A DNA stretch of 64,000 bases from Candidatus Nitrosopumilus salarius BD31 (GTDB taxonomy: Archaea; Thermoproteota; Nitrososphaeria; Nitrososphaerales; Nitrosopumilaceae): the NCBI RefSeq assembly GCF_000242875.2, contig NZ_AEXL02000023.1, positions 1 to 64,000 on the forward strand. The letters run 5' to 3'. Position numbers and translations under genes: made by a program. The notes under the pieces were generated by a model. That model saw only the letters and a program-made list of their open reading frames with translations. It did not search any database and was not told the DNA's origin. This document shows positions 1 to 64,000 of the stretch, piece by piece. The number at the start of each line of letters is the position of its first letter. Position 1 is the stretch's first letter.

Positions 1-1024
1 AATATGGACATGTTTGAATCAGTTACAAGCAAATCTGATGGGTCAGGCGTATTGCTTCCGAATTTTGATAGTGTGATGCTTAGAATGTCAGATATGGACA
101 TTTGATTATTAGATTCCAATGAATAAAATTCTGGAAATACAATTTCATTAAAATTAATTTCAGGTTGATCGTTATTAGGAATTGGAATATTAACAATATT
201 TTCTTGTGTAATATTTTCTTGTGTAATATTTTCTTGTGTAATATTTTCTGAATTTAATGTAGCAAGAGTGTCAGTGCTATTATCCATATCTGCAAATGCA
301 TAACCCCAATAAGATGAAGATATGGACAGTGGAGTAATTACAGCAGAAGAAACAAGTAATGTAACAAAAATTAAAGTAAAAAATTGTTTTAGATGATAAA
401 ATTTAATTTGCTCATTATCATAACGAATTAAAATAAAACCTGCAAAAGGTATCAATAATATTAATAATATTGGATTTTCAGGATCAAAAATTTGATCATT
501 TATAAAATCAATATTAATTTGTGGGGAAATAATTTGTTCTGCTGAAATATAATTTGAAATTAAATTATCAGGATTTAAATTTGAAATTAAATTATCAACT
601 TGAGAAAATAAATAATTGAATGATAAATCAAAATGATTTATCATTTCATCCTCAGTTATATCAAATTCATAATATGCAAAAGTTGATGGGGAATATTTTT
701 CTAATAATTTTAATTCATTAATTTTAATTTTTGATTGTCTATCAAAAATTCTTTCCATTAATGCTTTTCTATCTGAATCATGTTTGATTAAAGTGAAATC
801 TTCTCTTGTTGATTCATTTACTACGGAAATTTTTCTTCTAATGAAACATTAAACTGTTTAAATTTTTGAACTTGCTTTTTTGTTTCAGCAAATCCAATGT
901 CTTCTTTAAGATCAATTGTAAAGTGTTTTGATTTTAAAATAGGTACAAAATTTTCTGAAACTAATTCTGCAGAAACAAAATTAGTTTCAGATGAAAGTGT
1001 CGACAGAACCAAAATCAAAATCAT
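1..1024 (-). CDS. Exported membrane protein, frameshifted, runs off left edge
   Basis: Function unknown. The N-terminus has a hydrophobic signal-like stretch (MILILVLSTL) and then the motif KHFTIDLKEDIGF. That frame stops at 821. A second frame continues immediately from about 834 and stays open to base 1, with a membrane segment near the middle (PILLILLIPFAGFIL) and a second one (LIFVTLLVSSAVI). Adding one A to the 5-base A tract (T at 830-834 on the plus strand) fuses the frames, so one gene is likely. A GGAGGTGA ribosome site lies about 28 bases before the ATG at 1024 but only 7 bases before an in-frame CTG at 1045, so the true start may be the CTG. The 3-prime part contains an ENITQ tandem repeat. 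The gene is truncated by the window edge. Confidence 0.6.
195..249 (-). repeat. 15-bp tandem repeat inside the left-edge gene
   Basis: Three full copies and one partial copy of aatattttcttgtgt lie head to tail. Read on the minus strand they encode ENITQ repeats. Each unit carries an N-I-T sequon, so a surface-exposed copy could be N-glycosylated at every repeat. Confidence 0.85.
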
Positions 1025-1045
1025 GGATATGGCTAAAGATTTCAG

Positions 1046-1393
1046 AACTGTTCACCTCCAAAAATTTTTGGATATGGAAATGAAGCTGAGATATCTCTAG
1101 AGAATTGAATTTCTACATAACATATGTTAGTAGTTGTACTAAATTCAAATGCCATATCCAATAAAATTTAATCAGATCAAAGCATAAAGATCGAGGAAAA
1201 ATTATGTAATGATTAGATCCATCTTGGAGCTTTTTGATTTTACAGATACCATTATGGAATTACAAAAAAATGAAGGATTTGATGGGTTAATTTAGAGATA
1301 AATCAAAAATGTAACAAAAAATAAAAATCGATTTAATTTTATTCATTATCAAAAAATTAATTCAATATTGTAAAAAATAAGATGTCATTTAGA
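1046..1393. other. Intergenic stretch without a convincing gene
   Basis: AT-rich. The only open frame I could find is a 28-codon plus-strand ORF (1209-1295) preceded by a weak GAGG. It has no recognisable product and I do not call it. Confidence 0.5.
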
Positions 1394-2160
1394 TTACATT
1401 TTATTCGATTCAAATTTGGAAATTTTGTTTTTAATTCCAAGATGTTTTAATTTTTTTCAAGTACTTCAATCTTTCCTGAAGTGAATATTTGTAATGAATT
1501 CTTTTTTTATTGTAAATGAAGTATTTTTTTTTACTTTTTAGATATAGAATTATTTGGATCAATAAAACACACATGTGGAAAAATTTCTTTAAGAAATTTT
1601 GAAAGAAAAGGTAAGTGTGTGCTTGAAAGTATTACAACATCGATTGAATGTTTAGAAAGTTTTGAAGTTAATGATTTTCTAATAAAATTCTTACAAAGAT
1701 CAGGATCTGAATAAAAATTTCCATGTTCAACTAAATCAACAAGTGGTGATGCATTGATTTGAATGATTTTGATATCATCCATTTCAAATTTTTTTATATA
1801 TTTATCAAGTAACTTGCTTTTTACTATAGATTCTGTTGCCAATATAGCAATCGAATTTGATTTTGTGATTTTTTTTGCTTCATTTAATGGTGGTAATACA
1901 GTCAGAATATTTTTTGTATGTGAATCTAATGTAAGAGATAATGTGTTAGATCCGACTATTATGAGTTCTGGCATGAATGCATTTTGAAGAATGGATATAG
2001 TTTGCAGTGTAATGTTTCTTAATTCATTGACAGATTTTTTTCCATATGGAAAGTTTTTGGAGTCAGCAAAGTAGATTATGTCACATTTGAACTGCTTCTG
2101 TATTGATTTTATAACCGATAGTGAACCTAATCCGGAATCAAATACAGCTATTTTTACCAT
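1394..2160 (-). CDS. Glutamate/aspartate racemase-like protein (MurI fold), catalytic Cys lost, 3-prime frameshifted
   Basis: The clear reading frame covers 2160 to 1531 (209 residues). It has the MurI/Asp-Glu racemase pattern: FDSGLGS at residues 7-13, NFPYGKKS at 36-43, a VGSNT block at 69-73, VDLVEHG at 141-147 and SSTHLPFL at 179-186. In the family the two catalytic cysteines sit in CNT and GCTH; here both positions are serine (S71, S180). The frame ends at a stop just after FIDPNNSISKK. Downstream, other frames encode the expected C-terminus (IFTSGKIEV, then LKHLGIKNKISKF). Restoring one A in each of four A tracts gives about 256 residues, the usual family length. Archaea lack peptidoglycan, so the substrate is unclear and racemase activity is doubtful. 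Confidence 0.65.
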
Positions 2161-2220
2161 TGAACACTAATTACATAAAAGATCATTTAGATTTTTGTGA
2201 GCTAAATTAACCCCAAAGTC

Positions 2221-2231
2221 GATCTAAATAC
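2221..2231 (+). promoter_or_regulatory. TATA-like box upstream of cdvB
   Basis: The sequence gatctaaatac lies about 40 bases before the cdvB ATG, consistent with an archaeal TATA box and a short leader. Inferred from position and composition only. Confidence 0.35.
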
Positions 2232-2269
2232 ACACCGTCCATTAAGACTAAATTTCTAAACAAACCAAC

Positions 2270-2917
2270 ATGCCAAACTTCGATAAAACTTGGGCTCATC
2301 AAGAGACCCAAAGTGTAACTGGCAAACTCCGTGAAGCAGTAAAGCCTCAAGGTGCATTGAAACCACGAATTCAAACTGCAGTAAACAAACTACAAGTCCA
2401 AATCTCAAAAATGGACTCTATGTTAGGTAAACTGCATGAAAGAGATGCGCAACTCTTTCAGAGAGTCGTAACTGCAATGCAACAACATGATACTAGCACA
2501 AGTAGAGTTTTGTCTAACGAATTAGCTGAAATTCGTAAGGTTACAAAGATGCTCGGCAACGCAAGAATGTCATTAGAACAAGTCCAACTAAGACTGACAA
2601 CTATTCATGATCTTGGTGACGCTATGGTAGCAATTGGACCAGCGATGTCTACAATGAAGGGATTGAAGTCATCACTAGGAAGATTCATGCCAGAAGCAGA
2701 TTCAGAACTGAACAGTATGACTCAGACACTTAATGGACTCATGATGGATTCTCTTGCAGGAGACTCATTTAGTATGGAGTCTGCCGCTTCAAGTGAAGAA
2801 ACCGAAAAGATTCTTCAGGAAGCATCTGCAGTAGCTGAGCAACAGATTGGAGACAAATTCCCATCTGTACCATCTTCAACCGGACTTTCGTCACAATCCT
2901 CTACTTCCTTTGAGTAG
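2270..2917 (+). CDS. cdvB: CdvB, ESCRT-III-like cell-division protein
   Basis: A 215-residue Snf7/Vps24-like protein. It opens with MPNFDKTW and then a basic segment (REAVKPQGALKPRIQ), followed by long helices (KLQVQISKMDSMLGKLHERD, then KVTKMLGNARMSLEQVQLRL). ESCRT-III proteins polymerise on the membrane at the division site and are remodelled by a Vps4-type ATPase (CdvC), which is not in this window. The C-terminal part has a Ser/Gly-rich linker and ends with an EASAVAEQ...KFPSVP segment that is also present in the second paralogue at 30 kb, so it may be the ATPase-binding tail. It is monocistronic and flanked by minus-strand genes. Confidence 0.9.
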   Translation: MPNFDKTWAHQETQSVTGKLREAVKPQGALKPRIQTAVNKLQVQISKMDSMLGKLHERDAQLFQRVVTAMQQHDTSTSRVLSNELAEIRKVTKMLGNARMSLEQVQLRLTTIHDLGDAMVAIGPAMSTMKGLKSSLGRFMPEADSELNSMTQTLNGLMMDSLAGDSFSMESAASSEETEKILQEASAVAEQQIGDKFPSVPSSTGLSSQSSTSFE

Positions 2918-2950
2918 TCAGGAAGCGACGAAGTTCATTCTTTTTCATTT

Positions 2951-3832
2951 TCATAATTCTTTTAGAGTTTTTAGTAATTTTGGATCTTCAAATATTTGAG
3001 ATTCAGGATAACAGTTTAACATTTTTCCATTATCAATATTATAAAATTCCCAATTATCACAGTCTTTATCATATTCGTATGGATCAGTATTTTCAAATTC
3101 CCAGTCAAAGCCGTTAGATATTGATTGTTCAGGATAGTTATGACCTCGGATTAAGGTAATAGTATTTTCTTCATAATTTACGTCAATCTTTGCATATAAT
3201 GCATTTGGATAGAGATAGATTACATTTGGATGAGATGTTATAGCATCAAACTCTTTTTGTGTTACATATTCATTGTGTAATAAAATTACTTTGTCAAAAT
3301 CTTTTAGAATTTTTGGATTTTTATCAATCTCAATATCACTTAGAAATTTATAATTTAAAAGTTTTAGAACTTGTGCACTATTTCCACCGATTTCTGTTCT
3401 AAGTATTGATTTGATTGGAATAGTCAAACATTCTTCATTACATTCTCCCTTGTAGAAATTGTAAAAACCAGGTTCGTTATATGCAGCTGCGGTGAAAATA
3501 GGAAAAATCACAATTGTTTTTTCATCAGTATTCATTAATTGATTATAAAGTGAATGGTTATCATCATTTAGTTCAAAGAAAAGTCTAGTATATTTTTGAA
3601 GATTTTCATCTATAATATACTCACCTCTAACTCCACTAATTTTAAAAATTGAATTCATTGGCAATTCAATCAAGTCTGTATTTTTTGTTTCTATATTAAA
3701 ATTGAAAAAATTCTTTGATAGTTCTAAATTACTTTCTTTGATAGTGATATTTGAGTAATATTGTGCTAAAAAAATTAATCCTATAGTTATTGGAATAATT
3801 AAAATCAAGAAAATTTTAAAATTTATTGCCAA
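2951..3832 (-). CDS. Membrane-anchored exported protein of unknown function
   Basis: 293 residues with a TTG start (preceded by AAGGA). One N-terminal membrane segment (residues about 5-25) is followed by a large extracytoplasmic part. The C-terminal half carries distinctive blocks, LLHNEYVTQKEFDAI, HPNVIYLYPNALYAK, LIRGHNYPE and DNGKMLNCYPE, and a few paired cysteines. I believe proteins of this type recur in thaumarchaeal genomes, but no function is known to me. The first codons overlap the end of the upstream glycosyltransferase by 10 bases, so the two are translationally coupled and may act together in surface glycan or lipid-linked sugar work. Confidence 0.75.
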   Translation of the reverse strand: MAINFKIFLILIIPITIGLIFLAQYYSNITIKESNLELSKNFFNFNIETKNTDLIELPMNSIFKISGVRGEYIIDENLQKYTRLFFELNDDNHSLYNQLMNTDEKTIVIFPIFTAAAYNEPGFYNFYKGECNEECLTIPIKSILRTEIGGNSAQVLKLLNYKFLSDIEIDKNPKILKDFDKVILLHNEYVTQKEFDAITSHPNVIYLYPNALYAKIDVNYEENTITLIRGHNYPEQSISNGFDWEFENTDPYEYDKDCDNWEFYNIDNGKMLNCYPESQIFEDPKLLKTLKEL

Positions 3833-4992
3833 AGTTTTTCCTTAAATGTAAATTTTTTATTTAAAATAAAATTACTAGATGCTCCAGTTAAAACACCAAT
3901 ACCTAATGCAGTTGTATATACCCAACTGTAATGATCAACTAATGAAAACACAACACCAAGTTGAACTAATGCGCCAAGTGAACTAAACATAAGAAATTTT
4001 GAATATTGTGAAATTGTTTTTTTGAATGAAAAGTTTCTATCTCCAAATGTCCACCATTTATTTAAAACAAAATTTGATGTCATTGATGCGATAATTCCTA
4101 AAATATTAGCATGTAAATACCAAATTTCTGCTATTCCTCCAGAAAACATTAGTGTAACAAGATAATTTATTACAAATCCTAATGTGCCAATAGTGTAAAA
4201 TCTACTTGCTTTTGAAAAAAATTTTACTGAATTTCTTTTTTCATTATTTTCTTCTAAAGTATTTGAACGATATAATTTCCAAACTGATTTGAGATAATCA
4301 ATAATTGTAAAAAAATCTAATTTACTTGAACCAAAAGTTCGATTTTGAAATGTATAAGGTATTTCTTTGACATTAAGGCCCTTTTTTTTAACTAGGATTT
4401 CTAAAAGTATTTTGAATCCTATTGCATCAAAATTTAATCCTTGTAATATTACTTTTCTAAAAGCAAAAAATCCTGACATCGGATCATTAGTTTTAACATT
4501 AAGACATTTTTTTGCAATGATTGTTGCAATTTTACTTAGAAACTTTCGCCTTTTGTTCCATCCATTGATCTGACCACCAGTGATGTATCTGGACGCAACT
4601 ACCATATCACATTGATATTTCTTTAATGTTTCAATCATTTTTGGAATTATTTGAGGTGGATGTGATAGATCACTATCCATAACAACAATTGTATCACCTG
4701 TTGCACGTTGTATTCCACTTAGAATTGCTGAACTTAATCCGTTTTTGGTTGTTCTATGAATAATGTTAATTGTATATCCAGCTATTTTTTTGACATTTTT
4801 CAAGTAATCATCTACAATTTTACCAGTACCATCAGGAGAATTATCATCCACAACTATTGCTTCAGTTAGGATATTTTTGGGAAATATATCACTAAGAGAT
4901 TTTAATACTTTTAAGATATTTTGTGACTCGTTATAGGTCGGAATGATTATTGAAATATGAGGTTTTTTTTCAATCCTAGTTTCAGCAGTCAT
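3823..4992 (-). CDS. Dolichol-phosphate mannosyltransferase-like GT2 fused to GtrA-like membrane domain
   Basis: 389 residues. Residues about 12-240 are a GT-A family 2 glycosyltransferase: SIIIPTYNES at the start, VVDDNSPDGT, then VMDSDLSHPP with the metal-binding DxD-like acidic pair and the MVASRYITGG block typical of DPM1-type enzymes. Residues about 260-385 form a four-helix GtrA/DPMS-like membrane domain (YTIGTLGFVINYLVT; NFVLNKWWTFG twice in similar form). The family transfers a sugar from a nucleotide donor to a polyprenyl phosphate at the inner face of the membrane. It precedes, and overlaps with, the exported protein gene at 2951-3832. Confidence 0.88.
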   Translation of the reverse strand: MTAETRIEKKPHISIIIPTYNESQNILKVLKSLSDIFPKNILTEAIVVDDNSPDGTGKIVDDYLKNVKKIAGYTINIIHRTTKNGLSSAILSGIQRATGDTIVVMDSDLSHPPQIIPKMIETLKKYQCDMVVASRYITGGQINGWNKRRKFLSKIATIIAKKCLNVKTNDPMSGFFAFRKVILQGLNFDAIGFKILLEILVKKKGLNVKEIPYTFQNRTFGSSKLDFFTIIDYLKSVWKLYRSNTLEENNEKRNSVKFFSKASRFYTIGTLGFVINYLVTLMFSGGIAEIWYLHANILGIIASMTSNFVLNKWWTFGDRNFSFKKTISQYSKFLMFSSLGALVQLGVVFSLVDHYSWVYTTALGIGVLTGASSNFILNKKFTFKEKLWQ

Positions 4993-5045
4993 TTGCTTTG
5001 AAGGATAGATTAGTAGTTATTAATTTTTATTAAAAATAATATGCT

Positions 5046-5841
5046 TTAGCCACTGTTTTTTGATATCCTGAAATTTGTGATTATCGTAATTAACATAATC
5101 ATTGGAATAAGGGAAGAAAGAAAAATTGAGAAATTGAATTCAGGAAGGGAATTATCAGGAGACACTAAATCTCCCCATTGACTTGGACTAGAAATTGAAG
5201 TTTGATTTTGTATATTGTATGGCCATGAATAGTAATTTTGCGAGTGTGCATCAAAAACTGAAATGTAAAAACCATAGTTATTTGAACGTCCCAATACGTC
5301 TAATGGAATCTTAAACTCATAGCTTGCGTGAGGAATTTTACTATATCGATCATATTTATCAGATGCAGTTCCCTTTGCGAGAAAATTTTTATCATTAGGA
5401 ATTTTATCAAAATATTCATTAATTGAAGAAGCATTATTTCCTTGATATGTAAATGAATTTTTTGCATCAAGTGTAGTGGAGAAACAATAATCATCAGATT
5501 GTGGAATTATATTTTTATCATTTTTTTGTGTCAAAACAAACAATTGCACTATCATAATTCTCATCAATATTTGTATCACTTGCAAAATTAATTTGAACAT
5601 AAATAAAATTTTCTTGATGACCTGTTCTTAAGTGAATTTCATTTCCATCTTCAAAAACAAGTCGGTTATAGCTAGATTGTTTCCATTCATATGAATCAGT
5701 CCATTTTCCATCAAAAACCACTTGATCTAAATTAGACGAGATAGAGATTAGAATAGGATCTTCAGCATAGATTTCATCAAAAAATATAGGAAAAAATAAA
5801 ATTAAAAATAAAACATTAAGTAATTTTAGTTTGTTTTTCAT
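5046..5841 (-). CDS. Exported CBM9/DOMON-like protein with PEF-type C-terminal anchor, frameshifted
   Basis: Two overlapping frames form one gene: 5841-5518 encodes a signal peptide (LFLILFFPIFF...YA) and a beta-rich start (VVFDGKWTDSYEW), and 5600-5046 encodes the rest. The break is in a 7-base A tract (T at 5521-5527); removing one A (or adding two) gives FDTKNDKN and about 264 residues. The DGKW...EW and YEFKIPLDVLG blocks resemble carbohydrate-binding family 9/DOMON-like domains. The C-terminus has LPEFNFS, one hydrophobic helix and a short basic tail. That layout matches the PEF(G)-CTERM sorting signals of thaumarchaea, so the protein is probably surface-anchored. Ligand unknown. Confidence 0.65.
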
Positions 5842-5913
5842 TGACTTTGTTTATTCGCTTATCTAATAGAAAAATTTTTTAGTCTTTTTATACTAGAACT
5901 GGATTAAAAAATT

Positions 5914-6123
5914 ATGAATAAAGGAGTCATTATTGGGATAATAGCAATAATTATTATTGCAATTGGCGTACTTGTAGTTTCAGGCAATAGTTCAGATAGT
6001 ATTGATGAGATATCACTTGACAAAGATGTTAGTGAAGTTTCTGTTGATGAAAATATCATAAATAAGCCTAAACAATTTACAGTAGGATTAGATGAATCGG
6101 TAGGATTTACAGAGGGAGATTAA
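5914..6123 (+). CDS. Small membrane protein with FTVGLDESVGF motif
   Basis: 69 residues. An N-terminal membrane helix (IIGIIAIIIIAIGVLVV, residues about 6-22) is followed by an acidic Ser-rich linker and a C-terminal KPKQFTVGLDESVGF motif just before the stop. A closely similar motif, KSKHFTIDLKEDIGF, occurs in the exported protein at the left edge of the window. A TATA-like ctttttatac lies about 30 bases upstream, which supports expression. Function unknown; the protein probably sits in the membrane with its tail outside. Confidence 0.65.
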   Translation: MNKGVIIGIIAIIIIAIGVLVVSGNSSDSIDEISLDKDVSEVSVDENIINKPKQFTVGLDESVGFTEGD

Positions 6124-6206
6124 TTTTCTAAAATGATCCATTTTGGAGCTATTATTTAGAATAATTTACCAGAATGCCTATAAGTTAATTTATCTATAAA
6201 ATTTTA

Positions 6207-6872
6207 ATGAAAAACACAACTGGCATTGGTATGTTAGCAGCAATCACACTTGCCATAGGAATGGTTGGAGTCAACTTTTCAGATGGTATATTTGATTCGC
6301 AAAGTAATACTGCAACTTCTTATTCAGAAGGCGCAGGTATTCTAGGACATATTGAAGTCATACACACTGATAGCGAAGGAAATATTCTTTCATATCAACA
6401 AACAGACAATGCAATTGTAAATGACGGAAGAAACTGTACTGCTATGTTACTATTTGGAGCAAACACTGGTTGTACTGCTGGTACCGCAACAGCTTTAGGA
6501 AAGTATACAGTAATTGGAATCAGTAATGGTTCTGCATTAGCAGCTACTACTCTAAACACTGTTTTACCTGCAGAAATTACAGTAGGTGATGGATTAAATG
6601 CTGTAGCTGGTAGTTTGGGTACGTTTACAAACTCAAGTGCCAACTCTGATCCTGCAATACAAAGAATAACCACTCAGTTCACGTATTCTTCATCTGCAAC
6701 TCAAACTGCAAATCCAATAAATTCAGCAGGCTTGTTTAATCAAACTGCTCTTGGTGCAGATAGAGGTGTATTTGCATTAAAGAACTTCCCATCATCAGTC
6801 AGCATGAATCCAGGTGATCAGTTAACGGTTAACTGGGACATTACAATTGATGGTTCAGACACAGTATCTTAG
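6207..6872 (+). CDS. Exported Thr/Ser/Asn-rich surface protein, unknown function
   Basis: 221 residues with an N-terminal signal/membrane segment (GIGMLAAITLAIGMVGV). The mature part is low-complexity, rich in Thr, Ser, Ala and Asn, with two cysteines (NCTAM, GCTAG) that could form a disulfide. It ends with a beta-rich LTVNWDITIDG segment reminiscent of structural proteins of archaeal virus tails or fibres, but I cannot claim homology. A TATA-like tctataaaat lies directly upstream of the ATG, implying a very short leader. It converges on the cobalamin genes. Confidence 0.6.
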   Translation: MKNTTGIGMLAAITLAIGMVGVNFSDGIFDSQSNTATSYSEGAGILGHIEVIHTDSEGNILSYQQTDNAIVNDGRNCTAMLLFGANTGCTAGTATALGKYTVIGISNGSALAATTLNTVLPAEITVGDGLNAVAGSLGTFTNSSANSDPAIQRITTQFTYSSSATQTANPINSAGLFNQTALGADRGVFALKNFPSSVSMNPGDQLTVNWDITIDGSDTVS

Positions 6873-6882
6873 TCGTCTAAAT

Positions 6883-7650
6883 CTATTTTTTATTTTTTAT
6901 TTTTCTATAGCCATGGCTAAAGTTTTTGTCGTATAATTTGGAATACTCATACGTTTCAGGATCAATGACATCACTGATTATAACAATTGCTGTTCTAGTG
7001 ATTTTTTCATCATGGACTTTTTTGACAATATCATCCAGAGTTCCTTTGATTATTTTTTGATCATTCCAGCTTGCACGATATACAACAGCAACTGGTGTTG
7101 TTCTTTTGTAGCCACCTTCTACTGCTTCCTTTACAAGTTTGGAAAGTAAGTGAACACTTAGATAAAAAATTAAGGTTGCCTTGTGTTTTGCAAGTTCAGA
7201 GATTCTTTCACGTTTTGGGACTTTGGTTCTTGATTCTGCTCTTGTAATAATAATTGTTTGAGTCACACCAGGTAGTGTCAATTGTGTTCCAAGTGCTGCA
7301 GCTGAGGCTAAAAATGCAGTAACACCAGGTACAACAATTGATTTGATTCCTTTCTTTTCTAAATTATCAATTTGCTCTTTGATTGCACCGTAAATTGAAG
7401 GATCCCCGTCATGTAATCTTACTACAAGTTTGTCTTTTTTTGCATTTTTGTATAGTAAATCAAAAATTTCTTCTCTGACTAGTTTTGCAGCGTCATGTAA
7501 CTTTCCTTTTTTGCAAAGCTTCAAAATCGGATCAGGAATCAATGATCCTGAATAAACTATAATGTCGGCCTTTTGAATTAATTTTTTGGCTTTTACAGTA
7601 ATTAGTTCTGGATCCCCTGGACCGCAGCCAACAAAGAACACATCAGACAC
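6883..7650 (-). CDS. cbiF: Cobalt-precorrin-4 C11-methyltransferase
   Basis: 255 residues of the SAM-dependent tetrapyrrole methylase fold: FVGCGPGDPELITVKA at the N-terminus, RLHDGDPSIYGA near residue 80 (the conserved DGDP SAM loop), and VPGVTAFLASAAALG near 108. The family methylates C11 of cobalt-precorrin-4 in the anaerobic cobalamin pathway in the cytoplasm. It overlaps cbiL upstream by 8 bases, and cbiT precedes cbiL, so the three form one operon. Thaumarchaea make their own cobamides, which fits. Confusion with other methylases of the family is possible but the VVYRASW block favours CbiF/CobM. Confidence 0.9.
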   Translation of the reverse strand: MSDVFFVGCGPGDPELITVKAKKLIQKADIIVYSGSLIPDPILKLCKKGKLHDAAKLVREEIFDLLYKNAKKDKLVVRLHDGDPSIYGAIKEQIDNLEKKGIKSIVVPGVTAFLASAAALGTQLTLPGVTQTIIITRAESRTKVPKRERISELAKHKATLIFYLSVHLLSKLVKEAVEGGYKRTTPVAVVYRASWNDQKIIKGTLDDIVKKVHDEKITRTAIVIISDVIDPETYEYSKLYDKNFSHGYRKIKNKK

Positions 7651-8365
7651 GTTTTACCACCAAAATTGAAAAGTATTTTGTAGTTAATGTATCATCATTT
7701 ACTTCACCCAAAGTCATTTTTCGAATGATTTCATTTTCTGTTCCAAGATCCTGCCCTATTGCAAAAATTGAATCATCTGGAAATCCAGATTCTTTTAGAA
7801 CTTCAATTACTTTGTCAAAATATCGTCCATCTTTAAGAAATATCATTGATTCTGAATTTTTTGCAATTTCCTTTACGCTAGATAGATCATAACATGACGG
7901 AATGATAGCAACTTTTTCGGCACCTTCAGCAATACTTACACCGACTTTAGATGCAAATGTAAAAATGGATACAATTCCCGGTACTACACTAATATCCATA
8001 TCAGGATAATTTTCTTTTAGATCCTTGTGCATGTAGATCCAAGTGCTATACAAGTATGGATCACCAACTGTAAGATATACAACATTTTTTCCAGTCAAAA
8101 CTGTTTCAGCCATTATTTTTGCATTCTTTTTCCATGTTGCTTCAAGAATATCTTTATCTTTGGTCATTGGAAAGATTAGTTTTACAATCTTTTGATTTTT
8201 AGATTTATCTATTATGGGTGAAACAACACTAAGAGCAATGCTTGGTCTATCTTCATTAGATGCAGGACACATGATAATGTCTGCATTTTGAATTGCCTTT
8301 ACAGCCTTGACAGTAAGTAGATCTACATCTCCAGGACCCACTCCTATTCCAATTAATCCAGTCAT
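7643..8365 (-). CDS. cbiL: Precorrin-2/cobalt-factor II C20-methyltransferase
   Basis: 240 residues. It starts with GIGVGPGDVDLLTVKA and carries LTVGDPYLYSTW near residue 98 (SAM loop) and VVPGIVSIFTFASKVG near 127, the standard marks of CbiL/CobI in the tetrapyrrole methylase family. It methylates C20 of the cobalt-containing precursor before ring contraction. It is the middle gene of cbiT-cbiL-cbiF, with an 8-base overlap to cbiF and 36 bases after cbiT, so translational coupling is likely. Confidence 0.9.
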   Translation of the reverse strand: MTGLIGIGVGPGDVDLLTVKAVKAIQNADIIMCPASNEDRPSIALSVVSPIIDKSKNQKIVKLIFPMTKDKDILEATWKKNAKIMAETVLTGKNVVYLTVGDPYLYSTWIYMHKDLKENYPDMDISVVPGIVSIFTFASKVGVSIAEGAEKVAIIPSCYDLSSVKEIAKNSESMIFLKDGRYFDKVIEVLKESGFPDDSIFAIGQDLGTENEIIRKMTLGEVNDDTLTTKYFSILVVKRV

Positions 8366-8401
8366 GAAAAGTATGGATTTTCTCCCAATTAAAAATCTAG
8401 A

Positions 8402-8991
8402 TTACATCTTAGTAGCAGAAATTATTGTTACAGGATTTCTTGCAAGCATCATAGTTCCAGTAGTGGTTTTTCTGCTTTTTGATATTGTAATTTGAGTAAT
8501 ATCAACAGATTCAAACTCTAATTTATCAAGAACTTGTAACACTGAGTAAAGCGTCTCAATCAGTATTATACCAATTACAATTCTACCTCCTCGTCTTAGT
8601 TTGTTCTCAGAGAGCTCAACTATTTTTTTTGTGTCTCCACCAGTACCTCCAATGAATATTACGTCAGCTTTATCAAGTTCTAGAATTTTTTCTTTAGCAT
8701 TTCCATGAATTACAGATACATTTGATACATTAAATTTTTCCATATTTTTTTAGTTAACTCTACGGCATTTTGATCATGATCAATGGCTAATACTTTACCA
8801 GAGGATTCAATTTGGAGTGCAGCCTCAATAGAAATAGAGCCGCTGCCACATCCAATATCATAAACAGTTTGTCCTGGCTTTAGTCTTGCTTTACTGATTT
8901 GAATGGTTCTTATTTCTTCTTTAGTTATTGGAACCTTTTCTGTTCGCTCAAAAAGTTCATCTGGAATTCCAGGAGTTTTGTAATTCCACAT
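8402..8991 (-). CDS. cbiT: Cobalt-precorrin-6B C15-methyltransferase/decarboxylase, frameshifted
   Basis: Two overlapping frames encode one protein. The first (8991-8710) holds PGIPDELFERT and the SAM-binding YDIGCGSGSISIEAA; the second (8743-8402) holds VSVIHGNAKE, FIGGTGGDTKKIVE and the C-terminal strands. The break is in a 7-base A tract (T at 8745-8751). One extra A gives LTKKNMEKFNV and a 196-residue protein, the normal CbiT length. CbiT decarboxylates and methylates at C15 late in corrin assembly, partnering CbiE, which in this genome lies at 49.8 kb. It is the first gene of the cbiT-cbiL-cbiF run. Confidence 0.82.
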
Positions 8992-9019
8992 AATTTATCT
9001 TTAATTTTGAATTATAAAA

Positions 9020-9496
9020 TTATATGTTAATTCCACTAGAAACAGTTCCTGCATGAAGTAATGTGTAAGTTACAATCCATGTAAACAGATACAAAAAGAC
9101 ATAGCTACCAATGCCTTGTGTAACAATTTTTTTTCTATCTGAAGATGGTAATTGTAATTTCATGCCTTTTGCAACTATAATTGTTCCAATAAACACTATA
9201 ATCATAAATATAATTGAAGCCCATCTTCTCTCCTCGCCTTCAATATCTTCAAAGATGAAAGTTGCTATTGCACCTGCAATAACTGCCAATCCAACACGCA
9301 ACCAAAATAATTTGTTTAATTTTCTATCTTTCTCACTTTTTTCGGCTACACTAATTGGTGAATCTTCTGATTTGTCCGGAGTAGGCTCAGATTTTTCTAT
9401 TTCAGGAATATCATTTGGATTTACATCTACAGATTCCTTTTTAGAATCATCTGGTCCTGGTGTAGCCTCTGATTTTTTCTTTTTGAATTTTGCCAA
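9020..9496 (-). CDS. Membrane protein, possibly archaeal EMC6-like
   Basis: 158 residues. The N-terminal 60 residues are charged and Pro/Glu/Lys/Ser-rich, probably disordered and cytoplasmic. Three membrane helices follow (about 67-83, 91-110, 130-150), and the protein ends GSYVFLYLFTWIVTYTLL. The helix pattern and the C-terminal aromatic GxxYV...W...Y block resemble the small EMC6-like insertase subunits of archaea, but this is a tentative assignment from memory of the family. It is divergent from the rqcH gene with about 97 bases between starts. Confidence 0.6.
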   Translation of the reverse strand: MAKFKKKKSEATPGPDDSKKESVDVNPNDIPEIEKSEPTPDKSEDSPISVAEKSEKDRKLNKLFWLRVGLAVIAGAIATFIFEDIEGEERRWASIIFMIIVFIGTIIVAKGMKLQLPSSDRKKIVTQGIGSYVFLYLFTWIVTYTLLHAGTVSSGINI

Positions 9497-9593
9497 GTAA
9501 ATTTCTAGCGTGTCTCAAGCAAACCATGTTTAATATCTTTGGTCATAATTTGAGCATATCAAAGCAAGAGTATAATTTTAGACGATAAATATC

Positions 9594-11545
9594 ATGATTA
9601 TGACTCTAGCAGGAATAGAACTACGATATTTGGTGGATAAAATTTCTGAGCAGGTTCAAGATTACTATATCAGTAACATATATGGAATTACAAAAGATAG
9701 TATTCTGTTCAAACTTCATCATACGGAAAAAAGTGATCTGTTTATGATGATCTCAACATTTGGTGTCTGGCTAACTAAAGTAAAAATTGATCAAATGGAA
9801 CCAAATAGATTACTCAAAAGATTACGAAGTGATCTTCTTAGATTAAAATTGAAAAAATAGAACAAATTGGTTCAGAAAGAATAGCATATTTTAATTTTGA
9901 AGGGTTTGGAAAAGAGTTTGTTTTAGTGGGAGAATTTTTTGGGGATGGGAATATTTTACTCTGTAGTAAAGATATGAAGATACTTGCACTACAGCATTCA
10001 ATAGATGTAAGACATAGAAAATTAAGTGTGGGATTAGAATACACACAACCACCAGAAAACGGATTAGATATTTTTAATATATCAGAATCAGATTTTGCTG
10101 AACTTGGTAGAACTGATTTGGTCTCTGCTAAATGGCTAGGGAGAACTTTGGGTTTACCAAAAAAATATGTTGAGGGAATTTTTGAGATTGCACAAGTTGA
10201 TCCAAAAAAACTAGGAAATTTATTAACTACGGAAGAAATAAGGAAAATTTTTGAAACAACTAAAAAAATTGTTACAGATGTAATATCAGGAAATCATGAG
10301 CCAGTAATTATTAGAAATGAAAAATCAGAAGTCCTTCCACTCAGACTAGGAACATTAGAAGGAGAGATCACTGGTGTTGATAGTTTCATTGAAGGATTAG
10401 ATATTGTTTTTACAGAAAATATAGTTACAAAAGGAAAATCAGTTCAATCAAGTGCTTCTAATAAAAAGGTCAAAGAATTACAAACTCAAATTTCTGAGCA
10501 AGAAAAAGCAATTGAAACAGTAAGAGAAAGATCAAAAAACATTACAAATGTTGCCAATTCTCTCTTTGAGATGATATCAAAAGGAATAATATCAATAGAA
10601 GACACCAGTGCACATGAGATTTTAGCAATCAACAATGCAAAATTAATCACAGAGAAGGGAATTTCATTAATTGTAATCCAAGATGAAAAAATTAAGATAA
10701 ACACAAAATCTCCGCTTCAATCAATTGCATCTGTACTATTCAATGAGGCAAAAAAACAATCAGCTGCAATAAATTCAATTCAAGCAATTAAAGAAAAAAC
10801 AGAGAAAAAGCTTGAAAAGTTTCAAAGTAAAACAGATTCTGAAAAAGATTTGATCGTGGTATCAGAAATTAGAAAGAAAAACTGGTATGAAAGATATAGG
10901 TGGTTTTTCACATCTGATGGATTTCTTGCAATAGGTGGAAGAGATGCAGCATCAAATTCTGCTGTAGTAAGAAAGCATTTAGTTAAAAAGGATAAAATAT
11001 TTCATGGTGATATTTTTGGTTCACCATTTTTTATTTTAAAGGAAGCTGATAATGCTCCAGATAAAAGCATGAATGAAGTTGCACATGCAACAGTTTGTTT
11101 TAGTCGTGCATGGAGAGAGGGAATGTATGGGGTGAGTGCTTATTGGGTAAATCCCGAACAAGTAAAAAAATCTGCACCAAGCGGGGAATTTTTGCCCAAG
11201 GGTTCTTTTACAATAGAGGGACAACGAAATTTTATCAAATCTGATACTCTCAGATTAGCTGTTGGGATCATACCACTTGATGATGACTATGTTTTAACAT
11301 GTGGACCACCAGAACCAATCAAAAAAAATTCGATTTGCTATGCAATCATTGAGCCTCAAGGTATAGAAATGGTAGATGCAGCCAAGAAAATAAGAATCGA
11401 GTTTTCCAAATTAGAAGAAGATATTACAAGAAAAATATCAATTGATGATTTTGTTCGTGTTTTGCCTCCTGGAAAAAGTCAGATCAAAGAAGTAGGTATT
11501 GGGGAATCACAAAAACCAATTTTTATTGATACTGAATTAGATTAG
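9594..11545 (+). CDS. rqcH: RqcH/NEMF-type ribosome quality-control factor, frameshifted
   Basis: The N-terminal NFACT-N part (9594-9860, LAGIELRYLVDKI..., DLFMMISTFGVWLTK) is split from the rest (open from about 9858 to 11545) by a 6-base A tract at 9852-9857. One extra A reads LKLKKIEQIGSERIAYF and gives about 650 residues. A coiled-coil follows (EKAIETVRERSKN...), then the NFACT-R domain (NWYERYRWFFTSDGFLAIGGRDAASN region) and a C-terminal domain. RqcH/Rqc2/NEMF binds stalled large ribosomal subunits with peptidyl-tRNA and in bacteria and archaea directs alanine tailing. The position usually reading Asp-Arg in NFACT-N is Glu-Arg here. The 3-prime end overlaps the convergent dehydratase gene by 23 bases. 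Confidence 0.85.
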
Positions 11546-11906
11546 AATCGGTATCAAGTGAGAGTTTCATTCCATTATTAATGGAAGAGAATTCTTGCTC
11601 AGAAATTATGATTAATGGGATGTTTGCTAATGCACATCCTGTGGCTACAGTAAGATCAGCTTTGGTACAAATCATTGCAAGGGGAGCTGTATCATTTGAT
11701 TTTATTGAATAAATGGTGTATGCACCTACACTACTTCCTACTCCTGAAGGAAATACAAGAATGAAATCTTTGATGGATTTTTGATAGAGATCATGATTCT
11801 TATCACTGATAATTCCAGTTTTTTTGTCCACTGTACCTAAAAAGTTGATGGGATTTTCAGATTTTAAAACGACACCATTTACATTTCCTGAAACTAGAAC
11901 TTTCAT
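11523..11906 (-). CDS. Phosphomevalonate dehydratase small subunit (DUF126/aconitase X swivel)
   Basis: 127 residues of the DUF126 swivelling domain. Recognisable blocks are GEV-like SGNVNGVVLKSENPINFLG at the N-terminus, FPSGVGSSVGAYTIY near residue 52, and ADLTVATGCALANIPLI near 83. With the aconitase-X large subunit it forms mevalonate 5-phosphate dehydratase, which makes trans-anhydromevalonate 5-phosphate in the archaeal mevalonate route to isoprenoid lipids. Its ATG overlaps the stop of the large subunit gene (ATGA), a clear sign of coupled translation. Confidence 0.85.
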   Translation of the reverse strand: MKVLVSGNVNGVVLKSENPINFLGTVDKKTGIISDKNHDLYQKSIKDFILVFPSGVGSSVGAYTIYSIKSNDTAPLAMICTKADLTVATGCALANIPLIIISEQEFSSINNGMKLSLDTDSNLIQYQ

Positions 11907-13057
11907 CTTGTCTCATCTTCAATAATTTGTGATAGCGACTTTAGGTTAACACCTACACCATTAGAATTTTTGAGGTAAAATGCACCCTTGATACTGTTTG
12001 TCGTTACCGCATCAACATCACCCTTGTTTATCAGAGGAGTCAAACATGTACAACAATCAGATAGAATCTCGCATCCTGCACGTTCAAGCTCATTTGTGTA
12101 TCCAATTTTGTGTGCTTGTTCCTTTACAGTTCTAGGCAAAAATACCATACATCTCTTTTGAAATGATCTGCCCTTTAGTTTTCCAGTAAGATCAGAAATC
12201 TCATCTAGCCCTAATTGGGGACTACCAAGTGTAATGATATCACCTTTTTCTGCAGTATTCAACTCATCGTAAACATTTTGCATTTCTTTTTCATCAAAAT
12301 CTATTTTTTCACAATCAGAATCTCCTTCTCCAAAGAGAAATTTGGCACATGTTCCTGACGTACCCATTCCACCACACATTGCTTTAGTTTGTCTTTTATC
12401 CATATCTCCAAGATCGGAAATATTTACAGAAATATCTCCTATTTTTCCTGCAAAGAATCCTAGCATTCCATATGTCAATTCATTTGGATTGTTGACTTTC
12501 ATTCTAATTGTAATATTTGGTGAATCTTCTTTTCGTAGTGAGGAATATGGACTCTTTCCAGTAAGTGCGCTAGCAAGCGCACTAAATGCACTTTCCTTGT
12601 TAGTCTTTAAATTATCATATGAATTAGCATGTATTGCTGCATTGCTTTCAGCAAATGCAACTTGAGTTCCATTTTTTGGAATATCAAAAATTTCATACGG
12701 AATACAAGAAAATGAAGGAATGACGCCCATGTTTTCATAAGAATTTCTAATCGATAGTTGTTTTGAGATAAAATTTTCATCCAATCCATAATTTAACACA
12801 TTGTCAATATCAAACCCCATCGGGTTTAGTGTAGTTTTTACTTTAACTTGTGCATCCTTACTAATTCCTGAGAGGAATTCTTCTCCTGCATCACCAATGG
12901 TATTGTAATTTACGCCTGAAAGATGAGCCCATTCTATTGGTACTAGTTTTTCAGCATCAGTTGCCTCACCAGTAGCAACCAAAATTCTGTATGCCATTTG
13001 CATAATTTCTCCATGTTCACCTTTTAGTGCAGATTCTTCTTCTCGTGTTAGAAACAA
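11903..13057 (-). CDS. Phosphomevalonate dehydratase large subunit (aconitase X)
   Basis: 384 residues, TTG start (MFLTREEESALKGEHGE, the usual aconitase X opening). Cysteine blocks AMCGGMGTSGTCAKF near residue 230 and SDCCTCLTPLI near 340 are candidates for the iron-sulfur cluster ligands. The family includes the archaeal mevalonate 5-phosphate dehydratase (with an Fe-S cluster) and bacterial hydroxyproline-related hydratases; the archaeal context with a separate DUF126 subunit and GGGP synthase elsewhere in the window favours the isoprenoid role. It overlaps the small-subunit gene by 4 bases. Divergent from endonuclease III. Confidence 0.87.
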   Translation of the reverse strand: MFLTREEESALKGEHGEIMQMAYRILVATGEATDAEKLVPIEWAHLSGVNYNTIGDAGEEFLSGISKDAQVKVKTTLNPMGFDIDNVLNYGLDENFISKQLSIRNSYENMGVIPSFSCIPYEIFDIPKNGTQVAFAESNAAIHANSYDNLKTNKESAFSALASALTGKSPYSSLRKEDSPNITIRMKVNNPNELTYGMLGFFAGKIGDISVNISDLGDMDKRQTKAMCGGMGTSGTCAKFLFGEGDSDCEKIDFDEKEMQNVYDELNTAEKGDIITLGSPQLGLDEISDLTGKLKGRSFQKRCMVFLPRTVKEQAHKIGYTNELERAGCEILSDCCTCLTPLINKGDVDAVTTNSIKGAFYLKNSNGVGVNLKSLSQIIEDETR

Positions 13058-13112
13058 TGAAAATTATTAGTTATTACAGTTATAATACTTGTACGCAGTT
13101 TTTCAGTTGAAA

Positions 13113-13763
13113 ATGGAAAAAATTCTTCGCGGAATGAAAGACACTATGAATGCTGTAAAGCCACCAAGAATTACAGCGTTAAGAGATCTTCACGATGCTG
13201 AAACAGGGCCATTTAGCATTCTTATTGGAACTATACTTTCTGCAAGAACAAAAGATGAAGCTACAACAAAGGCAGTAAAAGAACTTTTTTTAAAATATAA
13301 AAATCCAAAAGAGCTTGCATCTGCCAAAGTCAAAGATGTGGAAAAAATAATAAAATCAATTGGATTCTTTCATGTAAAATCAAAAAGAATAATTGAAGTT
13401 GCAAAGATAATTCATACAAAATACAAAGGAAAAGTTCCAGATGATTTACCTACTTTAATTGAATTACCTGGAGTTGGAAGAAAAACAGCTAATTGTGTTC
13501 TAGTTTATGCATTTGAAAAGCCTGCTATTCCAGTTGATATTCATGTACATAGAATATCAAATAGATTAGGATTAGTTGATACAAGAAATCCAGAAGAAAC
13601 AGAGCAGGAATTGATGAAAAAGATTCAGAAAAAATATTGGATCGATATTAACGATACTTTTGTTATGTATGGACAAAATATTTGCAAGCCAATTTCACCA
13701 ATGTGTGATGTCTGTAAAATTAAAAAAAGCTGCAAATATTACAAATCTAAGATCGCTTCTTAG
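13113..13763 (+). CDS. nth: Endonuclease III, DNA glycosylase/AP lyase
   Basis: About 216 residues. The start at MEKILRGMKD is chosen over an upstream in-frame start at 13089 because it begins just at the family's N-terminus. The helix-hairpin-helix LPGVGRKTANCVL carries the catalytic Lys, and PVDIHVHRISNRLGLV carries the catalytic Asp. The C-terminal CKPISPMCDVCKIKKSC is the C-x6-C-x2-C-x5-C 4Fe-4S motif. It removes oxidised pyrimidines and nicks abasic sites in base excision repair. The 3-prime end overlaps the convergent neighbour by 17 bases. Confidence 0.94.
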   Translation: MEKILRGMKDTMNAVKPPRITALRDLHDAETGPFSILIGTILSARTKDEATTKAVKELFLKYKNPKELASAKVKDVEKIIKSIGFFHVKSKRIIEVAKIIHTKYKGKVPDDLPTLIELPGVGRKTANCVLVYAFEKPAIPVDIHVHRISNRLGLVDTRNPEETEQELMKKIQKKYWIDINDTFVMYGQNICKPISPMCDVCKIKKSCKYYKSKIAS

Positions 13764-14415
13764 TTAGAAACAGCACTCCAACTATGATTCCAACTCCTGC
13801 AGCCACATAAAATGGAAATAGTGCAAACGCATTCTTTGCAGGATCGCCAGATAGAATCTCTATTGTCATACTTCCAGAGTTTACTGCAGGTGGATCAGTA
13901 GAGTCTTCCATTCCATATACAGAATACGAATCAATTGCAAATTCGCCAATATCCAGATTGGTAACTACAATTCTTGCTCCATTGTTTACTGTAAGTCCTG
14001 CTCTCTCAGTATATGATACGATTGATTTTGCCTGTGGATACCAACCTCTATCCAGGGCTTTGTGAACTACAACATATCCTTCTTTTGGAGTCTTTACTGC
14101 AACCCAAAACTTGTTGTCAGGTTGTGAACCCATGCCGACTTCAATGAATTCATCATGTGTTGCCTTATCATAGAGTCTTAGAACTGCATTTCCGTTTGGA
14201 TTTGCATAAAGTAGATTGTTATCAATGGTTACTTGCCAGCTGATAGAATGTACATCATCAAGCATTACAACAGGTGCATCTCGCAAAAGTCTGTTAAACT
14301 CATCTGAGGGAATTTCTATTGTATCAATAAGTAATGATGGGTTTGTCAGATCTTGGGCAAATGCAGGAGATATAAAAAATCCTGCAACTAAAACTAGTAA
14401 AATTAGATACTTCAC
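13747..14415 (-). CDS. Exported, C-terminally membrane-anchored protein of unknown function
   Basis: 222 residues from a GTG start. An N-terminal signal peptide (LILLVLVAGFFISPAFA) is followed by a beta-rich ectodomain of about 165 residues with no cysteines, and then a C-terminal membrane helix (FPFYVAAGVGIIVGVLFL) and a basic KKRS tail. This is the layout of a type I surface protein. Conserved-looking blocks are VVMLDDVHSISWQ and GYVVVHKALDRGWYPQA. No function recognised. It is downstream of sat in the same direction, separated by about 30 bases, but is probably independent of sulfate assimilation. Confidence 0.72.
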   Translation of the reverse strand: MKYLILLVLVAGFFISPAFAQDLTNPSLLIDTIEIPSDEFNRLLRDAPVVMLDDVHSISWQVTIDNNLLYANPNGNAVLRLYDKATHDEFIEVGMGSQPDNKFWVAVKTPKEGYVVVHKALDRGWYPQAKSIVSYTERAGLTVNNGARIVVTNLDIGEFAIDSYSVYGMEDSTDPPAVNSGSMTIEILSGDPAKNAFALFPFYVAAGVGIIVGVLFLTKKRS

Positions 14416-14445
14416 AAGCTAGGACAAGTATGATTGAATAAAAAT

Positions 14446-15588
14446 CTAATCAACAAAAGGTTTCGGATGATCCAAGATCACTTTTGCTACTTCCGGTCTT
14501 AGAATATATTCAGATGGTGCCTGACCGTTTTGAATCATTTCTCTTAGTGCGGTCCCACTGATTTGCTCTTTGACATCATCACCATGTGGGCATGCTTTAG
14601 GGGTTGTATAGGTAAGACATTTTTTGCAATAAAAGAATGCAGGGAAGAATACAGGAGCAATATCTAATTCTGGATAGTCTTCAAATATTTTTTGTGCAGC
14701 AAATGGGTCATAAAATTTTCCAACGCCTGCATGATCTCGTCCTATAATGATATGTGTACATCCATAGTTTTGTCTCATGATTGCGTGATGAATTGCTTCT
14801 TTTGGTCCAGCATATTTCATTTCAGTTTGTAAGGTTCCAAGAATGCATCTGTTTTCTGGATAGTATAGTTTTATCATGGTCTCATAGCATTTTATTATTA
14901 CTTCATCAACAAAGTCGCCAGATTTTTTCTTTCCAATGATTGGATTGACAAATACACCGTCACGTGTCGTAATTGATGTTTTTTGAAGCATTTCATGTGC
15001 CACATGTGGAGGGTTTCTTGTTTGAAATGCACAAATTGTCTTCCATCCTGCTTTTGTAAAAGCTTCTCTGGTTTGTAATGGAGTTAGTCTATTTTTTCGA
15101 AGTTCGGTCTCTTCAGGTCTTTGAATATAGTCAATCTTTCCTCCTACTAGATAGTCCTTCATTGACATTGTCTTTGCAACACCTGGATGAGACGAATCAG
15201 TTGTACCATAGACTCCTTGGCAGGTTTTTTCTTTATCAAAAGAATACGTTTCATCAACATGTAATACTGCAATTCCAATTCCTTGTGGATTTTGTAACAG
15301 TACATCTCCTGATTCTTTCATTTTTGATGCAGTTTGTTCATCAACGTCAAGCACTATTGGAATAGTCCAAGCAAGATCATTTGCCAATCTACCACGTGAA
15401 ATTACGCTTTCATAGTCTTGCTTTCCCAAAAATCCTTCCAAAGGACTGAAAATTCCATCTGCAATGTTTTCAACATCATTTGCAAGATCTTCACTTATTG
15501 TAATTGAGAATAGTCCTGTAGGTTCGATTTTGTTAATTCTGTTAATTAGGATTCCACCATGTGGCTTGATTGAATTATTTTCTGACAT
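14446..15588 (-). CDS. sat: Sulfate adenylyltransferase (ATP sulfurylase)
   Basis: About 380 residues from [12 protein letters not shown]; the frame stays open further upstream but the extra 38 residues overlap cysH and lack family similarity. It carries [12 protein letters not shown] (ATP-binding QxRNPxHxxHE) and [19 protein letters not shown], and GTALREMIQ near the end. A zinc-type CKKC...CPH cluster sits near residue 315. The enzyme makes adenosine 5-prime-phosphosulfate from ATP and sulfate in the cytoplasm. It lies 14 bases downstream of the reductase gene on the same strand, so the two form an assimilatory sulfate operon. Confidence 0.95.
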
Positions 15589-15602
15589 GTTAATTCCTGT
15601 AT

Positions 15603-16316
15603 TTAGGGTTCTATATGAAGGCCACATTCTTTGTTGCCTCCTTGCTCCCACCACCATCTTCCTGCTCGAATATCTTCTCCAGGCTTTATTGCACGGGTAC
15701 AAGGCTCACATCCAATACTGGGATATCCTTTGTCAAGAAGACTGTTGTATGGGAGATTATTCTTTTTGATATATTCTTGAATCTGATCCCAAGTCCAATC
15801 AATTATTGGATTAATCTTTAAAATTCCACCATGTGCATGATCTAGTTGAAATATTTTTACATTCTCTCGATTTTTGGTCTGATCACGTCTTAGTCCAGTA
15901 ATCCATCCATCCAAAGTACTAAGCATTTGATTCATCGGATGTACTTTACGAATTTCACAACACAATTTTCTATTCTCTACACTGTCATAGAAGAGATTCA
16001 TTCCTTTTTGATTCACCATGTCTTCAACTTCTTTTGAATTAGGAAATAGAACTTCAATTGAAATGTTGTATTTTTTTCTTACAATGTCTATAATATCATA
16101 GGTTTCTTGTGGGAGTCGTCCTGTATCTAGTGTGAAGAACCTAAATTTTGGATTAATTTTTAACATAATATCCATTACAACTGCATCTTCTGCACCAAAA
16201 CTTGATGCCTTTGCAACCTTGGGATGAAGATTCTCAGATGTCCATTCAAGCACTTCTTGGGTTGTTTTTATTTTTAAGTTAAGATCATCTACTTGCTCTT
16301 GAGTGAATTTTGGCAT
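15603..16316 (-). CDS. cysH: APS/PAPS reductase with 4Fe-4S cysteine motif
   Basis: 237 residues from MPKFTQEQ; earlier in-frame starts would run into the divergent gene and read as noncoding. It has [12 protein letters not shown] (PP-loop-like), [23 protein letters not shown] and the C-terminal ECGLH with the catalytic Cys. A CC pair (KLCCEIRKV) and CEPC supply the four cluster ligands typical of APS-using assimilatory reductases rather than PAPS-only enzymes, which lack them. It reduces activated sulfate to sulfite with thioredoxin. First gene of cysH-sat; divergent from the THUMP-domain gene with 86 bases between. Confidence 0.9.
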
Positions 16317-16402
16317 AAAATCAGTAGCAATATTTGTTTTATATTGATTACCCGCAAAATTTAATCCTAAATTATAAACAAGTGGATTTGAAAGTAGGAA
16401 AT

Positions 16403-17515
16403 ATGAAGGAAATATCATATGTTGTAGTTTTTCCAACCATATTTTCAAAAAATAAAATTCCACAGTTAATTTTAAACATAAAAAAAATTCTAAAAATAAA
16501 AAATCAACAATTCAATTCAGTTAAACGAGATAATGATGTAATCCTAGTTGATGCAAATGATCCTGTATTTGCTTCATCTGCTATCAGTTTACTCTTTGGA
16601 ATTGAAAAAATAGCAATTGCAAGACAGATTAAAAATGATTTTCAAGATATTGTTTCAGAGATTACATTCATAGGAGGTAATCTTTTACTTAAAGGAGAAA
16701 AATTCCTAGTAAGGGTTGAAGGAGCATCAAAAGGATTTGTAACAAAAGATGTTGAAATTGCTGCAACATCAAGTATTATTGAGAAAAAATCTAATCTTGG
16801 GGCCACGCCTGGAACAGATGAGAATTACGACAAGATGTTATACACATATTTAACAAAAAATAATGCATACATTAGTATTTTTTCTGATAAAGGACAAGGT
16901 GGAATTCCATATCAATCCCAAAATAAAAAAACAATCTGTGCAATATATGATGAAATTTCAGCAGTTTCATGTTTTGAGACAATTAAACAAGGATATGATA
17001 CAAAGATCATAGTTTGTTATAGACAAAAATCAGAGTTGATGAATCTTGCAAAAATTGTTAATCAAATTATTCCAAGATTAGTACAAAGCAAAATAGAGGT
17101 GGAATTCTTTCATCTAAAGATTAAACCCAGCGGAATTGTAAATTATGTAAAATTTGTAAATTCTATATTAGAGATAATGTTGCAATATTCAGATTATCGT
17201 GTATCATTAGCTTTGTCACCTCTGATATTTTCCTCAGAGTTTATCGATAGTTCATTAAAACGCGTGTATGAAAAAAATAGAATTCCATTAGTTCCACTTG
17301 CGGGAGTAGATTCCAATTTGTTTGATGAGGCAAAAGAGATAGGATTGGAAAGAAATATGAAAAAATTAGAAAAAATGGTCAGCATATCTTATAACGCTAT
17401 TCCTACTTTTTCAAAAAAAGAAGTGGAATTAGCAATGAAAACAAAAAAGAAGATTTCAGTTCTATTAGGACCTAACAACCTACATGATATTTTAGATTCA
17501 TTGGAGAATCACTGA
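16403..17515 (+). CDS. ThiI-like THUMP-domain protein with degenerate PP-loop
   Basis: 370 residues from MKEISYVVV. The THUMP RNA-binding part includes LLKGEKFLVRVEGASKGFVTKDVE and the ATSSIIEKKSNLG block near residues 97-132. Then, where ThiI has its SGGxDS ATP pyrophosphatase loop, the sequence is ICAIYDEISAVSCFETIKQGYD (residues 178-199), which lacks the SGG and DS residues. ThiI thiolates tRNA U8. Without the loop this protein may bind RNA but not adenylate it, or may need a partner. Further C-terminal strands (SLALSPLIF) resemble the sulfurtransferase-adjacent fold. It is followed 31 bases later by a glycosyltransferase gene. Confidence 0.68.
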   Translation: MKEISYVVVFPTIFSKNKIPQLILNIKKILKIKNQQFNSVKRDNDVILVDANDPVFASSAISLLFGIEKIAIARQIKNDFQDIVSEITFIGGNLLLKGEKFLVRVEGASKGFVTKDVEIAATSSIIEKKSNLGATPGTDENYDKMLYTYLTKNNAYISIFSDKGQGGIPYQSQNKKTICAIYDEISAVSCFETIKQGYDTKIIVCYRQKSELMNLAKIVNQIIPRLVQSKIEVEFFHLKIKPSGIVNYVKFVNSILEIMLQYSDYRVSLALSPLIFSSEFIDSSLKRVYEKNRIPLVPLAGVDSNLFDEAKEIGLERNMKKLEKMVSISYNAIPTFSKKEVELAMKTKKKISVLLGPNNLHDILDSLENH

Positions 17516-17546
17516 AAATTTAAGCAGGAATATCGAGTCTCATATT

Positions 17547-18782
17547 GTGCTCAAAATAGGAGAATTCATCTATCCGTGGGGAAGCGGTCATTACTCACGA
17601 ATGATGAGATTAAATGAAGTTTTAGGAGATCATATTAATGAAAAATTTGAGGTTCATTTTTCAAGCAAGGATCATGTATATGAAAAATTATTAAAAAAAT
17701 TTCCAAATCAAAAAGAGAATATTCATGAAATTTTGATGCCAACTCCAATTGATGGTAAATTTGGTCCTAGTGTTTCAATGTCATTACTAAATTTGTTATT
17801 TCCTATTGCTAAAAATCCACCACTAGTAAAACAGATTGTAAACTATTTGAGGGAAGAAAGAAAACTATACAACAAAGAAAAATTTGATTTAGTAATTAAT
17901 GATGGTGATATGGGATCAAATATTCTTGCAAAAAATCGTAACATTCCCAGTTTATTTGTAACAAATCAATTCAGACCAAAATTATACAATTCAAGATCAT
18001 ATCTTTATCCATCATTAATTTTTATTGCAAAACAAATTGCTAAAGCATCAAAAATTCTTGTTGCAGATTCTCCACCACCATATACAATGTGTGAATATAA
18101 TTTAAATTTCACAGATGAAGTAAAAGAAAAGGTGACATATGTAGGTCACTTTACAAATAGCAAACAAATCAAAAAAGAAAAGATTTCAGATCTTGAAGAA
18201 TTGATTCAAGATAATGAATTTGGATATTGGATGAGAACAGGAAATAAATCAACTAATGATGGTACTGGTCAAAGATATCAAGAAGTATTTTCTAAATATG
18301 AGATGAACAATGAGAGAAGAATTATTTCACATGCAAGAAATGATCCTAATATTGATACTGTCTTAGGAAAGGATGGTAAAAAATATTCGATACAAGAAGC
18401 TTTGGAGAAAAAGATTGAGTGGATACAAATTGACATTGGTTTTCTTTCCGAACAAGAAAAAGACACAGTTCTAAATTTATGTAAATATGCAGTTGTTAAT
18501 GGTTCTCATACTGTAATGGGTGAAATAATGGGTGGAAAAGCAAAACCGATTATTGGAATTCCCATTTATGATGAACATACAAATAATATCAAATGGGCTG
18601 AAGAGAAAAATCTAGGCTTATTAGCGGTTAAATCAAATCAAGTTACTCTTGCCATTTCCAAAATTAAAGAAAATTATGAGGAATTTGAGGAAAAATTACA
18701 CGAATTTTCAATGAATTTTATTCCTAACGGGGCAGAAAATTCAGCAAAAATTGTAGCTCAGACCTTGGAAGAAAAGAGATAA
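17547..18782 (+). CDS. Glycosyltransferase of the MJ1255-like GT1/MurG-type fold
   Basis: 411 residues, GTG start. The N-terminus KIGEFIYPWGSGHYSRMMRL has the GHxxR-type acceptor-site pattern of the MurG/GT28-like and MJ1255 families. The C-terminal half includes VVNGSHTVMGEIMGGKAKPIIGIPIYDEH, the typical nucleotide-sugar-binding block of the GT-B fold (G-G/S-H ... E ... P). It likely transfers a sugar to an unidentified acceptor in the cytoplasm or at the inner membrane face. Donor and acceptor cannot be told from sequence. Cotranscription with the upstream THUMP gene is plausible. Confidence 0.75.
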   Translation: MLKIGEFIYPWGSGHYSRMMRLNEVLGDHINEKFEVHFSSKDHVYEKLLKKFPNQKENIHEILMPTPIDGKFGPSVSMSLLNLLFPIAKNPPLVKQIVNYLREERKLYNKEKFDLVINDGDMGSNILAKNRNIPSLFVTNQFRPKLYNSRSYLYPSLIFIAKQIAKASKILVADSPPPYTMCEYNLNFTDEVKEKVTYVGHFTNSKQIKKEKISDLEELIQDNEFGYWMRTGNKSTNDGTGQRYQEVFSKYEMNNERRIISHARNDPNIDTVLGKDGKKYSIQEALEKKIEWIQIDIGFLSEQEKDTVLNLCKYAVVNGSHTVMGEIMGGKAKPIIGIPIYDEHTNNIKWAEEKNLGLLAVKSNQVTLAISKIKENYEEFEEKLHEFSMNFIPNGAENSAKIVAQTLEEKR

Positions 18783-18808
18783 TACATAATTTTTGAGATT
18801 TTTCTCAT

Positions 18809-18872
18809 CTGGCACGCGGGATTTCGATGGGCGAACGGACCGCAAGGGATGATGAAAAAATCCGCGTGTCAG
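18809..18872 (+). promoter_or_regulatory. GC-rich hairpin enclosing the start codon of the zinc-ribbon protein gene
   Basis: The arms 18809-18824 and 18858-18872 pair over about 15 base pairs with a single bulged base and one G-U pair; the loop of 33 bases contains the ATG at 18827. The segment is clearly more GC-rich than its AT-rich neighbours. It could sequester or present the translation start. The pairing is read directly from the sequence; a regulatory role is inference. Confidence 0.45.
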
Positions 18873-19660
18873 ATAATATCGATCAGTTTAGAATGTGGGA
18901 ACGCTTTTATGGAAAAAATTTAGCCAAAATATTAGTGCCTAACTGTCCAGAATGTACATCACGAGAGAAAAAGAAAATTGAAGCAAAGTACGAGGCAGAC
19001 TTTGCAGAAGAGGAAAGAAGTAGAGATGCATTGTTCAAGTTATTTGATGAAATTGACATTCCAATGAAAATGGATGAAAAGAATAGAAGACATTTCATTT
19101 GTAAACGCTGTGGATTGTATGCAACAAGAGAAGAAATTTCAGATATTAAATTCAAGTTAAATCAAAGAGAAAGAACACGTGATGATAAGCATGATGACTA
19201 TCTAGAATGGTGGTCAAAAAGTAAAAAGAAAAAGCAGAGAATTAGAGGTATTTACAGTATGGTAAAAAAGAAAGAAGACGATATTCCTGATTGGGTAACT
19301 GACGAAATCCAAAATGCAAAGTTCAACAAACCCGAAGAGATGGTAAAGACAGGATATATTTTGGAGATATACGAGAGTGATAACAAAATAGATACACAGC
19401 TATATGAGCCTGTGGAAGATGGACGACACATAGTAACAATGGATTTATCAAAAAAGATCAAGATCGGTGACTTGGAAAAAGGAGTTGTCTATGAATTTAC
19501 TTTTGATCAGCATAAAGCTCCATTAAGCAAAAAAGTTTCAGAATTTCTAGAAAAAGAAAAAGAAATTGATATGAATGCAATTTATCAATTTGAATTAAAA
19601 TCACTTGAATTGTTAGATGTAGGCTCTAGTGAATCTGCAGATGAAGATTTAGATGAGTAA
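18827..19660 (+). CDS. Zinc-ribbon and charged coiled protein, unknown function
   Basis: 277 residues. Two Cys pairs, NCPEC near residue 39 and CKRC near 92, are separated by an acidic helical stretch and could form one zinc site. The middle is very basic (KSKKKKQRIRG), and the C-terminal 100 residues are mixed alpha-beta and end in an acidic tail. The composition suggests a nucleic-acid-binding or ribosome-associated protein, but I do not recognise the family. The start codon sits inside a strong hairpin (see the separate entry), and codon use in the first 15 codons is unusually GC-rich. Confidence 0.7.
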   Translation: MGERTARDDEKIRVSDNIDQFRMWERFYGKNLAKILVPNCPECTSREKKKIEAKYEADFAEEERSRDALFKLFDEIDIPMKMDEKNRRHFICKRCGLYATREEISDIKFKLNQRERTRDDKHDDYLEWWSKSKKKKQRIRGIYSMVKKKEDDIPDWVTDEIQNAKFNKPEEMVKTGYILEIYESDNKIDTQLYEPVEDGRHIVTMDLSKKIKIGDLEKGVVYEFTFDQHKAPLSKKVSEFLEKEKEIDMNAIYQFELKSLELLDVGSSESADEDLDE

Positions 19661-19661
19661 A

Positions 19662-20462
19662 TTATTTTTCTTTTGTAAAATCTAACTGTTTTTTAAAAGA
19701 TTTTCCAATAATTGGATTAATGAGATATGGAAATGTATTTTTCATCCACACTGCACCTCTTACTACAGATGGAACTATAATTTCCAATCTCGATGAATTA
19801 GCTGCCTTCAAAATTGTTTTAGCAACTGTTTTAGAACTAAGTGATGTAGGAGAATATTTTGGCATTTTAGCAAAAGAATCATGATCAAAGAAGTTTGTTC
19901 TAACCATTATAGGACTGACAACTGTTATTCCCACGCCAGTATTTTTTAGCTCATGTTTGAGGCCCTCTGAAAATCCAAGCATTGCAAATTTTGATGCACA
20001 GTATGAGGCAATTCCAGGTAAACCAAAACTTGCTGCAACAGATGCAACATTAACTATATGTCCGGATTTTCTGGTTAACATTAATGGAAGAAAGTTTTTG
20101 ATACAATAAACCATTCCAAAATAATTTGTTTCCATTTGTGATTCAATGTCATCTATAGACAAATCAGAAACAGAACCATATATTGCAAATCCAGCGTTAT
20201 TTACCAATACATCAACATGACCAAATTTATCTAAAACTTTTTTTGACATTTCTTTTACTTGATCTTTTTTTGAAACATCACATTGACAAACAAGTGTAGA
20301 TATCGGGAATTTTTTTAATTGGGTTGCAACTTGTTCAAGTTTATCTTCTCTTCTTGCAACCAAGACTATGTTTGAACCTTTTTTAGCAAATTCTATTGCT
20401 GTCTCTTTGCCAATTCCAGATGATGCACCAGTAATTAGAACTACTTTATTTTTAAAATCCAC
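19662..20462 (-). CDS. Short-chain dehydrogenase/reductase
   Basis: 266 residues, GTG start. It shows the classical SDR pattern: LITGASSGIGKETA nucleotide-binding motif at residues 9-22, CDVSKKDQ, NNAGFAIYG, and the catalytic Ser (NVASVAASF) with YCASK (YxxxK) at about 155-159. The C-terminal segment has a hydrophobic VWMKNTFPYLINPIIG stretch like the membrane-associated DHRS7-type reductases. Substrate unknown. It is convergent with the upstream-coordinates gene at 18827-19660, with only one base between the stops. Confidence 0.88.
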   Translation of the reverse strand: MDFKNKVVLITGASSGIGKETAIEFAKKGSNIVLVARREDKLEQVATQLKKFPISTLVCQCDVSKKDQVKEMSKKVLDKFGHVDVLVNNAGFAIYGSVSDLSIDDIESQMETNYFGMVYCIKNFLPLMLTRKSGHIVNVASVAASFGLPGIASYCASKFAMLGFSEGLKHELKNTGVGITVVSPIMVRTNFFDHDSFAKMPKYSPTSLSSKTVAKTILKAANSSRLEIIVPSVVRGAVWMKNTFPYLINPIIGKSFKKQLDFTKEK

Positions 20463-20496
20463 AAATTAAAAAAATTGTTTTAAGATAAAGTGGTTT

Positions 20497-21513
20497 CTAT
20501 ACATCTTCTGTATTTGATATTTTGCTCAAAGCCAATTTTACTAAAAGTAGCCAGGTAAATACAATTGGGACATAGTAGGTTGCAATTCTCCAGCCAATAA
20601 CTGCATTCCAGCCAACTACACCCTCTGAAATTTCAAATGCAAAAGGATCCAAATTATTCAAATATGCAACAATTCCAAATTCTGCCAAGCCAGAACCTCC
20701 AATAGTAATTGGCAAGTTTCCAATTGCATTTGCACCCATTACTGCCATAATAGAATCAAATGCATTAATTACAAATCCTGTTCCCATTGCAATGATCATA
20801 AAAGAAATTCCATAAAATGACCAAGAAATAAGTGAAAACAAAAATGAAACTGTAAAGATTTTTTTGGATTCAGGAGTTTTTAGATTTTCTCTACTCATAA
20901 TACATACTTCCTCCATCCATGTGTTTGTTTTATCAATAGCTTTAGTACCTTTTTCTTTTCCAAATCTTTTTACAAGATTCGCTAATACTTTTGGAACTTG
21001 GAATGTATGCTTCGAAGAAAGGAAGAACATTATCATCCATAAAGATGTGATAGTAATGCTGGTAGCTAGAATAACAGCTGCAACTACATATGCACCATTT
21101 AGTAGTGCAATAATTCCTGCCATTATAGATAACAAACCTGCAGCAAATACTTCAGTAACAATATCCATTATTGCAATCCATGCAGCCTTTGCAGGATTGA
21201 TTCCTTTTTTATGTAAATAATATATTACAACAAATTCTGCTCCAACAAACATCGGAGTTGTAAATTTAATGAATTCACTACCTACTCTAACACCAGCTAA
21301 TTTGAAGAATGAGTCAAAATTACCAAGATATTTTCTTGTAATGTATGCAAATTTGATTCCTTGAAGACCTAATTTTATCATCATTGCGACTACTGCGCCA
21401 GCAAATGGAAAAAATCCAATGGCTAAAACATCTTCAGGTTTAATATCAAATTGGATTGCAATGATGAAAATTGGAATTAGGGTAACAGGGATGGCTACTA
21501 GTCTCCAGTTCAT
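20497..21513 (-). CDS. Flippase-like integral membrane protein (LPG synthase TM/UPF0104 family)
   Basis: 338 residues with about eight membrane helices. Blocks GVRVGSEFIKFTTPMFVGAEFVV near residue 73 and GNLPITIGGSGLAEFG near 263 match the UPF0104/AglD-like C-terminal membrane family related to lysylphosphatidylglycerol synthetases. Archaeal members are thought to act on lipid-linked sugars or lipids at the membrane. It stands 30 bases downstream of nothing coding on its own strand apart from a possible 50-residue ORF, and a short hairpin plus T tract lies just upstream. Substrate unknown. Confidence 0.8.
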   Translation of the reverse strand: MNWRLVAIPVTLIPIFIIAIQFDIKPEDVLAIGFFPFAGAVVAMMIKLGLQGIKFAYITRKYLGNFDSFFKLAGVRVGSEFIKFTTPMFVGAEFVVIYYLHKKGINPAKAAWIAIMDIVTEVFAAGLLSIMAGIIALLNGAYVVAAVILATSITITSLWMIMFFLSSKHTFQVPKVLANLVKRFGKEKGTKAIDKTNTWMEEVCIMSRENLKTPESKKIFTVSFLFSLISWSFYGISFMIIAMGTGFVINAFDSIMAVMGANAIGNLPITIGGSGLAEFGIVAYLNNLDPFAFEISEGVVGWNAVIGWRIATYYVPIVFTWLLLVKLALSKISNTEDV

Positions 21514-21565
21514 TGATGATTTTTTTGGGGAATCAAATATGAAAGTTGAGTAAATTTCCAGTCAT

Positions 21566-21592
21566 CAAAAATCTATGCCTGAAACTAGGCAT
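21566..21592 (-). terminator. Hairpin plus T tract
   Basis: The perfect 6-bp inverted repeat ATGCCT...AGGCAT (21575-21592) is followed on the minus strand by AGATTTTTG. It lies between the small ORF at 21605-21757 and the flippase-like gene, so it could end transcription of the former. Function inferred only. Confidence 0.35.
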
Positions 21593-21604
21593 CAGAAAAT
21601 TGAT

Positions 21605-21757
21605 TTAATTGATGTTTTTTTGTTGATTTTGCAGTTCTACCTTGATTTCATCAAATAATGATTCTAGCGTGTCAGAATCTGAAAAGTTTCCATCTTGCAG
21701 TAATTTTACAACCAAATTTTTGAGATTAGCTTCTTTTTCTAAAGTATTTTGAATCAC
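21605..21757 (-). CDS. Possible 50-residue acidic protein
   Basis: A GTG-started frame encodes MIQNTLEKEANLKNLVV and then an acidic helix ending in QNQQKNIN. The composition is protein-like (amphipathic helix, Leu/Glu/Lys spacing), and a hairpin with a T tract follows the stop. It fills an otherwise empty 379-base gap. No homologue recognised and no clear ribosome site, so it could be fortuitous. Confidence 0.4.
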   Translation of the reverse strand: MIQNTLEKEANLKNLVVKLLQDGNFSDSDTLESLFDEIKVELQNQQKNIN

Positions 21758-21892
21758 AAATCAAATGCAATTCAATCCAATAAAGATCAAGCGGAATTTT
21801 ATTTAGTTTTTGAATACCAATTTGGAATTTTAAGAGTATAGTATGATAATCAAGTAGTTTGAAATATAAGCAAATCAAGAAAATTAAACGGA

Positions 21893-22651
21893 TTGAAATC
21901 AATTTTTATTTCTGGGACTGCAGGTTCAGGAAAAACATTACTCTCATCAAAACTACATGAATACTATACAAAGAATGGTGCATTTGCTGCTATCTTAAAT
22001 TTAGATCCTGGCGTTGATAATTTACCATATACATGTGATGTAGATGTTAGAGACTATGTAGACTATGTATCAATAATGCAACAGTATGAACTTGGTCCAA
22101 ATGGTGCTATGATCATGGCAAATGATTTGATTGCATCAAAAATTGATGAAATTCAAAATCAAATAGATAAGGTTAATCCAGATTATCTGATTGTTGATAC
22201 CCCTGGTCAAATTGAATTATTTGCATATCGGTCAAGTGGACGTTTTGTTGTAGAAAATCTTTCAGCAGAAGAGAAAACAAGTATTTTTATTTTTGATGGT
22301 GCATTAATTACAACTCCAGTAAATTTTGTTTCAATTGCCCTTCTTGCAACGTCAATAAGATTACGTTTGAATTTGCCTGCAATTAATGTCCTGACAAAAA
22401 CAGATCTTATTGGAGATAAGTTAAAAAATATTTTAGAGTGGTCGACAAATATGCGAGCACTAGAAAATGCTATTGCCAAAGAGGCTGATGGTGATACTTT
22501 TTCATTGACTACAAATATTTTACGAGGTCTAAATTTGGGTGGATTTGCACAAGGATTGATTCCGATATCTAATGTTACGGGAGATGGTTTTGTAAATCTT
22601 GAAGGTGCACTAAGCAGAATTCTTAATTTAGGTGAGGAAGTAGAAGATTAA
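21893..22651 (+). CDS. GPN-loop GTPase
   Basis: 252 residues, TTG start. The G1/P-loop GTAGSGKTLL is at residues 8-17, LDPGVDN follows at about 37, the defining Gly-Pro-Asn loop is in YELGPNGAM near residue 70, VDTPGQIELF is the G3 motif and LTKTDLI the G4 motif. GPN GTPases dimerise; the eukaryotic relatives help assemble and import RNA polymerase II, while the archaeal role is not settled. The stop codon is directly followed by the ATG of homoserine kinase, so these genes and queC form one operon. Confidence 0.92.
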   Translation: MKSIFISGTAGSGKTLLSSKLHEYYTKNGAFAAILNLDPGVDNLPYTCDVDVRDYVDYVSIMQQYELGPNGAMIMANDLIASKIDEIQNQIDKVNPDYLIVDTPGQIELFAYRSSGRFVVENLSAEEKTSIFIFDGALITTPVNFVSIALLATSIRLRLNLPAINVLTKTDLIGDKLKNILEWSTNMRALENAIAKEADGDTFSLTTNILRGLNLGGFAQGLIPISNVTGDGFVNLEGALSRILNLGEEVED

Positions 22652-23575
22652 ATGGTATCAAAAATTACAGTCAAAGCACCATCATCTACTGCAAACTTAG
22701 GTCCAGGATTTGACGTGTTTGGATTAGCTATAGATGCATTTTATGATGTGGTTACTCTAACTAAAACAAAGAATGGAATTACAATAGTCACTAATGATGA
22801 TATTCCTACAAATCCTGAAAATAATACAGCCGGATTGGTTGTAAAAAATATGAAAAAAAAATTTAGAATTAAAGATGGTGTTGAAATTAAAATTAAAAAG
22901 GGAGTTCCAGCTGGATTTGGAATGGGAAGTAGTGCTGCATCAGCAGCAGCTACTGCAGTTGCATTTGATAAATTATTTGGATTAAAACTTGATGGAAATT
23001 CTTTAGTTGAATTTGCAGGATCTGGGGAAAAAGCAAGTGCAGGATCTGTTCATTATGATAATGTAGCAGCTTCTGTATTAGGTGGTTTTGTTATTGTAAA
23101 AACAAATCCTTTAGATGTTATTCGAGTAGAGCCTCCAACCAATCTTCGAATGTGTATTGCTGTTCCAAAGCTTGATGTTCCAAAAAAGAAAACCAAAGTG
23201 TCAAGAGGCGTAATTCCTAAAAAGATCAATCTAACTGATAGTGTTTTGAACATATCAAATGCTGCAGGAATTGTTGCAGGTTTTATGAGAAAAGATCCAG
23301 ATTTAATTGGAAATTCAATTAAAGACGTAATAGTAGAACCTGCAAGACAGCACATGATTCCAGGATTTCTTAAAGTAAAGGAAAATGCTCTAAAAGCAGG
23401 TGCATTAGGTGTCACAATAAGTGGAGCAGGGCCATCAGTAATAGCATTTTCAAAAAGTTCTGCTAATCTGAAAAAGATTAGTATAGCAATGTCAAAAGGA
23501 TTTGCATCTGCAAATACAAAATGTCAGACAGTAATCTGTAAACCTAGCAAGGGAGCAGCAGATAAAAGAAAATAA
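22652..23575 (+). CDS. thrB: Homoserine kinase
   Basis: 307 residues of the GHMP kinase family: KAPSSTANLGPGFDVFGLA at the N-terminus, the ATP-binding GVPAGFGMGSSAASAAA at residues 85-101, and the C-terminal GVTISGAGPSVIAF glycine motif. The combination of SANLGPGFD and PxxxGMGSSAAS is typical of ThrB. It phosphorylates L-homoserine for threonine synthesis. No space separates it from the GPN GTPase gene, and queC follows after 12 bases. Confidence 0.9.
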   Translation: MVSKITVKAPSSTANLGPGFDVFGLAIDAFYDVVTLTKTKNGITIVTNDDIPTNPENNTAGLVVKNMKKKFRIKDGVEIKIKKGVPAGFGMGSSAASAAATAVAFDKLFGLKLDGNSLVEFAGSGEKASAGSVHYDNVAASVLGGFVIVKTNPLDVIRVEPPTNLRMCIAVPKLDVPKKKTKVSRGVIPKKINLTDSVLNISNAAGIVAGFMRKDPDLIGNSIKDVIVEPARQHMIPGFLKVKENALKAGALGVTISGAGPSVIAFSKSSANLKKISIAMSKGFASANTKCQTVICKPSKGAADKRK

Positions 23576-23587
23576 TTTGATATAATC

Positions 23588-24262
23588 ATGAAAAAAGCAG
23601 TTATTGTTTTTAGTGGAGGAGTGGATTCTGTTTGTGCGGTTTCTTTTTTAAAATCAAAATATGATTTGTACGGAATTACATTTTCATATGGTCAAAAAGC
23701 TAATAAGGAGATTTTAGCTGCAAAATCCTTTGCAAAAAAACTTGGTCTAAAACAACATAAAATTATTGATATTGGATTTATGAAAGACTTGTATGGTGAT
23801 TCTAATGTTTTAACAAGTGCAAAAAGAAAGATTCCTACAAAGTTTGAATATTCAATTGTGGTACCAATTAGAAATGCAGTGTTTTTGTCAATTGCATCAG
23901 CATGGGCTTTTACACTTGATGCATCATTAGTTGTATATGGTGCACATACTGGAGATAGTCATTATCCTGATTGTAGACCAGCATTCGCAAAAAAACTAGA
24001 ATCAGCATTCAATCAAGGAGAGATTGATGGAATTAACTCAAAATTACGAAAAAATATTGAGATTTGGTCGCCTTACCGTCAGGGATTGTCAAAAAGTGAT
24101 TTATTAAAATCGGGAGTCAAAGTTTTGGGGGATTCTATTTTTAAAACTTGGAGTTGTTATTCCAATAAAAAATATCACTGTGGAGTTTGTGAATCTTGTA
24201 ATAATAGAAAAATTGCGTTTAGGAAAGCTGGAATTACAGATAAAACAAAATATCTAAAATAA
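23588..24262 (+). CDS. queC: 7-cyano-7-deazaguanine synthase
   Basis: 224 residues. The PP-loop VFSGGVDSVCAVS at residues 7-19 activates the carboxylate with ATP, and the C-terminal zinc site is CGVCESCNNRKIAF with an upstream CYSNKKYHC. QueC converts 7-carboxy-7-deazaguanine to preQ0. In archaea preQ0 is placed in tRNA at position 15 and becomes archaeosine. FolE and QueE, two earlier pathway enzymes, lie 0.3-1.6 kb away on the other strand. Confidence 0.95.
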   Translation: MKKAVIVFSGGVDSVCAVSFLKSKYDLYGITFSYGQKANKEILAAKSFAKKLGLKQHKIIDIGFMKDLYGDSNVLTSAKRKIPTKFEYSIVVPIRNAVFLSIASAWAFTLDASLVVYGAHTGDSHYPDCRPAFAKKLESAFNQGEIDGINSKLRKNIEIWSPYRQGLSKSDLLKSGVKVLGDSIFKTWSCYSNKKYHCGVCESCNNRKIAFRKAGITDKTKYLK

Positions 24263-24264
24263 TT

Positions 24265-24516
24265 TTAGTAACTATTTCTTAGAATTTTCTTTTTTAGGAG
24301 AAAACCTCTAATTCCAATATACCAAGCTAAGAAGATCAGTCCAACAATTCCCATGAACACATAGTTTTGTATTTCTGGAGAAAGCCCTTCAATAGAATCA
24401 GTGATTTTACTTGATGTAATCATAGATATTGCTAATACAATGATACATTCAATTGCATACCATGTCCAGCTAGGCCATGACTCTTTTGGAATGTGAATGT
24501 TAGAATGTGCTCCCAT
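24265..24516 (-). CDS. Small two-helix membrane protein
   Basis: 83 residues from MGAHSNIHIP (the frame begins four codons earlier). Two membrane helices, TWYAIECIIVLAISMI and YVFMGIVGLIFLAWYIGI, are joined by a short outer loop, and the C-terminus is basic (LLKKKILRNSY). No family recognised. It is convergent with queC (2 bases between stops) and sits 43 bases after folE on the same strand. Confidence 0.6.
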   Translation of the reverse strand: MGAHSNIHIPKESWPSWTWYAIECIIVLAISMITSSKITDSIEGLSPEIQNYVFMGIVGLIFLAWYIGIRGFLLKKKILRNSY

Positions 24517-24559
24517 GTTTATGAACAAAAATAATGATTATTTAATTTTTGAGGATTGA

Positions 24560-25117
24560 TTAAAAATAGGAATCCGTCGTATTTTTTCTAATTTGTGTCA
24601 TTATGGCTGCTTTTTCTTCCTTATTTTCATAAATACCTCTAAATGCTGAAGAGGAAAGCATTGCATCGTTTTTGACACCACGCATTTTCATACAAAGGTG
24701 CTCAGCATCGACTAAAACTACGACGCCATTTACTCCTTGAGCATTTAACTCATCAGCAATATTCTTAGTTAGGCGCTCTTGAATTTGAAGTCTCTTTGAA
24801 TATTTCTCAACTAGTCTAACAAGTTTTGATATACCAAAAACTCTACCGTTTGGAGAGTAAGCAATGTGGATTTTTCCATAAAATGGTAACATGTGGTGTT
24901 CACACATTGAATAAAATTGAATATTACGTGCAATTACAACATCAGAGTCTTCTGAAAACTGTACAGAAAGCTCAGAATCAGAATCGTATCCCCCAAAGAT
25001 TTCTTTGTACATATTTGCAATTCTTTCAGGAGTTTCTCTTAATCCCTCACGGGTAGGATCCTCACCTAATTCAATGATTAACTCTCTAACAAGTTTTTTT
25101 ACGCGTTCTTCATCCAT
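24560..25117 (-). CDS. folE: GTP cyclohydrolase I (FolE)
   Basis: 185 residues. Zinc ligands are in SMCEHHMLPF (Cys and His) and LCMKMRGVKN (Cys), with YSPNGRVFGISKLVRLVE and the RLQIQERLTKNIA substrate-binding helix between. The enzyme makes dihydroneopterin triphosphate from GTP. In archaea with a type I enzyme this mostly feeds preQ0 and archaeosine. It is next to queE (64 bases upstream) and near queC, supporting that role. I saw no queD in the window. Confidence 0.93.
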   Translation of the reverse strand: MDEERVKKLVRELIIELGEDPTREGLRETPERIANMYKEIFGGYDSDSELSVQFSEDSDVVIARNIQFYSMCEHHMLPFYGKIHIAYSPNGRVFGISKLVRLVEKYSKRLQIQERLTKNIADELNAQGVNGVVVLVDAEHLCMKMRGVKNDAMLSSSAFRGIYENKEEKAAIMTQIRKNTTDSYF

Positions 25118-25181
25118 GTAATATTTTCAGACAATTTTTCTAGTATTTGAACCTAATCAGATTTTTAGGCAGGTGCTAATT

Positions 25182-25895
25182 TTATGGTGCACCAATTAGT
25201 TTGTGTAGCTGAGGAACTACCTTAACATCTATGTAATATGGGAAAACTAAATCATATAAATTCAATAAAAGATCTAATGATGGTTCTGATATACCATATG
25301 TGGGTTGAATAATAAATCCATCAATATCATCTTTAGTGATAATTTTAAAAATTTCCTTTATCAGTTCTTTGAATTCATTTAAATCAGTTTTTGAGCTAAC
25401 TACAATTTTGATATAAGTTGTTTTCTTTGCTTTGACTGATGATTCAAGGCATTTCATTGTATGGCCAATTAATTTATCATAATGTTTTGAATCTACAAAA
25501 TCAGAATCTTTTGTTTTAAATTCTATTTTAACAATATCAATAAATGGTAAAACATGATTAAATCTATCAATATCAAAGCATGATGATTCAAGATATGTTG
25601 GGATTTTTTTGTCTTGAATGTGTTTTGCAAGTAATGCAACTGCTTCATGTTGAATCAGCGGATCACCACCAGTAAAATTTACTTTGTAGGTTTGATTTTT
25701 TAAATTAGAATCAATCAGATTGTTTGCATCTTCAATTGTATATTCTGTACCAGAATCAAGCGGAAGTGATTCCTTTGTATCGCAATAGAAACAAGAAAAA
25801 GGACATCCTGCAAGTCGCACAAAAAGAGTCTTTGTGCCATAAAGAATCCCTTCACCTTCAACTGATGTAAATATTTCAAATAATCTTACTTTCAA
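25182..25895 (-). CDS. queE: 7-carboxy-7-deazaguanine synthase (radical SAM)
   Basis: 237 residues. The N-terminus MKVRLFEIFTSVEGEG is typical of QueE. The radical SAM cluster motif reads CPFSCFYC (C-x3-C-x2-C) and is followed by DTKESLP, and VNFTGGDPLIQ contains the SAM-binding GGDP block. It rearranges 6-carboxy-tetrahydropterin to 7-carboxy-7-deazaguanine. Upstream of folE on the same strand. Confidence 0.93.
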   Translation of the reverse strand: MKVRLFEIFTSVEGEGILYGTKTLFVRLAGCPFSCFYCDTKESLPLDSGTEYTIEDANNLIDSNLKNQTYKVNFTGGDPLIQHEAVALLAKHIQDKKIPTYLESSCFDIDRFNHVLPFIDIVKIEFKTKDSDFVDSKHYDKLIGHTMKCLESSVKAKKTTYIKIVVSSKTDLNEFKELIKEIFKIITKDDIDGFIIQPTYGISEPSLDLLLNLYDLVFPYYIDVKVVPQLHKLIGAP

Positions 25896-25935
25896 GTAAT
25901 AATAGTAATTTTTTTCATTATTTATTCAATGACTT

Positions 25936-26136
25936 TTAATGCATCACAGGTTCTTTGGTATAAAATAATCCAGAGACGACAAATATCACTCCCAATATAC
26001 CAATAGTACTGCCAATAAGTTCAACTTGATTTTGAAAATATACTTCCGTTGGAGCCCATAACCAAGCCATTAAAGCACCAACAATTATCATTGGTATGCC
26101 TACACCAACAATTATCGCTTTTGATGCCATGCTCAA
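25936..26136 (-). CDS. Small two-helix membrane protein
   Basis: 66 residues, with two hydrophobic helices (IIVGVGIPMIIVGALMAWLW and GILGVIFVVSGLFYT) joined by a polar segment. No family recognised. It resembles, in length and helix layout only, the 69-residue protein at 33044-33253. Confidence 0.6.
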   Translation of the reverse strand: MSMASKAIIVGVGIPMIIVGALMAWLWAPTEVYFQNQVELIGSTIGILGVIFVVSGLFYTKEPVMH

Positions 26137-26175
26137 TTCTGTTTAGAAAATGTATATGAAGTTTATGATAATCTG

Positions 26176-27174
26176 TCAAAGAGAATTTCTAATTTCTTCT
26201 AATTGTTTTGCCAAATCCCTTAGAAGATCATTTGCAATTTCAAATTCTCCATTGTACAAATGGCGCTTTATGATTTGAATTGTACTTCTAGTATCTTTCA
26301 AATCATCTAGATTTACTCCATCTAATTGAGATAGTCTAGATATGGTTTTTTCAAGTTGTAAAACTCTAGATTCTAGTCTATCATTTTTCGTTAGTTCAAA
26401 CTGATCCTTAATAGAGATAATTTTTCTGATTTGTTCAATAATTTCATTTTTGTCATCTGCTAAGGATAGATTTTCTTTGGCAGATTCAAGTTGTGCTATT
26501 ATTTCATCTGCAACACCCTGTTTCTTGGCGTTTTCGATTAATCTATCAAGCTGTTCTAAATATTGTTGAGCATATTCTTTAGCACGTTGAGACTCTTGTT
26601 TTGATGCTTCCTCACGAAGCTCCTTGTTCAGATCCACAATTTTTTCTTTGATTTTAGTGAGTGTTTCTAATGCTAGTGCAAATTGATGTTCACTGATCTC
26701 TTGTCTTGCTTTATTAAATAATTCATCAAGTTCAGAGAAATCAATCGAAGCATTGTATTTCTTAGCGATTGTTTTTAAGCTGATAACATATACTTGTAAT
26801 CTTTGAAGATCACTTGATGGATCTCTTGCATCACTTTTCATAGTTGTTTCTGTTTGAGAAGTATTTGATGGTGTTGATTGTTTAGAGATTTCTGTAAAAA
26901 TCTTCATTGCCGAAAGAAAATACTCTTTTGCAGAATCAAGATCATCATTTGCAAGTGCCTTTTCTAGAGCATTAACTTTTTGAGTACCTTCTTCAAATAA
27001 TTTTTTCACTTTATCTGGAGAATCATCAGAGATTTGGTTACGAATTTGTTCTTGCGCGCGTTTTGCAATCTTGAGAATAGCAGGAACATCTTGAGCGGAG
27101 ACATTACTTATCATGCCTCCAAAAACCATACTTACAACTAAAATTAGTAAGGCAAAAGTTGCTAGAGTCTTCAT
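26176..27174 (-). CDS. Exported coiled-coil protein
   Basis: 332 residues. A signal peptide (FALLILVVSMVFGGMISNVSA) precedes an almost wholly helical, charged protein with heptad-rich coiled-coil segments throughout (for example KELREEASKQESQRAKEY). There are no cysteines and no second membrane helix, so it is probably secreted or held at the surface by partners. Its ATG overlaps the stop of the upstream membrane-anchored winged-helix gene (ATGA), which implies a joint function, for instance a ligand or sensor accessory of that regulator. Confidence 0.72.
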   Translation of the reverse strand: MKTLATFALLILVVSMVFGGMISNVSAQDVPAILKIAKRAQEQIRNQISDDSPDKVKKLFEEGTQKVNALEKALANDDLDSAKEYFLSAMKIFTEISKQSTPSNTSQTETTMKSDARDPSSDLQRLQVYVISLKTIAKKYNASIDFSELDELFNKARQEISEHQFALALETLTKIKEKIVDLNKELREEASKQESQRAKEYAQQYLEQLDRLIENAKKQGVADEIIAQLESAKENLSLADDKNEIIEQIRKIISIKDQFELTKNDRLESRVLQLEKTISRLSQLDGVNLDDLKDTRSTIQIIKRHLYNGEFEIANDLLRDLAKQLEEIRNSL

Positions 27175-28220
27175 TCTTCTTCCTCCACATCTTTCCTTAA
27201 TCGAACTAGATTTTGCAAGTCTTTTTTAGAAGTTTCAATTACTCCTAATCTTTCTAGTCGTTTTACTGCTCTCCACATTGTAGTTCTAGGTTGCAAGAAT
27301 TTTTTTCTAAGATCACTTTCTAAGACTTCTCCTCCATTTTCAGAAATAAATTTTATAATTTCTTTATCATCGTCTCGCATGTCAGGTCTTAAATTAAAAA
27401 TAGTTTCAATATCATTGGATACAGTATTTTTTTTAGGTTCAAAAATATTTTCAGTTTGTATTGCTGGTAAAGGTTTTGTTTGTTTTCGTTTAATCATTAT
27501 AATCACCACTACAACAGCTACTGCAATAGGAACTCCAATCAATGCAAATATGGAAAAATCGATAGATGATTGTCCTGGGTTGGTAGTAGGTGGGTTGGTA
27601 GTAGGTGGGTTGGTAGTAGGTGGGTTGGTAGAATCTAAAATATAATGGATTTCTGAATAACCTATGCCTAGTTCTAGTTTGGTTTGCTCATTAATTATAT
27701 CCATATTTGATGGAAGTGCATTCATTCCAACAATAATAGAATTTGTTGGCATCAATAATGAATAATCAGTTGGAGAATCGAGAGAGAAAGTCCAAACTCT
27801 TCCCTCTTTTGAAATTAAGTCATGAATATCGTAATCAATTGTTATAAAAGAAGAACCAAAAGTATCAACAGTTGCTTTGTTACCAATTATTTCACTAGAC
27901 AATAAAAAGCCATTTTCACCAACTGCCACAAAGTTATCAATAGATGGACCAAATAGATCTACTTCAAAGTCAGGATCTAATGGATCTACATCTAACTTAG
28001 ATGAGATATGTGTAGAACCATCTGAATAAAGAGTAAGATCAAGAGTTCGAGTAGAGCTGAATGAGGTCTGAATGGGCATCGTAAATGCAACAACAATTAA
28101 GCTTGCAATTAGCAATGGAGTCTTAATCATTATTTCGAGGATACCCTCAGTCCTTACAAAAAGCATTCCATCTTCTCGAAGAATCTCTTTCCTATGAATT
28201 GGTACGATTTCTGGGTTCAT
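27171..28220 (-). CDS. Membrane-anchored winged-helix regulator with ectodomain
   Basis: 349 residues from an ATG 4 bases after the upstream stop; an internal ATG at 28130 just before the signal-like helix (LLIASLIVVAF) is an alternative start. The ectodomain is beta-rich (about residues 55-200), followed by NPPTT repeats, a membrane helix (FALIGVPIAVAVVVVIIMI) and a cytoplasmic C-terminal winged helix-turn-helix (DDKEIIKFISENGGEVLESDLRKKF, then TTMWRAVKRLERLGVIE). This is a one-component transmembrane regulator layout. Its neighbours are a small winged-helix protein upstream and a coiled-coil exported protein downstream. Confidence 0.78.
   Translation of the reverse strand: MNPEIVPIHRKEILREDGMLFVRTEGILEIMIKTPLLIASLIVVAFTMPIQTSFSSTRTLDLTLYSDGSTHISSKLDVDPLDPDFEVDLFGPSIDNFVAVGENGFLLSSEIIGNKATVDTFGSSFITIDYDIHDLISKEGRVWTFSLDSPTDYSLLMPTNSIIVGMNALPSNMDIINEQTKLELGIGYSEIHYILDSTNPPTTNPPTTNPPTTNPGQSSIDFSIFALIGVPIAVAVVVVIIMIKRKQTKPLPAIQTENIFEPKKNTVSNDIETIFNLRPDMRDDDKEIIKFISENGGEVLESDLRKKFLQPRTTMWRAVKRLERLGVIETSKKDLQNLVRLRKDVEEEE
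27577..27631 (-). repeat. 15-bp tandem repeat encoding NPPTT units
   Basis: Three full and one partial copy of gggttggtagtaggt. On the minus strand they code for a Pro/Thr linker between the ectodomain and the membrane helix. Copy number may vary between strains. Confidence 0.9.
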
Positions 28221-28224
28221 TGGC

Positions 28225-28512
28225 TCAATACCTTAGATTCATGCTTTCTACGAGTCCCTGAAATCTCTTAAATTCCTGGAAAAACTGAAGTCCTTTTTCA
28301 GTAATCAAAAAGACTCTATTCCTGTCATTTTTGACGGATTCGACTAAGCCTGCTTCTACCAGTTTCTCACATTTGTCTAGTACTGCGTAGTGAGATAGGT
28401 TGGCTTTGCGAGAGATTGCAGATACAATGACTCCACCACGACCGCCATCAGCGGTAACGTCTAAGATATCACCCATTATGCCCATTTCGGACCTGTATTG
28501 TTGTTTTGACAT
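28225..28512 (-). CDS. Winged-helix transcriptional regulator
   Basis: 95 residues. After SEMGIMGDILDVTADG comes a helix-turn-helix (IVSAISRKANLSHYAVLDKCEKLVEAGLVE) and a wing with NDRNRVFLITEKGLQFFQEF, the pattern of the small archaeal winged-helix regulators (PF14947-like). It probably binds DNA as a dimer. The gene lies immediately before the membrane-anchored regulator and may be autoregulated: tandem AAAGCGGAAC boxes lie 48-70 bases upstream of its start. Confidence 0.85.
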   Translation of the reverse strand: MSKQQYRSEMGIMGDILDVTADGGRGGVIVSAISRKANLSHYAVLDKCEKLVEAGLVESVKNDRNRVFLITEKGLQFFQEFKRFQGLVESMNLRY

Positions 28513-28559
28513 GCTATAGTATAGAACTACTTAGTTAATGAGGAACATTTTGAAACCTC

Positions 28560-28584
28560 AAAGCGGAACACAAAGCGGAACGGC
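28560..28584. promoter_or_regulatory. Tandem GCGGAAC boxes upstream of the winged-helix gene
   Basis: Two direct copies of aaagcggaac (28560-28569 and 28572-28581) are spaced 12 bases apart, close to one helical turn. The second extends into GGAACGGC, whose exact reverse complement GCCGTTCC recurs at 28792-28799, 28 bases before the ATG of the divergent exported-protein gene. A shared operator for both genes is plausible. Confidence 0.4.
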
Positions 28585-28827
28585 CATTCCAGCTAAAAAA
28601 ATAATCAATTTTTTAGAAAATTGGTGCGCGGAAGAAAACTCAAACAAAATTCATGCCTAAAAAACCAATAGAAAAAACAAGATTTTATGGAGAAATTCTA
28701 TTTTTAGAGATTTTTTCAAAAATAGATGAATTTTTGGGTAAATTAAGTAATTTTCAAGAAATTTTGCTTATAAAGAACAGGATGTTTCCTTGCCGTTCCT
28801 AATTTATTATTTATACAAACTAATGAT
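28585..28827. other. Intergenic remainder between divergent genes
   Basis: AT-rich. A 49-codon plus-strand ORF (28653-28802, MPKKPIEKTRFYGEI...) is present, but it runs through the putative operator copy and the promoter region of the next gene, so I do not call it as a gene. Confidence 0.4.
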
Positions 28828-29508
28828 ATGATAAAATTTCAAAAGCGAACTATTCTTGGGATTATTATTTTATTCATATTAGGTGCTTCACCGTTATCTG
28901 TAACATACTCATTTGGGGAAGATTATCAAGTAGAAAATGCAAAAGATATTCAAAATCCTGAAAAAACCCTCAAAAAAGGGAGACTTTCAGTAATTCTTAC
29001 TGAAAAAATAGTCAATGGAAGGCTGGAAGTCCAACATTATACTGTGCCAGAAGAGATAACAGAAGACGACAAACAGAGAATGCCATCATTTGAAGGGGAA
29101 ACCTCAGGCTGGGCATACGTAAATTATAATGCATATCATGCAGGAATAACTCTCTTTGATGGAAAAGCAACAAAGGTAGGAGAAAATACGTGGCAAAGCT
29201 CTACAAATGATATGCTAAAGATTGAAAATGATGAATTTGAGCCAAAAATTAGTGAGAAAAATGACAATTCTGATCAAGTAATGAATGGTTCAGCCTTAGA
29301 AGAGATACTTAGCTATAAAGTAATATTTTCTGGAAAATTTACAGAGACGGAATATGAGAATGTATTGATTAATTCATTTATTAAATCTGGATTAAATTCT
29401 GAGACAAGTCAAAATATCAAACTCTTGCAAATAGGAGAAATGACCAATAATTCAGAAAAATTAATTGTCTCCTACCAAGATTTTAGAAATTCGATATTGA
29501 TAAGTTAG
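28828..29508 (+). CDS. Exported protein of unknown function
   Basis: 226 residues. A signal peptide (TILGIIILFILGASPLSVTYS) is followed by a mature part with LSVILTEKIVNGRLEV and SGWAYVNYNAYHAG blocks, no cysteines, and no second membrane helix. The family is not recognised. It shares the GGAACGG motif with the divergent winged-helix gene in its promoter region, so it may be that regulator's target. Confidence 0.65.
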   Translation: MIKFQKRTILGIIILFILGASPLSVTYSFGEDYQVENAKDIQNPEKTLKKGRLSVILTEKIVNGRLEVQHYTVPEEITEDDKQRMPSFEGETSGWAYVNYNAYHAGITLFDGKATKVGENTWQSSTNDMLKIENDEFEPKISEKNDNSDQVMNGSALEEILSYKVIFSGKFTETEYENVLINSFIKSGLNSETSQNIKLLQIGEMTNNSEKLIVSYQDFRNSILIS

Positions 29509-29604
29509 TATCATTTTTTCTTGAATTGAATAAAAATCATTCACAAGGTCAGCTTTGAGATTCATAATAACTTTTTATTCCCTTTTTAAAAAGAAAATCA
29601 TAAA

Positions 29605-30069
29605 ATGTTTGACAAATTCAAAAATGAGGGTGGAGAAATGGTAGAAGAAAAATCTCAAGAAAGTGAAAATATTGATTCTAGTTTTACAGATGAGTCATCA
29701 AGTGAAATCGGTATAAGTGAATTAATGGGAAAACGTGCAAAATTAGAAGAAGCAATTGATTATGTCGGTTTGATGATAAAGAATCTCAAAGATAAAAGAA
29801 CTCTGCTTGAAAAAGATATTGAAGAAGAATCAGTTGATATTAAAAATCTCAAAGAAAAATTACAAAAAGTTAGTGAATACATAGATGAAGAAAATAGAGG
29901 AATAAAGGAACTTACAAGAAAGAGACAGCAGGTAGAAAATGAAGCTGATGAGGTAGGTTCAATCATCAATACTTTACGAGATAAACTTGTAGGAGTTGAT
30001 AAAGTAATTGATGACGAAGGAAATAGAGTCAAGAAAATCAAAGAATCCAGAGATTCTATTGATGGTTAA
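29605..30069 (+). CDS. Coiled-coil protein next to the second CdvB
   Basis: 154 residues. An acidic Ser/Glu-rich N-terminus is followed by uninterrupted heptad-pattern helix from about residue 42 (KRAKLEEAIDYVGLMIKNLK) to the end, repeating DKRTLLEKDIEEE-like segments about every 35 residues. There is no signal peptide and no membrane helix, so it is cytoplasmic. A TATA-like sequence lies just upstream of the ATG. It converges on cdvB2, with 12 bases between stops. A cytoskeletal or ESCRT-partner role is possible but unproven. Confidence 0.65.
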   Translation: MFDKFKNEGGEMVEEKSQESENIDSSFTDESSSEIGISELMGKRAKLEEAIDYVGLMIKNLKDKRTLLEKDIEEESVDIKNLKEKLQKVSEYIDEENRGIKELTRKRQQVENEADEVGSIINTLRDKLVGVDKVIDDEGNRVKKIKESRDSIDG

Positions 30070-30081
30070 AAGATTCTGAGG

Positions 30082-30723
30082 TTATAGAAATCTAGTACTA
30101 GTTGCTTGATGACTATTTGTAGGAACTGATGGGAACATCTGACCTGCCGAACTTTCTGCTACAGCAGCAGCTTCCTTTAGTATACTTTCAGATTCTGAAT
30201 TAGTACTAGGATCTAGTCCAAATGCTGAATCCCCAGAGAAACTTTCAGTCATAAAGCCTCCAAGCATTTCTGCCATTTGTCCAATTTCTTGTTCAGCTCC
30301 TGGCATTATTTTTCCAAGAGATGATTTTAGATTCTTCATCAAACCCATTGTAGGCATAATTGCTACAACCGTGTCTCCAAGATCACTACATGTAGTTAAT
30401 CGTAATTCAATTTGTTCTAATGCTATTCTAGCATTACTCAAAATTTTTGTAACTTTTCTTACTTCAGCTAATTCATTTCCAAGAACTTTAGAGGTTTGAA
30501 TATCATGTTTTTGTGTAGCATCAACAATTCTTTGGAAGAGTTTAGCATCACGCTCTTGTAAGTTTGTAAGCATTGAATCTAGTTTTTTAATTTGTAATTG
30601 TAATTTTTTAATTCCTTCTTGAACCCTTGGTTTTAAAGCTCCTTTTGGTTTGATTGTGTCATTAATTTTTTCAGTAATGGTAGGCTTTGGTTGCTTGGAC
30701 CAGTTTTCAGATAGATTTGGCAA
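30082..30723 (-). CDS. CdvB paralogue 2, ESCRT-III-like
   Basis: 213 residues, TTG start. It aligns with the first CdvB over its whole length: IKPKGALKPRVQ, KKLQLQIKKLDSMLTNLQERDAKLFQRI-type helices, and the FPSVP-containing tail (EAAAVAESSAGQMFPSVP). Thaumarchaea usually carry more than one CdvB, and they are thought to form mixed division-site polymers; the two copies here differ mainly in the linker near residues 145-180. The convergent neighbour is a coiled-coil gene. Confidence 0.88.
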   Translation of the reverse strand: MPNLSENWSKQPKPTITEKINDTIKPKGALKPRVQEGIKKLQLQIKKLDSMLTNLQERDAKLFQRIVDATQKHDIQTSKVLGNELAEVRKVTKILSNARIALEQIELRLTTCSDLGDTVVAIMPTMGLMKNLKSSLGKIMPGAEQEIGQMAEMLGGFMTESFSGDSAFGLDPSTNSESESILKEAAAVAESSAGQMFPSVPTNSHQATSTRFL

Positions 30724-30956
30724 TGTGTAGGATTTTAGAATAGATACTTAATTTCGGGTGTGAAAAATGGTTAACAGTACATGAAATTTAACTAACAAAA
30801 ATTAACCTTTGGAGTTAGGCTCATATCAAAGAAAAATTTTCCAATATAGAATTTGTAACATTATTTAATCATAATTCTGCATATAACAGACATTTTTGTT
30901 ATTCTAGTGATAATACAATTCAAAAAATCTATTTAGTGATTTTTGGGCATTAATTT

Positions 30957-31511
30957 ATGAATGAAATTTTTGGCTTTGATTTACCTGATAAATCTAAAGA
31001 ACTCACTGATAAAGAATATGTTGATCTGGTAAATAGAATTAGGGGTAATTTCTTGAGTTATGTTTCAGTTTTAGATACAACATTAACAATGATAATATCA
31101 GATTTATTTTTACGAGATAAAAATGATTTTTCGCTATGGGTAAAAACAGTATTTGATGAAGATAGAACTGCATCATTTGGTACTAAGATAGTTTGGTTAG
31201 CAAGAATAATGAAAAATCATTCAGTTTTTAAAAATGAAATCAATGAATCTGATAGAATAAAAATTCAACAAAAACTAAACGAGATTAGAGAAATAAGAAA
31301 TGATTTTGCACATAATTTTGCTCATAATAAAAAAATCAATAAAGAGAATGTAAAAAATAGAATTATTCAATTGTATGATTTTGAAGATGGAATAACTACA
31401 TCAAAAAATTTTAGAATGGATGAAATAATGAGTTTGATTAATAATCCTTGGATTGTAACAGAGTTAGAAAAAATACAGATATTGACAAAAAAGATCAGAG
31501 AGAAACAATAG
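30957..31511 (+). CDS. HEPN-like helical protein
   Basis: 184 residues, all alpha-helical in appearance. The segment KLNEIREIRNDFAHNFAHNKK (start near residue 106) contains R114-NDFA-H119, the R-x4-H signature of HEPN domains, which are often RNases or RNA-binding in toxin-antitoxin and defence systems. No signal peptide. No antitoxin of the MNT nucleotidyltransferase type is adjacent. An exported small protein and a structured RNA candidate follow. An alternative is a non-catalytic DUF4145-like protein; I cannot separate these by eye. Confidence 0.6.
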   Translation: MNEIFGFDLPDKSKELTDKEYVDLVNRIRGNFLSYVSVLDTTLTMIISDLFLRDKNDFSLWVKTVFDEDRTASFGTKIVWLARIMKNHSVFKNEINESDRIKIQQKLNEIREIRNDFAHNFAHNKKINKENVKNRIIQLYDFEDGITTSKNFRMDEIMSLINNPWIVTELEKIQILTKKIREKQ

Positions 31512-31563
31512 TTTTAGATTAAAATAGAATTTATTTTTATAATGGAATCAACAACTTGTTTTA

Positions 31564-32004
31564 ATGAATAAAAAAATTATTCTAATTCCCATATTTGTTG
31601 TAATTATAGTTTTGATACTAAATTTTTCATTAGAACCTATTGATGAGAAAAATGTAACGGTATTTCATATTACACTTGCAGATCCTAATCTATACTCAAA
31701 TGGAGTTTTTACAGATTCGTTTGTTATTGATAAGGGAGAATATTTGTTTAGGTTTGTACCCAATGGTAGCAGTCCAGATATTTTATCAATAAAACTATCT
31801 GGTGAAAAATTTAATTTTTCTCAAGATTTTAATCTCAAAGGAATTCCTCACCAGAGTGGTATTTCAGAATATTTTACATGGGAGTATGAGGGAGAAAAAA
31901 CTATCATTATTTCTGAGATACAAGAAGTATCAATTACTATCAATCCAAATGGAAAAGTAATGGGTTCTGTGTCTGTAGATATTTTAGAAAACAAGGAGGC
32001 GTAA
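31564..32004 (+). CDS. Membrane-anchored beta-rich exported protein
   Basis: 146 residues: an N-terminal membrane helix (IILIPIFVVIIVLILNFSL) followed by a short beta-rich domain (TVFHITLADPNLYSNG, EYLFRFVPNG, TIIISEIQEVSITINPNG). No cysteines. The stop codon lies at the very 5-prime edge of the structured RNA element at 31999-32092, so RNA structure overlaps the end of the coding region. Function unknown. Confidence 0.62.
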   Translation: MNKKIILIPIFVVIIVLILNFSLEPIDEKNVTVFHITLADPNLYSNGVFTDSFVIDKGEYLFRFVPNGSSPDILSIKLSGEKFNFSQDFNLKGIPHQSGISEYFTWEYEGEKTIIISEIQEVSITINPNGKVMGSVSVDILENKEA

Positions 32005-32092
32005 ACCCCTTCACTGCAGAACAATGAGAGATTTCCTCTCTTTTTCAGTTCGTTAAACGACTGATTGCCTTTTTAGTTCTGCGGGGCTACGC
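31999..32092 (+). ncRNA. Strongly folded RNA candidate, three-way junction
   Basis: About 94 bases with a nested long-range stem: GCGTA (31999-32003) with TACGC (32088-32092), CCCC (32006-32009) with GGGG (32083-32086), and GCAGAAC (32016-32022) with GTTCTGC (32076-32082). Inside are two hairpins: GAGAG/CTCTC (32026-32040) and CAGTTCG.../CGACTG (32046-32063). A T5 run follows at 32094-32098 on the plus strand, as expected for archaeal termination. By my count it is about 46% GC, far above the neighbourhood. It is not a tRNA, SRP or RNase P RNA that I recognise. The orientation is a guess from the T run. Confidence 0.55.
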
Positions 32093-32260
32093 ATTTTTAG
32101 TCGATAAGAATTGTATCCTTCGACATTAATTATAATATGAACTTTAACTATTTAAGATTTAACATTAAATTTTATAATTATATATTAGATTTTATGTAAA
32201 ATTTTATGCCTATTAATTATCTAATGGATCTATAAATTACGAATTTCAATCAGAAAGCTA

Positions 32261-33003
32261 TTGAAACTATCAGGAAAAGTTGCACTAGTTACTGGTGGAA
32301 GTCGTGGAATTGGATTTGCCACTGCTAAGATTTTGTCAGAAAATGGAGCCATTGTAATTATCACATCAAAAAATCAAGAAAGATTAGAAAAATCTACGTT
32401 AGAAATTCCAAATACAATTGGAATTGCAGCCGACATTAGAAATACAAATGATGTGAAAAATGTTATGAAAGAAATAATTGAAAAATTTGGTAAATTAGAT
32501 ATTCTAGTAAATAATGCTGGAATTTTTCCAAAAATAAAAAATTACATGAAATTAATGAAGATGAATGGAATGAAGTTTTAGATGTAAATCTTACAGGACA
32601 GTTTAGATTTACTAAGGAGGCAATCCCTTATTTACAAAAAACATCTGGTTCAATAATCAATATTTCATCAGATGCAGGATTAAAGGCATATCAAGGATTT
32701 AATGCTGATGCATATTCTGCTTCAAAAGCTGCATTGATTTTACTAACAAAATGCTGGGCATTAGAATATGCCAAAGATAAGATCAGGGTTAACTGTATTT
32801 GTCCAGGAGTAGTAGATACGGATATGACAGAACCATTTTTGAAAACTCAAAAAGATAAAGAATTCATGGATAATGAACATCCAATAGGAAGAATTGGTCA
32901 ACCACAAGAAATAGGAAAAGCTGTACTATATTTTGCATCAGATGATGCAGCTTGGACTACAGGTGCAGTACTTGCAGTAGATGGGGGAGAATCAATAAAA
33001 TGA
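32261..33003 (+). CDS. Short-chain dehydrogenase/reductase (FabG-like), frameshifted
   Basis: TTG start, MKLSGKVALVTGGSRGIGFATA. The first frame ends at 32581 and the second, with INEDEWNEVLDVNLTGQFRFTKEAI, INISSDAG and YSASKAALILLTK (the YxxxK pair), continues to 33003. The break is at the 6-base A tract 32536-32541. One extra A gives 247 residues, a normal SDR length, with the GIGRIGQPQEIG and AVDGG termini typical of FabG-type enzymes. Substrate unknown. It is followed by two small genes on the same strand. Confidence 0.82.
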
Positions 33004-33043
33004 ATTCACATGGATTTAATATAACTACGGAGTACAAAAAAAT

Positions 33044-33253
33044 ATGATGAAAGATAGAAAAGCAAAAGCAAAATTGATAATATTATTAGGAATTATTTGG
33101 GTATTAGTCACATTACCATTACCATGGATAGTAAATAATCCAGAGGTTTCACAATCACAATTTAATACTATATTGGGTATCATAGGAGTTATGTCAATTC
33201 CATTTATTGCTCTAGGTGTTGTGTGGACATTAAAACCAGAACTGACAACTTAG
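33044..33253 (+). CDS. Small two-helix membrane protein
   Basis: 69 residues with two membrane helices (IILLGIIWVLVTLPLPWIV and ILGIIGVMSIPFIALGVVWTL). It starts 40 bases after the SDR and is 10 bases before cysQ on the same strand, so it may be cotranscribed. No family recognised. The same small size and helix layout occur in the protein at 25936-26136. Confidence 0.6.
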   Translation: MMKDRKAKAKLIILLGIIWVLVTLPLPWIVNNPEVSQSQFNTILGIIGVMSIPFIALGVVWTLKPELTT

Positions 33254-33263
33254 GTAATTTTAA

Positions 33264-34079
33264 TTGAAAGATATACCAATTTCTAATAAAATTCCTGAAT
33301 TAGATCTTGCTATCCAAGCTGCAAATGAGGCTGGAAATGCAATTTTAGAAATTTATTTGGAAGATTATAAAACATCTACAAAAAATGACGATTCTCCAAT
33401 TACAGATGCAGACATAAAGAGTAATGATGTAATCAAAGCAATTCTCTCACAAACTGAACATATGATTTTGTCTGAAGAGGATAAAGATGATCTAAGTCGG
33501 TTATCAAAAGATACGATTTGGATTGTGGATCCGCTTGATGGAACTTCTGATTTTATTGATAAAACAGGAGAATTTACAGTTATGATTGCATTAATTAAAA
33601 ACAAAAAACCAATTCTTGGAGTAATTGCTTGGCCCACAGAAAATACAATGTTTGTTGCACAAAAAGGCAGTGGATCATTTAGATATTCCAATGATGAATG
33701 GAAAAAAATATCTGTAACTAAAGTATCGGAACTGGAAAAATGTAGAACTATTGGATCAAGACATCACTTGTCAGATAAAGAAAAAGCATTTATCAAAAAA
33801 TTAGGAATTAAAGAATTTACAAGTGTGGGTAGCTCATTAAAAGTTGGAAAGATTAGTTCTGGGGAAGCTGAAGCATACATTACCACCACAAATAAAATGA
33901 AAGAATGGGATTCAGCAGCATCTTATTCTATAATTTCAGAAGCTGGAGGAAAAATGACAGATATGTTGGGCAATGATATCACATATAATAACAAAGAGGT
34001 ACATCACCTAAATGGAATTTTAGTAACAAATGGATTAATTCACGATAAAATAGTTGAAGAATTTAAAAAATTAGAGTAG
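33264..34079 (+). CDS. cysQ: Inositol-phosphatase superfamily enzyme, CysQ-type PAP phosphatase
   Basis: 271 residues, TTG start. The FIG superfamily metal sites are present: DSPITDADIKSND, LSEEDKDD, IWIVDPLDGTSDF (the DPxDGT motif) and the C-terminal MKEWDSAASYSIISEAGG (WDxAA). These hydrolyse phosphate from 3-prime-phosphoadenosine 5-prime-phosphate or inositol phosphate. Its 3-prime end overlaps the end of the convergent APS kinase gene by 9 bases, which supports the sulfate role (clearing PAP). Other FIG substrates such as inositol monophosphate remain possible. Confidence 0.82.
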   Translation: MKDIPISNKIPELDLAIQAANEAGNAILEIYLEDYKTSTKNDDSPITDADIKSNDVIKAILSQTEHMILSEEDKDDLSRLSKDTIWIVDPLDGTSDFIDKTGEFTVMIALIKNKKPILGVIAWPTENTMFVAQKGSGSFRYSNDEWKKISVTKVSELEKCRTIGSRHHLSDKEKAFIKKLGIKEFTSVGSSLKVGKISSGEAEAYITTTNKMKEWDSAASYSIISEAGGKMTDMLGNDITYNNKEVHHLNGILVTNGLIHDKIVEEFKKLE

Positions 34080-34586
34080 GTTTCTTCCTTTAAGGAAGTC
34101 CTTTACTTTTTGTGCACAATTTGCAAGAGATTCATGTTCAGTGTCAATTATTAGATCAGCCTTTTCAGGAGCTTCGTAGGGATCATCAATTCCAGTAAAT
34201 CCTTTGATTTCTCCCTTTCTTGCCTTGGCATACATGCCTTTGACATCTCTTTCTTCACACTTTTCAAGTGAACATTTTACATAACATTCTGCAAATTGTT
34301 CACCTGCGTTGATAATTTCTCTTGCATTTTCTCTATTCTCAATGTATGGAGAAACAAGAGATACTGCACTTGGAACGCCATGCTTTAACAAAAGCTTAGC
34401 CAAATGAGCTACTTTTTTGTTGTGCTCATCACGTCCTGCTTTTGAAAAGTCTTTTGGTGAGAACCATTCTCTTAATTCATCACCATCAAGCATTGCCAAG
34501 TTTGGAATATCTTTTTGCAAATCTTTTACAATGGTAGTCTTTCCTGAACAAGGAAGACCAGTCATCCAAAGAATGAAAGGTTTCAT
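34071..34586 (-). CDS. cysC: Adenylylsulfate (APS) kinase
   Basis: About 171 residues from ATG MKPFILWMTGLPCSGKTT (a TTG two codons earlier is the alternative start). The P-loop is GLPCSGKTT, followed by LDGDELREWF, the DFSKAGRDEHNKKVA APS-binding helix, and the KGMYAKARKGEIKGFTGIDDPYE block. It makes PAPS from APS. The product may feed sulfotransferases or the cysH product. Convergent with cysQ. Confidence 0.93.
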   Translation of the reverse strand: MKPFILWMTGLPCSGKTTIVKDLQKDIPNLAMLDGDELREWFSPKDFSKAGRDEHNKKVAHLAKLLLKHGVPSAVSLVSPYIENRENAREIINAGEQFAECYVKCSLEKCEERDVKGMYAKARKGEIKGFTGIDDPYEAPEKADLIIDTEHESLANCAQKVKDFLKGRNLL

Positions 34587-34623
34587 GAACAAAAATATCT
34601 GAATAACCCATAAAGAGCTTACG

Positions 34624-35166
34624 TTAATTTCTTGCCCAAGATTGATTTTCTAAATAATCAATTTCTGCAATCAGTTCTTCGACTTTTTTGACTATGGCAA
34701 AAACTGATCTATATTGTTCATACATTTCAATCTCTTCTTCTTTTGACAAGACATTTGCTTCTGCATCATCAAAAAATTTGTTTTCTTTGTTAAGATGATC
34801 ATTTAGGAAAATAGCATATGTTCTCAAATATCTTGATACAGGTTCTTGTGCATCTTCTCCATTTTTCCATCTTTTTAGATGATGGGATATTTGTCGAGCG
34901 ATATTCCTTCCAAATTCATGCTCTATCATAAATTTTCGAATTTCTTCTTTTAGTGTATCATAACTTGCGACACATGGAAAGTAAGAATCTTCTTCTCTTG
35001 AGTGATGAATAGAGTCAACAAATTCTGAAATAACTATAGTAATTTTTGTTAGGTCCGAAAATGGAATTTTTGTTCCTTTGTATAATTCATCAGCACATTT
35101 TGAAACTATTTTTTCTAGTCGACGAACTTGATCATGATCTGCACGAAGTTGATTTGTAGCACTCAT
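34624..35166 (-). CDS. Hemerythrin-like (HHE) metal-binding protein
   Basis: About 180 residues from MSATNQLRADHD. A helical bundle with metal-ligand-like residues in the expected order: LRADHDQVRRL (His), SIHHSREEDSYF (His, Glu), MIEHEFGRN (His, Glu) and LNDHLNKENKFF (His, Glu), as in the di-iron HHE family. Members bind oxygen or act in redox or metal sensing. Exact substrate unknown. Divergent from the antiporter gene. Confidence 0.8.
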   Translation of the reverse strand: MSATNQLRADHDQVRRLEKIVSKCADELYKGTKIPFSDLTKITIVISEFVDSIHHSREEDSYFPCVASYDTLKEEIRKFMIEHEFGRNIARQISHHLKRWKNGEDAQEPVSRYLRTYAIFLNDHLNKENKFFDDAEANVLSKEEEIEMYEQYRSVFAIVKKVEELIAEIDYLENQSWARN

Positions 35167-35268
35167 AATACACTTGTTCAGCATATGTTATTTAAAATCA
35201 ATTATAGAGTTGAAATAATTAACTGAATACAATTAACTTTAGTTTAGATTGATTTACATCAGTCATTA

Positions 35269-36747
35269 ATGAATCCCATAATTTTATCAATTTTAAATTT
35301 GATTAGAGGTCAATTTGGAGATGTTGTTTCAATATCTAATTTCGATTCTACCGTAATATTAGACAAATTAATAGAATTACAAAATTCAGTAGGCACATTA
35401 TCAAATCATGACGGACCAATTGCTCCAGCTCATGTGATATTACTTGCAGCAGGTGTAGTAATTTTTCTAGGAGTTGCAGGAGAAGCATTCTTTAAAAAAA
35501 CAGGAATTCCCGATGTAGCGTTTTTGATGATTCTAGGAGTGATAATTGGACCAGTCTTTGGATTGATTCAACCAGAAGCTGTTATCTCAGTAGTACCATA
35601 CTTTGCTGCACTTGCATTGATAATCATAATGTTTGATGGTGGATTAAATTTAGATATCAAACATGTTGTAAAAACTGTTCATTTTTCAATAACATTGGCA
35701 ATTCTGGGTTTTATTTTATCGGTTGTAATCATAACACTTGCTGCTCATTTTGCATTAGGATGGTTATGGTTAGAGAGTATATTGTTAGGTTCAATTGTAG
35801 GTGGAAGTAGTTCTGCGATTGTTTTTGGTCTTGTCAGAAATATCAAAATTTCAGATGACGCCAAATCAATGTTAAGTTTTGAATCTGCGGTAACTGATAT
35901 TTTAGCTACAATTATCGCATTCATATTATTTGAAGCTGTGCTTTCAGGCCATTTTGATCTACAAACTTTGGAAGAAACGCTTGGTAGAGCAATTGTTGTA
36001 GGTTTAGTTTTAGGATTTGGTGTAGGAATTCCTTGGATGTATGTTTCAACAAAACTTGGAAATGCTCAACATGCATACATGCTTACATTAGGAGTTTTGT
36101 TTGTCTTGTTCTTTTTGGCAAATTCATTTGGTGAATCAGGTGCCCTAACAGCACTTGTATTTGGTTTGATGATTGGAAATAAGAGACATCTTTCAAAAAT
36201 ACTCAAATTTAAGCTTCCAAAAATTGAGATGGATGATCCAACACATAATCAATTAACATTTTTGGTAAGATCATTTTTCTTTGTTTTTGTTGGATTGATG
36301 GCAAGCTTTGGACAGATAGAATATATGGTATTTGGAATTTTGGCAACAATTGCTATTTATTTTGGAAGATCGTTTATTGGAAAGATTACACTTACAAAAA
36401 GATTCTCCAAATTGGATAAAGCTGTAACAAATTCTATGATTCCTAGAGGATTGGCTGCTGCAGTACTTGCTACATATCCAATTACATTGGGCTTGCCAAA
36501 TGCAGAAGCATATTCACAAATGGTATTTTTTATTATTTTGTCATCTGTAATCATTACAACGATTGGATTGGGAAAATCAAAGAAAATACCACCACCAGAA
36601 TCAGTGGAAGGTGGATTTGTTAAGCCTACTGATGATTCAGATGAGGGTTCTGTAAAAGAAGTACAAACTGAAACATCAAATAATTTTCAAAAGGAATCAA
36701 TAGAAGGTGGATTTGTTAAGCCTACTGATGATTCTCAAAGAGAATAG
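35269..36747 (+). CDS. Cation/proton antiporter (CPA1/KefB-like)
   Basis: 492 residues with about twelve membrane helices. After an N-terminal segment come HVILLAAGVVIFLGVAG, IIMFDGGLNLDIKHVVKT, SIVGGSSSAIVFGLV (the helix 5-6 ion-path region with an S/D pair) and MIPRGLAAAVLA. The C-terminal cytoplasmic tail carries an exact 32-base direct repeat that encodes two copies of EGGFVKPTDDS. Likely exchanges Na+ or K+ for protons. No regulatory TrkA domain is seen. Confidence 0.85.
   Translation: MNPIILSILNLIRGQFGDVVSISNFDSTVILDKLIELQNSVGTLSNHDGPIAPAHVILLAAGVVIFLGVAGEAFFKKTGIPDVAFLMILGVIIGPVFGLIQPEAVISVVPYFAALALIIIMFDGGLNLDIKHVVKTVHFSITLAILGFILSVVIITLAAHFALGWLWLESILLGSIVGGSSSAIVFGLVRNIKISDDAKSMLSFESAVTDILATIIAFILFEAVLSGHFDLQTLEETLGRAIVVGLVLGFGVGIPWMYVSTKLGNAQHAYMLTLGVLFVLFFLANSFGESGALTALVFGLMIGNKRHLSKILKFKLPKIEMDDPTHNQLTFLVRSFFFVFVGLMASFGQIEYMVFGILATIAIYFGRSFIGKITLTKRFSKLDKAVTNSMIPRGLAAAVLATYPITLGLPNAEAYSQMVFFIILSSVIITTIGLGKSKKIPPPESVEGGFVKPTDDSDEGSVKEVQTETSNNFQKESIEGGFVKPTDDSQRE
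36607..36734 (+). repeat. Exact 32-base direct repeat in the antiporter tail
   Basis: The segment 36607-36638 recurs at 36703-36734. Each copy encodes EGGFVKPTDDS. The spacing is 96 bases, so the reading frame is kept. Confidence 0.85.
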
Positions 36748-36748
36748 A

Positions 36749-37654
36749 TTACAAATCAAGTGATTCTTTGAGGCCTTTGTACCTATTTCTTATAGTTACC
36801 TCTGTAACATTTGCAGCTTCTGCAATATCACGCTGAGTCTTGTCCTCACCGTTTTTGACACAAGATAGGTATAGAGCCGCTGCTGCTAATCCCATGGGAT
36901 CCTTTCCAGCTGATACTTCGTTTTCTTGTGCAAGCTTCAAAACTTTTACTGCATATCTTTTTGTTTTTTCAGCAATTCCAATTCTGCTTGCAATTCTTGC
37001 AACACATTGAATTGAATCAGTTACTGGCATCTTCAAATCAAGTTCTTTGACTAGTAATCTATAACATCTTGCAATATCTTTTCTTTTAATGTTAGCTGCT
37101 TCCTCAACATCTTTTAGATTTCTTGGAGTTGCAGTGTCACGGCATGCAGCATAAAGTGCTGATGCCATTAAAGCTGAAATGGAACGTCCTCGAACTAGAC
37201 CTTTTTCAAGTGCTTTTCTGTAAATATAAGCTGCTTTTTCAATTACTGCATCAGAAATTGCTAGTTTATCTTTTAGTCTGTTTAATTCACTAAATGCTTG
37301 TCTAAAGTTTCTATCAACTGGTTCATGAACTTGGCTTCTACTGTCCCAGGTTCTAAGTCTCTCAATTGTACTTTTCATTGACGCTGTAAGTGGTCTTCCG
37401 GATGCATCTTTGTTTACAGGATTGATAATTGTTGCAAGACCCATATCGTGCATGGTCAATGATGTTGGTGCGCCAGCTCTTGCTTTATTGCCACCTTCAT
37501 CTTGAGTAAAGGATCTCCATTCAGGTCCTGCTTCTTGTAGTTTTTCAGTAATTACAAATCCACATTTAGAACAGAACATTTCTCCTGATTCATTATCTGT
37601 AACTAATTTGCCCTGAGCACATCTTGGACACAGCTCTTTTGTTTTGCTTACCAT
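36749..37654 (-). CDS. tfb: Transcription initiation factor B (TFB)
   Basis: 301 residues. The N-terminal zinc ribbon is CPRC near residue 9 and CSKCG near 28. The B-reader linker GPEWRSFTQDE follows at 43-53. Two cyclin-fold repeats start near residue 110 and 205 (both with the ARCY/VAR-like TFIIB helices) and the protein ends with a winged-helix-like TEVTIRNRYKGL. TFB bridges TBP-TATA and RNA polymerase. It ends 1 base after the antiporter stop (convergent). Confidence 0.95.
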   Translation of the reverse strand: MVSKTKELCPRCAQGKLVTDNESGEMFCSKCGFVITEKLQEAGPEWRSFTQDEGGNKARAGAPTSLTMHDMGLATIINPVNKDASGRPLTASMKSTIERLRTWDSRSQVHEPVDRNFRQAFSELNRLKDKLAISDAVIEKAAYIYRKALEKGLVRGRSISALMASALYAACRDTATPRNLKDVEEAANIKRKDIARCYRLLVKELDLKMPVTDSIQCVARIASRIGIAEKTKRYAVKVLKLAQENEVSAGKDPMGLAAAALYLSCVKNGEDKTQRDIAEAANVTEVTIRNRYKGLKESLDL

Positions 37655-37778
37655 TTGATTCTAGGTGACTGAATTGATGTTATTTATTAATCAACATCTT
37701 TTTTCTTTAAAATTCAAGCAAAAATTGAGCCTGAAAATAATACTGAATAGTCATAATGGAGTAATTCGTAGTAAGAGC

Positions 37779-38732
37779 ATGAGTTTTCTCTGGATTGTAC
37801 CATTATTGGTTTGCTTGTTTTTTCTAGTACCTAATTCCTATGCAGAAACAATTACTCAAAATTTAGAAGGCGGTATGGATATTGATATAACATATCCTGA
37901 TGAAATCTTAGCTGGAAGAGAATACAGTATATCGGTTTTGATAAAAAATAACGGGTGGGAAGACAAACAGGATATTTCATTGATCTTCTCTAGTAAAGAT
38001 AAAGCTCTAGCTGCAGGAGTATCAGATAACATCATAATTGAAAAACTCTCTCAAGGTGGAACATATGGTGGAAATATTGATTTGTTAATTCCAACTAATT
38101 CAAATCCTGGTACTCATTTTATTAATTTAAAATATTCTCAAGTTCTTGTTGCAAATAATAAAACACCACAACCTGCAATTTATCATGATATTGCAATTCC
38201 AATTACAATAAAAGAAGATCCGGTTGTAACAATTCATACAAAAGTTCCTGAATCAATTTTTGCAAATGCTGAATTTCCAATTACAGTTGAAGTGTTATCA
38301 AAAAACATAGACATTACAGATGTTAACATAAAGATAATTGCACCAAAAGATATTGAATTTAGAGGAGAAACATCACATACATTTTCAAAAATAGAAAAAA
38401 ATACTCCTATTGAAATTACATCACGAATCATTACACCAAATGAAAAAGCTAATTCAGAATACAAATTACCATTTGAAATAATTGTATCATATACAGATGA
38501 TACTGGAAATAAAAAGGAAGACTCACAGACAGTTTCAGTAGTTTTACGACCTAGGACATTTATGGAATTAACAGTAGATGGAGGAATTTGGATTGGTGAT
38601 TTCTTTATTGCTCCATATGTTAGTCTTGGAACTATCATAGGAATTCCCGCAGGTGCAATAATTTCATTAATTATCAGAAAAAAACAGAATTCTACTAAAA
38701 AAACACAAAAAAGAAAAAACTCTAGGCTTTGA
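37779..38732 (+). CDS. Exported NEW1/COG1361-like protein with C-terminal anchor
   Basis: About 317 residues from MSFLWIVPLLVCLF (the frame is open 38 codons further up, but this start puts a signal peptide at the N-terminus). The ectodomain has beta-sandwich repeats (DIDITYPDEILAGREYSISV, then PESIFANAEFPITVEV). A membrane helix (YVSLGTIIGIPAGAIISLII) and a basic tail follow. It resembles the archaeal COG1361/NEW1-type surface proteins with Ig-like domains. The last codons overlap the convergent 38722 gene. Confidence 0.65.
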   Translation: MSFLWIVPLLVCLFFLVPNSYAETITQNLEGGMDIDITYPDEILAGREYSISVLIKNNGWEDKQDISLIFSSKDKALAAGVSDNIIIEKLSQGGTYGGNIDLLIPTNSNPGTHFINLKYSQVLVANNKTPQPAIYHDIAIPITIKEDPVVTIHTKVPESIFANAEFPITVEVLSKNIDITDVNIKIIAPKDIEFRGETSHTFSKIEKNTPIEITSRIITPNEKANSEYKLPFEIIVSYTDDTGNKKEDSQTVSVVLRPRTFMELTVDGGIWIGDFFIAPYVSLGTIIGIPAGAIISLIIRKKQNSTKKTQKRKNSRL

Positions 38733-39021
38733 GTTTTTCTTGAATATTTTGAATATACTTATTGTTGTATTCAATGAAAAGTTGAATTTTGTCTTGAGCC
38801 AAAGCCATTGCACCAGGCCTACTATTGACGTGTGCTTCGGCTATTTTTTGTTGCTCTAATAGTTTTTCAAGATTTTCTTTTGGTTGTAATTTTAGTTCTT
38901 CAAGTAAAATTGCAAATTCATTTTTAAGAATATTTTCAGTGTCAGGAATTGCAGGTGGATCTGCTCCAATGATTTCTTTGGTTGTAATTTTTCCAAATAC
39001 TTTTTTATCTAATTCAAGCAA
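38722..39021 (-). CDS. Small helical protein, unknown function
   Basis: 99 residues from a TTG start. It is helical and charged (KNEFAILLEELKLQPKENLE, then QQKIAEAHVNSRPGAMALAQDK) with no cysteines, signal or membrane helix. No family recognised. It overlaps the convergent 37779-38732 gene by 11 bases. Confidence 0.55.
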   Translation of the reverse strand: MLELDKKVFGKITTKEIIGADPPAIPDTENILKNEFAILLEELKLQPKENLEKLLEQQKIAEAHVNSRPGAMALAQDKIQLFIEYNNKYIQNIQEKLKA

Positions 39022-39132
39022 TAGTAGAAAATGGAACTAGAAGTATAAATTTAATTTCATTTAAGAATTTTTTACAAAAGTGAGTGCAGTGCAATCAAAG
39101 ATTTTATCTTTTGATAGTTTTATGATATTTTG

Positions 39133-39342
39133 ATGACTTATTGTATAGGTAACTGCAAAAAGTACAAAGCCCTTAAGCCTACACAGATTGGTAGGTATGC
39201 ATCTGGACAAAAAAGATGCAATTACTGCGAAATATTTGTAGATTATGATGGAATTATCTGTCCTTGTTGCAATAGACAATTAAGATGTCTTCCCAGAAGC
39301 AGAAAAGGAAAAGAAAAGTATCTAGCTCAGATTATTAAATAA
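39133..39342 (+). CDS. Small zinc-ribbon protein with multiple CxxC
   Basis: 69 residues from MTYCIGNC (a TTG codon directly in front is an alternative start). Cys pairs are CIGNC, CNYC and CPCC, and a further Cys lies near the end (LRCLPR), with several arginines and lysines around. This zinc-finger composition is unlike random sequence and decides the strand; the opposite-strand frame at the same place is rejected. Possibly nucleic-acid or ribosome-associated. Confidence 0.65.
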   Translation: MTYCIGNCKKYKALKPTQIGRYASGQKRCNYCEIFVDYDGIICPCCNRQLRCLPRSRKGKEKYLAQIIK

Positions 39343-39395
39343 AAAAATATCGTATCGAGATAGATTTTTTGCTTTTAATTTTTGTAGATTTTAGT

Positions 39396-39667
39396 TTAAG
39401 AAGAGTCATGTTTAGAACACTCAGAAAGCTTTTCCTTTATTTGAGATGTAACTACATTTTCATTAAGAGGAATTGTTCTGTGGGATTATGTTAGGTTCTT
39501 TTCTTAGATTCTCGATTGATCTATAACATCAAACCAATCAGATGTGTCATAGATGGTGTTATTATTGAACTCTTTTTGATAGATTTTTTTGTTGCCTGAA
39601 ATCAATGTAATGTTTTTTTAATTAAATAGGCAAATTCGTTGCTAAGAACCCAAAATAGTTCAATCAT
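39396..39667 (-). pseudogene. Frameshifted remnant of a small protein gene
   Basis: In an otherwise empty gap, minus-strand pieces read as protein: MIELFWVLSNEFAYLIKK, then NITLISGNKKIYQKEF...DTSDWFDVIDQSRI, and finally IPLNENVVTSQIKEKLSECSKHDSS. The first two join when one A is added at the 7-base tract 39613-39619, as in the other broken genes. Two in-frame stops separate the second and third pieces, so either further indels are present or the gene has decayed. Function unknown. Confidence 0.35.
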
Positions 39668-39717
39668 GCCTGAAAATCAAAGTTCTGTTTATAAGAAATC
39701 AATGTAAGGGGAAATAC

Positions 39718-39990
39718 ATGGCAATTCCAGCTGATGTTGAAGAATTTGTTGAAAAACACATCAAACTTATGATTTCCCAAACTGAAACGTATTTACCATT
39801 TATCAGAGTTGCATTTCCATATTCAAACAATATAGCTGATGGTGTTTACAATCTAATAATCGGTAGTGCATTATCGATATTTATCAATCAGTTTGCAATG
39901 AAAATGAAATATCCAACCGCAGATGATTTTTCAGAATTTGGAAAAATTGCTATCAAATATAGAGATCAGGTTGATCAATTTTTCAAATAG
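39718..39990 (+). CDS. Small helical protein, unknown function
   Basis: 90 residues: a charged N-terminal helix, then a hydrophobic stretch (VYNLIIGSALSIFINQF) that may be a single membrane or amphipathic helix, and a polar C-terminus. No family recognised. It is convergent with the 39993-40223 gene, 2 bases apart. A GGGG-type ribosome site (aaggggaaatac) precedes the ATG. Confidence 0.55.
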   Translation: MAIPADVEEFVEKHIKLMISQTETYLPFIRVAFPYSNNIADGVYNLIIGSALSIFINQFAMKMKYPTADDFSEFGKIAIKYRDQVDQFFK

Positions 39991-39992
39991 TC

Positions 39993-40223
39993 TTATGCCA
40001 ATTCACCTAGAAAGTGCACTGTGTTATTAATTACAACAACTGTTCTATCTTTTGGGACATGATACAATTTTTTTGTACCGTTAGAAGATTGTACAATAAT
40101 TTTTGAAAATGGATCTTTTAGTGATTTGTAAAGAATTCCTTTTTCGCCTACTGATTGAGACCAATGAGTTCCTTGAACAAAAGAGATTGCTTGGAATTTT
40201 ATGACCTGATATGAGTATACCAT
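39993..40223 (-). CDS. Small beta-rich protein next to crcB
   Basis: 76 residues, no cysteines, no signal peptide. It reads as beta strands (VIKFQAISFVQGTHW, IIVQSSNGTKKLYHVPKDRTVVVINN). It is 6 bases downstream of crcB on the same strand, so the two are probably cotranscribed. Function unknown. Confidence 0.6.
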   Translation of the reverse strand: MVYSYQVIKFQAISFVQGTHWSQSVGEKGILYKSLKDPFSKIIVQSSNGTKKLYHVPKDRTVVVINNTVHFLGELA

Positions 40224-40229
40224 TTCTAA

Positions 40230-40610
40230 TTAATTATTAATAATTGCACTCATTAATGACTTTCCTCCAATTAGTGCTGTAATTGACAAGCCTATATTGG
40301 CAATAATATTTATCGCGAGAGATCCATAATGATGTCCATCAAGTAGGTTACTTGAATCAAGAGCAAAAGAAGACATTGTTGTAAGGGATCCACAAAATCC
40401 TACTGCTGCAAATAATGAATATCTTCCATCAAGATTCCATTGTTCTGACACTATAACAAATACACCAAGTAAAAATGCGCCTAAAACATTGACTATCAAA
40501 ACATTCAGAGGTAAGGTATTGAAAAGTAATGGTGACTCTGTAACTTTGTATCTCAGAAAGGCTCCAAACACAGAACCAACTGCAAGAAAAACATATTCTA
40601 GTCCTTTCAT
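40230..40610 (-). CDS. crcB: CrcB/Fluc fluoride channel
   Basis: 126 residues with four membrane helices. Family blocks are GAFLRYKV near residue 16, NVLGAFLLGVFV near 42, and GFCGSLTTMSSFALDS near 72, where the Asn and the Gly-Phe-x-Gly-Ser-x-Thr-Thr pattern define the fluoride path. It exports fluoride as a dimer. No fluoride riboswitch was seen in the leader. Confidence 0.93.
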   Translation of the reverse strand: MKGLEYVFLAVGSVFGAFLRYKVTESPLLFNTLPLNVLIVNVLGAFLLGVFVIVSEQWNLDGRYSLFAAVGFCGSLTTMSSFALDSSNLLDGHHYGSLAINIIANIGLSITALIGGKSLMSAIINN

Positions 40611-40741
40611 CTATATGATTACAAATTAACTGATATTATTAGTGCTATTTGGAAACATTTTGATAAAATCATGCCTAATTCTTATTAATTTGGAAAGATA
40701 TGTCTATGGTTTTTATAGGTTCGATATTTTCTCCAGACTGA

Positions 40742-40933
40742 ATGACACTAAAATTGAGATGTGAAGACTATGGGTTTGAATGTGAATTCATTTTAGATGA
40801 AGAAAAAACCGTAGGTCTTATTGAAAAATTAAGAGCACATTTTGAAGAAGAACACGGAATTGACTACACTATAGAAGCAGTAACTCAAATGATTACTAAT
40901 CGTGGGCATTCTTTAGAATCAATAAGAAAATAA
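40742..40933 (+). CDS. DUF1059 family small protein
   Basis: 63 residues. LRCEDYGFECEF at the N-terminus carries the two Cys of DUF1059, followed by LIEKLRAHFEEEHGIDYT, the helical DUF1059 core with a His-rich acidic EEEHG. Function of the family is unknown; members are short soluble proteins common in archaea and some bacteria. Confidence 0.85.
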   Translation: MTLKLRCEDYGFECEFILDEEKTVGLIEKLRAHFEEEHGIDYTIEAVTQMITNRGHSLESIRK

Positions 40934-41102
40934 AATCTTATTAAAAAATTATTTTCATTTTTAACATTTATTACATTGTTTATACTACATTAATTATTCA
41001 AATTAATTTAAGAAAAATTTGAGGAATTTTTTGTTTGTAAAGCTTGGTTTTGATTACAAAATTACCTCAAGCGATTTGTTTTTATTTTAAAAGCGCATAC
41101 AA

Positions 41103-42032
41103 TTGTTAGTAGTGGTAGAAAATTTTTCAAATGATTATGATGTAAAGTGTCAACTCGATACTTGCAAAACCTATCCTGCAATAACGGATTCTGAAAGAGG
41201 AGAAATTGTTTGTGGGGGATGCGGCCTTATCTTATTGCAAAATATGGCTGATGCATCATATGAAAACAACGGTTACTCTCAGGAAGACTTTATGAAACTA
41301 TCAAGAACAGGTCCTGCTTCATCATTAACAATGTATGATAAAGGGTTGTCAACTGTAATTGGTACTAACAAAGATTCTTCAGGAAATGCATTATCTAACA
41401 AAACAAAATATGAATTCAATAGACTAAGAACATGGGATCAAAGAAGCAAATCAAGAAAGACTGCTGCATTAAGCAAGGCATTTACTTTACTCCATGGAAT
41501 GAAAACAAAATTAGGAGTTCCTGATAATGTTGTAGAAAGTGCTGCATATATTTACAGAAAAGTTGTCAGTGCAAAATTGACTAGAGGAAGAACAATGACT
41601 TCATTGATCTCAGCTTCTTTGTATGCAGCATGTAGAGAAAATAACATCCCAAGAACATTAGACGATATTGCAAATGCTGGAAATGTTGAAAGAAGAATAC
41701 TTTCTCGAGATTTGAGAACCATAATCAAAAAGCTTGGATTGAATCTTAATCAGTATGATACTTCCTCGTTTATATCAAAAATCTCAAATAACATGGATCT
41801 AAAAGAAAAGACCAAACGAGACGCATTTGAGATACTAAAACGATGTGAAAAGGAACAGATCACTGCTGGAAAACATCCCGTAGCACAAGCTGCTGCATCA
41901 TTATACATATCATGTATAATGAATGGTGAAAAAATTAGTCAAAAAAAGTTTTCAGCGGAATCTGGAGTAAGTGACGTTACAATCAGAAATAGAGTAGATT
42001 TGATTAAGAAAACATTAAAGCTAATTGAGTAG
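41103..42032 (+). CDS. Divergent TFB paralogue
   Basis: 309 residues from a TTG start, with a GTG three codons later as alternative. Zinc ribbon CQLDTC (a C-x4-C first pair, unlike the usual C-x2-C/H) and CGGCG. The B-reader region (ADASYENNGYSQEDF) has no EWR-type core, whereas both cyclin repeats and the TIRNRVDLIKKTL C-terminus are conserved. It is therefore a bona fide TFB core with an altered N-terminus and may act as an alternative initiation factor for a gene subset. Confidence 0.9.
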   Translation: MLVVVENFSNDYDVKCQLDTCKTYPAITDSERGEIVCGGCGLILLQNMADASYENNGYSQEDFMKLSRTGPASSLTMYDKGLSTVIGTNKDSSGNALSNKTKYEFNRLRTWDQRSKSRKTAALSKAFTLLHGMKTKLGVPDNVVESAAYIYRKVVSAKLTRGRTMTSLISASLYAACRENNIPRTLDDIANAGNVERRILSRDLRTIIKKLGLNLNQYDTSSFISKISNNMDLKEKTKRDAFEILKRCEKEQITAGKHPVAQAAASLYISCIMNGEKISQKKFSAESGVSDVTIRNRVDLIKKTLKLIE

Positions 42033-42049
42033 ACTATCCCAAAAAAATC

Positions 42050-42487
42050 CTACAAGATAATTGTAGGAGAAAATATTTTTTCAAATAACACATCTTTTAA
42101 TTTATTTACCAAGTCCATTATTACTCGAATTTGCTCCATTGTGATTTCTCTAAGACTTTGAATAGTTTTATCAAGATCTGATATTTCAGATTCCAATCTT
42201 AATTTTTCATTTTTGAGATTTGATATCTGATTTTGTAAGTTAGAATTTTGTTGTTTGAGTCTATCATTCTCTTCTGTTAACTGTCTAATTTTTTCTGAAT
42301 CAGATTCTTCTGGAAATGGATTAGGAGTAGGTACAGGCTCTGGCATTTTGATCGGTTCTGGCTCTGGAGAAGGTCCTGGAATTTTAGGTGGTTCTGGCTC
42401 TTGTTCTGTTTCATATGCTAAAGTAACTTGAAGGAAGTTAAGAGAAAAAAGTATTACAAACAAACCAAAAATAAAACTAATTTTCAT
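42050..42487 (-). CDS. Exported Pro/Glu-rich coiled-coil protein
   Basis: 145 residues. Signal peptide (IFGLFVILFSLNFLQVTLA), then a PEPEP-rich stretch (EPEPPKIPGPSPEPEPIK) and a long coiled coil (LTEENDRLKQQNSNLQNQ). It is probably a surface or periplasm-like spacer protein. No further domain is seen. Confidence 0.65.
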   Translation of the reverse strand: MKISFIFGLFVILFSLNFLQVTLAYETEQEPEPPKIPGPSPEPEPIKMPEPVPTPNPFPEESDSEKIRQLTEENDRLKQQNSNLQNQISNLKNEKLRLESEISDLDKTIQSLREITMEQIRVIMDLVNKLKDVLFEKIFSPTIIL

Positions 42488-42561
42488 TGAATGACTTCAC
42501 AGAAATATTAGAATTTTTTTGTATATGAATATGATTATTGATTTCAAATAATGAAAAAGAG

Positions 42562-42780
42562 TTATTTGTAGAAATCAGGTTCTTGATCTCTTTTTTGTTT
42601 TGGAAGGTCTTCCATAATTGCCTGAACTACTTCGTTGTGATTATATGTCAAATGTCTGAGAAATTTTGCAGATTCATCTGCTCTAGTCTTTTCATCAGCA
42701 AATAACATTTCTGGACTGCTCAATTCTGCCATCATTGTATTGCATTCTTGGCAAGGGTCAAAATCAAGGTAGAGTTTCAT
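42562..42780 (-). CDS. Small acidic CxxC protein downstream of Cdc48
   Basis: 72 residues. One Cys pair (DPCQECNTMM) near the N-terminus and an acidic helical remainder with LRHLTYNHNEVVQAI. No family recognised; the pair could be redox-active or bind a metal. It is 30 bases downstream of cdc48 on the same strand, so it may be a third gene of the hsp20-cdc48 run. Confidence 0.6.
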   Translation of the reverse strand: MKLYLDFDPCQECNTMMAELSSPEMLFADEKTRADESAKFLRHLTYNHNEVVQAIMEDLPKQKRDQEPDFYK

Positions 42781-42810
42781 TATTTTCTCTCATGTTCATT
42801 AGTATTTAGA

Positions 42811-44967
42811 CTATTTTATGGAGTGAGTGGGAGATGCCTCTTTCTTTCGAGGCTTTACCTTGTCTATTGCATCAAGAAGATCTTGTTGTGTAATCTTGAT
42901 TTCTTTGACATCTTCAGATTTACTGCCAACATGTCTTTTCAGAGCAGCAAGTGCAGCTCTGTTTGCAACTGCGGCAATTTCTGCACCACTAAAACCATCT
43001 GTTATCTCTACTAGTTTTGCAACATTTACATCACTATCAAGTGGCTTCTTTTTGGTATGAATCTCAAAGATATTCTTTCGTCCTTTAGCGTCAGGATTAG
43101 GAACTTCAATGATTCTATCAAATCTTCCGGGTCTTAGAAGTGCCTCATCAACTATATCTAATCGGTTTGTTGCACCAATAATCAATACGTTGTGTAATTC
43201 TTCAAGTCCATCAATTTCAGTTAAAATTTGAGAGACTACGTTTTCTGTGACATGAGAGCCTGAATCACCACTTCCTCTTCTTGGAACAAGTGCGTCAACT
43301 TCATCTAAGAAGATGATACATGGGGCGGCTTGTCGAGCCTTTCTGAAAATTTCTCTAACTCCTTTTTCTGATTCACCTACCCATTTTGATAGTAGTTCAG
43401 GACCTTTAATGCTGATAAAATTGAATTCAGTTTCTCCAGCAAGTGCTTTTGCAATTAGAGTTTTACCAGTTCCAGGTGGACCATGTAATAGAATTCCTTT
43501 TGGTGCTTCTACATCAACATAATCGTATGCATCTTTGTATTTGATTGGCCATTCAGCAGCTTCTCTTAGTTCTTCTATTAGTTCATCAAGACCGCCAACA
43601 TCTTGCCATTTAACATTTGGAGTTTGAACTTGAACCTCTCTGAGTGCACTTGGTCTAACTTCTTTTAATGCATCTTTAAAGTCCTCATCCGTAATTTTGA
43701 TCTTTTGAAGAATCTCTGATGAGATCTCATCGTCATCATAGGAAAAGTCTTTGTCATCAAGAACATTTCTACGTAGAGACTTCATTGCAGCTTCTTTTGC
43801 TAATATTTCTAAATCTGCTCCAACAAATCCATGAGTTGGTTTTGAGTATTGTTTTAGATCTACTTTTTCATCAATTGGCATACCACGAGTATGAATTGAA
43901 AGAATGTCAAATCTTCCTTCTTCATCAGGAATTCCAATTTCAATTTCTCTATCAAATCTTCCTGGTCTTCTTAGTGCAGGATCAATTGAATCAGGTCTGT
44001 TAGTAGCTGCAATTACTACAACTTTGCCTCTGGATTTCATACCATCCATTAAAGTCAACAGTTGAGAAACAATTCTTTTTTCTAGTTCTCCTGATACTTC
44101 ATCTCTTTTTGGAGCGATTGAGTCAATCTCATCAATGAAGATTATGCTAGGTGCATTTTCCTCAGCTTGAGTAAAGATTTCTCTGATTCGTTCCTCACTT
44201 TCTCCATAATGTTTGCCCATAATTTCAGGACCGCTAAGTGAGATAAAGTGGGCATTAGTCTCTCCTGCTACAGCTTTTGCCAGAAGAGTTTTACCAGTTC
44301 CAGGTGGACCATATAGTAAAACACCCTTTGGTGCTTCCACACCGATTTTTTCAAATAATTCAGGATGTCTCATGGGTAATTCAACCATCTCACGGATCTT
44401 TAGAACCTCACGCTTCAAGCCTCCAAGTTCATCATAAGTTATTCTAGGTACAGATGAATCAACTGCTTTTGTCATTGATCCAAGTTTGAAGATTGTGTCT
44501 TCAGTTACAAGAACTGGTTTAGATGGTTTTGTACTTGTTACCATAAATTGTATTTTTCCGCCCATTTGAGTTGGAAGTGTTATAGAATCATGAACTGTAA
44601 ATACATGATTAAGATAGTTGTAAATCATCACTTGATGTAATTGGTCTTCATCAATAGATAATTTTTCAGTAGGAGATAAAACAATTTGTTCAGCATTTTC
44701 AGCTTCAACTGATTTTAATGAAATTTTATCACCTATTCCAGCACCAATATTTTGTCTTGTTATTCCATCTATTTTGATAATTCCAGTTCCATATTCTTCA
44801 GGTGAACTTGGCCATAGTTTTACATGTGTTTTTTTGTTGTATGTTAATTCTAAAATTTGGCCGGTGCTCCATTTTTGATCCTCAATTACTTTAGGATCAA
44901 TTATTGCTCTGCCTCGTCCAACATGTTGTTGTGGAATTTCGTCTACTTTTAAAATAATTTCACTCAT
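42811..44967 (-). CDS. cdc48: Cdc48/VAT AAA+ ATPase
   Basis: 718 residues. An N-terminal double-psi-barrel region of about 190 residues is followed by two AAA+ modules. Each has a Walker A GPPGTGKT and a Walker B (IIFIDEID in the first, IIFLDEVD in the second), plus the arginine-finger RRPGRFDRE and RPGRFDR blocks. It unfolds protein substrates, usually delivering them to the proteasome. Hsp20 lies 26 bases upstream on the same strand, so the genes form a protein-quality-control operon. Confidence 0.96.
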
Positions 44968-44993
44968 ATTATTGCCTCAAAAAATTTGAGGGG

Positions 44994-45494
44994 TTATTCA
45001 ACCTCCACCGTTTTGCCTTTTGGTTTTTCTTCCTCAGTCAATTTGAAGACAATTTCCAAAATGCCGTTTTTGTAAGAAGCCTTTGCAGAGTTCTCATCAA
45101 CTTTAATTTTTAGTGGAACTTTAGCATGGTATTTCTTATCGTTATGTGCTGCTGAAAGATCTACAATATTATTTTCAACAACAACTTTAACATCTGTTTT
45201 TTCAACTCCTGGCATTTCAGCTATGAGTTTTACCACCTTTTCTTTTTCATCAACAATTGTATCTACAATTGGTTCTCTTGTATCAGAAGATGGAAGAATA
45301 TTTGGTTTAACATTTCCATATTCTTTTACTACAGGTTTTCCATCAGGACCAACGGTCATTGTATAACCATAATAATACGGACCAGATTGAGGGCCATTTC
45401 CCTTGAATTCTTCAAAAATGTCATCGATATTAAAAAAAGAGTTTGACATTCTTTTGAAGATTCTATCAAATTCATCATCAAAGAATGTTGTCAT
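44994..45494 (-). CDS. Small heat-shock protein (Hsp20/alpha-crystallin)
   Basis: 166 residues. The ACD fold is recognisable from KVVKLIAEMPGVEKTDVKV to YKNGILEIVFKL, where GILEI is the family's C-terminal strand motif. The N-terminal arm is acidic and aromatic-rich. It binds unfolding proteins as oligomers. A 16-base inverted repeat (TGTAAT-gtat-ATTACA) lies over the promoter, between a TATA box and the ATG, so a heat-shock repressor may act there. Confidence 0.92.
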   Translation of the reverse strand: MTTFFDDEFDRIFKRMSNSFFNIDDIFEEFKGNGPQSGPYYYGYTMTVGPDGKPVVKEYGNVKPNILPSSDTREPIVDTIVDEKEKVVKLIAEMPGVEKTDVKVVVENNIVDLSAAHNDKKYHAKVPLKIKVDENSAKASYKNGILEIVFKLTEEEKPKGKTVEVE

Positions 45495-45508
45495 ATTTAT
45501 CTACTTTA

Positions 45509-45524
45509 TGTAATGTATATTACA
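45509..45524. promoter_or_regulatory. Inverted repeat in the hsp20-cdc48 promoter
   Basis: TGTAATGTATATTACA is a perfect 6-4-6 palindrome 15 bases upstream of the hsp20 ATG. On the minus strand a TATA-like CTTTATATATTG lies immediately upstream (45524-45535), so the palindrome covers the likely transcription start. Regulator unidentified. Confidence 0.5.
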
Positions 45525-45598
45525 ATATATAAAGATTATCAGTATAATAGTAATTTCTTACATAATCCTATTATAACTGACATAGCATAATAATTTTG

Positions 45599-46261
45599 AT
45601 GAGAATTTCAAGCATGTCTGTGCCTGAAGTTGTTAAGGAAATCATTACCAGAAATCGTTCAATTTATGATTGTATGAAAATGGATCTGATTAACTATACT
45701 GCATTAGCAGTAAAGATTCAGCCAGAGATTGAAAGAATACTTGGCAATTCTGTAAATCTCAATACGGTTGTAGTTGCAATAAAACGGTATTCAGATTCGT
45801 TTGAAAATAAAGAAGTAAAAGAAGAATCAGTTTTGAAAAATGCTCGTTTGTCATTAACTGATGGAATTATGGATATCAAATTTTCAGTGCAGGAATCAAG
45901 CGAAATGGATCCTACTTCAATTTTAGATAAATTCTCTAAGGTAACTAACAACTACGAATTTTTTAGAATGTCAGATTCCTTTAGATTTCTTACAGAAGAT
46001 ATGGAAGACATTAGACAAATCTTCAGTAATTTCTCAAATAGAGATGATGTGTTTAGCACAGGTCTTGCAAAGATTAGAATCTCAATTCCTAATTCTCAGA
46101 ATAAATCAGATGTAGTATCATATGTTGCTGAGGTATTACATGCCAATGGGATAGAATTAGTAAATGCATTTTTCAGTCAAGATAATATCATAATTATTTT
46201 AAACGAGAGGGATTCATCAAGAGCATATGATATCTTACATTCGGATATCATGAGAGCCTAA
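45599..46261 (+). CDS. ACT-like ligand-binding domain protein
   Basis: 220 residues. The N-terminus is helical (VVKEIITRNRSIYDCMKMDLIN) and resembles a DNA-binding or dimerisation bundle; the C-terminal 70 residues are beta-alpha-beta (KIRISIPNSQNKSDVVSYVAEVL, then FFSQDNIIIILNERD), as in ACT domains. Such proteins often sense amino acids. No typical winged helix is evident, so the output is unknown. Followed 68 bases later by the NADH dehydrogenase. Confidence 0.6.
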   Translation: MRISSMSVPEVVKEIITRNRSIYDCMKMDLINYTALAVKIQPEIERILGNSVNLNTVVVAIKRYSDSFENKEVKEESVLKNARLSLTDGIMDIKFSVQESSEMDPTSILDKFSKVTNNYEFFRMSDSFRFLTEDMEDIRQIFSNFSNRDDVFSTGLAKIRISIPNSQNKSDVVSYVAEVLHANGIELVNAFFSQDNIIIILNERDSSRAYDILHSDIMRA

Positions 46262-46329
46262 GAGAATTAATGATTTTAGGCAGGATTATCTTATAGCATA
46301 TATTCAGCCAGTTTATGGAAAGAGCATAA

Positions 46330-47685
46330 TTGGCTAAAAAGAAGAAAATTGTGATTTTGGGTGGTGGTTTTGCAGGAGTAGAATGTGCCAGACAGTTAGA
46401 ATCACAGTTTAAGGATAATCCCGAAATAGAGCTGTTAATGGTAAGTGAAGATAATTTTCTCTTATTTACACCGATGCTACCTCAAGTTGCATCTGGAATG
46501 ATTGAAACTAGGCATATCGTACTACCAATCAGAACGATATGTAAGAAAACAAAATTTTATGAGGGTAGAGTAAAAAACATTGATCCCTATGGAAAGCTAG
46601 TAACACTGTGGGGTACAGGAGATAAAAGAAGTATCTCAATTCATTATGATTTTCTAGTAGTTGCACTAGGAAGTGAAACTAACTTTTTTGGAATGTCAGA
46701 TGTAGAAAAAAATGCTTACACTATGAAAACACTCAACGACGCTGTAGTACTAAGAAACAGAGTTATTGATATGCTTGAACAGGCAGAAAACGAGACTGAC
46801 CCAATTCTTCGAAAAAGTTTCTTGAATTTTGTTGTTGTGGGTGGTGGTTTTGCAGGAATTGAAACTGCAGGTGAATTAATGGATCTTCTTTTAGATGCAC
46901 GAAAACATTATCCAACTATTCAGAAAAAAGATCTTAGAGTAATTGTGCTAGAAGCATTAGGAATGATCTTGCCAGGATTTAATCAAAAATTAGCAGACTT
47001 TGCAAAAGATAAGATGGTTGAAAGAGGAATTGATATTAGATTAAAAACTGCAGTAACTAGTTTTGATGGAAATGAAGTAACTACAAAAACAATAGATCCA
47101 ACTCCAAAAGATCCTATTGATGATTCGTTTGTTGATTCAATCAGAACAAAGACTTTGATTTGGACTGCAGGTGTTACTCCTGTTAATACAATCAAGAGAT
47201 CAATGTTCAAGACAGATAAGGGAAAATTAATCATTAATGATTTTCTTGAGGTTCCAGATTTTCCAGGAGTTTTTGCAATAGGCGACTGTGCATTGTTTTT
47301 AGATCCTGAAACTCAAAGACCATTTCCTCCAACTGCTCAAATTGCTGAAGCTCAAGCAAAAGTTGCAGCTAAAAATTTGACAGCACTAATAAAAAATTCT
47401 GAGAAAGAAAAATTTGTTTATCATTCCAAGGGTCAAATGGCAATTATAGGAAAAAGATCTGGAATTGCTACATTTTTGGGAATGAATATCTCAGGATTTT
47501 GGGCTTGGTTAATTTGGAGAAATGTTTACCTTTCGAAAATTGCAACCTTTGATAAAAGAACGCGTGTATTTCTTGATTGGACCATAGACTTGTTCTTTGA
47601 TAGAGATATTTCAAGATTAAAACTAATGAAAGATAAAACTGAGAAAGAATACAAACTACTTGACGAAGTAGATGATGTTTGGTAA
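46330..47685 (+). CDS. ndh: Type II NADH dehydrogenase (NDH-2) or related FAD oxidoreductase
   Basis: 451 residues, TTG start. Two dinucleotide-binding motifs: ILGGGFAGVECA for FAD near residue 8, and VVVGGGFAGIETAGE for NAD(P)H near 173. The C-terminal FAIGDCA (FAD contact) and a C-terminal amphipathic/membrane-binding helix follow. NDH-2-type enzymes oxidise NADH to quinone without pumping protons. Sulfide:quinone oxidoreductase is the main alternative, but no Cys redox pair is seen, so NDH-2 is favoured. Confidence 0.85.
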   Translation: MAKKKKIVILGGGFAGVECARQLESQFKDNPEIELLMVSEDNFLLFTPMLPQVASGMIETRHIVLPIRTICKKTKFYEGRVKNIDPYGKLVTLWGTGDKRSISIHYDFLVVALGSETNFFGMSDVEKNAYTMKTLNDAVVLRNRVIDMLEQAENETDPILRKSFLNFVVVGGGFAGIETAGELMDLLLDARKHYPTIQKKDLRVIVLEALGMILPGFNQKLADFAKDKMVERGIDIRLKTAVTSFDGNEVTTKTIDPTPKDPIDDSFVDSIRTKTLIWTAGVTPVNTIKRSMFKTDKGKLIINDFLEVPDFPGVFAIGDCALFLDPETQRPFPPTAQIAEAQAKVAAKNLTALIKNSEKEKFVYHSKGQMAIIGKRSGIATFLGMNISGFWAWLIWRNVYLSKIATFDKRTRVFLDWTIDLFFDRDISRLKLMKDKTEKEYKLLDEVDDVW

Positions 47686-47687
47686 AA

Positions 47688-49196
47688 TTATTTTCTAATT
47701 TTAAAAATAATTATTGCAGGTGCTGCGAAATACATGCCTACATTTAACAAAATCAAACTAATTCCATAACCTAACATTTCTTGTTCAGAATCAATATCAA
47801 CATAATTTAGAAGTGATAAAGTGGATAACATTGGAGTAATTGTAATCTTTACTGCCTCTTTGAATACAGGATTTTCTCTTTCATAATCTGCAATAATAGG
47901 ACTAAATGAATAATAGAAATTATTGAATGTGTTCATAAATGAAGTTCCTGAGTCTGTTTGTAGTAGTGTGTTATCTCTTATTTCTCGTAATTGTTGGACT
48001 TGGGGGGCTAGTTCAGATCCAAACGTAGCAGTTGCGATTAGACATCCACCACCTTCTTCTGCGGATTCATCTTTAGGAATGTCTTTTGATAAAATTTCAA
48101 ATGAATCAACTGTATCAGTGAATCTTGGTAGTTGAGAATCAAAATCATCTATACCATTACTATAAGCAAGTGTGTAAAATTTCTCAGTACCATAAACCAT
48201 AATTTCTTTAAATTTGACATTGAATTGCTCGCCATTAGATGAAAATAGTCCTGATGCATCAATTACATACGCATCATTTCCCTTTACTGTTGTTTTTTCC
48301 TGTGAAATTATTTCTAGATTTCCTGATTCTATGCCAGGTTTTATTGTTTCAAGCTTTTCAGAAATGAGTTCATCAAAAGTTCTTTGATTAGTTTCTTGTA
48401 CTGTTAAAGAGATAACTGGATTAATTTCTCCTGTTTTTGGACCAACTGCAACAACATCAGGAGAATTTTCTTGTGTTTTGTCGGGTTGTTGTAAAAGCCA
48501 ACCTTCTGGAACACTAAATCCAATTTCGTGATCAGCGCTTTCATATTTTTGATTACCAGTTGATGGAGATACTGAAGATTGTGTACGTTCAGGATCTGGT
48601 AATTCAAGAATATCTGTAACTTCAGAACGATTAACAACAGTAGCTTTTATGATTCTTACTTGCTCAGGATCTATAGGATTGTCTTTATCTCCTGTCTCAA
48701 CTGCTGCAATTTTATCAAGTGTTTGAAAACTTTCTTCAGTGACTATTCTACCAAACACAGTATATTGTCCATCAAGAAAGTTTGAATCTTTGTGAACAAT
48801 GAAAAATTGTGAACCTCCGCTGTTAGGATCAGCTGATCTTGCCATTGAAACGATTCCACGATTGTGTTTAATTGTATTAAATTCAGCGTTTACTCTTTCC
48901 TCTGGACCACCAATTCCCCAGGTACTTGGATCACCGTTAATTGTATTAGGATCACCGCCCTGAATCATAAATCCGGGAATAATTCTATGAAAAATAGTTC
49001 CATCATAGAAACCAGATTCTGTTAATTTAATAAAATTAGCAACATGATTAGGTGCATCATCTGGGAAAAACTCTATTACTATAACTCCAAGATTTGTTTC
49101 CAAGACAACTAATTTATCATCACTTTGAGCAAATGTATAATTTCCAAAACTAACTAAAAATAATGAAATTGTTAATGCCAGAAAAACTTTATTCAA
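47688..49196 (-). CDS. Exported cyclophilin with CFI-box C-terminal domain
   Basis: 502 residues, TTG start, signal peptide (LALTISLFLVSFGNYTFA). Residues about 28-190 are a peptidyl-prolyl isomerase of the cyclophilin family (GTIFHRIIPGFMIQGGDP, GSQFFIVHKDSNFLDG). Residues about 215-370 look like a PsbP/lipoprotein-like domain. Then GGGCLIATATFGSELAPQVQQLREIRD matches the CFI-box-CTERM pattern, and a final membrane helix (LILLNVGMYFAAPAIIIF) anchors the protein. It probably helps fold secreted proteins. Confidence 0.85.
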   Translation of the reverse strand: MNKVFLALTISLFLVSFGNYTFAQSDDKLVVLETNLGVIVIEFFPDDAPNHVANFIKLTESGFYDGTIFHRIIPGFMIQGGDPNTINGDPSTWGIGGPEERVNAEFNTIKHNRGIVSMARSADPNSGGSQFFIVHKDSNFLDGQYTVFGRIVTEESFQTLDKIAAVETGDKDNPIDPEQVRIIKATVVNRSEVTDILELPDPERTQSSVSPSTGNQKYESADHEIGFSVPEGWLLQQPDKTQENSPDVVAVGPKTGEINPVISLTVQETNQRTFDELISEKLETIKPGIESGNLEIISQEKTTVKGNDAYVIDASGLFSSNGEQFNVKFKEIMVYGTEKFYTLAYSNGIDDFDSQLPRFTDTVDSFEILSKDIPKDESAEEGGGCLIATATFGSELAPQVQQLREIRDNTLLQTDSGTSFMNTFNNFYYSFSPIIADYERENPVFKEAVKITITPMLSTLSLLNYVDIDSEQEMLGYGISLILLNVGMYFAAPAIIIFKIRK

Positions 49197-49269
49197 TAAT
49201 TTTTCTCAAAATTAGTTACATAAAAGCTAATTGTATTAGTTTTTAACAAAGTCCAATAAATCATTCAAC

Positions 49270-49761
49270 ATGGAACCTGATGAAAAGATTCAGGCACATT
49301 TAGTTTCAGTGTGGAGGGAATCTAAAAAATTCTTTTCAATAGGAGGAAGAGAAGGTATGTTATTACTCACAGACAAACATTTGATGTTCATACATAAAAC
49401 AGAGGCCAAGATGAATTGGTGGAAGGCTATTACTCAGAGACAAGTGGTTAATTTTATCAAGTCAAAAAATACAATGATTCATCACGACGGATATGATGAA
49501 GACGAACTAATGAATGATTTAGAAGATGATAGAAATATAGAATTATCATTTGATGATATTACAAGCATTAGTTATCAAGAAAAGGATTGGGGGAGTTCAT
49601 TATTATTAGAATATCAAAAAGATGGGAAACAAGAAAAATATCAGTATTCAATAGCCCAAGATTGGGTAAAATATCCTGCAAAAGAGCCTACAAAATACAT
49701 GAAAGTGGATTGGGAGCCTTTTGTGAAATATATTAAAGACAGACAAAAATTTACGAAGTAA
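49270..49761 (+). CDS. PH/GRAM-like small protein, unknown function
   Basis: 163 residues. Early beta-strand blocks GGREGMLLLTDKHLMFIHK and later ISYQEKDWGSSLLLEY resemble PH/GRAM-like folds; the middle is an acidic loop (DDRNIELSFDDI). No signal peptide. The cbiE gene begins 2 bases after its stop, so they are likely cotranscribed, but no functional link is known. Confidence 0.55.
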   Translation: MEPDEKIQAHLVSVWRESKKFFSIGGREGMLLLTDKHLMFIHKTEAKMNWWKAITQRQVVNFIKSKNTMIHHDGYDEDELMNDLEDDRNIELSFDDITSISYQEKDWGSSLLLEYQKDGKQEKYQYSIAQDWVKYPAKEPTKYMKVDWEPFVKYIKDRQKFTK

Positions 49762-49763
49762 AA

Positions 49764-50480
49764 TTGGGAAAAGTTTTTGCTGTAGGTGTTGGACCAGGTT
49801 CTCCGAAATATGTAACAGAAATAGTAAAAGAGATTCTATTGAATTGTGATATTATAATTGGTTACAAGTATACCATGAAAACTATTGAGGATTTGATCAA
49901 AGGAAAAGAGATCTATGAGATTACAATGAATAATCAGGAAGAATCATACCAAAAAATTCTTCCGCAACTTGGTGACAGAACATTAGTCATTCCATTTACT
50001 GGGGATGTTAATTTTTCAGAATCAGAAGTTGTAGATAGATTGATAGAGATTTTTGGCGATGTAGAGATTGTGCCAGGTATTAGTTCAATTCAAGTTGCAG
50101 CTTCAAGAGCAAAGATTCCTCTCGATAAATCCAAAGTAATTACAATGCATGTTACAACTCCAATTGAGGATAAAAAATTAGAATTACAAAAGGCTTTGAT
50201 TGATGGGTTTAGTGTTATTTTGGTTCCAAGGCCATGGCCAAAACAACCAGACAAACATTTTATGCCATCTGAGATAGCAACATATCTTCGAAAACATGGT
50301 TTTGATACTAAAAAAATGAAAGTTCATGTTTTTGAAGCGATAACAACTGAAAATGAGACTAGTTTTACAGGAACTGTAAATGATTTGGAAGGAAAAGAAT
50401 TTTCTGATTTGTCTGTAATGGTGTTTAATCAAGCAAGTTTAGATTCATACATGAATTACAGATGGCAGTGGGAAAATTAA
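49764..50480 (+). CDS. cbiE: Cobalt-precorrin-7 (C5)-methyltransferase
   Basis: 238 residues, TTG start. Tetrapyrrole methylase: VFAVGVGPGSPKYVTE at the N-terminus, TLVIPFTGDVNFSES and EIVPGISSIQVAASRAKIPLD in the middle. The C-terminal part is consistent with CbiE, which methylates C5 of the late corrin precursor and partners CbiT. It sits 42 kb from the cbiT-cbiL-cbiF run. It overlaps the convergent exported cupredoxin gene by 4 bases. Confidence 0.88.
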   Translation: MGKVFAVGVGPGSPKYVTEIVKEILLNCDIIIGYKYTMKTIEDLIKGKEIYEITMNNQEESYQKILPQLGDRTLVIPFTGDVNFSESEVVDRLIEIFGDVEIVPGISSIQVAASRAKIPLDKSKVITMHVTTPIEDKKLELQKALIDGFSVILVPRPWPKQPDKHFMPSEIATYLRKHGFDTKKMKVHVFEAITTENETSFTGTVNDLEGKEFSDLSVMVFNQASLDSYMNYRWQWEN

Positions 50481-51409
50481 TTTCCTTGTTGATTATTAGT
50501 TGTGCCCAAAATCAGATTATTTGAGTTTGGAAATACATATGCGACAATTCCCATCCAATCATAATCTGGATCATATAATCTATAGAATCCTGCATCACTT
50601 AATGTAATACTAACAGATTTTCCAGGTAGAATTTCTCCTGAAGTTATTCTGCCATCTTCTGTGTATCTATTATAACGATCTCCATAGTTTTCTGTACCGC
50701 TTAGAATACTGTGTGAAACAACATCATCATTTACAATAGTAATTGTAGTTCCTGGTACAACTGAAATTCTATCTTGTGAGAAATATCTCAATCTTAGTGG
50801 ATCTGAAGTACTTTGAGTTGCAGCTGCATTTTCTCTTGCTGACCCAACATCAATGTAAGAGCCAATCCCTTGAGTTGATGAACCTCTAAGAATATGAAGT
50901 GTCAATAGATCGGATTTTTTTGACTCTGTAGAAACGGGAATTATTTTAGTTAATGTTGATAATTTTGTTGTGTAAATTATTTTGTATGTATTATCAGGAG
51001 TTGTTATTCGGCCTGTAAAACCATAAACTGACGCATCTTTACTTTCTTCAACTAACCTTCCAAAAAAACTAATTGATGTATCAAATCCACTTGAACTTTC
51101 AATGTTTCCATTTATTCTAATATAACGACCTTCACGCAAAAACTTTCCATTTAGTTTTGAAATAATAAATTCATCATCATCTAGTGTAACAAAACCATCT
51201 TCTGCAAGAAAGTTAATTGTACTTCCTGTTTGTTGCTGAGAAGATAAACCAAGATCAATTTCAGATATTCTGATAACATCTTCATTAATGGCAAATCCAG
51301 AACCTTCTAAAAGAAATGCCTGATTCTCAGAAATTTCAGCAAATGCCTCATTTACAAAATATCCTGATGAGATAACAAGCAATGCTAGTAGAGAAATACT
51401 TGCCTTCAT
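50477..51409 (-). CDS. Exported cupredoxin-fold protein lacking full copper site
   Basis: 310 residues. Signal peptide (LLALLVISSGYFVNEAFA). The C-terminal cupredoxin-like domain (about residues 210-300) has VPGTTITIVNDDVVSHSIL, with the expected His, and then GFYRLYDPDYDWMGIVAYV. In copper-binding members this second segment normally carries Cys and His (C-x-x-H-x-x-M); here neither Cys nor His is present, only the Met. Thaumarchaea are rich in multicopper proteins, so this may be a scaffold or a non-copper member. Confidence 0.8.
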   Translation of the reverse strand: MKASISLLALLVISSGYFVNEAFAEISENQAFLLEGSGFAINEDVIRISEIDLGLSSQQQTGSTINFLAEDGFVTLDDDEFIISKLNGKFLREGRYIRINGNIESSSGFDTSISFFGRLVEESKDASVYGFTGRITTPDNTYKIIYTTKLSTLTKIIPVSTESKKSDLLTLHILRGSSTQGIGSYIDVGSARENAAATQSTSDPLRLRYFSQDRISVVPGTTITIVNDDVVSHSILSGTENYGDRYNRYTEDGRITSGEILPGKSVSITLSDAGFYRLYDPDYDWMGIVAYVFPNSNNLILGTTNNQQGN

Positions 51410-51494
51410 GATTAATGTCTCTTTAAATTTGGTTTATAATTTACTACTAAATTATTTTAGACTGAATAGGCAAATTCACGGGTAAATCTGGTAA

Positions 51495-52031
51495 TTACAA
51501 ACCAGGTATCAGTAGACCTTCTTCTTGAGCCAATTCTATCATGTAAAATTCAAGATAGCCTCCAGCTAAGAGAAGACCCACAACAATTCCAATTTCAATT
51601 AATGTTGGTTTGATTAACGGTACCAAACTGATCTTTTTACTAACTGCTCTTATCAAAATAAAACTTCTAGATATTCCAAATGAATATGCAACAAGTTCCA
51701 TTAATCCAAAGGGAGATAAGAAAAGAATTGAAAGTGGTGGAATGTCTTCAAGTTGTGGAGCAATAACAGCTATTGAAGCAAAGGCAAACCCTGTAGACCA
51801 AGCAGAGAAAATTCCCCATGCGACTCCAAATCCAGGGATAAACATGGGTAAGGCAATAGCCGTATTGTGAGCAAAGATTCCAATGGCATCAATATCTAAT
51901 ACAAGTTCTTCAAACTCAGACATGAAGATATTGGCTTCATTCTCACTAACAGATGACATTGAGCCAATTTGATAAGCAGCCACAAAAATGCCTAGAAAGA
52001 TGAAAAATGTAATTATCCTTACTCTATTCAC
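51495..52031 (-). CDS. SpoIIM/DUF95-like membrane protein
   Basis: 178 residues, GTG start, with about four to five membrane helices (IITFFIFLGIFVAAYQIG, TAIALPMFIPGFGVAWGIF, ISRSFILIRAV). The FIPGFGVAWGIFSAWSTGF and PFGLMELVAY blocks match the SpoIIM/DUF95 family. In bacteria SpoIIM remodels the engulfing membrane in sporulation; in archaea the role is unknown. It is divergent from polD small subunit. Confidence 0.8.
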   Translation of the reverse strand: MNRVRIITFFIFLGIFVAAYQIGSMSSVSENEANIFMSEFEELVLDIDAIGIFAHNTAIALPMFIPGFGVAWGIFSAWSTGFAFASIAVIAPQLEDIPPLSILFLSPFGLMELVAYSFGISRSFILIRAVSKKISLVPLIKPTLIEIGIVVGLLLAGGYLEFYMIELAQEEGLLIPGL

Positions 52032-52107
52032 AATTATATTTTCGGAACATGATATTTGAGGGTTAGTGTAGGCGCAGATTTAATTAAACCAAATTGTATT
52101 TTTTTGT

Positions 52108-53553
52108 ATGAAAAAGGAACTTTCCTTTGCATTAAACTATGCATTAAACAAAGGATTCCAAATTCATCCAGACGCTTTTAAAATTTTAGAAAATGTTGAT
52201 GTAAAAAAATTAGAGAAGATAATTAAGGAAATAGTAAGGGAAAAGACAAAACAGAAATTATTTCAAATTAATCAAGATGATTTGGAGACCTATCTTGGAA
52301 TCAAAGAGGACCTAACACTTCAAAACGAAGTCAAAGTAATATCTGAACCAACCAATAAAATAACATCTGGTGAGGGGGTTAAAGGTTACAATGCTTTGTT
52401 TTCTAGTCGTTTTAACAAACTTAAACGAATTATTTCAGATAGGCCAGAATCAAGGATGTTAAAATCTGCAGCTTCTGTTAAAACTACAAAAACTGATGAT
52501 GATATCTATGTCTGTGGTCTAGTCTCAGTTAGAAACACTGAAAGAAACATCACAAAATTAGTTCTTGAGGACCCTTCAGGCTCATTTGAAGGAATTGTTT
52601 TTGATAATGAATTGCAAAAGACTGCAGGAACTCTTCTAATTGACCAATTTGTTATGGCACGGGTGGGTTTAGCAAATAATTCAGGATATATAATCAAGGA
52701 TTTGATATTGCCAGATATCCCAGAGCAGGCCAAAAATAAGTCAGAGACTGAAGCATATGCGGTTTTTCTTTCTGATTTGCACATAGGAAGCAAATACTTT
52801 ATGGAGGAGGAATTTGCAGAGTTTGTTTCATGGATATCTAGTCCTGATCCAACTGCAAGAAAAATTCGTTTTGTTTTAATCGGTGGAGATGTAGTTGATG
52901 GTGTTGGAATTTATCCAAACCAGAATAAAGAATTGGTCTGTCTAACCATTCAAGAGCAACTAAAAAAGGTTGAAGATTTGATTGACAAAATCCCTAAAAA
53001 TGTAAAGATCATCATAATGCCTGGAAATCACGATCCTGGAAGAAGGGCATTACCACAGCCTGCCATACCCAAAAAATACAACTCAGGTTTGTGGGATAGA
53101 GAAAACGTGATAATGGTCGGAAATCCTGCTGTAGTCTCATTGAATGGTGTTAGAGTAATGATGTTTCATGGACAAAGTATTGACGATATTGTAAAGACTA
53201 CGCCTGGATTAAGTTATGACAAACCAACTAATGTCATGAAACATCTCCTTAGAGCAAGGCATCTTAGTCCAATTTATGGTAGTCAAACACCCATAGCGCC
53301 TGAAATGGAGGATCTTTTGGTAATTGAGGATATTCCAGATATTTTTCATGTTGGGCATGTTCATAGAGCAGAATTAGACATGTACAAAGGAATACTATTG
53401 ATTAATTCAGGTTCATGGCAGAAACAGACTCCTTTTCAAGCTAGTGTTGGAATGACTCCAAATCCAGGAATAGCCATAATGGTGAATTTGAAAACTTTCC
53501 AAGTTTTTCATGAGAATTACAGTTCAAATTTAGATAATATCTTGCAAAGTTAG
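52108..53553 (+). CDS. polB: DNA polymerase D small subunit (DP1)
   Basis: 481 residues. The N-terminal helical and OB-fold parts (DDIYVCGLVSVRNTERN, LEDPSGSFEGIVF) precede the calcineurin-like phosphoesterase domain: SDLHIGSK, IGGDVVDGVG, PGNHDPG, MMFHGQSIDD and GHVHRAELD, the metal ligands of the 3-5 exonuclease. It proofreads for the replicative PolD. The end overlaps the convergent orc1/cdc6 gene by 24 bases, and the large subunit lies 4 kb further on. Confidence 0.96.
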   Translation: MKKELSFALNYALNKGFQIHPDAFKILENVDVKKLEKIIKEIVREKTKQKLFQINQDDLETYLGIKEDLTLQNEVKVISEPTNKITSGEGVKGYNALFSSRFNKLKRIISDRPESRMLKSAASVKTTKTDDDIYVCGLVSVRNTERNITKLVLEDPSGSFEGIVFDNELQKTAGTLLIDQFVMARVGLANNSGYIIKDLILPDIPEQAKNKSETEAYAVFLSDLHIGSKYFMEEEFAEFVSWISSPDPTARKIRFVLIGGDVVDGVGIYPNQNKELVCLTIQEQLKKVEDLIDKIPKNVKIIIMPGNHDPGRRALPQPAIPKKYNSGLWDRENVIMVGNPAVVSLNGVRVMMFHGQSIDDIVKTTPGLSYDKPTNVMKHLLRARHLSPIYGSQTPIAPEMEDLLVIEDIPDIFHVGHVHRAELDMYKGILLINSGSWQKQTPFQASVGMTPNPGIAIMVNLKTFQVFHENYSSNLDNILQS

Positions 53554-54735
53554 TTCATCTTTGAATGATTTTTTTATCATTTCTGATGATATTGTAAGTT
53601 TGTATTTTTTAGTTCTACCATGAATTCCTTGGTGAATTAGTCTTCCAGAGATTAATCCAGATAATTCAATTTCACTTAGCATTTGTGTGATTCTTCTTTG
53701 AGTTAGTTCATCTTTCCCGACAATCTTACAGAGGTTTTTGTATGAAGAGTAAATCTCACCAGTAGAAGAGCCATTTGCCTTCATTATTGCGATAAGTACT
53801 AGTTTTTCATGAAGTGGGAATGATTTGAGAGATTTTTCTTCTTTATTTTCTTCAATTTTTTGGGAGGCTTCTCTAACATGTTCAACAGTGACTTTGTCAG
53901 ATTGTTGTCGCTCAGCAAGTTCGCCTGCTACACGAAGTAAATCAATGGCTCTACGAGCATCACCATGTTCTCCACCTGCAAGAGCCGCAATGAGATTTAG
54001 AGCAGGTTCATTTACAGAGTTTTCAATAAATGATTCGTTGATTCTTTCTTGAAGAATTTTTTTGATTTGTTCAACATCATAATTTGTGAATACAACCTCC
54101 TCTTCCCCTAGGCTGCTAATTACTCTAGGATCTAATTTTTCTTTGAATGTAAGATCATTTGAGATTCCAACTAAGGTTAAAGAACCTCCTTCTTCAAGTC
54201 GCTCGTTTGCCCTAGTAAGTTGGTAGAGAATATCCTTGCCTGTTTTTGCCACTAATTGGGCAAGATAATCGATTTCATCAATTACAAAAATTGCATTAAG
54301 TTTTCCGTTTCTTATTTTAGTTAATAGCCTTTTGAAGACTTCGCTAATTGCAAGGCCAGTGTTTGGTAATTCCTCTTCTCCTAAACCTAATTGTCTGCCT
54401 AGACTAACTAATAATCCGTATAATGTTGTCTCTTCTTTAGAGTTAGTGTAAATCAATTTTATTGGAAAATCTGATTTTTCTACCCTTTCTTGGATTTTGT
54501 CAATAACTCTTCTTACAACTAAGGTTTTACCAGTTCCGGGTTTTCCATAAACAAGAAGATTGGATGGTCTTGATTGTTTTAGAATTGGTAATAATGATTG
54601 TGTGACTTGTTCTAATTCAGATTCTCTATGTAAAATAATCGGTGGTTTGTATGAATAATGAAGACTTTCTCGATTCTTAATAATTGACTTTCCAGATTCA
54701 GCTGCATCAAGCATTCTATCAATAGGGTCAGACAT
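53530..54735 (-). CDS. orc1/cdc6: Orc1/Cdc6 replication initiator
   Basis: About 401 residues from ATG (a GTG two codons earlier is the alternative start). AAA+ domain: Walker A YGKPGTGKTLVVRR near residue 63, Walker B LNAIFVIDEIDYLAQ near 148, sensor 1 LVGISND, and ARRAIDLLRVAGE. The C-terminal winged-helix domain (VGKDELTQRRITQMLSEIE) binds origin DNA. It starts at the edge of a region with ORB-like repeats, so it probably acts there in cis. Convergent with polD small subunit. Confidence 0.96.
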   Translation of the reverse strand: MSDPIDRMLDAAESGKSIIKNRESLHYSYKPPIILHRESELEQVTQSLLPILKQSRPSNLLVYGKPGTGKTLVVRRVIDKIQERVEKSDFPIKLIYTNSKEETTLYGLLVSLGRQLGLGEEELPNTGLAISEVFKRLLTKIRNGKLNAIFVIDEIDYLAQLVAKTGKDILYQLTRANERLEEGGSLTLVGISNDLTFKEKLDPRVISSLGEEEVVFTNYDVEQIKKILQERINESFIENSVNEPALNLIAALAGGEHGDARRAIDLLRVAGELAERQQSDKVTVEHVREASQKIEENKEEKSLKSFPLHEKLVLIAIMKANGSSTGEIYSSYKNLCKIVGKDELTQRRITQMLSEIELSGLISGRLIHQGIHGRTKKYKLTISSEMIKKSFKDELTLQDII

Positions 54736-54880
54736 ACTCACACACCTTCATTTCTTACCAACATTATCATACTCATATCTGAATTAAGAGAGTATAGAAT
54801 AGAATAGTAATTGTAGTTTAGTTTGTAATTAATTATTTTTAGTTAGTTTTAGTTTTTCTAAAAAAAATAATTTAAAAAAA

Positions 54881-54901
54881 GATAGAGTGGAAATAATGGT
54901 G
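54881..54901 (+). promoter_or_regulatory. ORB-like element, plus orientation
   Basis: AGAGTGGAAATAATGGTG (within 54881-54901) matches the TGGAAAT...GG core of the two inverted ORBs but with GTG instead of the G4 run, so it is degenerate. Its inverted orientation relative to the other two is typical of origin architecture. Confidence 0.5.
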
Positions 54902-54978
54902 TGTGGGTTGTTTGAAAAAACCAAATTAACATTTTTGTTAATGAAATGTTAAGAAATCCCCCAAAAAACCCATTTTAA

Positions 54979-54999
54979 CCCCTTTATTTCCATTCCAGG
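54979..54999 (-). promoter_or_regulatory. ORB element 1 (minus orientation)
   Basis: On the minus strand it reads TGGAATGGAAATAAAGGGG. This has the dyad-like TGGAATGGAAA and the terminal G-string typical of ORBs bound by the Orc1/Cdc6 winged helix and AAA+ domain. Confidence 0.65.
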
Positions 55000-55010
55000 C
55001 GTTAAGATGG

Positions 55011-55200
55011 TTGTTAACAATGTGAATATCCTCATCTCTACCCCAATATTTCCACTCCAGGCATGGTAATATCTTGATTTTGGTAATTAATTGAAATTTG
55101 GTTGTTAATAACAAAAAACAGGCTAGGCATGGATTACGCAGTCAATGTTAACAAACTAATTTGTTAACAAACATGATCGGATCCATTGAACTGTTAACAT
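55011..55200. repeat. Cluster of GTTAAC palindromes
   Basis: TTGTTAACAA occurs as a perfect palindrome at 55011-55020 and 55161-55170. ATGTTAACAA (55145-55154) and CTGTTAACAT (55191-55200) are near-copies, so four GTTAAC cores lie in 190 bases just upstream of the next gene. Possible operator or origin-associated site. Confidence 0.6.
55041..55061 (-). promoter_or_regulatory. ORB element 2 (minus orientation)
   Basis: On the minus strand it reads TGGAGTGGAAATATTGGGG, 62 bases from ORB element 1 and in the same orientation. The shared core TGGA-TGGAAAT and the GGGG end are strong, so these two are not chance copies. Confidence 0.65.
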
Positions 55201-55221
55201 CTGGCTTTGTAGATCTCAAAG

Positions 55222-55611
55222 ATGGCAAAAAAACGTATTCGAATAGATATGGAAGATGCAGATGGCGCTCGTTATGATATTAAATTAGAAGGTAATGTGA
55301 CTAGAGAAAAAGTCCTTAAAATATTTGAAATGATGGATTTGATGAATATTGAAGAAGAGATGCCTGAAACAACAAATATGGACTCAATCGGCTCTAAAAT
55401 TTGGTATATTGTAGATAAATTCTTCCCAATGGGCAAATTCACATCCACTAATATTCTAGAAAAATATGAGGATGAGTTTAATGAGCCTGTAAAACTTAGT
55501 ATAATATCCACTTATTTGTCTAGATTTTCTTCAAAAGGTAGGGTGGATAGGACTAGAACAGGTCGTGAATGGACTTATCAAACAATTAAGATTGGCCAAA
55601 AACAACATTAA
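55222..55611 (+). CDS. Small winged-helix-like protein beside the origin
   Basis: 129 residues. The N-terminus is beta-rich and acidic (RIRIDMEDADGARYDIKLEG), and the C-terminal half looks like a winged helix (SKIWYIVDKFFPMGKFTSTNI, then STYLSRFSSKGRVDRTRTGREW). It may bind DNA. Its start lies directly downstream of the palindrome cluster, and it is divergent from orc1/cdc6. I do not recognise the family. Confidence 0.65.
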   Translation: MAKKRIRIDMEDADGARYDIKLEGNVTREKVLKIFEMMDLMNIEEEMPETTNMDSIGSKIWYIVDKFFPMGKFTSTNILEKYEDEFNEPVKLSIISTYLSRFSSKGRVDRTRTGREWTYQTIKIGQKQH

Positions 55612-55615
55612 TCAT

Positions 55616-55777
55616 TCAAGAAATCATAACTTTTCTAACTATTAATCGATCTTTTCCAAGAATCATTTTAACATATTCACCTTTTTGAATATCCATGAAT
55701 TTTCTAAACTGTTTTGGGATTGAAATTGTGCCGGCAGAAGTTATTTTTACCAAAACTTCATTCTCTTGTACTGACAT
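55616..55777 (-). CDS. AbrB/MazE-like small DNA-binding protein
   Basis: 53 residues: an SpoVT-AbrB swapped-hairpin domain, with VLVKITSAGTISIPKQFRKFMDI (start near residue 8) and then GEYVKMILGKDRLIVRKV. These are the two blocks of the domain. The ATG at 55777 is clean. Such proteins bind DNA as dimers and are either regulators or antitoxins; no toxin partner is visible next to it. It ends 4 bases from the convergent 55222-55611 gene. Confidence 0.8.
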   Translation of the reverse strand: MSVQENEVLVKITSAGTISIPKQFRKFMDIQKGEYVKMILGKDRLIVRKVMIS

Positions 55778-55902
55778 ATTATTACTATAAATTAATAATA
55801 TATATAATTTATTAAATTATATAATTAATAAAATAATATAAAATTAGCCTTATTTCCATAAAATATACATCAAACATTACAAAAATAACTTTGAAAATTC
55901 AA

Positions 55903-56505
55903 TTATGCAGCTGATGGACTAGATTCAATTTGTTCTACTTTTGCTATTCCCTTTTCAGTAATTGAATAAGTATATGGTTTAGTTTCAGTATTTCTTTGTA
56001 CATATCCTTCTTCAAACAACTTCTTCATTAATCTTGAAGTATGTTCTCTACTCCGCTTTAATGTGATTTGTATATCACGTGATGTCATAGATTTGTTTGT
56101 GATTAGATGCAACACATGATCTATCGGGTTTGTGTGATTTGTATTGGGAATATTAGGCACATAAGTCTCCTTTTCAGGAATAACTTCATGTTTGATACTA
56201 ATTTCACTCTTTTTTTCTTGAACCTCATTCTTTGCTAATCTTTCTAGGAATTGTTTTAGTTCTAGATTAGGATCCTCCGATTTCTCCTCTATTCCTTGTA
56301 TTTCTAATGCATCCAGGCGTATTTTCATATCGATTAACTGCCTTTCATAGTACTCTAAACGTTCAACTTGTGATGAATCATAGATTTCAGTTCTAGATTT
56401 TACAAATGGACGTATTTTGTAGTATGCATACAATCCTACTAATCCAATTGAAAATGCCAAAATCACACCTAAAATCACTTCAGGTTCAGGAATTTCTACT
56501 AACAT
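55903..56505 (-). CDS. Membrane-anchored MarR-like winged-helix protein
   Basis: About 200 residues from ATG (GTG one codon earlier is the alternative). One N-terminal membrane helix (ILGVILAFSIGLVGLYAYY), a coiled-coil acidic segment (EIYDSSQVERLEYYERQL), and a C-terminal winged helix (HVLHLITNKSMTSRDIQITLKRSREHTSRLMKKLFEEGYVQ). This is a membrane-tethered DNA-binding layout, similar in concept to the protein at 27171-28220. It is preceded by an AATCACA-rich intergenic region that may contain its operators. Confidence 0.75.
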   Translation of the reverse strand: MLVEIPEPEVILGVILAFSIGLVGLYAYYKIRPFVKSRTEIYDSSQVERLEYYERQLIDMKIRLDALEIQGIEEKSEDPNLELKQFLERLAKNEVQEKKSEISIKHEVIPEKETYVPNIPNTNHTNPIDHVLHLITNKSMTSRDIQITLKRSREHTSRLMKKLFEEGYVQRNTETKPYTYSITEKGIAKVEQIESSPSAA

Positions 56506-56644
56506 CACAACTTTTATGCCTAAATCGTGATTTATTGTGATTGAACAACATTATTTCACACTTTGGATTGACAAACTCACACATCCAATCACAAACATTA
56601 TCACAACTAATTCAACTTAATGACTTGTACTGTAATCACACAAA
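56506..56644. promoter_or_regulatory. AATCACA repeat cluster
   Basis: AATCACA occurs at 56587-56593, 56634-56640 and (overlapping the next gene's end) 56643-56649, its inverse TGTGATT at 56536-56542, and further ATCACA variants lie between. The region separates two minus-strand genes. Candidate operators for the adjacent winged-helix protein; inference only. Confidence 0.3.
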
Positions 56645-57007
56645 TCACATATTACATGCCTGACGAACGAGCCTGTCAATCACACTGATGACCTCATCCT
56701 CTCTTTCTGGGAATATATCACTCTCATTTATCACACTAATTTGTTCTGAAAGTTTGGATATCACATCTATATCATCAGGTAAAAGTATGCCTAGACCACG
56801 TAAAAGTATGATTGAGTAATACAATCCAATTAATTTCTCTCTAGATTGCCCAACTTGCCTGTAATAGGCACCTTTCGTTATGGAAAATTTAGATTCTAGA
56901 AGATCTTTCTGATTTAAAATAATTTCAATTTGTCGCTCTGTAAACAGTGATTTTTTGATAATTTTACTAATAATATTGTTAAATTTAGATACTTCAATAT
57001 CGTCCAT
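56645..57007 (-). CDS. Small helical protein, unknown function
   Basis: 120 residues from ATG MDDIEVSKFN; an upstream in-frame ATG (57070) would run into the GGGP synthase start region and is less likely. The protein is helical and charged (IISKIIKKSLFTERQIEIIL, then GAYYRQVGQSREKLIGLYYS), resembling helix-turn-helix or DUF folds, but no family is certain. Divergent from GGGP synthase. Confidence 0.6.
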   Translation of the reverse strand: MDDIEVSKFNNIISKIIKKSLFTERQIEIILNQKDLLESKFSITKGAYYRQVGQSREKLIGLYYSIILLRGLGILLPDDIDVISKLSEQISVINESDIFPEREDEVISVIDRLVRQACNM

Positions 57008-57072
57008 AGCTATACAAATCTGTATATCGGTATTCCAATTAAACTTTAAAGAGCCATATACAAATCTCATTT

Positions 57073-57825
57073 ATGGCTGGAAATGAAGTTGAGACATTCT
57101 TAAAATCAGAATTAAAAAAGAAAAATGCATTACTATTTGTATTAATTGATTCAGAGGTGTCAAATTTAGAGGCATCAAGTAAACTAGCTAAAGATGTTGA
57201 AAAAATTGGAGCTTCTGCTATCTTAGTTGGAGGTTCTTCTGCTACTGATCAAATTGAAATGGCTCAAGTCGTTAAAGGTATTAAAAAAGGAATTAAAATT
57301 CCAATAATTCTATTTCCTGGTAACATTACCGGTGTCGTACCTGATGCCGATGCGATATTATTCAGCTCTCTAATGAATTCAGAGAATCCTTATTTTATCA
57401 CCCAAGCACAGGCTTTAGGTGCTCCTAGTGTTCTAAAATTTGGTTTAGAACCACTTCCAACTGCTTATTTGGTAATAGGAGATGGTACATCTGCTTGGTT
57501 TATTGGTTCAGCAAGAGGAATTCCATTTGAAAAACCAAAAATTGCAGCTGCATACGCCCTTGCAGCTCAATTTCTTGGTATGAGATTTGTGTATTTAGAA
57601 GCAGGGTCTGGGGCAAAAACCAATGTTACGCCTGAAATGGTAAAGACTGTTAGGCACGCATTTAATGGTTTTTTGATTGTAGGTGGAGGGATCAGAGATG
57701 TCAAAACTGCTCAAAGTTTGGTTAAGGCAGGAGCTGATGCCTTAGTTATTGGAACATTCCTTGAAAAGGGAGGCAGCATCAAAAAACTCGAGGAAATATC
57801 AAAAGCAATTCAAAGAAGCAAGTAA
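57073..57825 (+). CDS. Geranylgeranylglyceryl phosphate synthase
   Basis: 250 residues of the GGGPS/PcrB fold: FVLIDSEVSNLEASS near residue 17, ILVGGSSATDQIEM near 51, FPGNITGVVPDADAILFSSLMNS near 85 and YLEAGSGAKTNV with VGGGIRDVKTA near the C-terminus, which hold the phosphate. It makes the first ether bond of archaeal membrane lipids from glycerol-1-phosphate and geranylgeranyl diphosphate. polD large subunit starts 13 bases later, so they may share a transcript. Confidence 0.95.
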   Translation: MAGNEVETFLKSELKKKNALLFVLIDSEVSNLEASSKLAKDVEKIGASAILVGGSSATDQIEMAQVVKGIKKGIKIPIILFPGNITGVVPDADAILFSSLMNSENPYFITQAQALGAPSVLKFGLEPLPTAYLVIGDGTSAWFIGSARGIPFEKPKIAAAYALAAQFLGMRFVYLEAGSGAKTNVTPEMVKTVRHAFNGFLIVGGGIRDVKTAQSLVKAGADALVIGTFLEKGGSIKKLEEISKAIQRSK

Positions 57826-57838
57826 TAGAATACATACC

Positions 57839-60800
57839 ATGTCTGAAAACGATGCAATTTCTCGTATTAGTGGTATTAAGATGCCTGAATATTATCTTGA
57901 ATATTACTCAAATCTCTCAACTGATACCTACTCAATTTTTGAGCATGCTGCAAAAGCAAAATCAAGTCTTGTAGATTCTTCAGGAATTATAGAGCCAAAA
58001 ATTGCATTTGATTTAGCAGATCGAGTTGCTAAAATGCACGAAATTGATATTGCTGAACCATTAAGAGAGATTCTTAAAATTAATGGAAAAGAACTCTCTG
58101 CATTAATCCTTTCAAAAGAAATTGCGATGGGAAAATATTCTCTTCCAGATGCATCTTTAGAAGAGAAATTAGATCTTGCAGTTCGTGTTGGGCTAGCAAT
58201 TGTAACTGAAGGTGTTACAATTGCACCCTTACAAGGAATTGACAAAGTCAAAATAAAGAAAAATAAAGACGGTACAGAATATCTTTCAGTTTCAATTGCA
58301 GGACCTATGCGTTCCGCAGGAGGTACAGAATCTGCTGTAACAATGCTAATTGCAGATCATGTGAGAAAAATAGCTGGTTTAGGCAAATTTCAGGCAAACT
58401 CCTTTGATGATGAAACAGGTAGATTCGTTGAAGAATTAAGAATCTATGAAAGAGAGGCAAGTAGTTTTCAATTCCATATTTTAGATGAAGATATTGAACA
58501 TGTAATATCAAATCTTCCAGTAGAATTAGATGGTGTAGATACTGATCCTTATGAAGTTGTAAATCATAAGGGTATGACTCGTATCAAGACCGATAGAGTT
58601 AGGGGAGGCGCTTTACGTGTTTTAAATGACGGACTTATTGGACGTTCCAAAAAACTTCTCAAAAGAATTGAATTGTATAATCTAGATGGATGGGAATGGC
58701 TTAATGATCTTAAAGGTGCAGTTCAAACAGGTGAAAATCAAGAGGACGCAGCAGCTAAAAGAATGCGTGAAGTAATCACGGGCAGATCCGTATTATCAAT
58801 GCCTAACAAATTAGGTGGATTTCGATTAAGATATGGACGAGCCTGTAATACTGGCTTTGCAGCAGTTGGTATTCATCCTGTAATTGCTGAAATCCTTGAT
58901 CATACTGTAGCCGTAGGTACACAAATCAAAATAGATATTCCAGGAAAGGGGGCCACTATTGCCTTTGTAGACTCAATAGACACTCCAACTGTCCGTCTGA
59001 AAAACGGCAATGTCGTAAAAATTAGAGATGTAAAACATGGATTAGAAATTAAAAATGAAATTGAAAAAATACTTCATCTAGGCGACATACTAATTTCATT
59101 TGGAGATTTCCTTGAAAATAATGCTCAACTCGTACCTTCCGCATATGTTGAAGAATTTTGGATTGAAGAACTAAAACAAAAAATCCAAAAATATGAACCA
59201 AATGATCAATTTCTAAACCAATTTCTAGCTAGATTACCTACACTTGATGAAGCATTAAAAATCTCACTTGATTTTAAAATTCCACTACACCCACATTACT
59301 TGTATTATTGGGATTGTATTTCATCAGATGAACTTGTTAAACTTTTGGAACCAAATAAAGTCACTACAACATCAATAGAATACCCAATAGAAATCAAAAA
59401 AATTCTTGAGAACTTGGGTACTCCTCATAAAGTTGAAAATGATGTTATAATTCTTGAAAACCAAGAAGCAAAAATTTTCTTTAATTTGTTATTTAGACAA
59501 AAACCAACAATAAGTGATTTATCAGTTCCAAAAATTCTAACCCAAGCATCTGGTATTCAAATTAACAATAAGTTCTCAACTTCAGTTGGGGTTAGAATAG
59601 GAAGACCGGAAAAGGCTGCTGCTAGGCAAATGAAACCTCCAACACATGTGTTGTTTCCAATTAGTGATAAAGGAGGACCAACTAGAGATCTTCTTAAAGC
59701 ATCTAGAAATGAACACTTTTTTGCTGATATTTTCAATAGGCAATGTAATCAATGTAACCAACCATCTATTGGAATCAAATGCTCAATTTGTGGTACAAAA
59801 ACAACAATTACTTACAGATGTACAAATTGTAGAGATGAATTAACTGAGCCTTTTTGCCAAAAATGTAAACGTAAAGCACCAACCCACTCACACAAAGAAT
59901 TTCCACTAAAAACAAGATTACTTTTAGCTCAAGAAAAAATGGGGCTTCGTGCAAAAGAACCATTCAAAGGAGTAAAGGAATTGATCAATCAAGATAGAAT
60001 TGCCGAACCTCTTGAAAAAGGATTGACACGACAAAACTTTGGATTAACTACCTTCAAAGATGGAACTGTTAGATTTGATGCAACAAATTCACCAATAACT
60101 CATTTCAAACCATCATGGATAGGAACTTCAATTGAAAAATTAAAAGAACTTGGATATTTTCATGATATTGACGGAAAACCACTCGAACACACGGATCAAA
60201 TTATTGAGATTAGAATGCAAGATGTGATAATTCCATATGAAAGTGGTAATTATCTAGTCTCTACTTGCAAATACATTGATGTTCTTTTACAGAAATTTTA
60301 TGGCCATTCTCCATTTTATAATGTTCAAAATTCTAAAGATCTAATTGGACACCTAATAATTGGTCTGGCACCACATACTTCTGTTGGAATAGTTGGACGA
60401 ATAATTGGATATACAGAAACACATGTTTGTTTTGCAACACCGAATTGGCATTCTGCAAAAAGAAGAGATGCTGATGGTGATGCTGATTCAATCATGCTTC
60501 TGATGGATAGTCTTCTAAATTTCTCAAGACAATTCCTCTCAGATAGAATTGGTGGATTGATGGATGCACCATTACTTGTACAACCTCTCGTATTACCACA
60601 TGAATCTCAACCACAAGCTCATAATCTCGAAGTTACTAAATCACTCCCATTGGAATTCTTTGAGTCTACTCTTACTCAGATTAAAGCATCAGATATTTCA
60701 TCTGTTGAAATTATTAAAACACGACTTGAAACTGAAAGGCAATTCTATGACTACTTTTTTACTCACTCCACTTCATCATTAACCACATCAAAATCACGTA

Positions 60801-61216
60801 GTGCATATTCCACTCTTGGTTCAATGCTTGACAAATTTGATATGCAAGTCAAAAATGCTGAATTAATCAATGCAGTAGACACTTCGGAGATTGTTTCAAA
60901 TGTTATCTCTACCCATCTTGTTCCAGACATAATGGGAAATCTCAGAGCATATGCTAGACAGAATTTCCGATGTACCGGGTGTGGAAAATCATTTCGTCGA
61001 ATGCCTCTTATCCAAACTTGTCTTTGTGGCCACAAATTAATTCCTACAATTACACGAGGATCTGTTGAAAAATATCTCAAACTTGCAAAAAGACTTGTAG
61101 AGAAATACGATGTCGGTGAATATCAAAAAGGAAGAATTCATGCTTTGTCCGATGAAATTGAATTAGTATTTGGTAAGAGTAAAGGAGATCAATCACTTCT
61201 TACTGATTATGACTAA
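57839..61216 (+). CDS. polC: DNA polymerase D large subunit (DP2)
   Basis: 1125 residues from MSENDAISRI, an ATG 13 bases after the GGGPS stop. DP2 marks: SIAGPMRSAGGTESAVTML near residue 155, the catalytic acidic loop RRDADGDADSIMLLMD near 876, and zinc fingers CNQC/CSIC/CTNC/CQKC near residue 635-680 and CTGCGKSF/CLCG near the C-terminus. It is the catalytic subunit of the replicative PolD, pairing with DP1 at 52108. No intein is seen in the open frame. Confidence 0.96.
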   Translation: MSENDAISRISGIKMPEYYLEYYSNLSTDTYSIFEHAAKAKSSLVDSSGIIEPKIAFDLADRVAKMHEIDIAEPLREILKINGKELSALILSKEIAMGKYSLPDASLEEKLDLAVRVGLAIVTEGVTIAPLQGIDKVKIKKNKDGTEYLSVSIAGPMRSAGGTESAVTMLIADHVRKIAGLGKFQANSFDDETGRFVEELRIYEREASSFQFHILDEDIEHVISNLPVELDGVDTDPYEVVNHKGMTRIKTDRVRGGALRVLNDGLIGRSKKLLKRIELYNLDGWEWLNDLKGAVQTGENQEDAAAKRMREVITGRSVLSMPNKLGGFRLRYGRACNTGFAAVGIHPVIAEILDHTVAVGTQIKIDIPGKGATIAFVDSIDTPTVRLKNGNVVKIRDVKHGLEIKNEIEKILHLGDILISFGDFLENNAQLVPSAYVEEFWIEELKQKIQKYEPNDQFLNQFLARLPTLDEALKISLDFKIPLHPHYLYYWDCISSDELVKLLEPNKVTTTSIEYPIEIKKILENLGTPHKVENDVIILENQEAKIFFNLLFRQKPTISDLSVPKILTQASGIQINNKFSTSVGVRIGRPEKAAARQMKPPTHVLFPISDKGGPTRDLLKASRNEHFFADIFNRQCNQCNQPSIGIKCSICGTKTTITYRCTNCRDELTEPFCQKCKRKAPTHSHKEFPLKTRLLLAQEKMGLRAKEPFKGVKELINQDRIAEPLEKGLTRQNFGLTTFKDGTVRFDATNSPITHFKPSWIGTSIEKLKELGYFHDIDGKPLEHTDQIIEIRMQDVIIPYESGNYLVSTCKYIDVLLQKFYGHSPFYNVQNSKDLIGHLIIGLAPHTSVGIVGRIIGYTETHVCFATPNWHSAKRRDADGDADSIMLLMDSLLNFSRQFLSDRIGGLMDAPLLVQPLVLPHESQPQAHNLEVTKSLPLEFFESTLTQIKASDISSVEIIKTRLETERQFYDYFFTHSTSSLTTSKSRSAYSTLGSMLDKFDMQVKNAELINAVDTSEIVSNVISTHLVPDIMGNLRAYARQNFRCTGCGKSFRRMPLIQTCLCGHKLIPTITRGSVEKYLKLAKRLVEKYDVGEYQKGRIHALSDEIELVFGKSKGDQSLLTDYD

Positions 61217-61218
61217 AT

Positions 61219-62541
61219 TTATCTGAGTTTGACGTATTCGTAAGCACCTAATTTATTATCAAAACAGAATTTCACTTTCTGAAAGTTCTTTCTGAAAGAT
61301 TTCACTTTAGAAAGTATCTTCTTTGGATCCTTTTTCTCAATAACAACTTGTTTTATGAATGATGCAATCTCTTCCATCTCGTTCTTTTTCATTCCAAGTC
61401 GTGTGATTTCAGAAACTCCTAGTCTAATTCCACCTGGATGGAAATAATTTCGTCCAGCTTTGATATCTCCCGGAATAAGCTGTCTGTTTACTATGATGTT
61501 GGCTTTTTCTAAATTAGCTTCTACTTTACCACCATCAGAATAATCTAAAACATTCACTGCAATCTGATGTGATTCAGTAAATCCTCTACTTTCTCCTAAT
61601 ACTTTGAATCCTGCATTACTAAGAGCTTCTGCAAATGCCTTGGCATTTTTTATAACCTCAACTGCATAATCTTTTCCAAATTCTAAAGCCTCAGCAAATG
61701 TCACAGCTTTTCCAGCCATATGATGGATATGATGACTACTAGTAAGACCAGGAAATGTTGCTTTTTTGATTACCTCTTCATGTTTTTCAGAACCTAACAC
61801 TAAACCTCCTTGAGGTCCAAACAGAGTTTTATGAGTGCTCATAGTCATTGTATCTGCTCCTTCTCGTAAAGGATCTTGGAATTTTCCACCTGCGATTAAT
61901 CCTGCAACATGAGCTGCATCATAATTGATATGCATATCATAACTTTTTAGAAAATCTGACAATTCTTTAACTGGATGTGGAAATAAAAATAATGAACCAC
62001 CAAACATTGCCATCTTTGGAATTCTGTTTTCTTTTTTAAGATCTTTTACTTTCTGTTTTGTTTTATCAATATCAATTGTCATCTCTTCTGCATCAAATGG
62101 ATAGAATTCAATCTCTAACCCATGAACCAAACCTGCAGTTCCGGAATGCTCTTTTTTCCCATGAGAAATATGTCCACCTGCAGGGATTGAAGGTGCCAAC
62201 ATTATATCACCTGGATTTGTAAAAGCAGAATATACTGCCAAATTTGCAACAACACCCGAAATTGGTCTTACATCGGCAAATTTTGCTTTAAATAATTTTT
62301 TAGCTAGTTTCATGCATTCAAATTCAACATCATCAATGTACACACAACCAGCATAAACACGCTCTCCAGGCCACCCTTCAGCATATCTATTACCAAAATC
62401 AGAAATTATTGCCTCTCTGACAGCCGGACTTGGAATATTTTCACTTGCGATTAATGGAATTGAATTTTCAAACCATTTATGATGCTCCTTTAATTTTCTA
62501 AAAATTTTATCATAAGATTCCTTATTTGCCGATTTAACCAT
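61219..62541 (-). CDS. glyA: Serine hydroxymethyltransferase
   Basis: 440 residues from ATG MVKSANKES; a TTG three codons upstream is an alternative start. PLP enzyme blocks: LIASENIPSPAV near residue 33, YAEGWPGERVYAGC near 53, INYDAAHVAGLIAGG near 205, and STHKTLFGPQGG with the PLP Lys near 233. It interconverts serine and glycine and supplies one-carbon units. It is convergent with polD large subunit (2 bases between stops) and divergent from the thermosome. Confidence 0.96.
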   Translation of the reverse strand: MVKSANKESYDKIFRKLKEHHKWFENSIPLIASENIPSPAVREAIISDFGNRYAEGWPGERVYAGCVYIDDVEFECMKLAKKLFKAKFADVRPISGVVANLAVYSAFTNPGDIMLAPSIPAGGHISHGKKEHSGTAGLVHGLEIEFYPFDAEEMTIDIDKTKQKVKDLKKENRIPKMAMFGGSLFLFPHPVKELSDFLKSYDMHINYDAAHVAGLIAGGKFQDPLREGADTMTMSTHKTLFGPQGGLVLGSEKHEEVIKKATFPGLTSSHHIHHMAGKAVTFAEALEFGKDYAVEVIKNAKAFAEALSNAGFKVLGESRGFTESHQIAVNVLDYSDGGKVEANLEKANIIVNRQLIPGDIKAGRNYFHPGGIRLGVSEITRLGMKKNEMEEIASFIKQVVIEKKDPKKILSKVKSFRKNFQKVKFCFDNKLGAYEYVKLR

Positions 62542-62613
62542 ATTCTGCAACTTAATTTTCCCAATTTAAAAACACCGATGATGTGCTGATTTCATATTTT
62601 CTGATCTGGAAGG

Positions 62614-62620
62614 TATAAAA
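62614..62620 (+). promoter_or_regulatory. TATA box of the thermosome gene
   Basis: TATAAAA preceded by a purine-rich BRE-like ggaagg, 25 bases before the first ATG, the normal archaeal spacing with a very short leader. It is the cleanest promoter in the window. Confidence 0.6.
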
Positions 62621-62644
62621 GGGGAATTGGGGGTTTTTGCATCT

Positions 62645-64000
62645 ATGGGTATGCAAGCTACATCAAAAGGAACTATGCCAGTTGTATTGCTAAAAGAGGG
62701 TGGTTCAGAAACTAAAGGTAGAGATGCTCAAAAGAATAACATTGCTGCAGCCAAAATTATTGCTGAAATCGTTCATACCAGTCTAGGTCCACGAGGAATG
62801 GATAAAATGCTCGTTGACTCCTTAGGTGATGTAACTATTACTAATGATGGTGCAACCATCCTAAAAGAAATTGATGTTCAACACCCAGCAGCAAAAATGC
62901 TAGTTGAAATTTCTAAAACCACTGATAACGAAGTAGGGGATGGTACAACTTCTGCCGTTATCTTAGCAGGTGCTTTGCTTTCACAAGCTGAATCATTAAT
63001 TGATCAAGATGTGCATCCAACAATTATTGTTGATGGATATAGAAAAGCTGCAAGAAAAGCAAAAGAATATCTTGAAACTATTGCAGATACAATCTCTCCA
63101 AATGATAAAACTATTCTAAATAAAATTGCAAAAACTTCAATGCAAACTAAACTTGTAAGAAAAGACTCAGATCTTCTTGCAGATATAATTGTAAAATCAG
63201 TATTGGCTGTTGCTGAAAAGAATGGTGAAAAGTATGACGTTGACATTGATGATATTAAAGTAGAAAAGAAAGCAGGAGGATCTATTAAAGATTCAATTAT
63301 TATCCAAGGTATTGTTCTTGACAAAGAAATTGTTCATGGAGGAATGCCAAGAAGAATTAACGATGCTAAAATTGCATTAATTAACACAGCATTAGAAATT
63401 AGTAAAACTGAAACCGATGCCAAAATAAACATCTCTAATCCTCAACAACTAAAATCATTTCTAGATGAAGAAAATAGAATGTTAAAAACAATGGTCGACA
63501 AAGTAATCGGCTCTGGTGCAAATGTTGTTTTGTGTCAAAAAGGGCTTGATGATATGGCTCAACACTATCTTGCAAAAGCAGGAATAATCGCAGTTAGAAG
63601 AATTAAAGAAAGTGATCTTACAAAATTAGCAAAAGCTACAGGTGCAAGAATAGTTACTAATCTTGATGATCTTTTTGAAAAGGATCTAGGAAGCGCTGAA
63701 CTTGTTGAAGAAAGAAAAATTGAAGAAGACAAATGGGTATTCATTGAAGGATGTAAACATCCAAAATCTGTTACATTACTTTTGCGTGGTGGCTCGCAAA
63801 GAGTTGTAGATGAGGTTGAACGTTCTGTTCATGACGCATTAATGGTTGTAAAAGATGTAATTTTAAAGCCTGAAATTGTTGCAGGTGGAGGAGCTCCAGA
63901 AACATTTGCTGCAACAAAAATTAGAAACTGGGCTAAATCTCTAGAAGGACGAGAACAATTAGCTGCAGAAAAATTTGCTGATGCTTTAGAAGAGATTCCT
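62645..64000 (+). CDS. thsA: Thermosome subunit (group II chaperonin), cut by right edge
   Basis: 452 codons are present and the gene continues past the edge. Starts [12 protein letters not shown]; the second Met at 62651 is an alternative. ATP-site blocks: [17 protein letters not shown] near residue 47, [11 protein letters not shown], and [14 protein letters not shown] near 98, and the GGAPETFA segment near 417 is present too. Thermosome rings fold cytosolic proteins. The paralogue it is (alpha or beta) cannot be told from this fragment. Confidence 0.95.

Follow-up and report, generated by a model that had tools for sequence, protein, structure and literature searches.

The DNA analysed here, hereafter referred to as the window, is a stretch of 64,000 nucleotides from the draft genome of a Nitrosopumilaceae archaeon (1.57 Mb in 171 contigs, 87% complete). 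The closest matching loci in public data belong to Nitrosopumilus. Within it, a 480-bp intergenic region separates two divergently transcribed genes, one for the initiator protein Orc1/Cdc6, which is present in a single copy in the draft genome, and one for a 129-aa winged-helix protein (Table 1). The orc1/cdc6 gene more likely starts at the ATG at position 54735, upstream of which lies a ribosome-binding-like AAGGTGT. The original prediction of a replication origin in this region, made from the DNA letters, had placed its elements next to orc1/cdc6 and between the genes for the two subunits of DNA polymerase D, and both placements proved accurate. The gene order DP1, orc1, origin, winged-helix gene, PcrB, DP2 is widespread among members of the class; in the exceptions either DP1 has moved or a gene is missing from the 20-kb stretch that was examined. 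Here and below, 'class', 'family' and 'phylum' denote the groupings used in the genome collection searched, in which many of the genomes used for comparison were assembled from metagenomes.

Two further genes were noted in the vicinity. Beside the winged-helix gene lies one for a 53-aa DNA-binding protein of the MazE/AbrB type (Pfam MazE_antitoxin, E 4.8e-08), which is shorter than the ORF length cut. The other encodes a 141-aa protein with no Pfam match; among the genomes checked by protein comparison, a counterpart between the origin and PcrB was found in members of the same family only.

Table 1. Genes and sequence elements in and around the intergenic region (window coordinates; offsets are relative to ORB-B)
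Feature	Position	Strand	Remarks
PolD small subunit (DP1)	52108-53553		flanks origin region
orc1/cdc6 initiator gene	53530-54741	-	TIGR02928, E 4e-108; best solved relatives 2V1U and 2QBY chain A
Intergenic origin region	54742-55221		480 bp
Conserved AT-rich tract	54786-54881		84% AT; outside the ORB-A/ORB-B interval
ORB-A	54882-54902	+	ATAGAGTGGAAATAATGGTGT; degenerate, inverted relative to ORB-B and ORB-C; GGTG for GGGG
Interval between inward-facing ORB-A and ORB-B	54903-54977		75 bp, 72% AT
TGTKAA site (TTAACA)	54926-54931	-	offset -53
TGTKAA site	54936-54941	+	offset -42
TGTKAA site	54947-54952	+	offset -31
ORB-B	54978-54998	-	CTGGAATGGAAATAAAGGGGT
TGTTAACA palindrome	55012-55019		offset +34
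TGTGAA site	55021-55026	+	offset +43
ORB-C	55040-55060	-	CTGGAGTGGAAATATTGGGGT
TGTTAA site (in TTGTTAATAACAA)	55103-55108	+	offset +125
TGTTAACA palindrome	55146-55153		offset +168
TGTTAACA palindrome	55162-55169		offset +184
TGTTAACA palindrome	55192-55199		offset +214
Winged-helix protein gene	55222-55611	+	129 aa; candidate second origin-binding protein
MazE/AbrB-type protein gene	55619-55777	-	53 aa
Gene for protein with no Pfam match	56645-57070	-	141 aa
PolD large subunit (DP2)	57830-61216		flanks origin region

ORB elements and AT-rich DNA

Archaeal origins are usually described in terms of Orc1, ORB elements and an AT-rich region. Three ORBs were found in the intergenic region. The two same-orientation elements that had been recognised at the outset, ORB-B and ORB-C, are both present in full, and so is the degenerate inverted copy, ORB-A. 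When up to three mismatches are allowed, the pattern CTGGANTGGAAANNNNGGGGT has three matches in the 64 kb, all of them in the origin region; shuffled windows contain on average 0.31 matches, and none of 100 shuffles reaches three. A shorter ORB pattern has only two exact matches in the 1.57-Mb draft genome, both at the origin region. Ori-Finder 2 (PMC4164010, Table 1) provides a 'common' ORB expression for archaea, which served as an independent motif not derived from 54742–55221. ORB-A, ORB-B and ORB-C are its three best matches in the window (3, 4 and 4 mismatches; the next best has 5). The left half of the elements has diverged from the general motif; the right half and the G-string match.

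The succession of ORB-A, interval, ORB-B and, 61–62 bp further, ORB-C is found in nearly all of the 73 aligned family relatives, so that a search for the same ORBs in other thaumarchaeal genomes, which had been proposed as a check, came out in favour of the prediction. Most other families of the class retain the ORB-B/ORB-C pair, with unchanged orientation and a start-to-start distance of about 59–64 bp, and in a few genomes one ORB or none was recognised. Besides the window's family, some others have a clear ORB-A. ORBs from outside the family mostly read CTCCAGTGGAAATAAAGGGGT, which is near the published archaeal form; inside it, their left half reads CTGGA or CTAGA. This family-specific change from TCCA to TGGA or TAGA (54978–54998, 55040–55060 and relatives) converts an inverted TCCA-TGGA dyad into a direct TGGA-TGGA repeat, and it suggests altered Orc1 contacts in the family, whose branch in the Orc1 tree is long.

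ORB-A and ORB-B are inverted relative to each other and flank moderately AT-rich DNA (Table 1), with a stronger AT tract, reaching 87% AT at 54806–54881, outside the pair. An AT-rich tract beside the elements had thus been correctly reported, but it does not lie between the facing ORBs and is not the richest in the window. The tract at 54786–54881 could possibly be the orc1 promoter or an unwinding element. Of all 75-base stretches in the window, the one richest in AT (55772–55846; 72 of 75 positions A or T) is situated upstream of the MazE/AbrB-type gene, outside the origin.

Origin function in the chromosome

The draft genome is too fragmented for skew analysis, which was therefore performed on the complete chromosome of a relative, G039 (1,645,259 bp). 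In this record orc1 begins at approximately base 143 and the winged-helix gene is at the opposite record end, so the origin spans the ends of the record. The detrended AT, RY and MK skews peak 20–30 kb from the locus and reach their bottom at 751–772 kb; none of 2000 block permutations produced ranges as large as theirs. GC skew is weaker (p 0.035). The skew test suggested along with the original prediction is thus answered positively by the AT, RY and MK curves, which turn at the locus, but only weakly by GC skew on its own. Exact ORBs occur just twice in the G039 chromosome, in both cases at the origin locus. The same chromosome also encodes a second, divergent Orc1/Cdc6 (C1:1542751–1543866; 30% identity) far from the origin; no second Orc1/Cdc6 was found in the 87% complete draft genome.

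Nitrosopumilus maritimus is listed in reviews as having a single mapped origin (PMC4010727; PMC5333045), which was placed by cdc and ORB repeats (PMC5333045, PMC5797428). Ori-Finder 2 also lists one origin for this species (PMC4164010), and in the genome paper of N. cavascurensis the origin was placed by analogy with N. maritimus. The ORB-like elements of the window lie upstream of orc1, as would be expected if they did nothing but autoregulate this gene and replication started elsewhere; however, both the complete relative, whose skew turns at the locus, and the way in which the single origin of N. maritimus was placed speak against this explanation, which we consider highly improbable. Taking together the adjacent orc1, the facing ORBs, the conservation of the layout throughout the class and the skew turn in G039, the region 54742–55221 is almost certainly the chromosomal replication origin, of the oriC1 type, of this archaeon, and the initial reading of the locus is upheld. 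The origin as such is an ordinary one and adds to a kind already familiar, since N. maritimus is known to have a single origin.

The likeness to origins of the oriC1 type, such as Sulfolobus oriC1, and to the mapped origin of N. maritimus, which has one per chromosome, extends to the position of orc1 beside the origin, the G-rich ends of the ORBs, the inverted, facing arrangement of ORBs and the AT-rich DNA nearby. The window's origin departs from the oriC1 type in the left half of its ORBs, which in this family is CTGGA or CTAGA and not CTCCA, in the position of its strongest AT tract outside the facing ORBs, and in an additional array of TGTKAACA repeats.

The TGTKAACA repeats

This second repeat, TGTKAACA (TGTTAACA or TGTGAACA), is fixed in position and was seen by comparing relatives. 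In the origin region, TGTTAACA or its half-site is found about nine times. While the ORB origin layout had been recognised in the original prediction, these repeats and the origin-linked winged-helix gene had been missed. The draft genome contains 36 full TGTTAACA palindromes, four of which are in the origin region. Counted over 52 origins from across the class, GTTAAC reaches 131 occurrences where shuffles give 10.4, and GTGAAC 57 where they give 12.9 (genome G056, in which the joined sequence is non-contiguous, was left out of these and other totals and read separately). In an open count of hexamers, the most repeated ones of several lineages without GTTAAC included, in its place, GTGAAC or TGTGAA; families thus differ in whether K of TGTKAACA is T or G.

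The spacing of the sites is also conserved. Offsets from ORB-B in the window's origin are matched 79 times in 39 origins of other families, compared to 22.7 ± 4.6 matches by chance (18.97 versus 5.18 when averaged by family). Among the best-kept offsets are -53, -42 and -31, which are about one helical turn apart and fall within the ORB-A/ORB-B interval, as well as +34 and +43, between ORB-B and ORB-C; the right-hand sites lack a fixed position across families. On the G039 chromosome, TGTKAA sites are most densely clustered at the origin, with 11 in 300 bp compared to at most six elsewhere. A function of TGTTAACA as a genome-wide regulator site was considered and ruled out: it is not enriched in G039 (45 occurrences versus 37.6 expected), and in the draft genome its 36 occurrences compare with 59 for the reversed control pattern. 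We found no description of TGTTAACA or GTTAAC at thaumarchaeal origins in the open-access literature, and as a second conserved origin element TGTKAACA is apparently new. Judging from sequence comparison, the origin at 54742–55221 very probably has two classes of conserved elements.

Alternatively, the repeats might have no part in replication and serve the winged-helix protein as ordinary operators for repressing its own gene. Three of the palindromes (at 55146, 55162 and 55192) are indeed located within 76 bp upstream of the winged-helix start, and the protein weakly resembles repressors of the BlaI/MecI type. However, in several genomes the winged-helix gene has been relocated, and there the GTTAAC cluster remains at the ORBs, typically with two to six copies, against none, or once a single copy, upstream of the gene. 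G174 and G294, both of family f3, have two winged-helix gene copies each, on contigs other than that of orc1; in both genomes GTTAAC occurs six times upstream of orc1 and is absent upstream of either copy. Corresponding counts upstream of orc1 and of the winged-helix gene are 4 and 0 in G191 and in G300, 2 and 0 in G275, 3 and 1 in G179, 5 and 0 in G056, and 1 and 0 in G071. Family f2 includes four genomes with the gene at a distance of about 3 kb; in these the cluster, except for one stray copy, is within about 450 bp of orc1. The repeats are therefore part of the origin, not just operators of the gene, and autoregulation as their sole role is rejected by the genomes with a relocated gene. 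Since the site offsets are, in addition, fixed relative to ORB-B across families, a purely operator-like function is unlikely.

The winged-helix protein and related systems

Of 300 genomes of the class, 267 contain the winged-helix gene. At all 76 family loci that have orc1 on the contig, the two genes are divergent neighbours. The same holds for about 25 of 29 genomes sampled across the class, 52 of 75 additional genomes from outside the family and about 20 of 48 from other lineages of the phylum; no match was found in 53 of 151 sampled genomes of the phylum, about a third. The predicted structure (mean pLDDT 81, from a shallow alignment) has a beta hairpin and a helix at the N-terminus, followed by a winged helix whose predicted recognition helix (residues 92–104) ranks with the protein's most conserved parts. 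Sequence and fold searches retrieved generic winged helices only, including those of the BlaI/MecI, Fur and ArsR types, and in the open-access literature searched no description of an origin-linked protein of this kind was found.

Residue 94, near the start of the predicted recognition helix, tracks the K of the motif in 55 of 59 genomes, being Thr in most TGTGAA lineages and Ile, Val, Leu, Met or Ala in most TGTTAA lineages. On the Orc1 tree there are only two switches of motif type, each accompanied by a change of residue 94, and six changes of this residue in all; with so few independent switches, a conservative phylogenetic pair test had no power. In a leave-one-family-out scan, residue 94, which had been picked by eye beforehand, ranked first of 118 columns, with other columns, some of them in Orc1, close behind. 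The covariation is suggestive only. It is a serious possibility, albeit a somewhat doubtful one, that the repeats are bound by another protein (a nucleoid protein, a transcription factor, MCM or Orc1) and that the winged-helix gene is linked to the origin for a different reason, such as coupling of its expression to replication. The covariation is, after all, not significant once phylogeny is considered, other columns track the motif nearly as well, and linkage alone is no proof of binding; against this stand the deep linkage of the gene to orc1 and the first rank of a residue in the predicted recognition helix. As to whether the winged-helix protein is the TGTKAACA binder, we regard the balance as even. 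Tentatively, it might be a partner of Orc1 in licensing or firing throughout the class and in several other lineages of the phylum, binding TGTKAACA with a preference for T or G that switched with residue 94.

For comparison, WhiP is the winged-helix initiator of Sulfolobus oriC3. Both are winged-helix proteins associated with an archaeal origin, but WhiP defines its own, whereas the window's protein accompanies an Orc1/ORB origin. With BlaI/MecI (Penicillinase_R) the window's protein shares weak winged-helix similarity, below the Pfam cut-off (17.8 versus 22.6 bits), and palindromic sites near the gene; it differs in its added N-terminal beta-hairpin domain and in that the TGTKAACA sites are tied to the origin and not to the gene.

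A parallel in arrangement may be offered by Sulfolobus, where the ucm motif lies halfway between ORB2 and ORB3 and is required for the origin to be active. Its binding protein, UBP, also contacts MCM, has over 300 chromosomal sites and has been reported only in Desulfurococcales and Sulfolobales (PMC12141716). In both systems a second short motif lies between facing ORBs and there is a small DNA-binding protein, known in Sulfolobus and a candidate here. The motifs are, however, different, and TGTKAACA is present in many copies whereas ucm is present in one; TGTTAACA, in contrast to the sites of UBP, is not enriched outside the origin (the G039 counts given above), and the candidate protein here is a winged helix. 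Profile and fold searches with this protein, in collections of solved structures that may or may not include UBP, gave no match of that name. The window's system may work like ucm/UBP, but the reported distribution of UBP excludes this lineage.

The anatomy of the origin, the conservation of its elements and the skew observed in the relative can be fitted into the following scheme. Orc1/Cdc6 from the adjacent gene would bind ORB-A, ORB-B and ORB-C with fixed polarity. The G-rich ends of ORB-A and ORB-B face each other across 75 bp, into which, by analogy (PMC12141716), the MCM helicase would be loaded, and ORB-C would add a third Orc1. A second factor, for which the 129-aa winged-helix protein is the most likely candidate, would occupy the TGTKAA triplet in the ORB-A/ORB-B interval as well as the two sites between ORB-B and ORB-C. 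We hypothesize that this protein, in a role comparable to that of UBP at ucm in Sulfolobus, acts as a second origin-binding factor that shapes or activates the origin. The motif array and the candidate protein are conserved across the class, to which the ammonia oxidisers belong.
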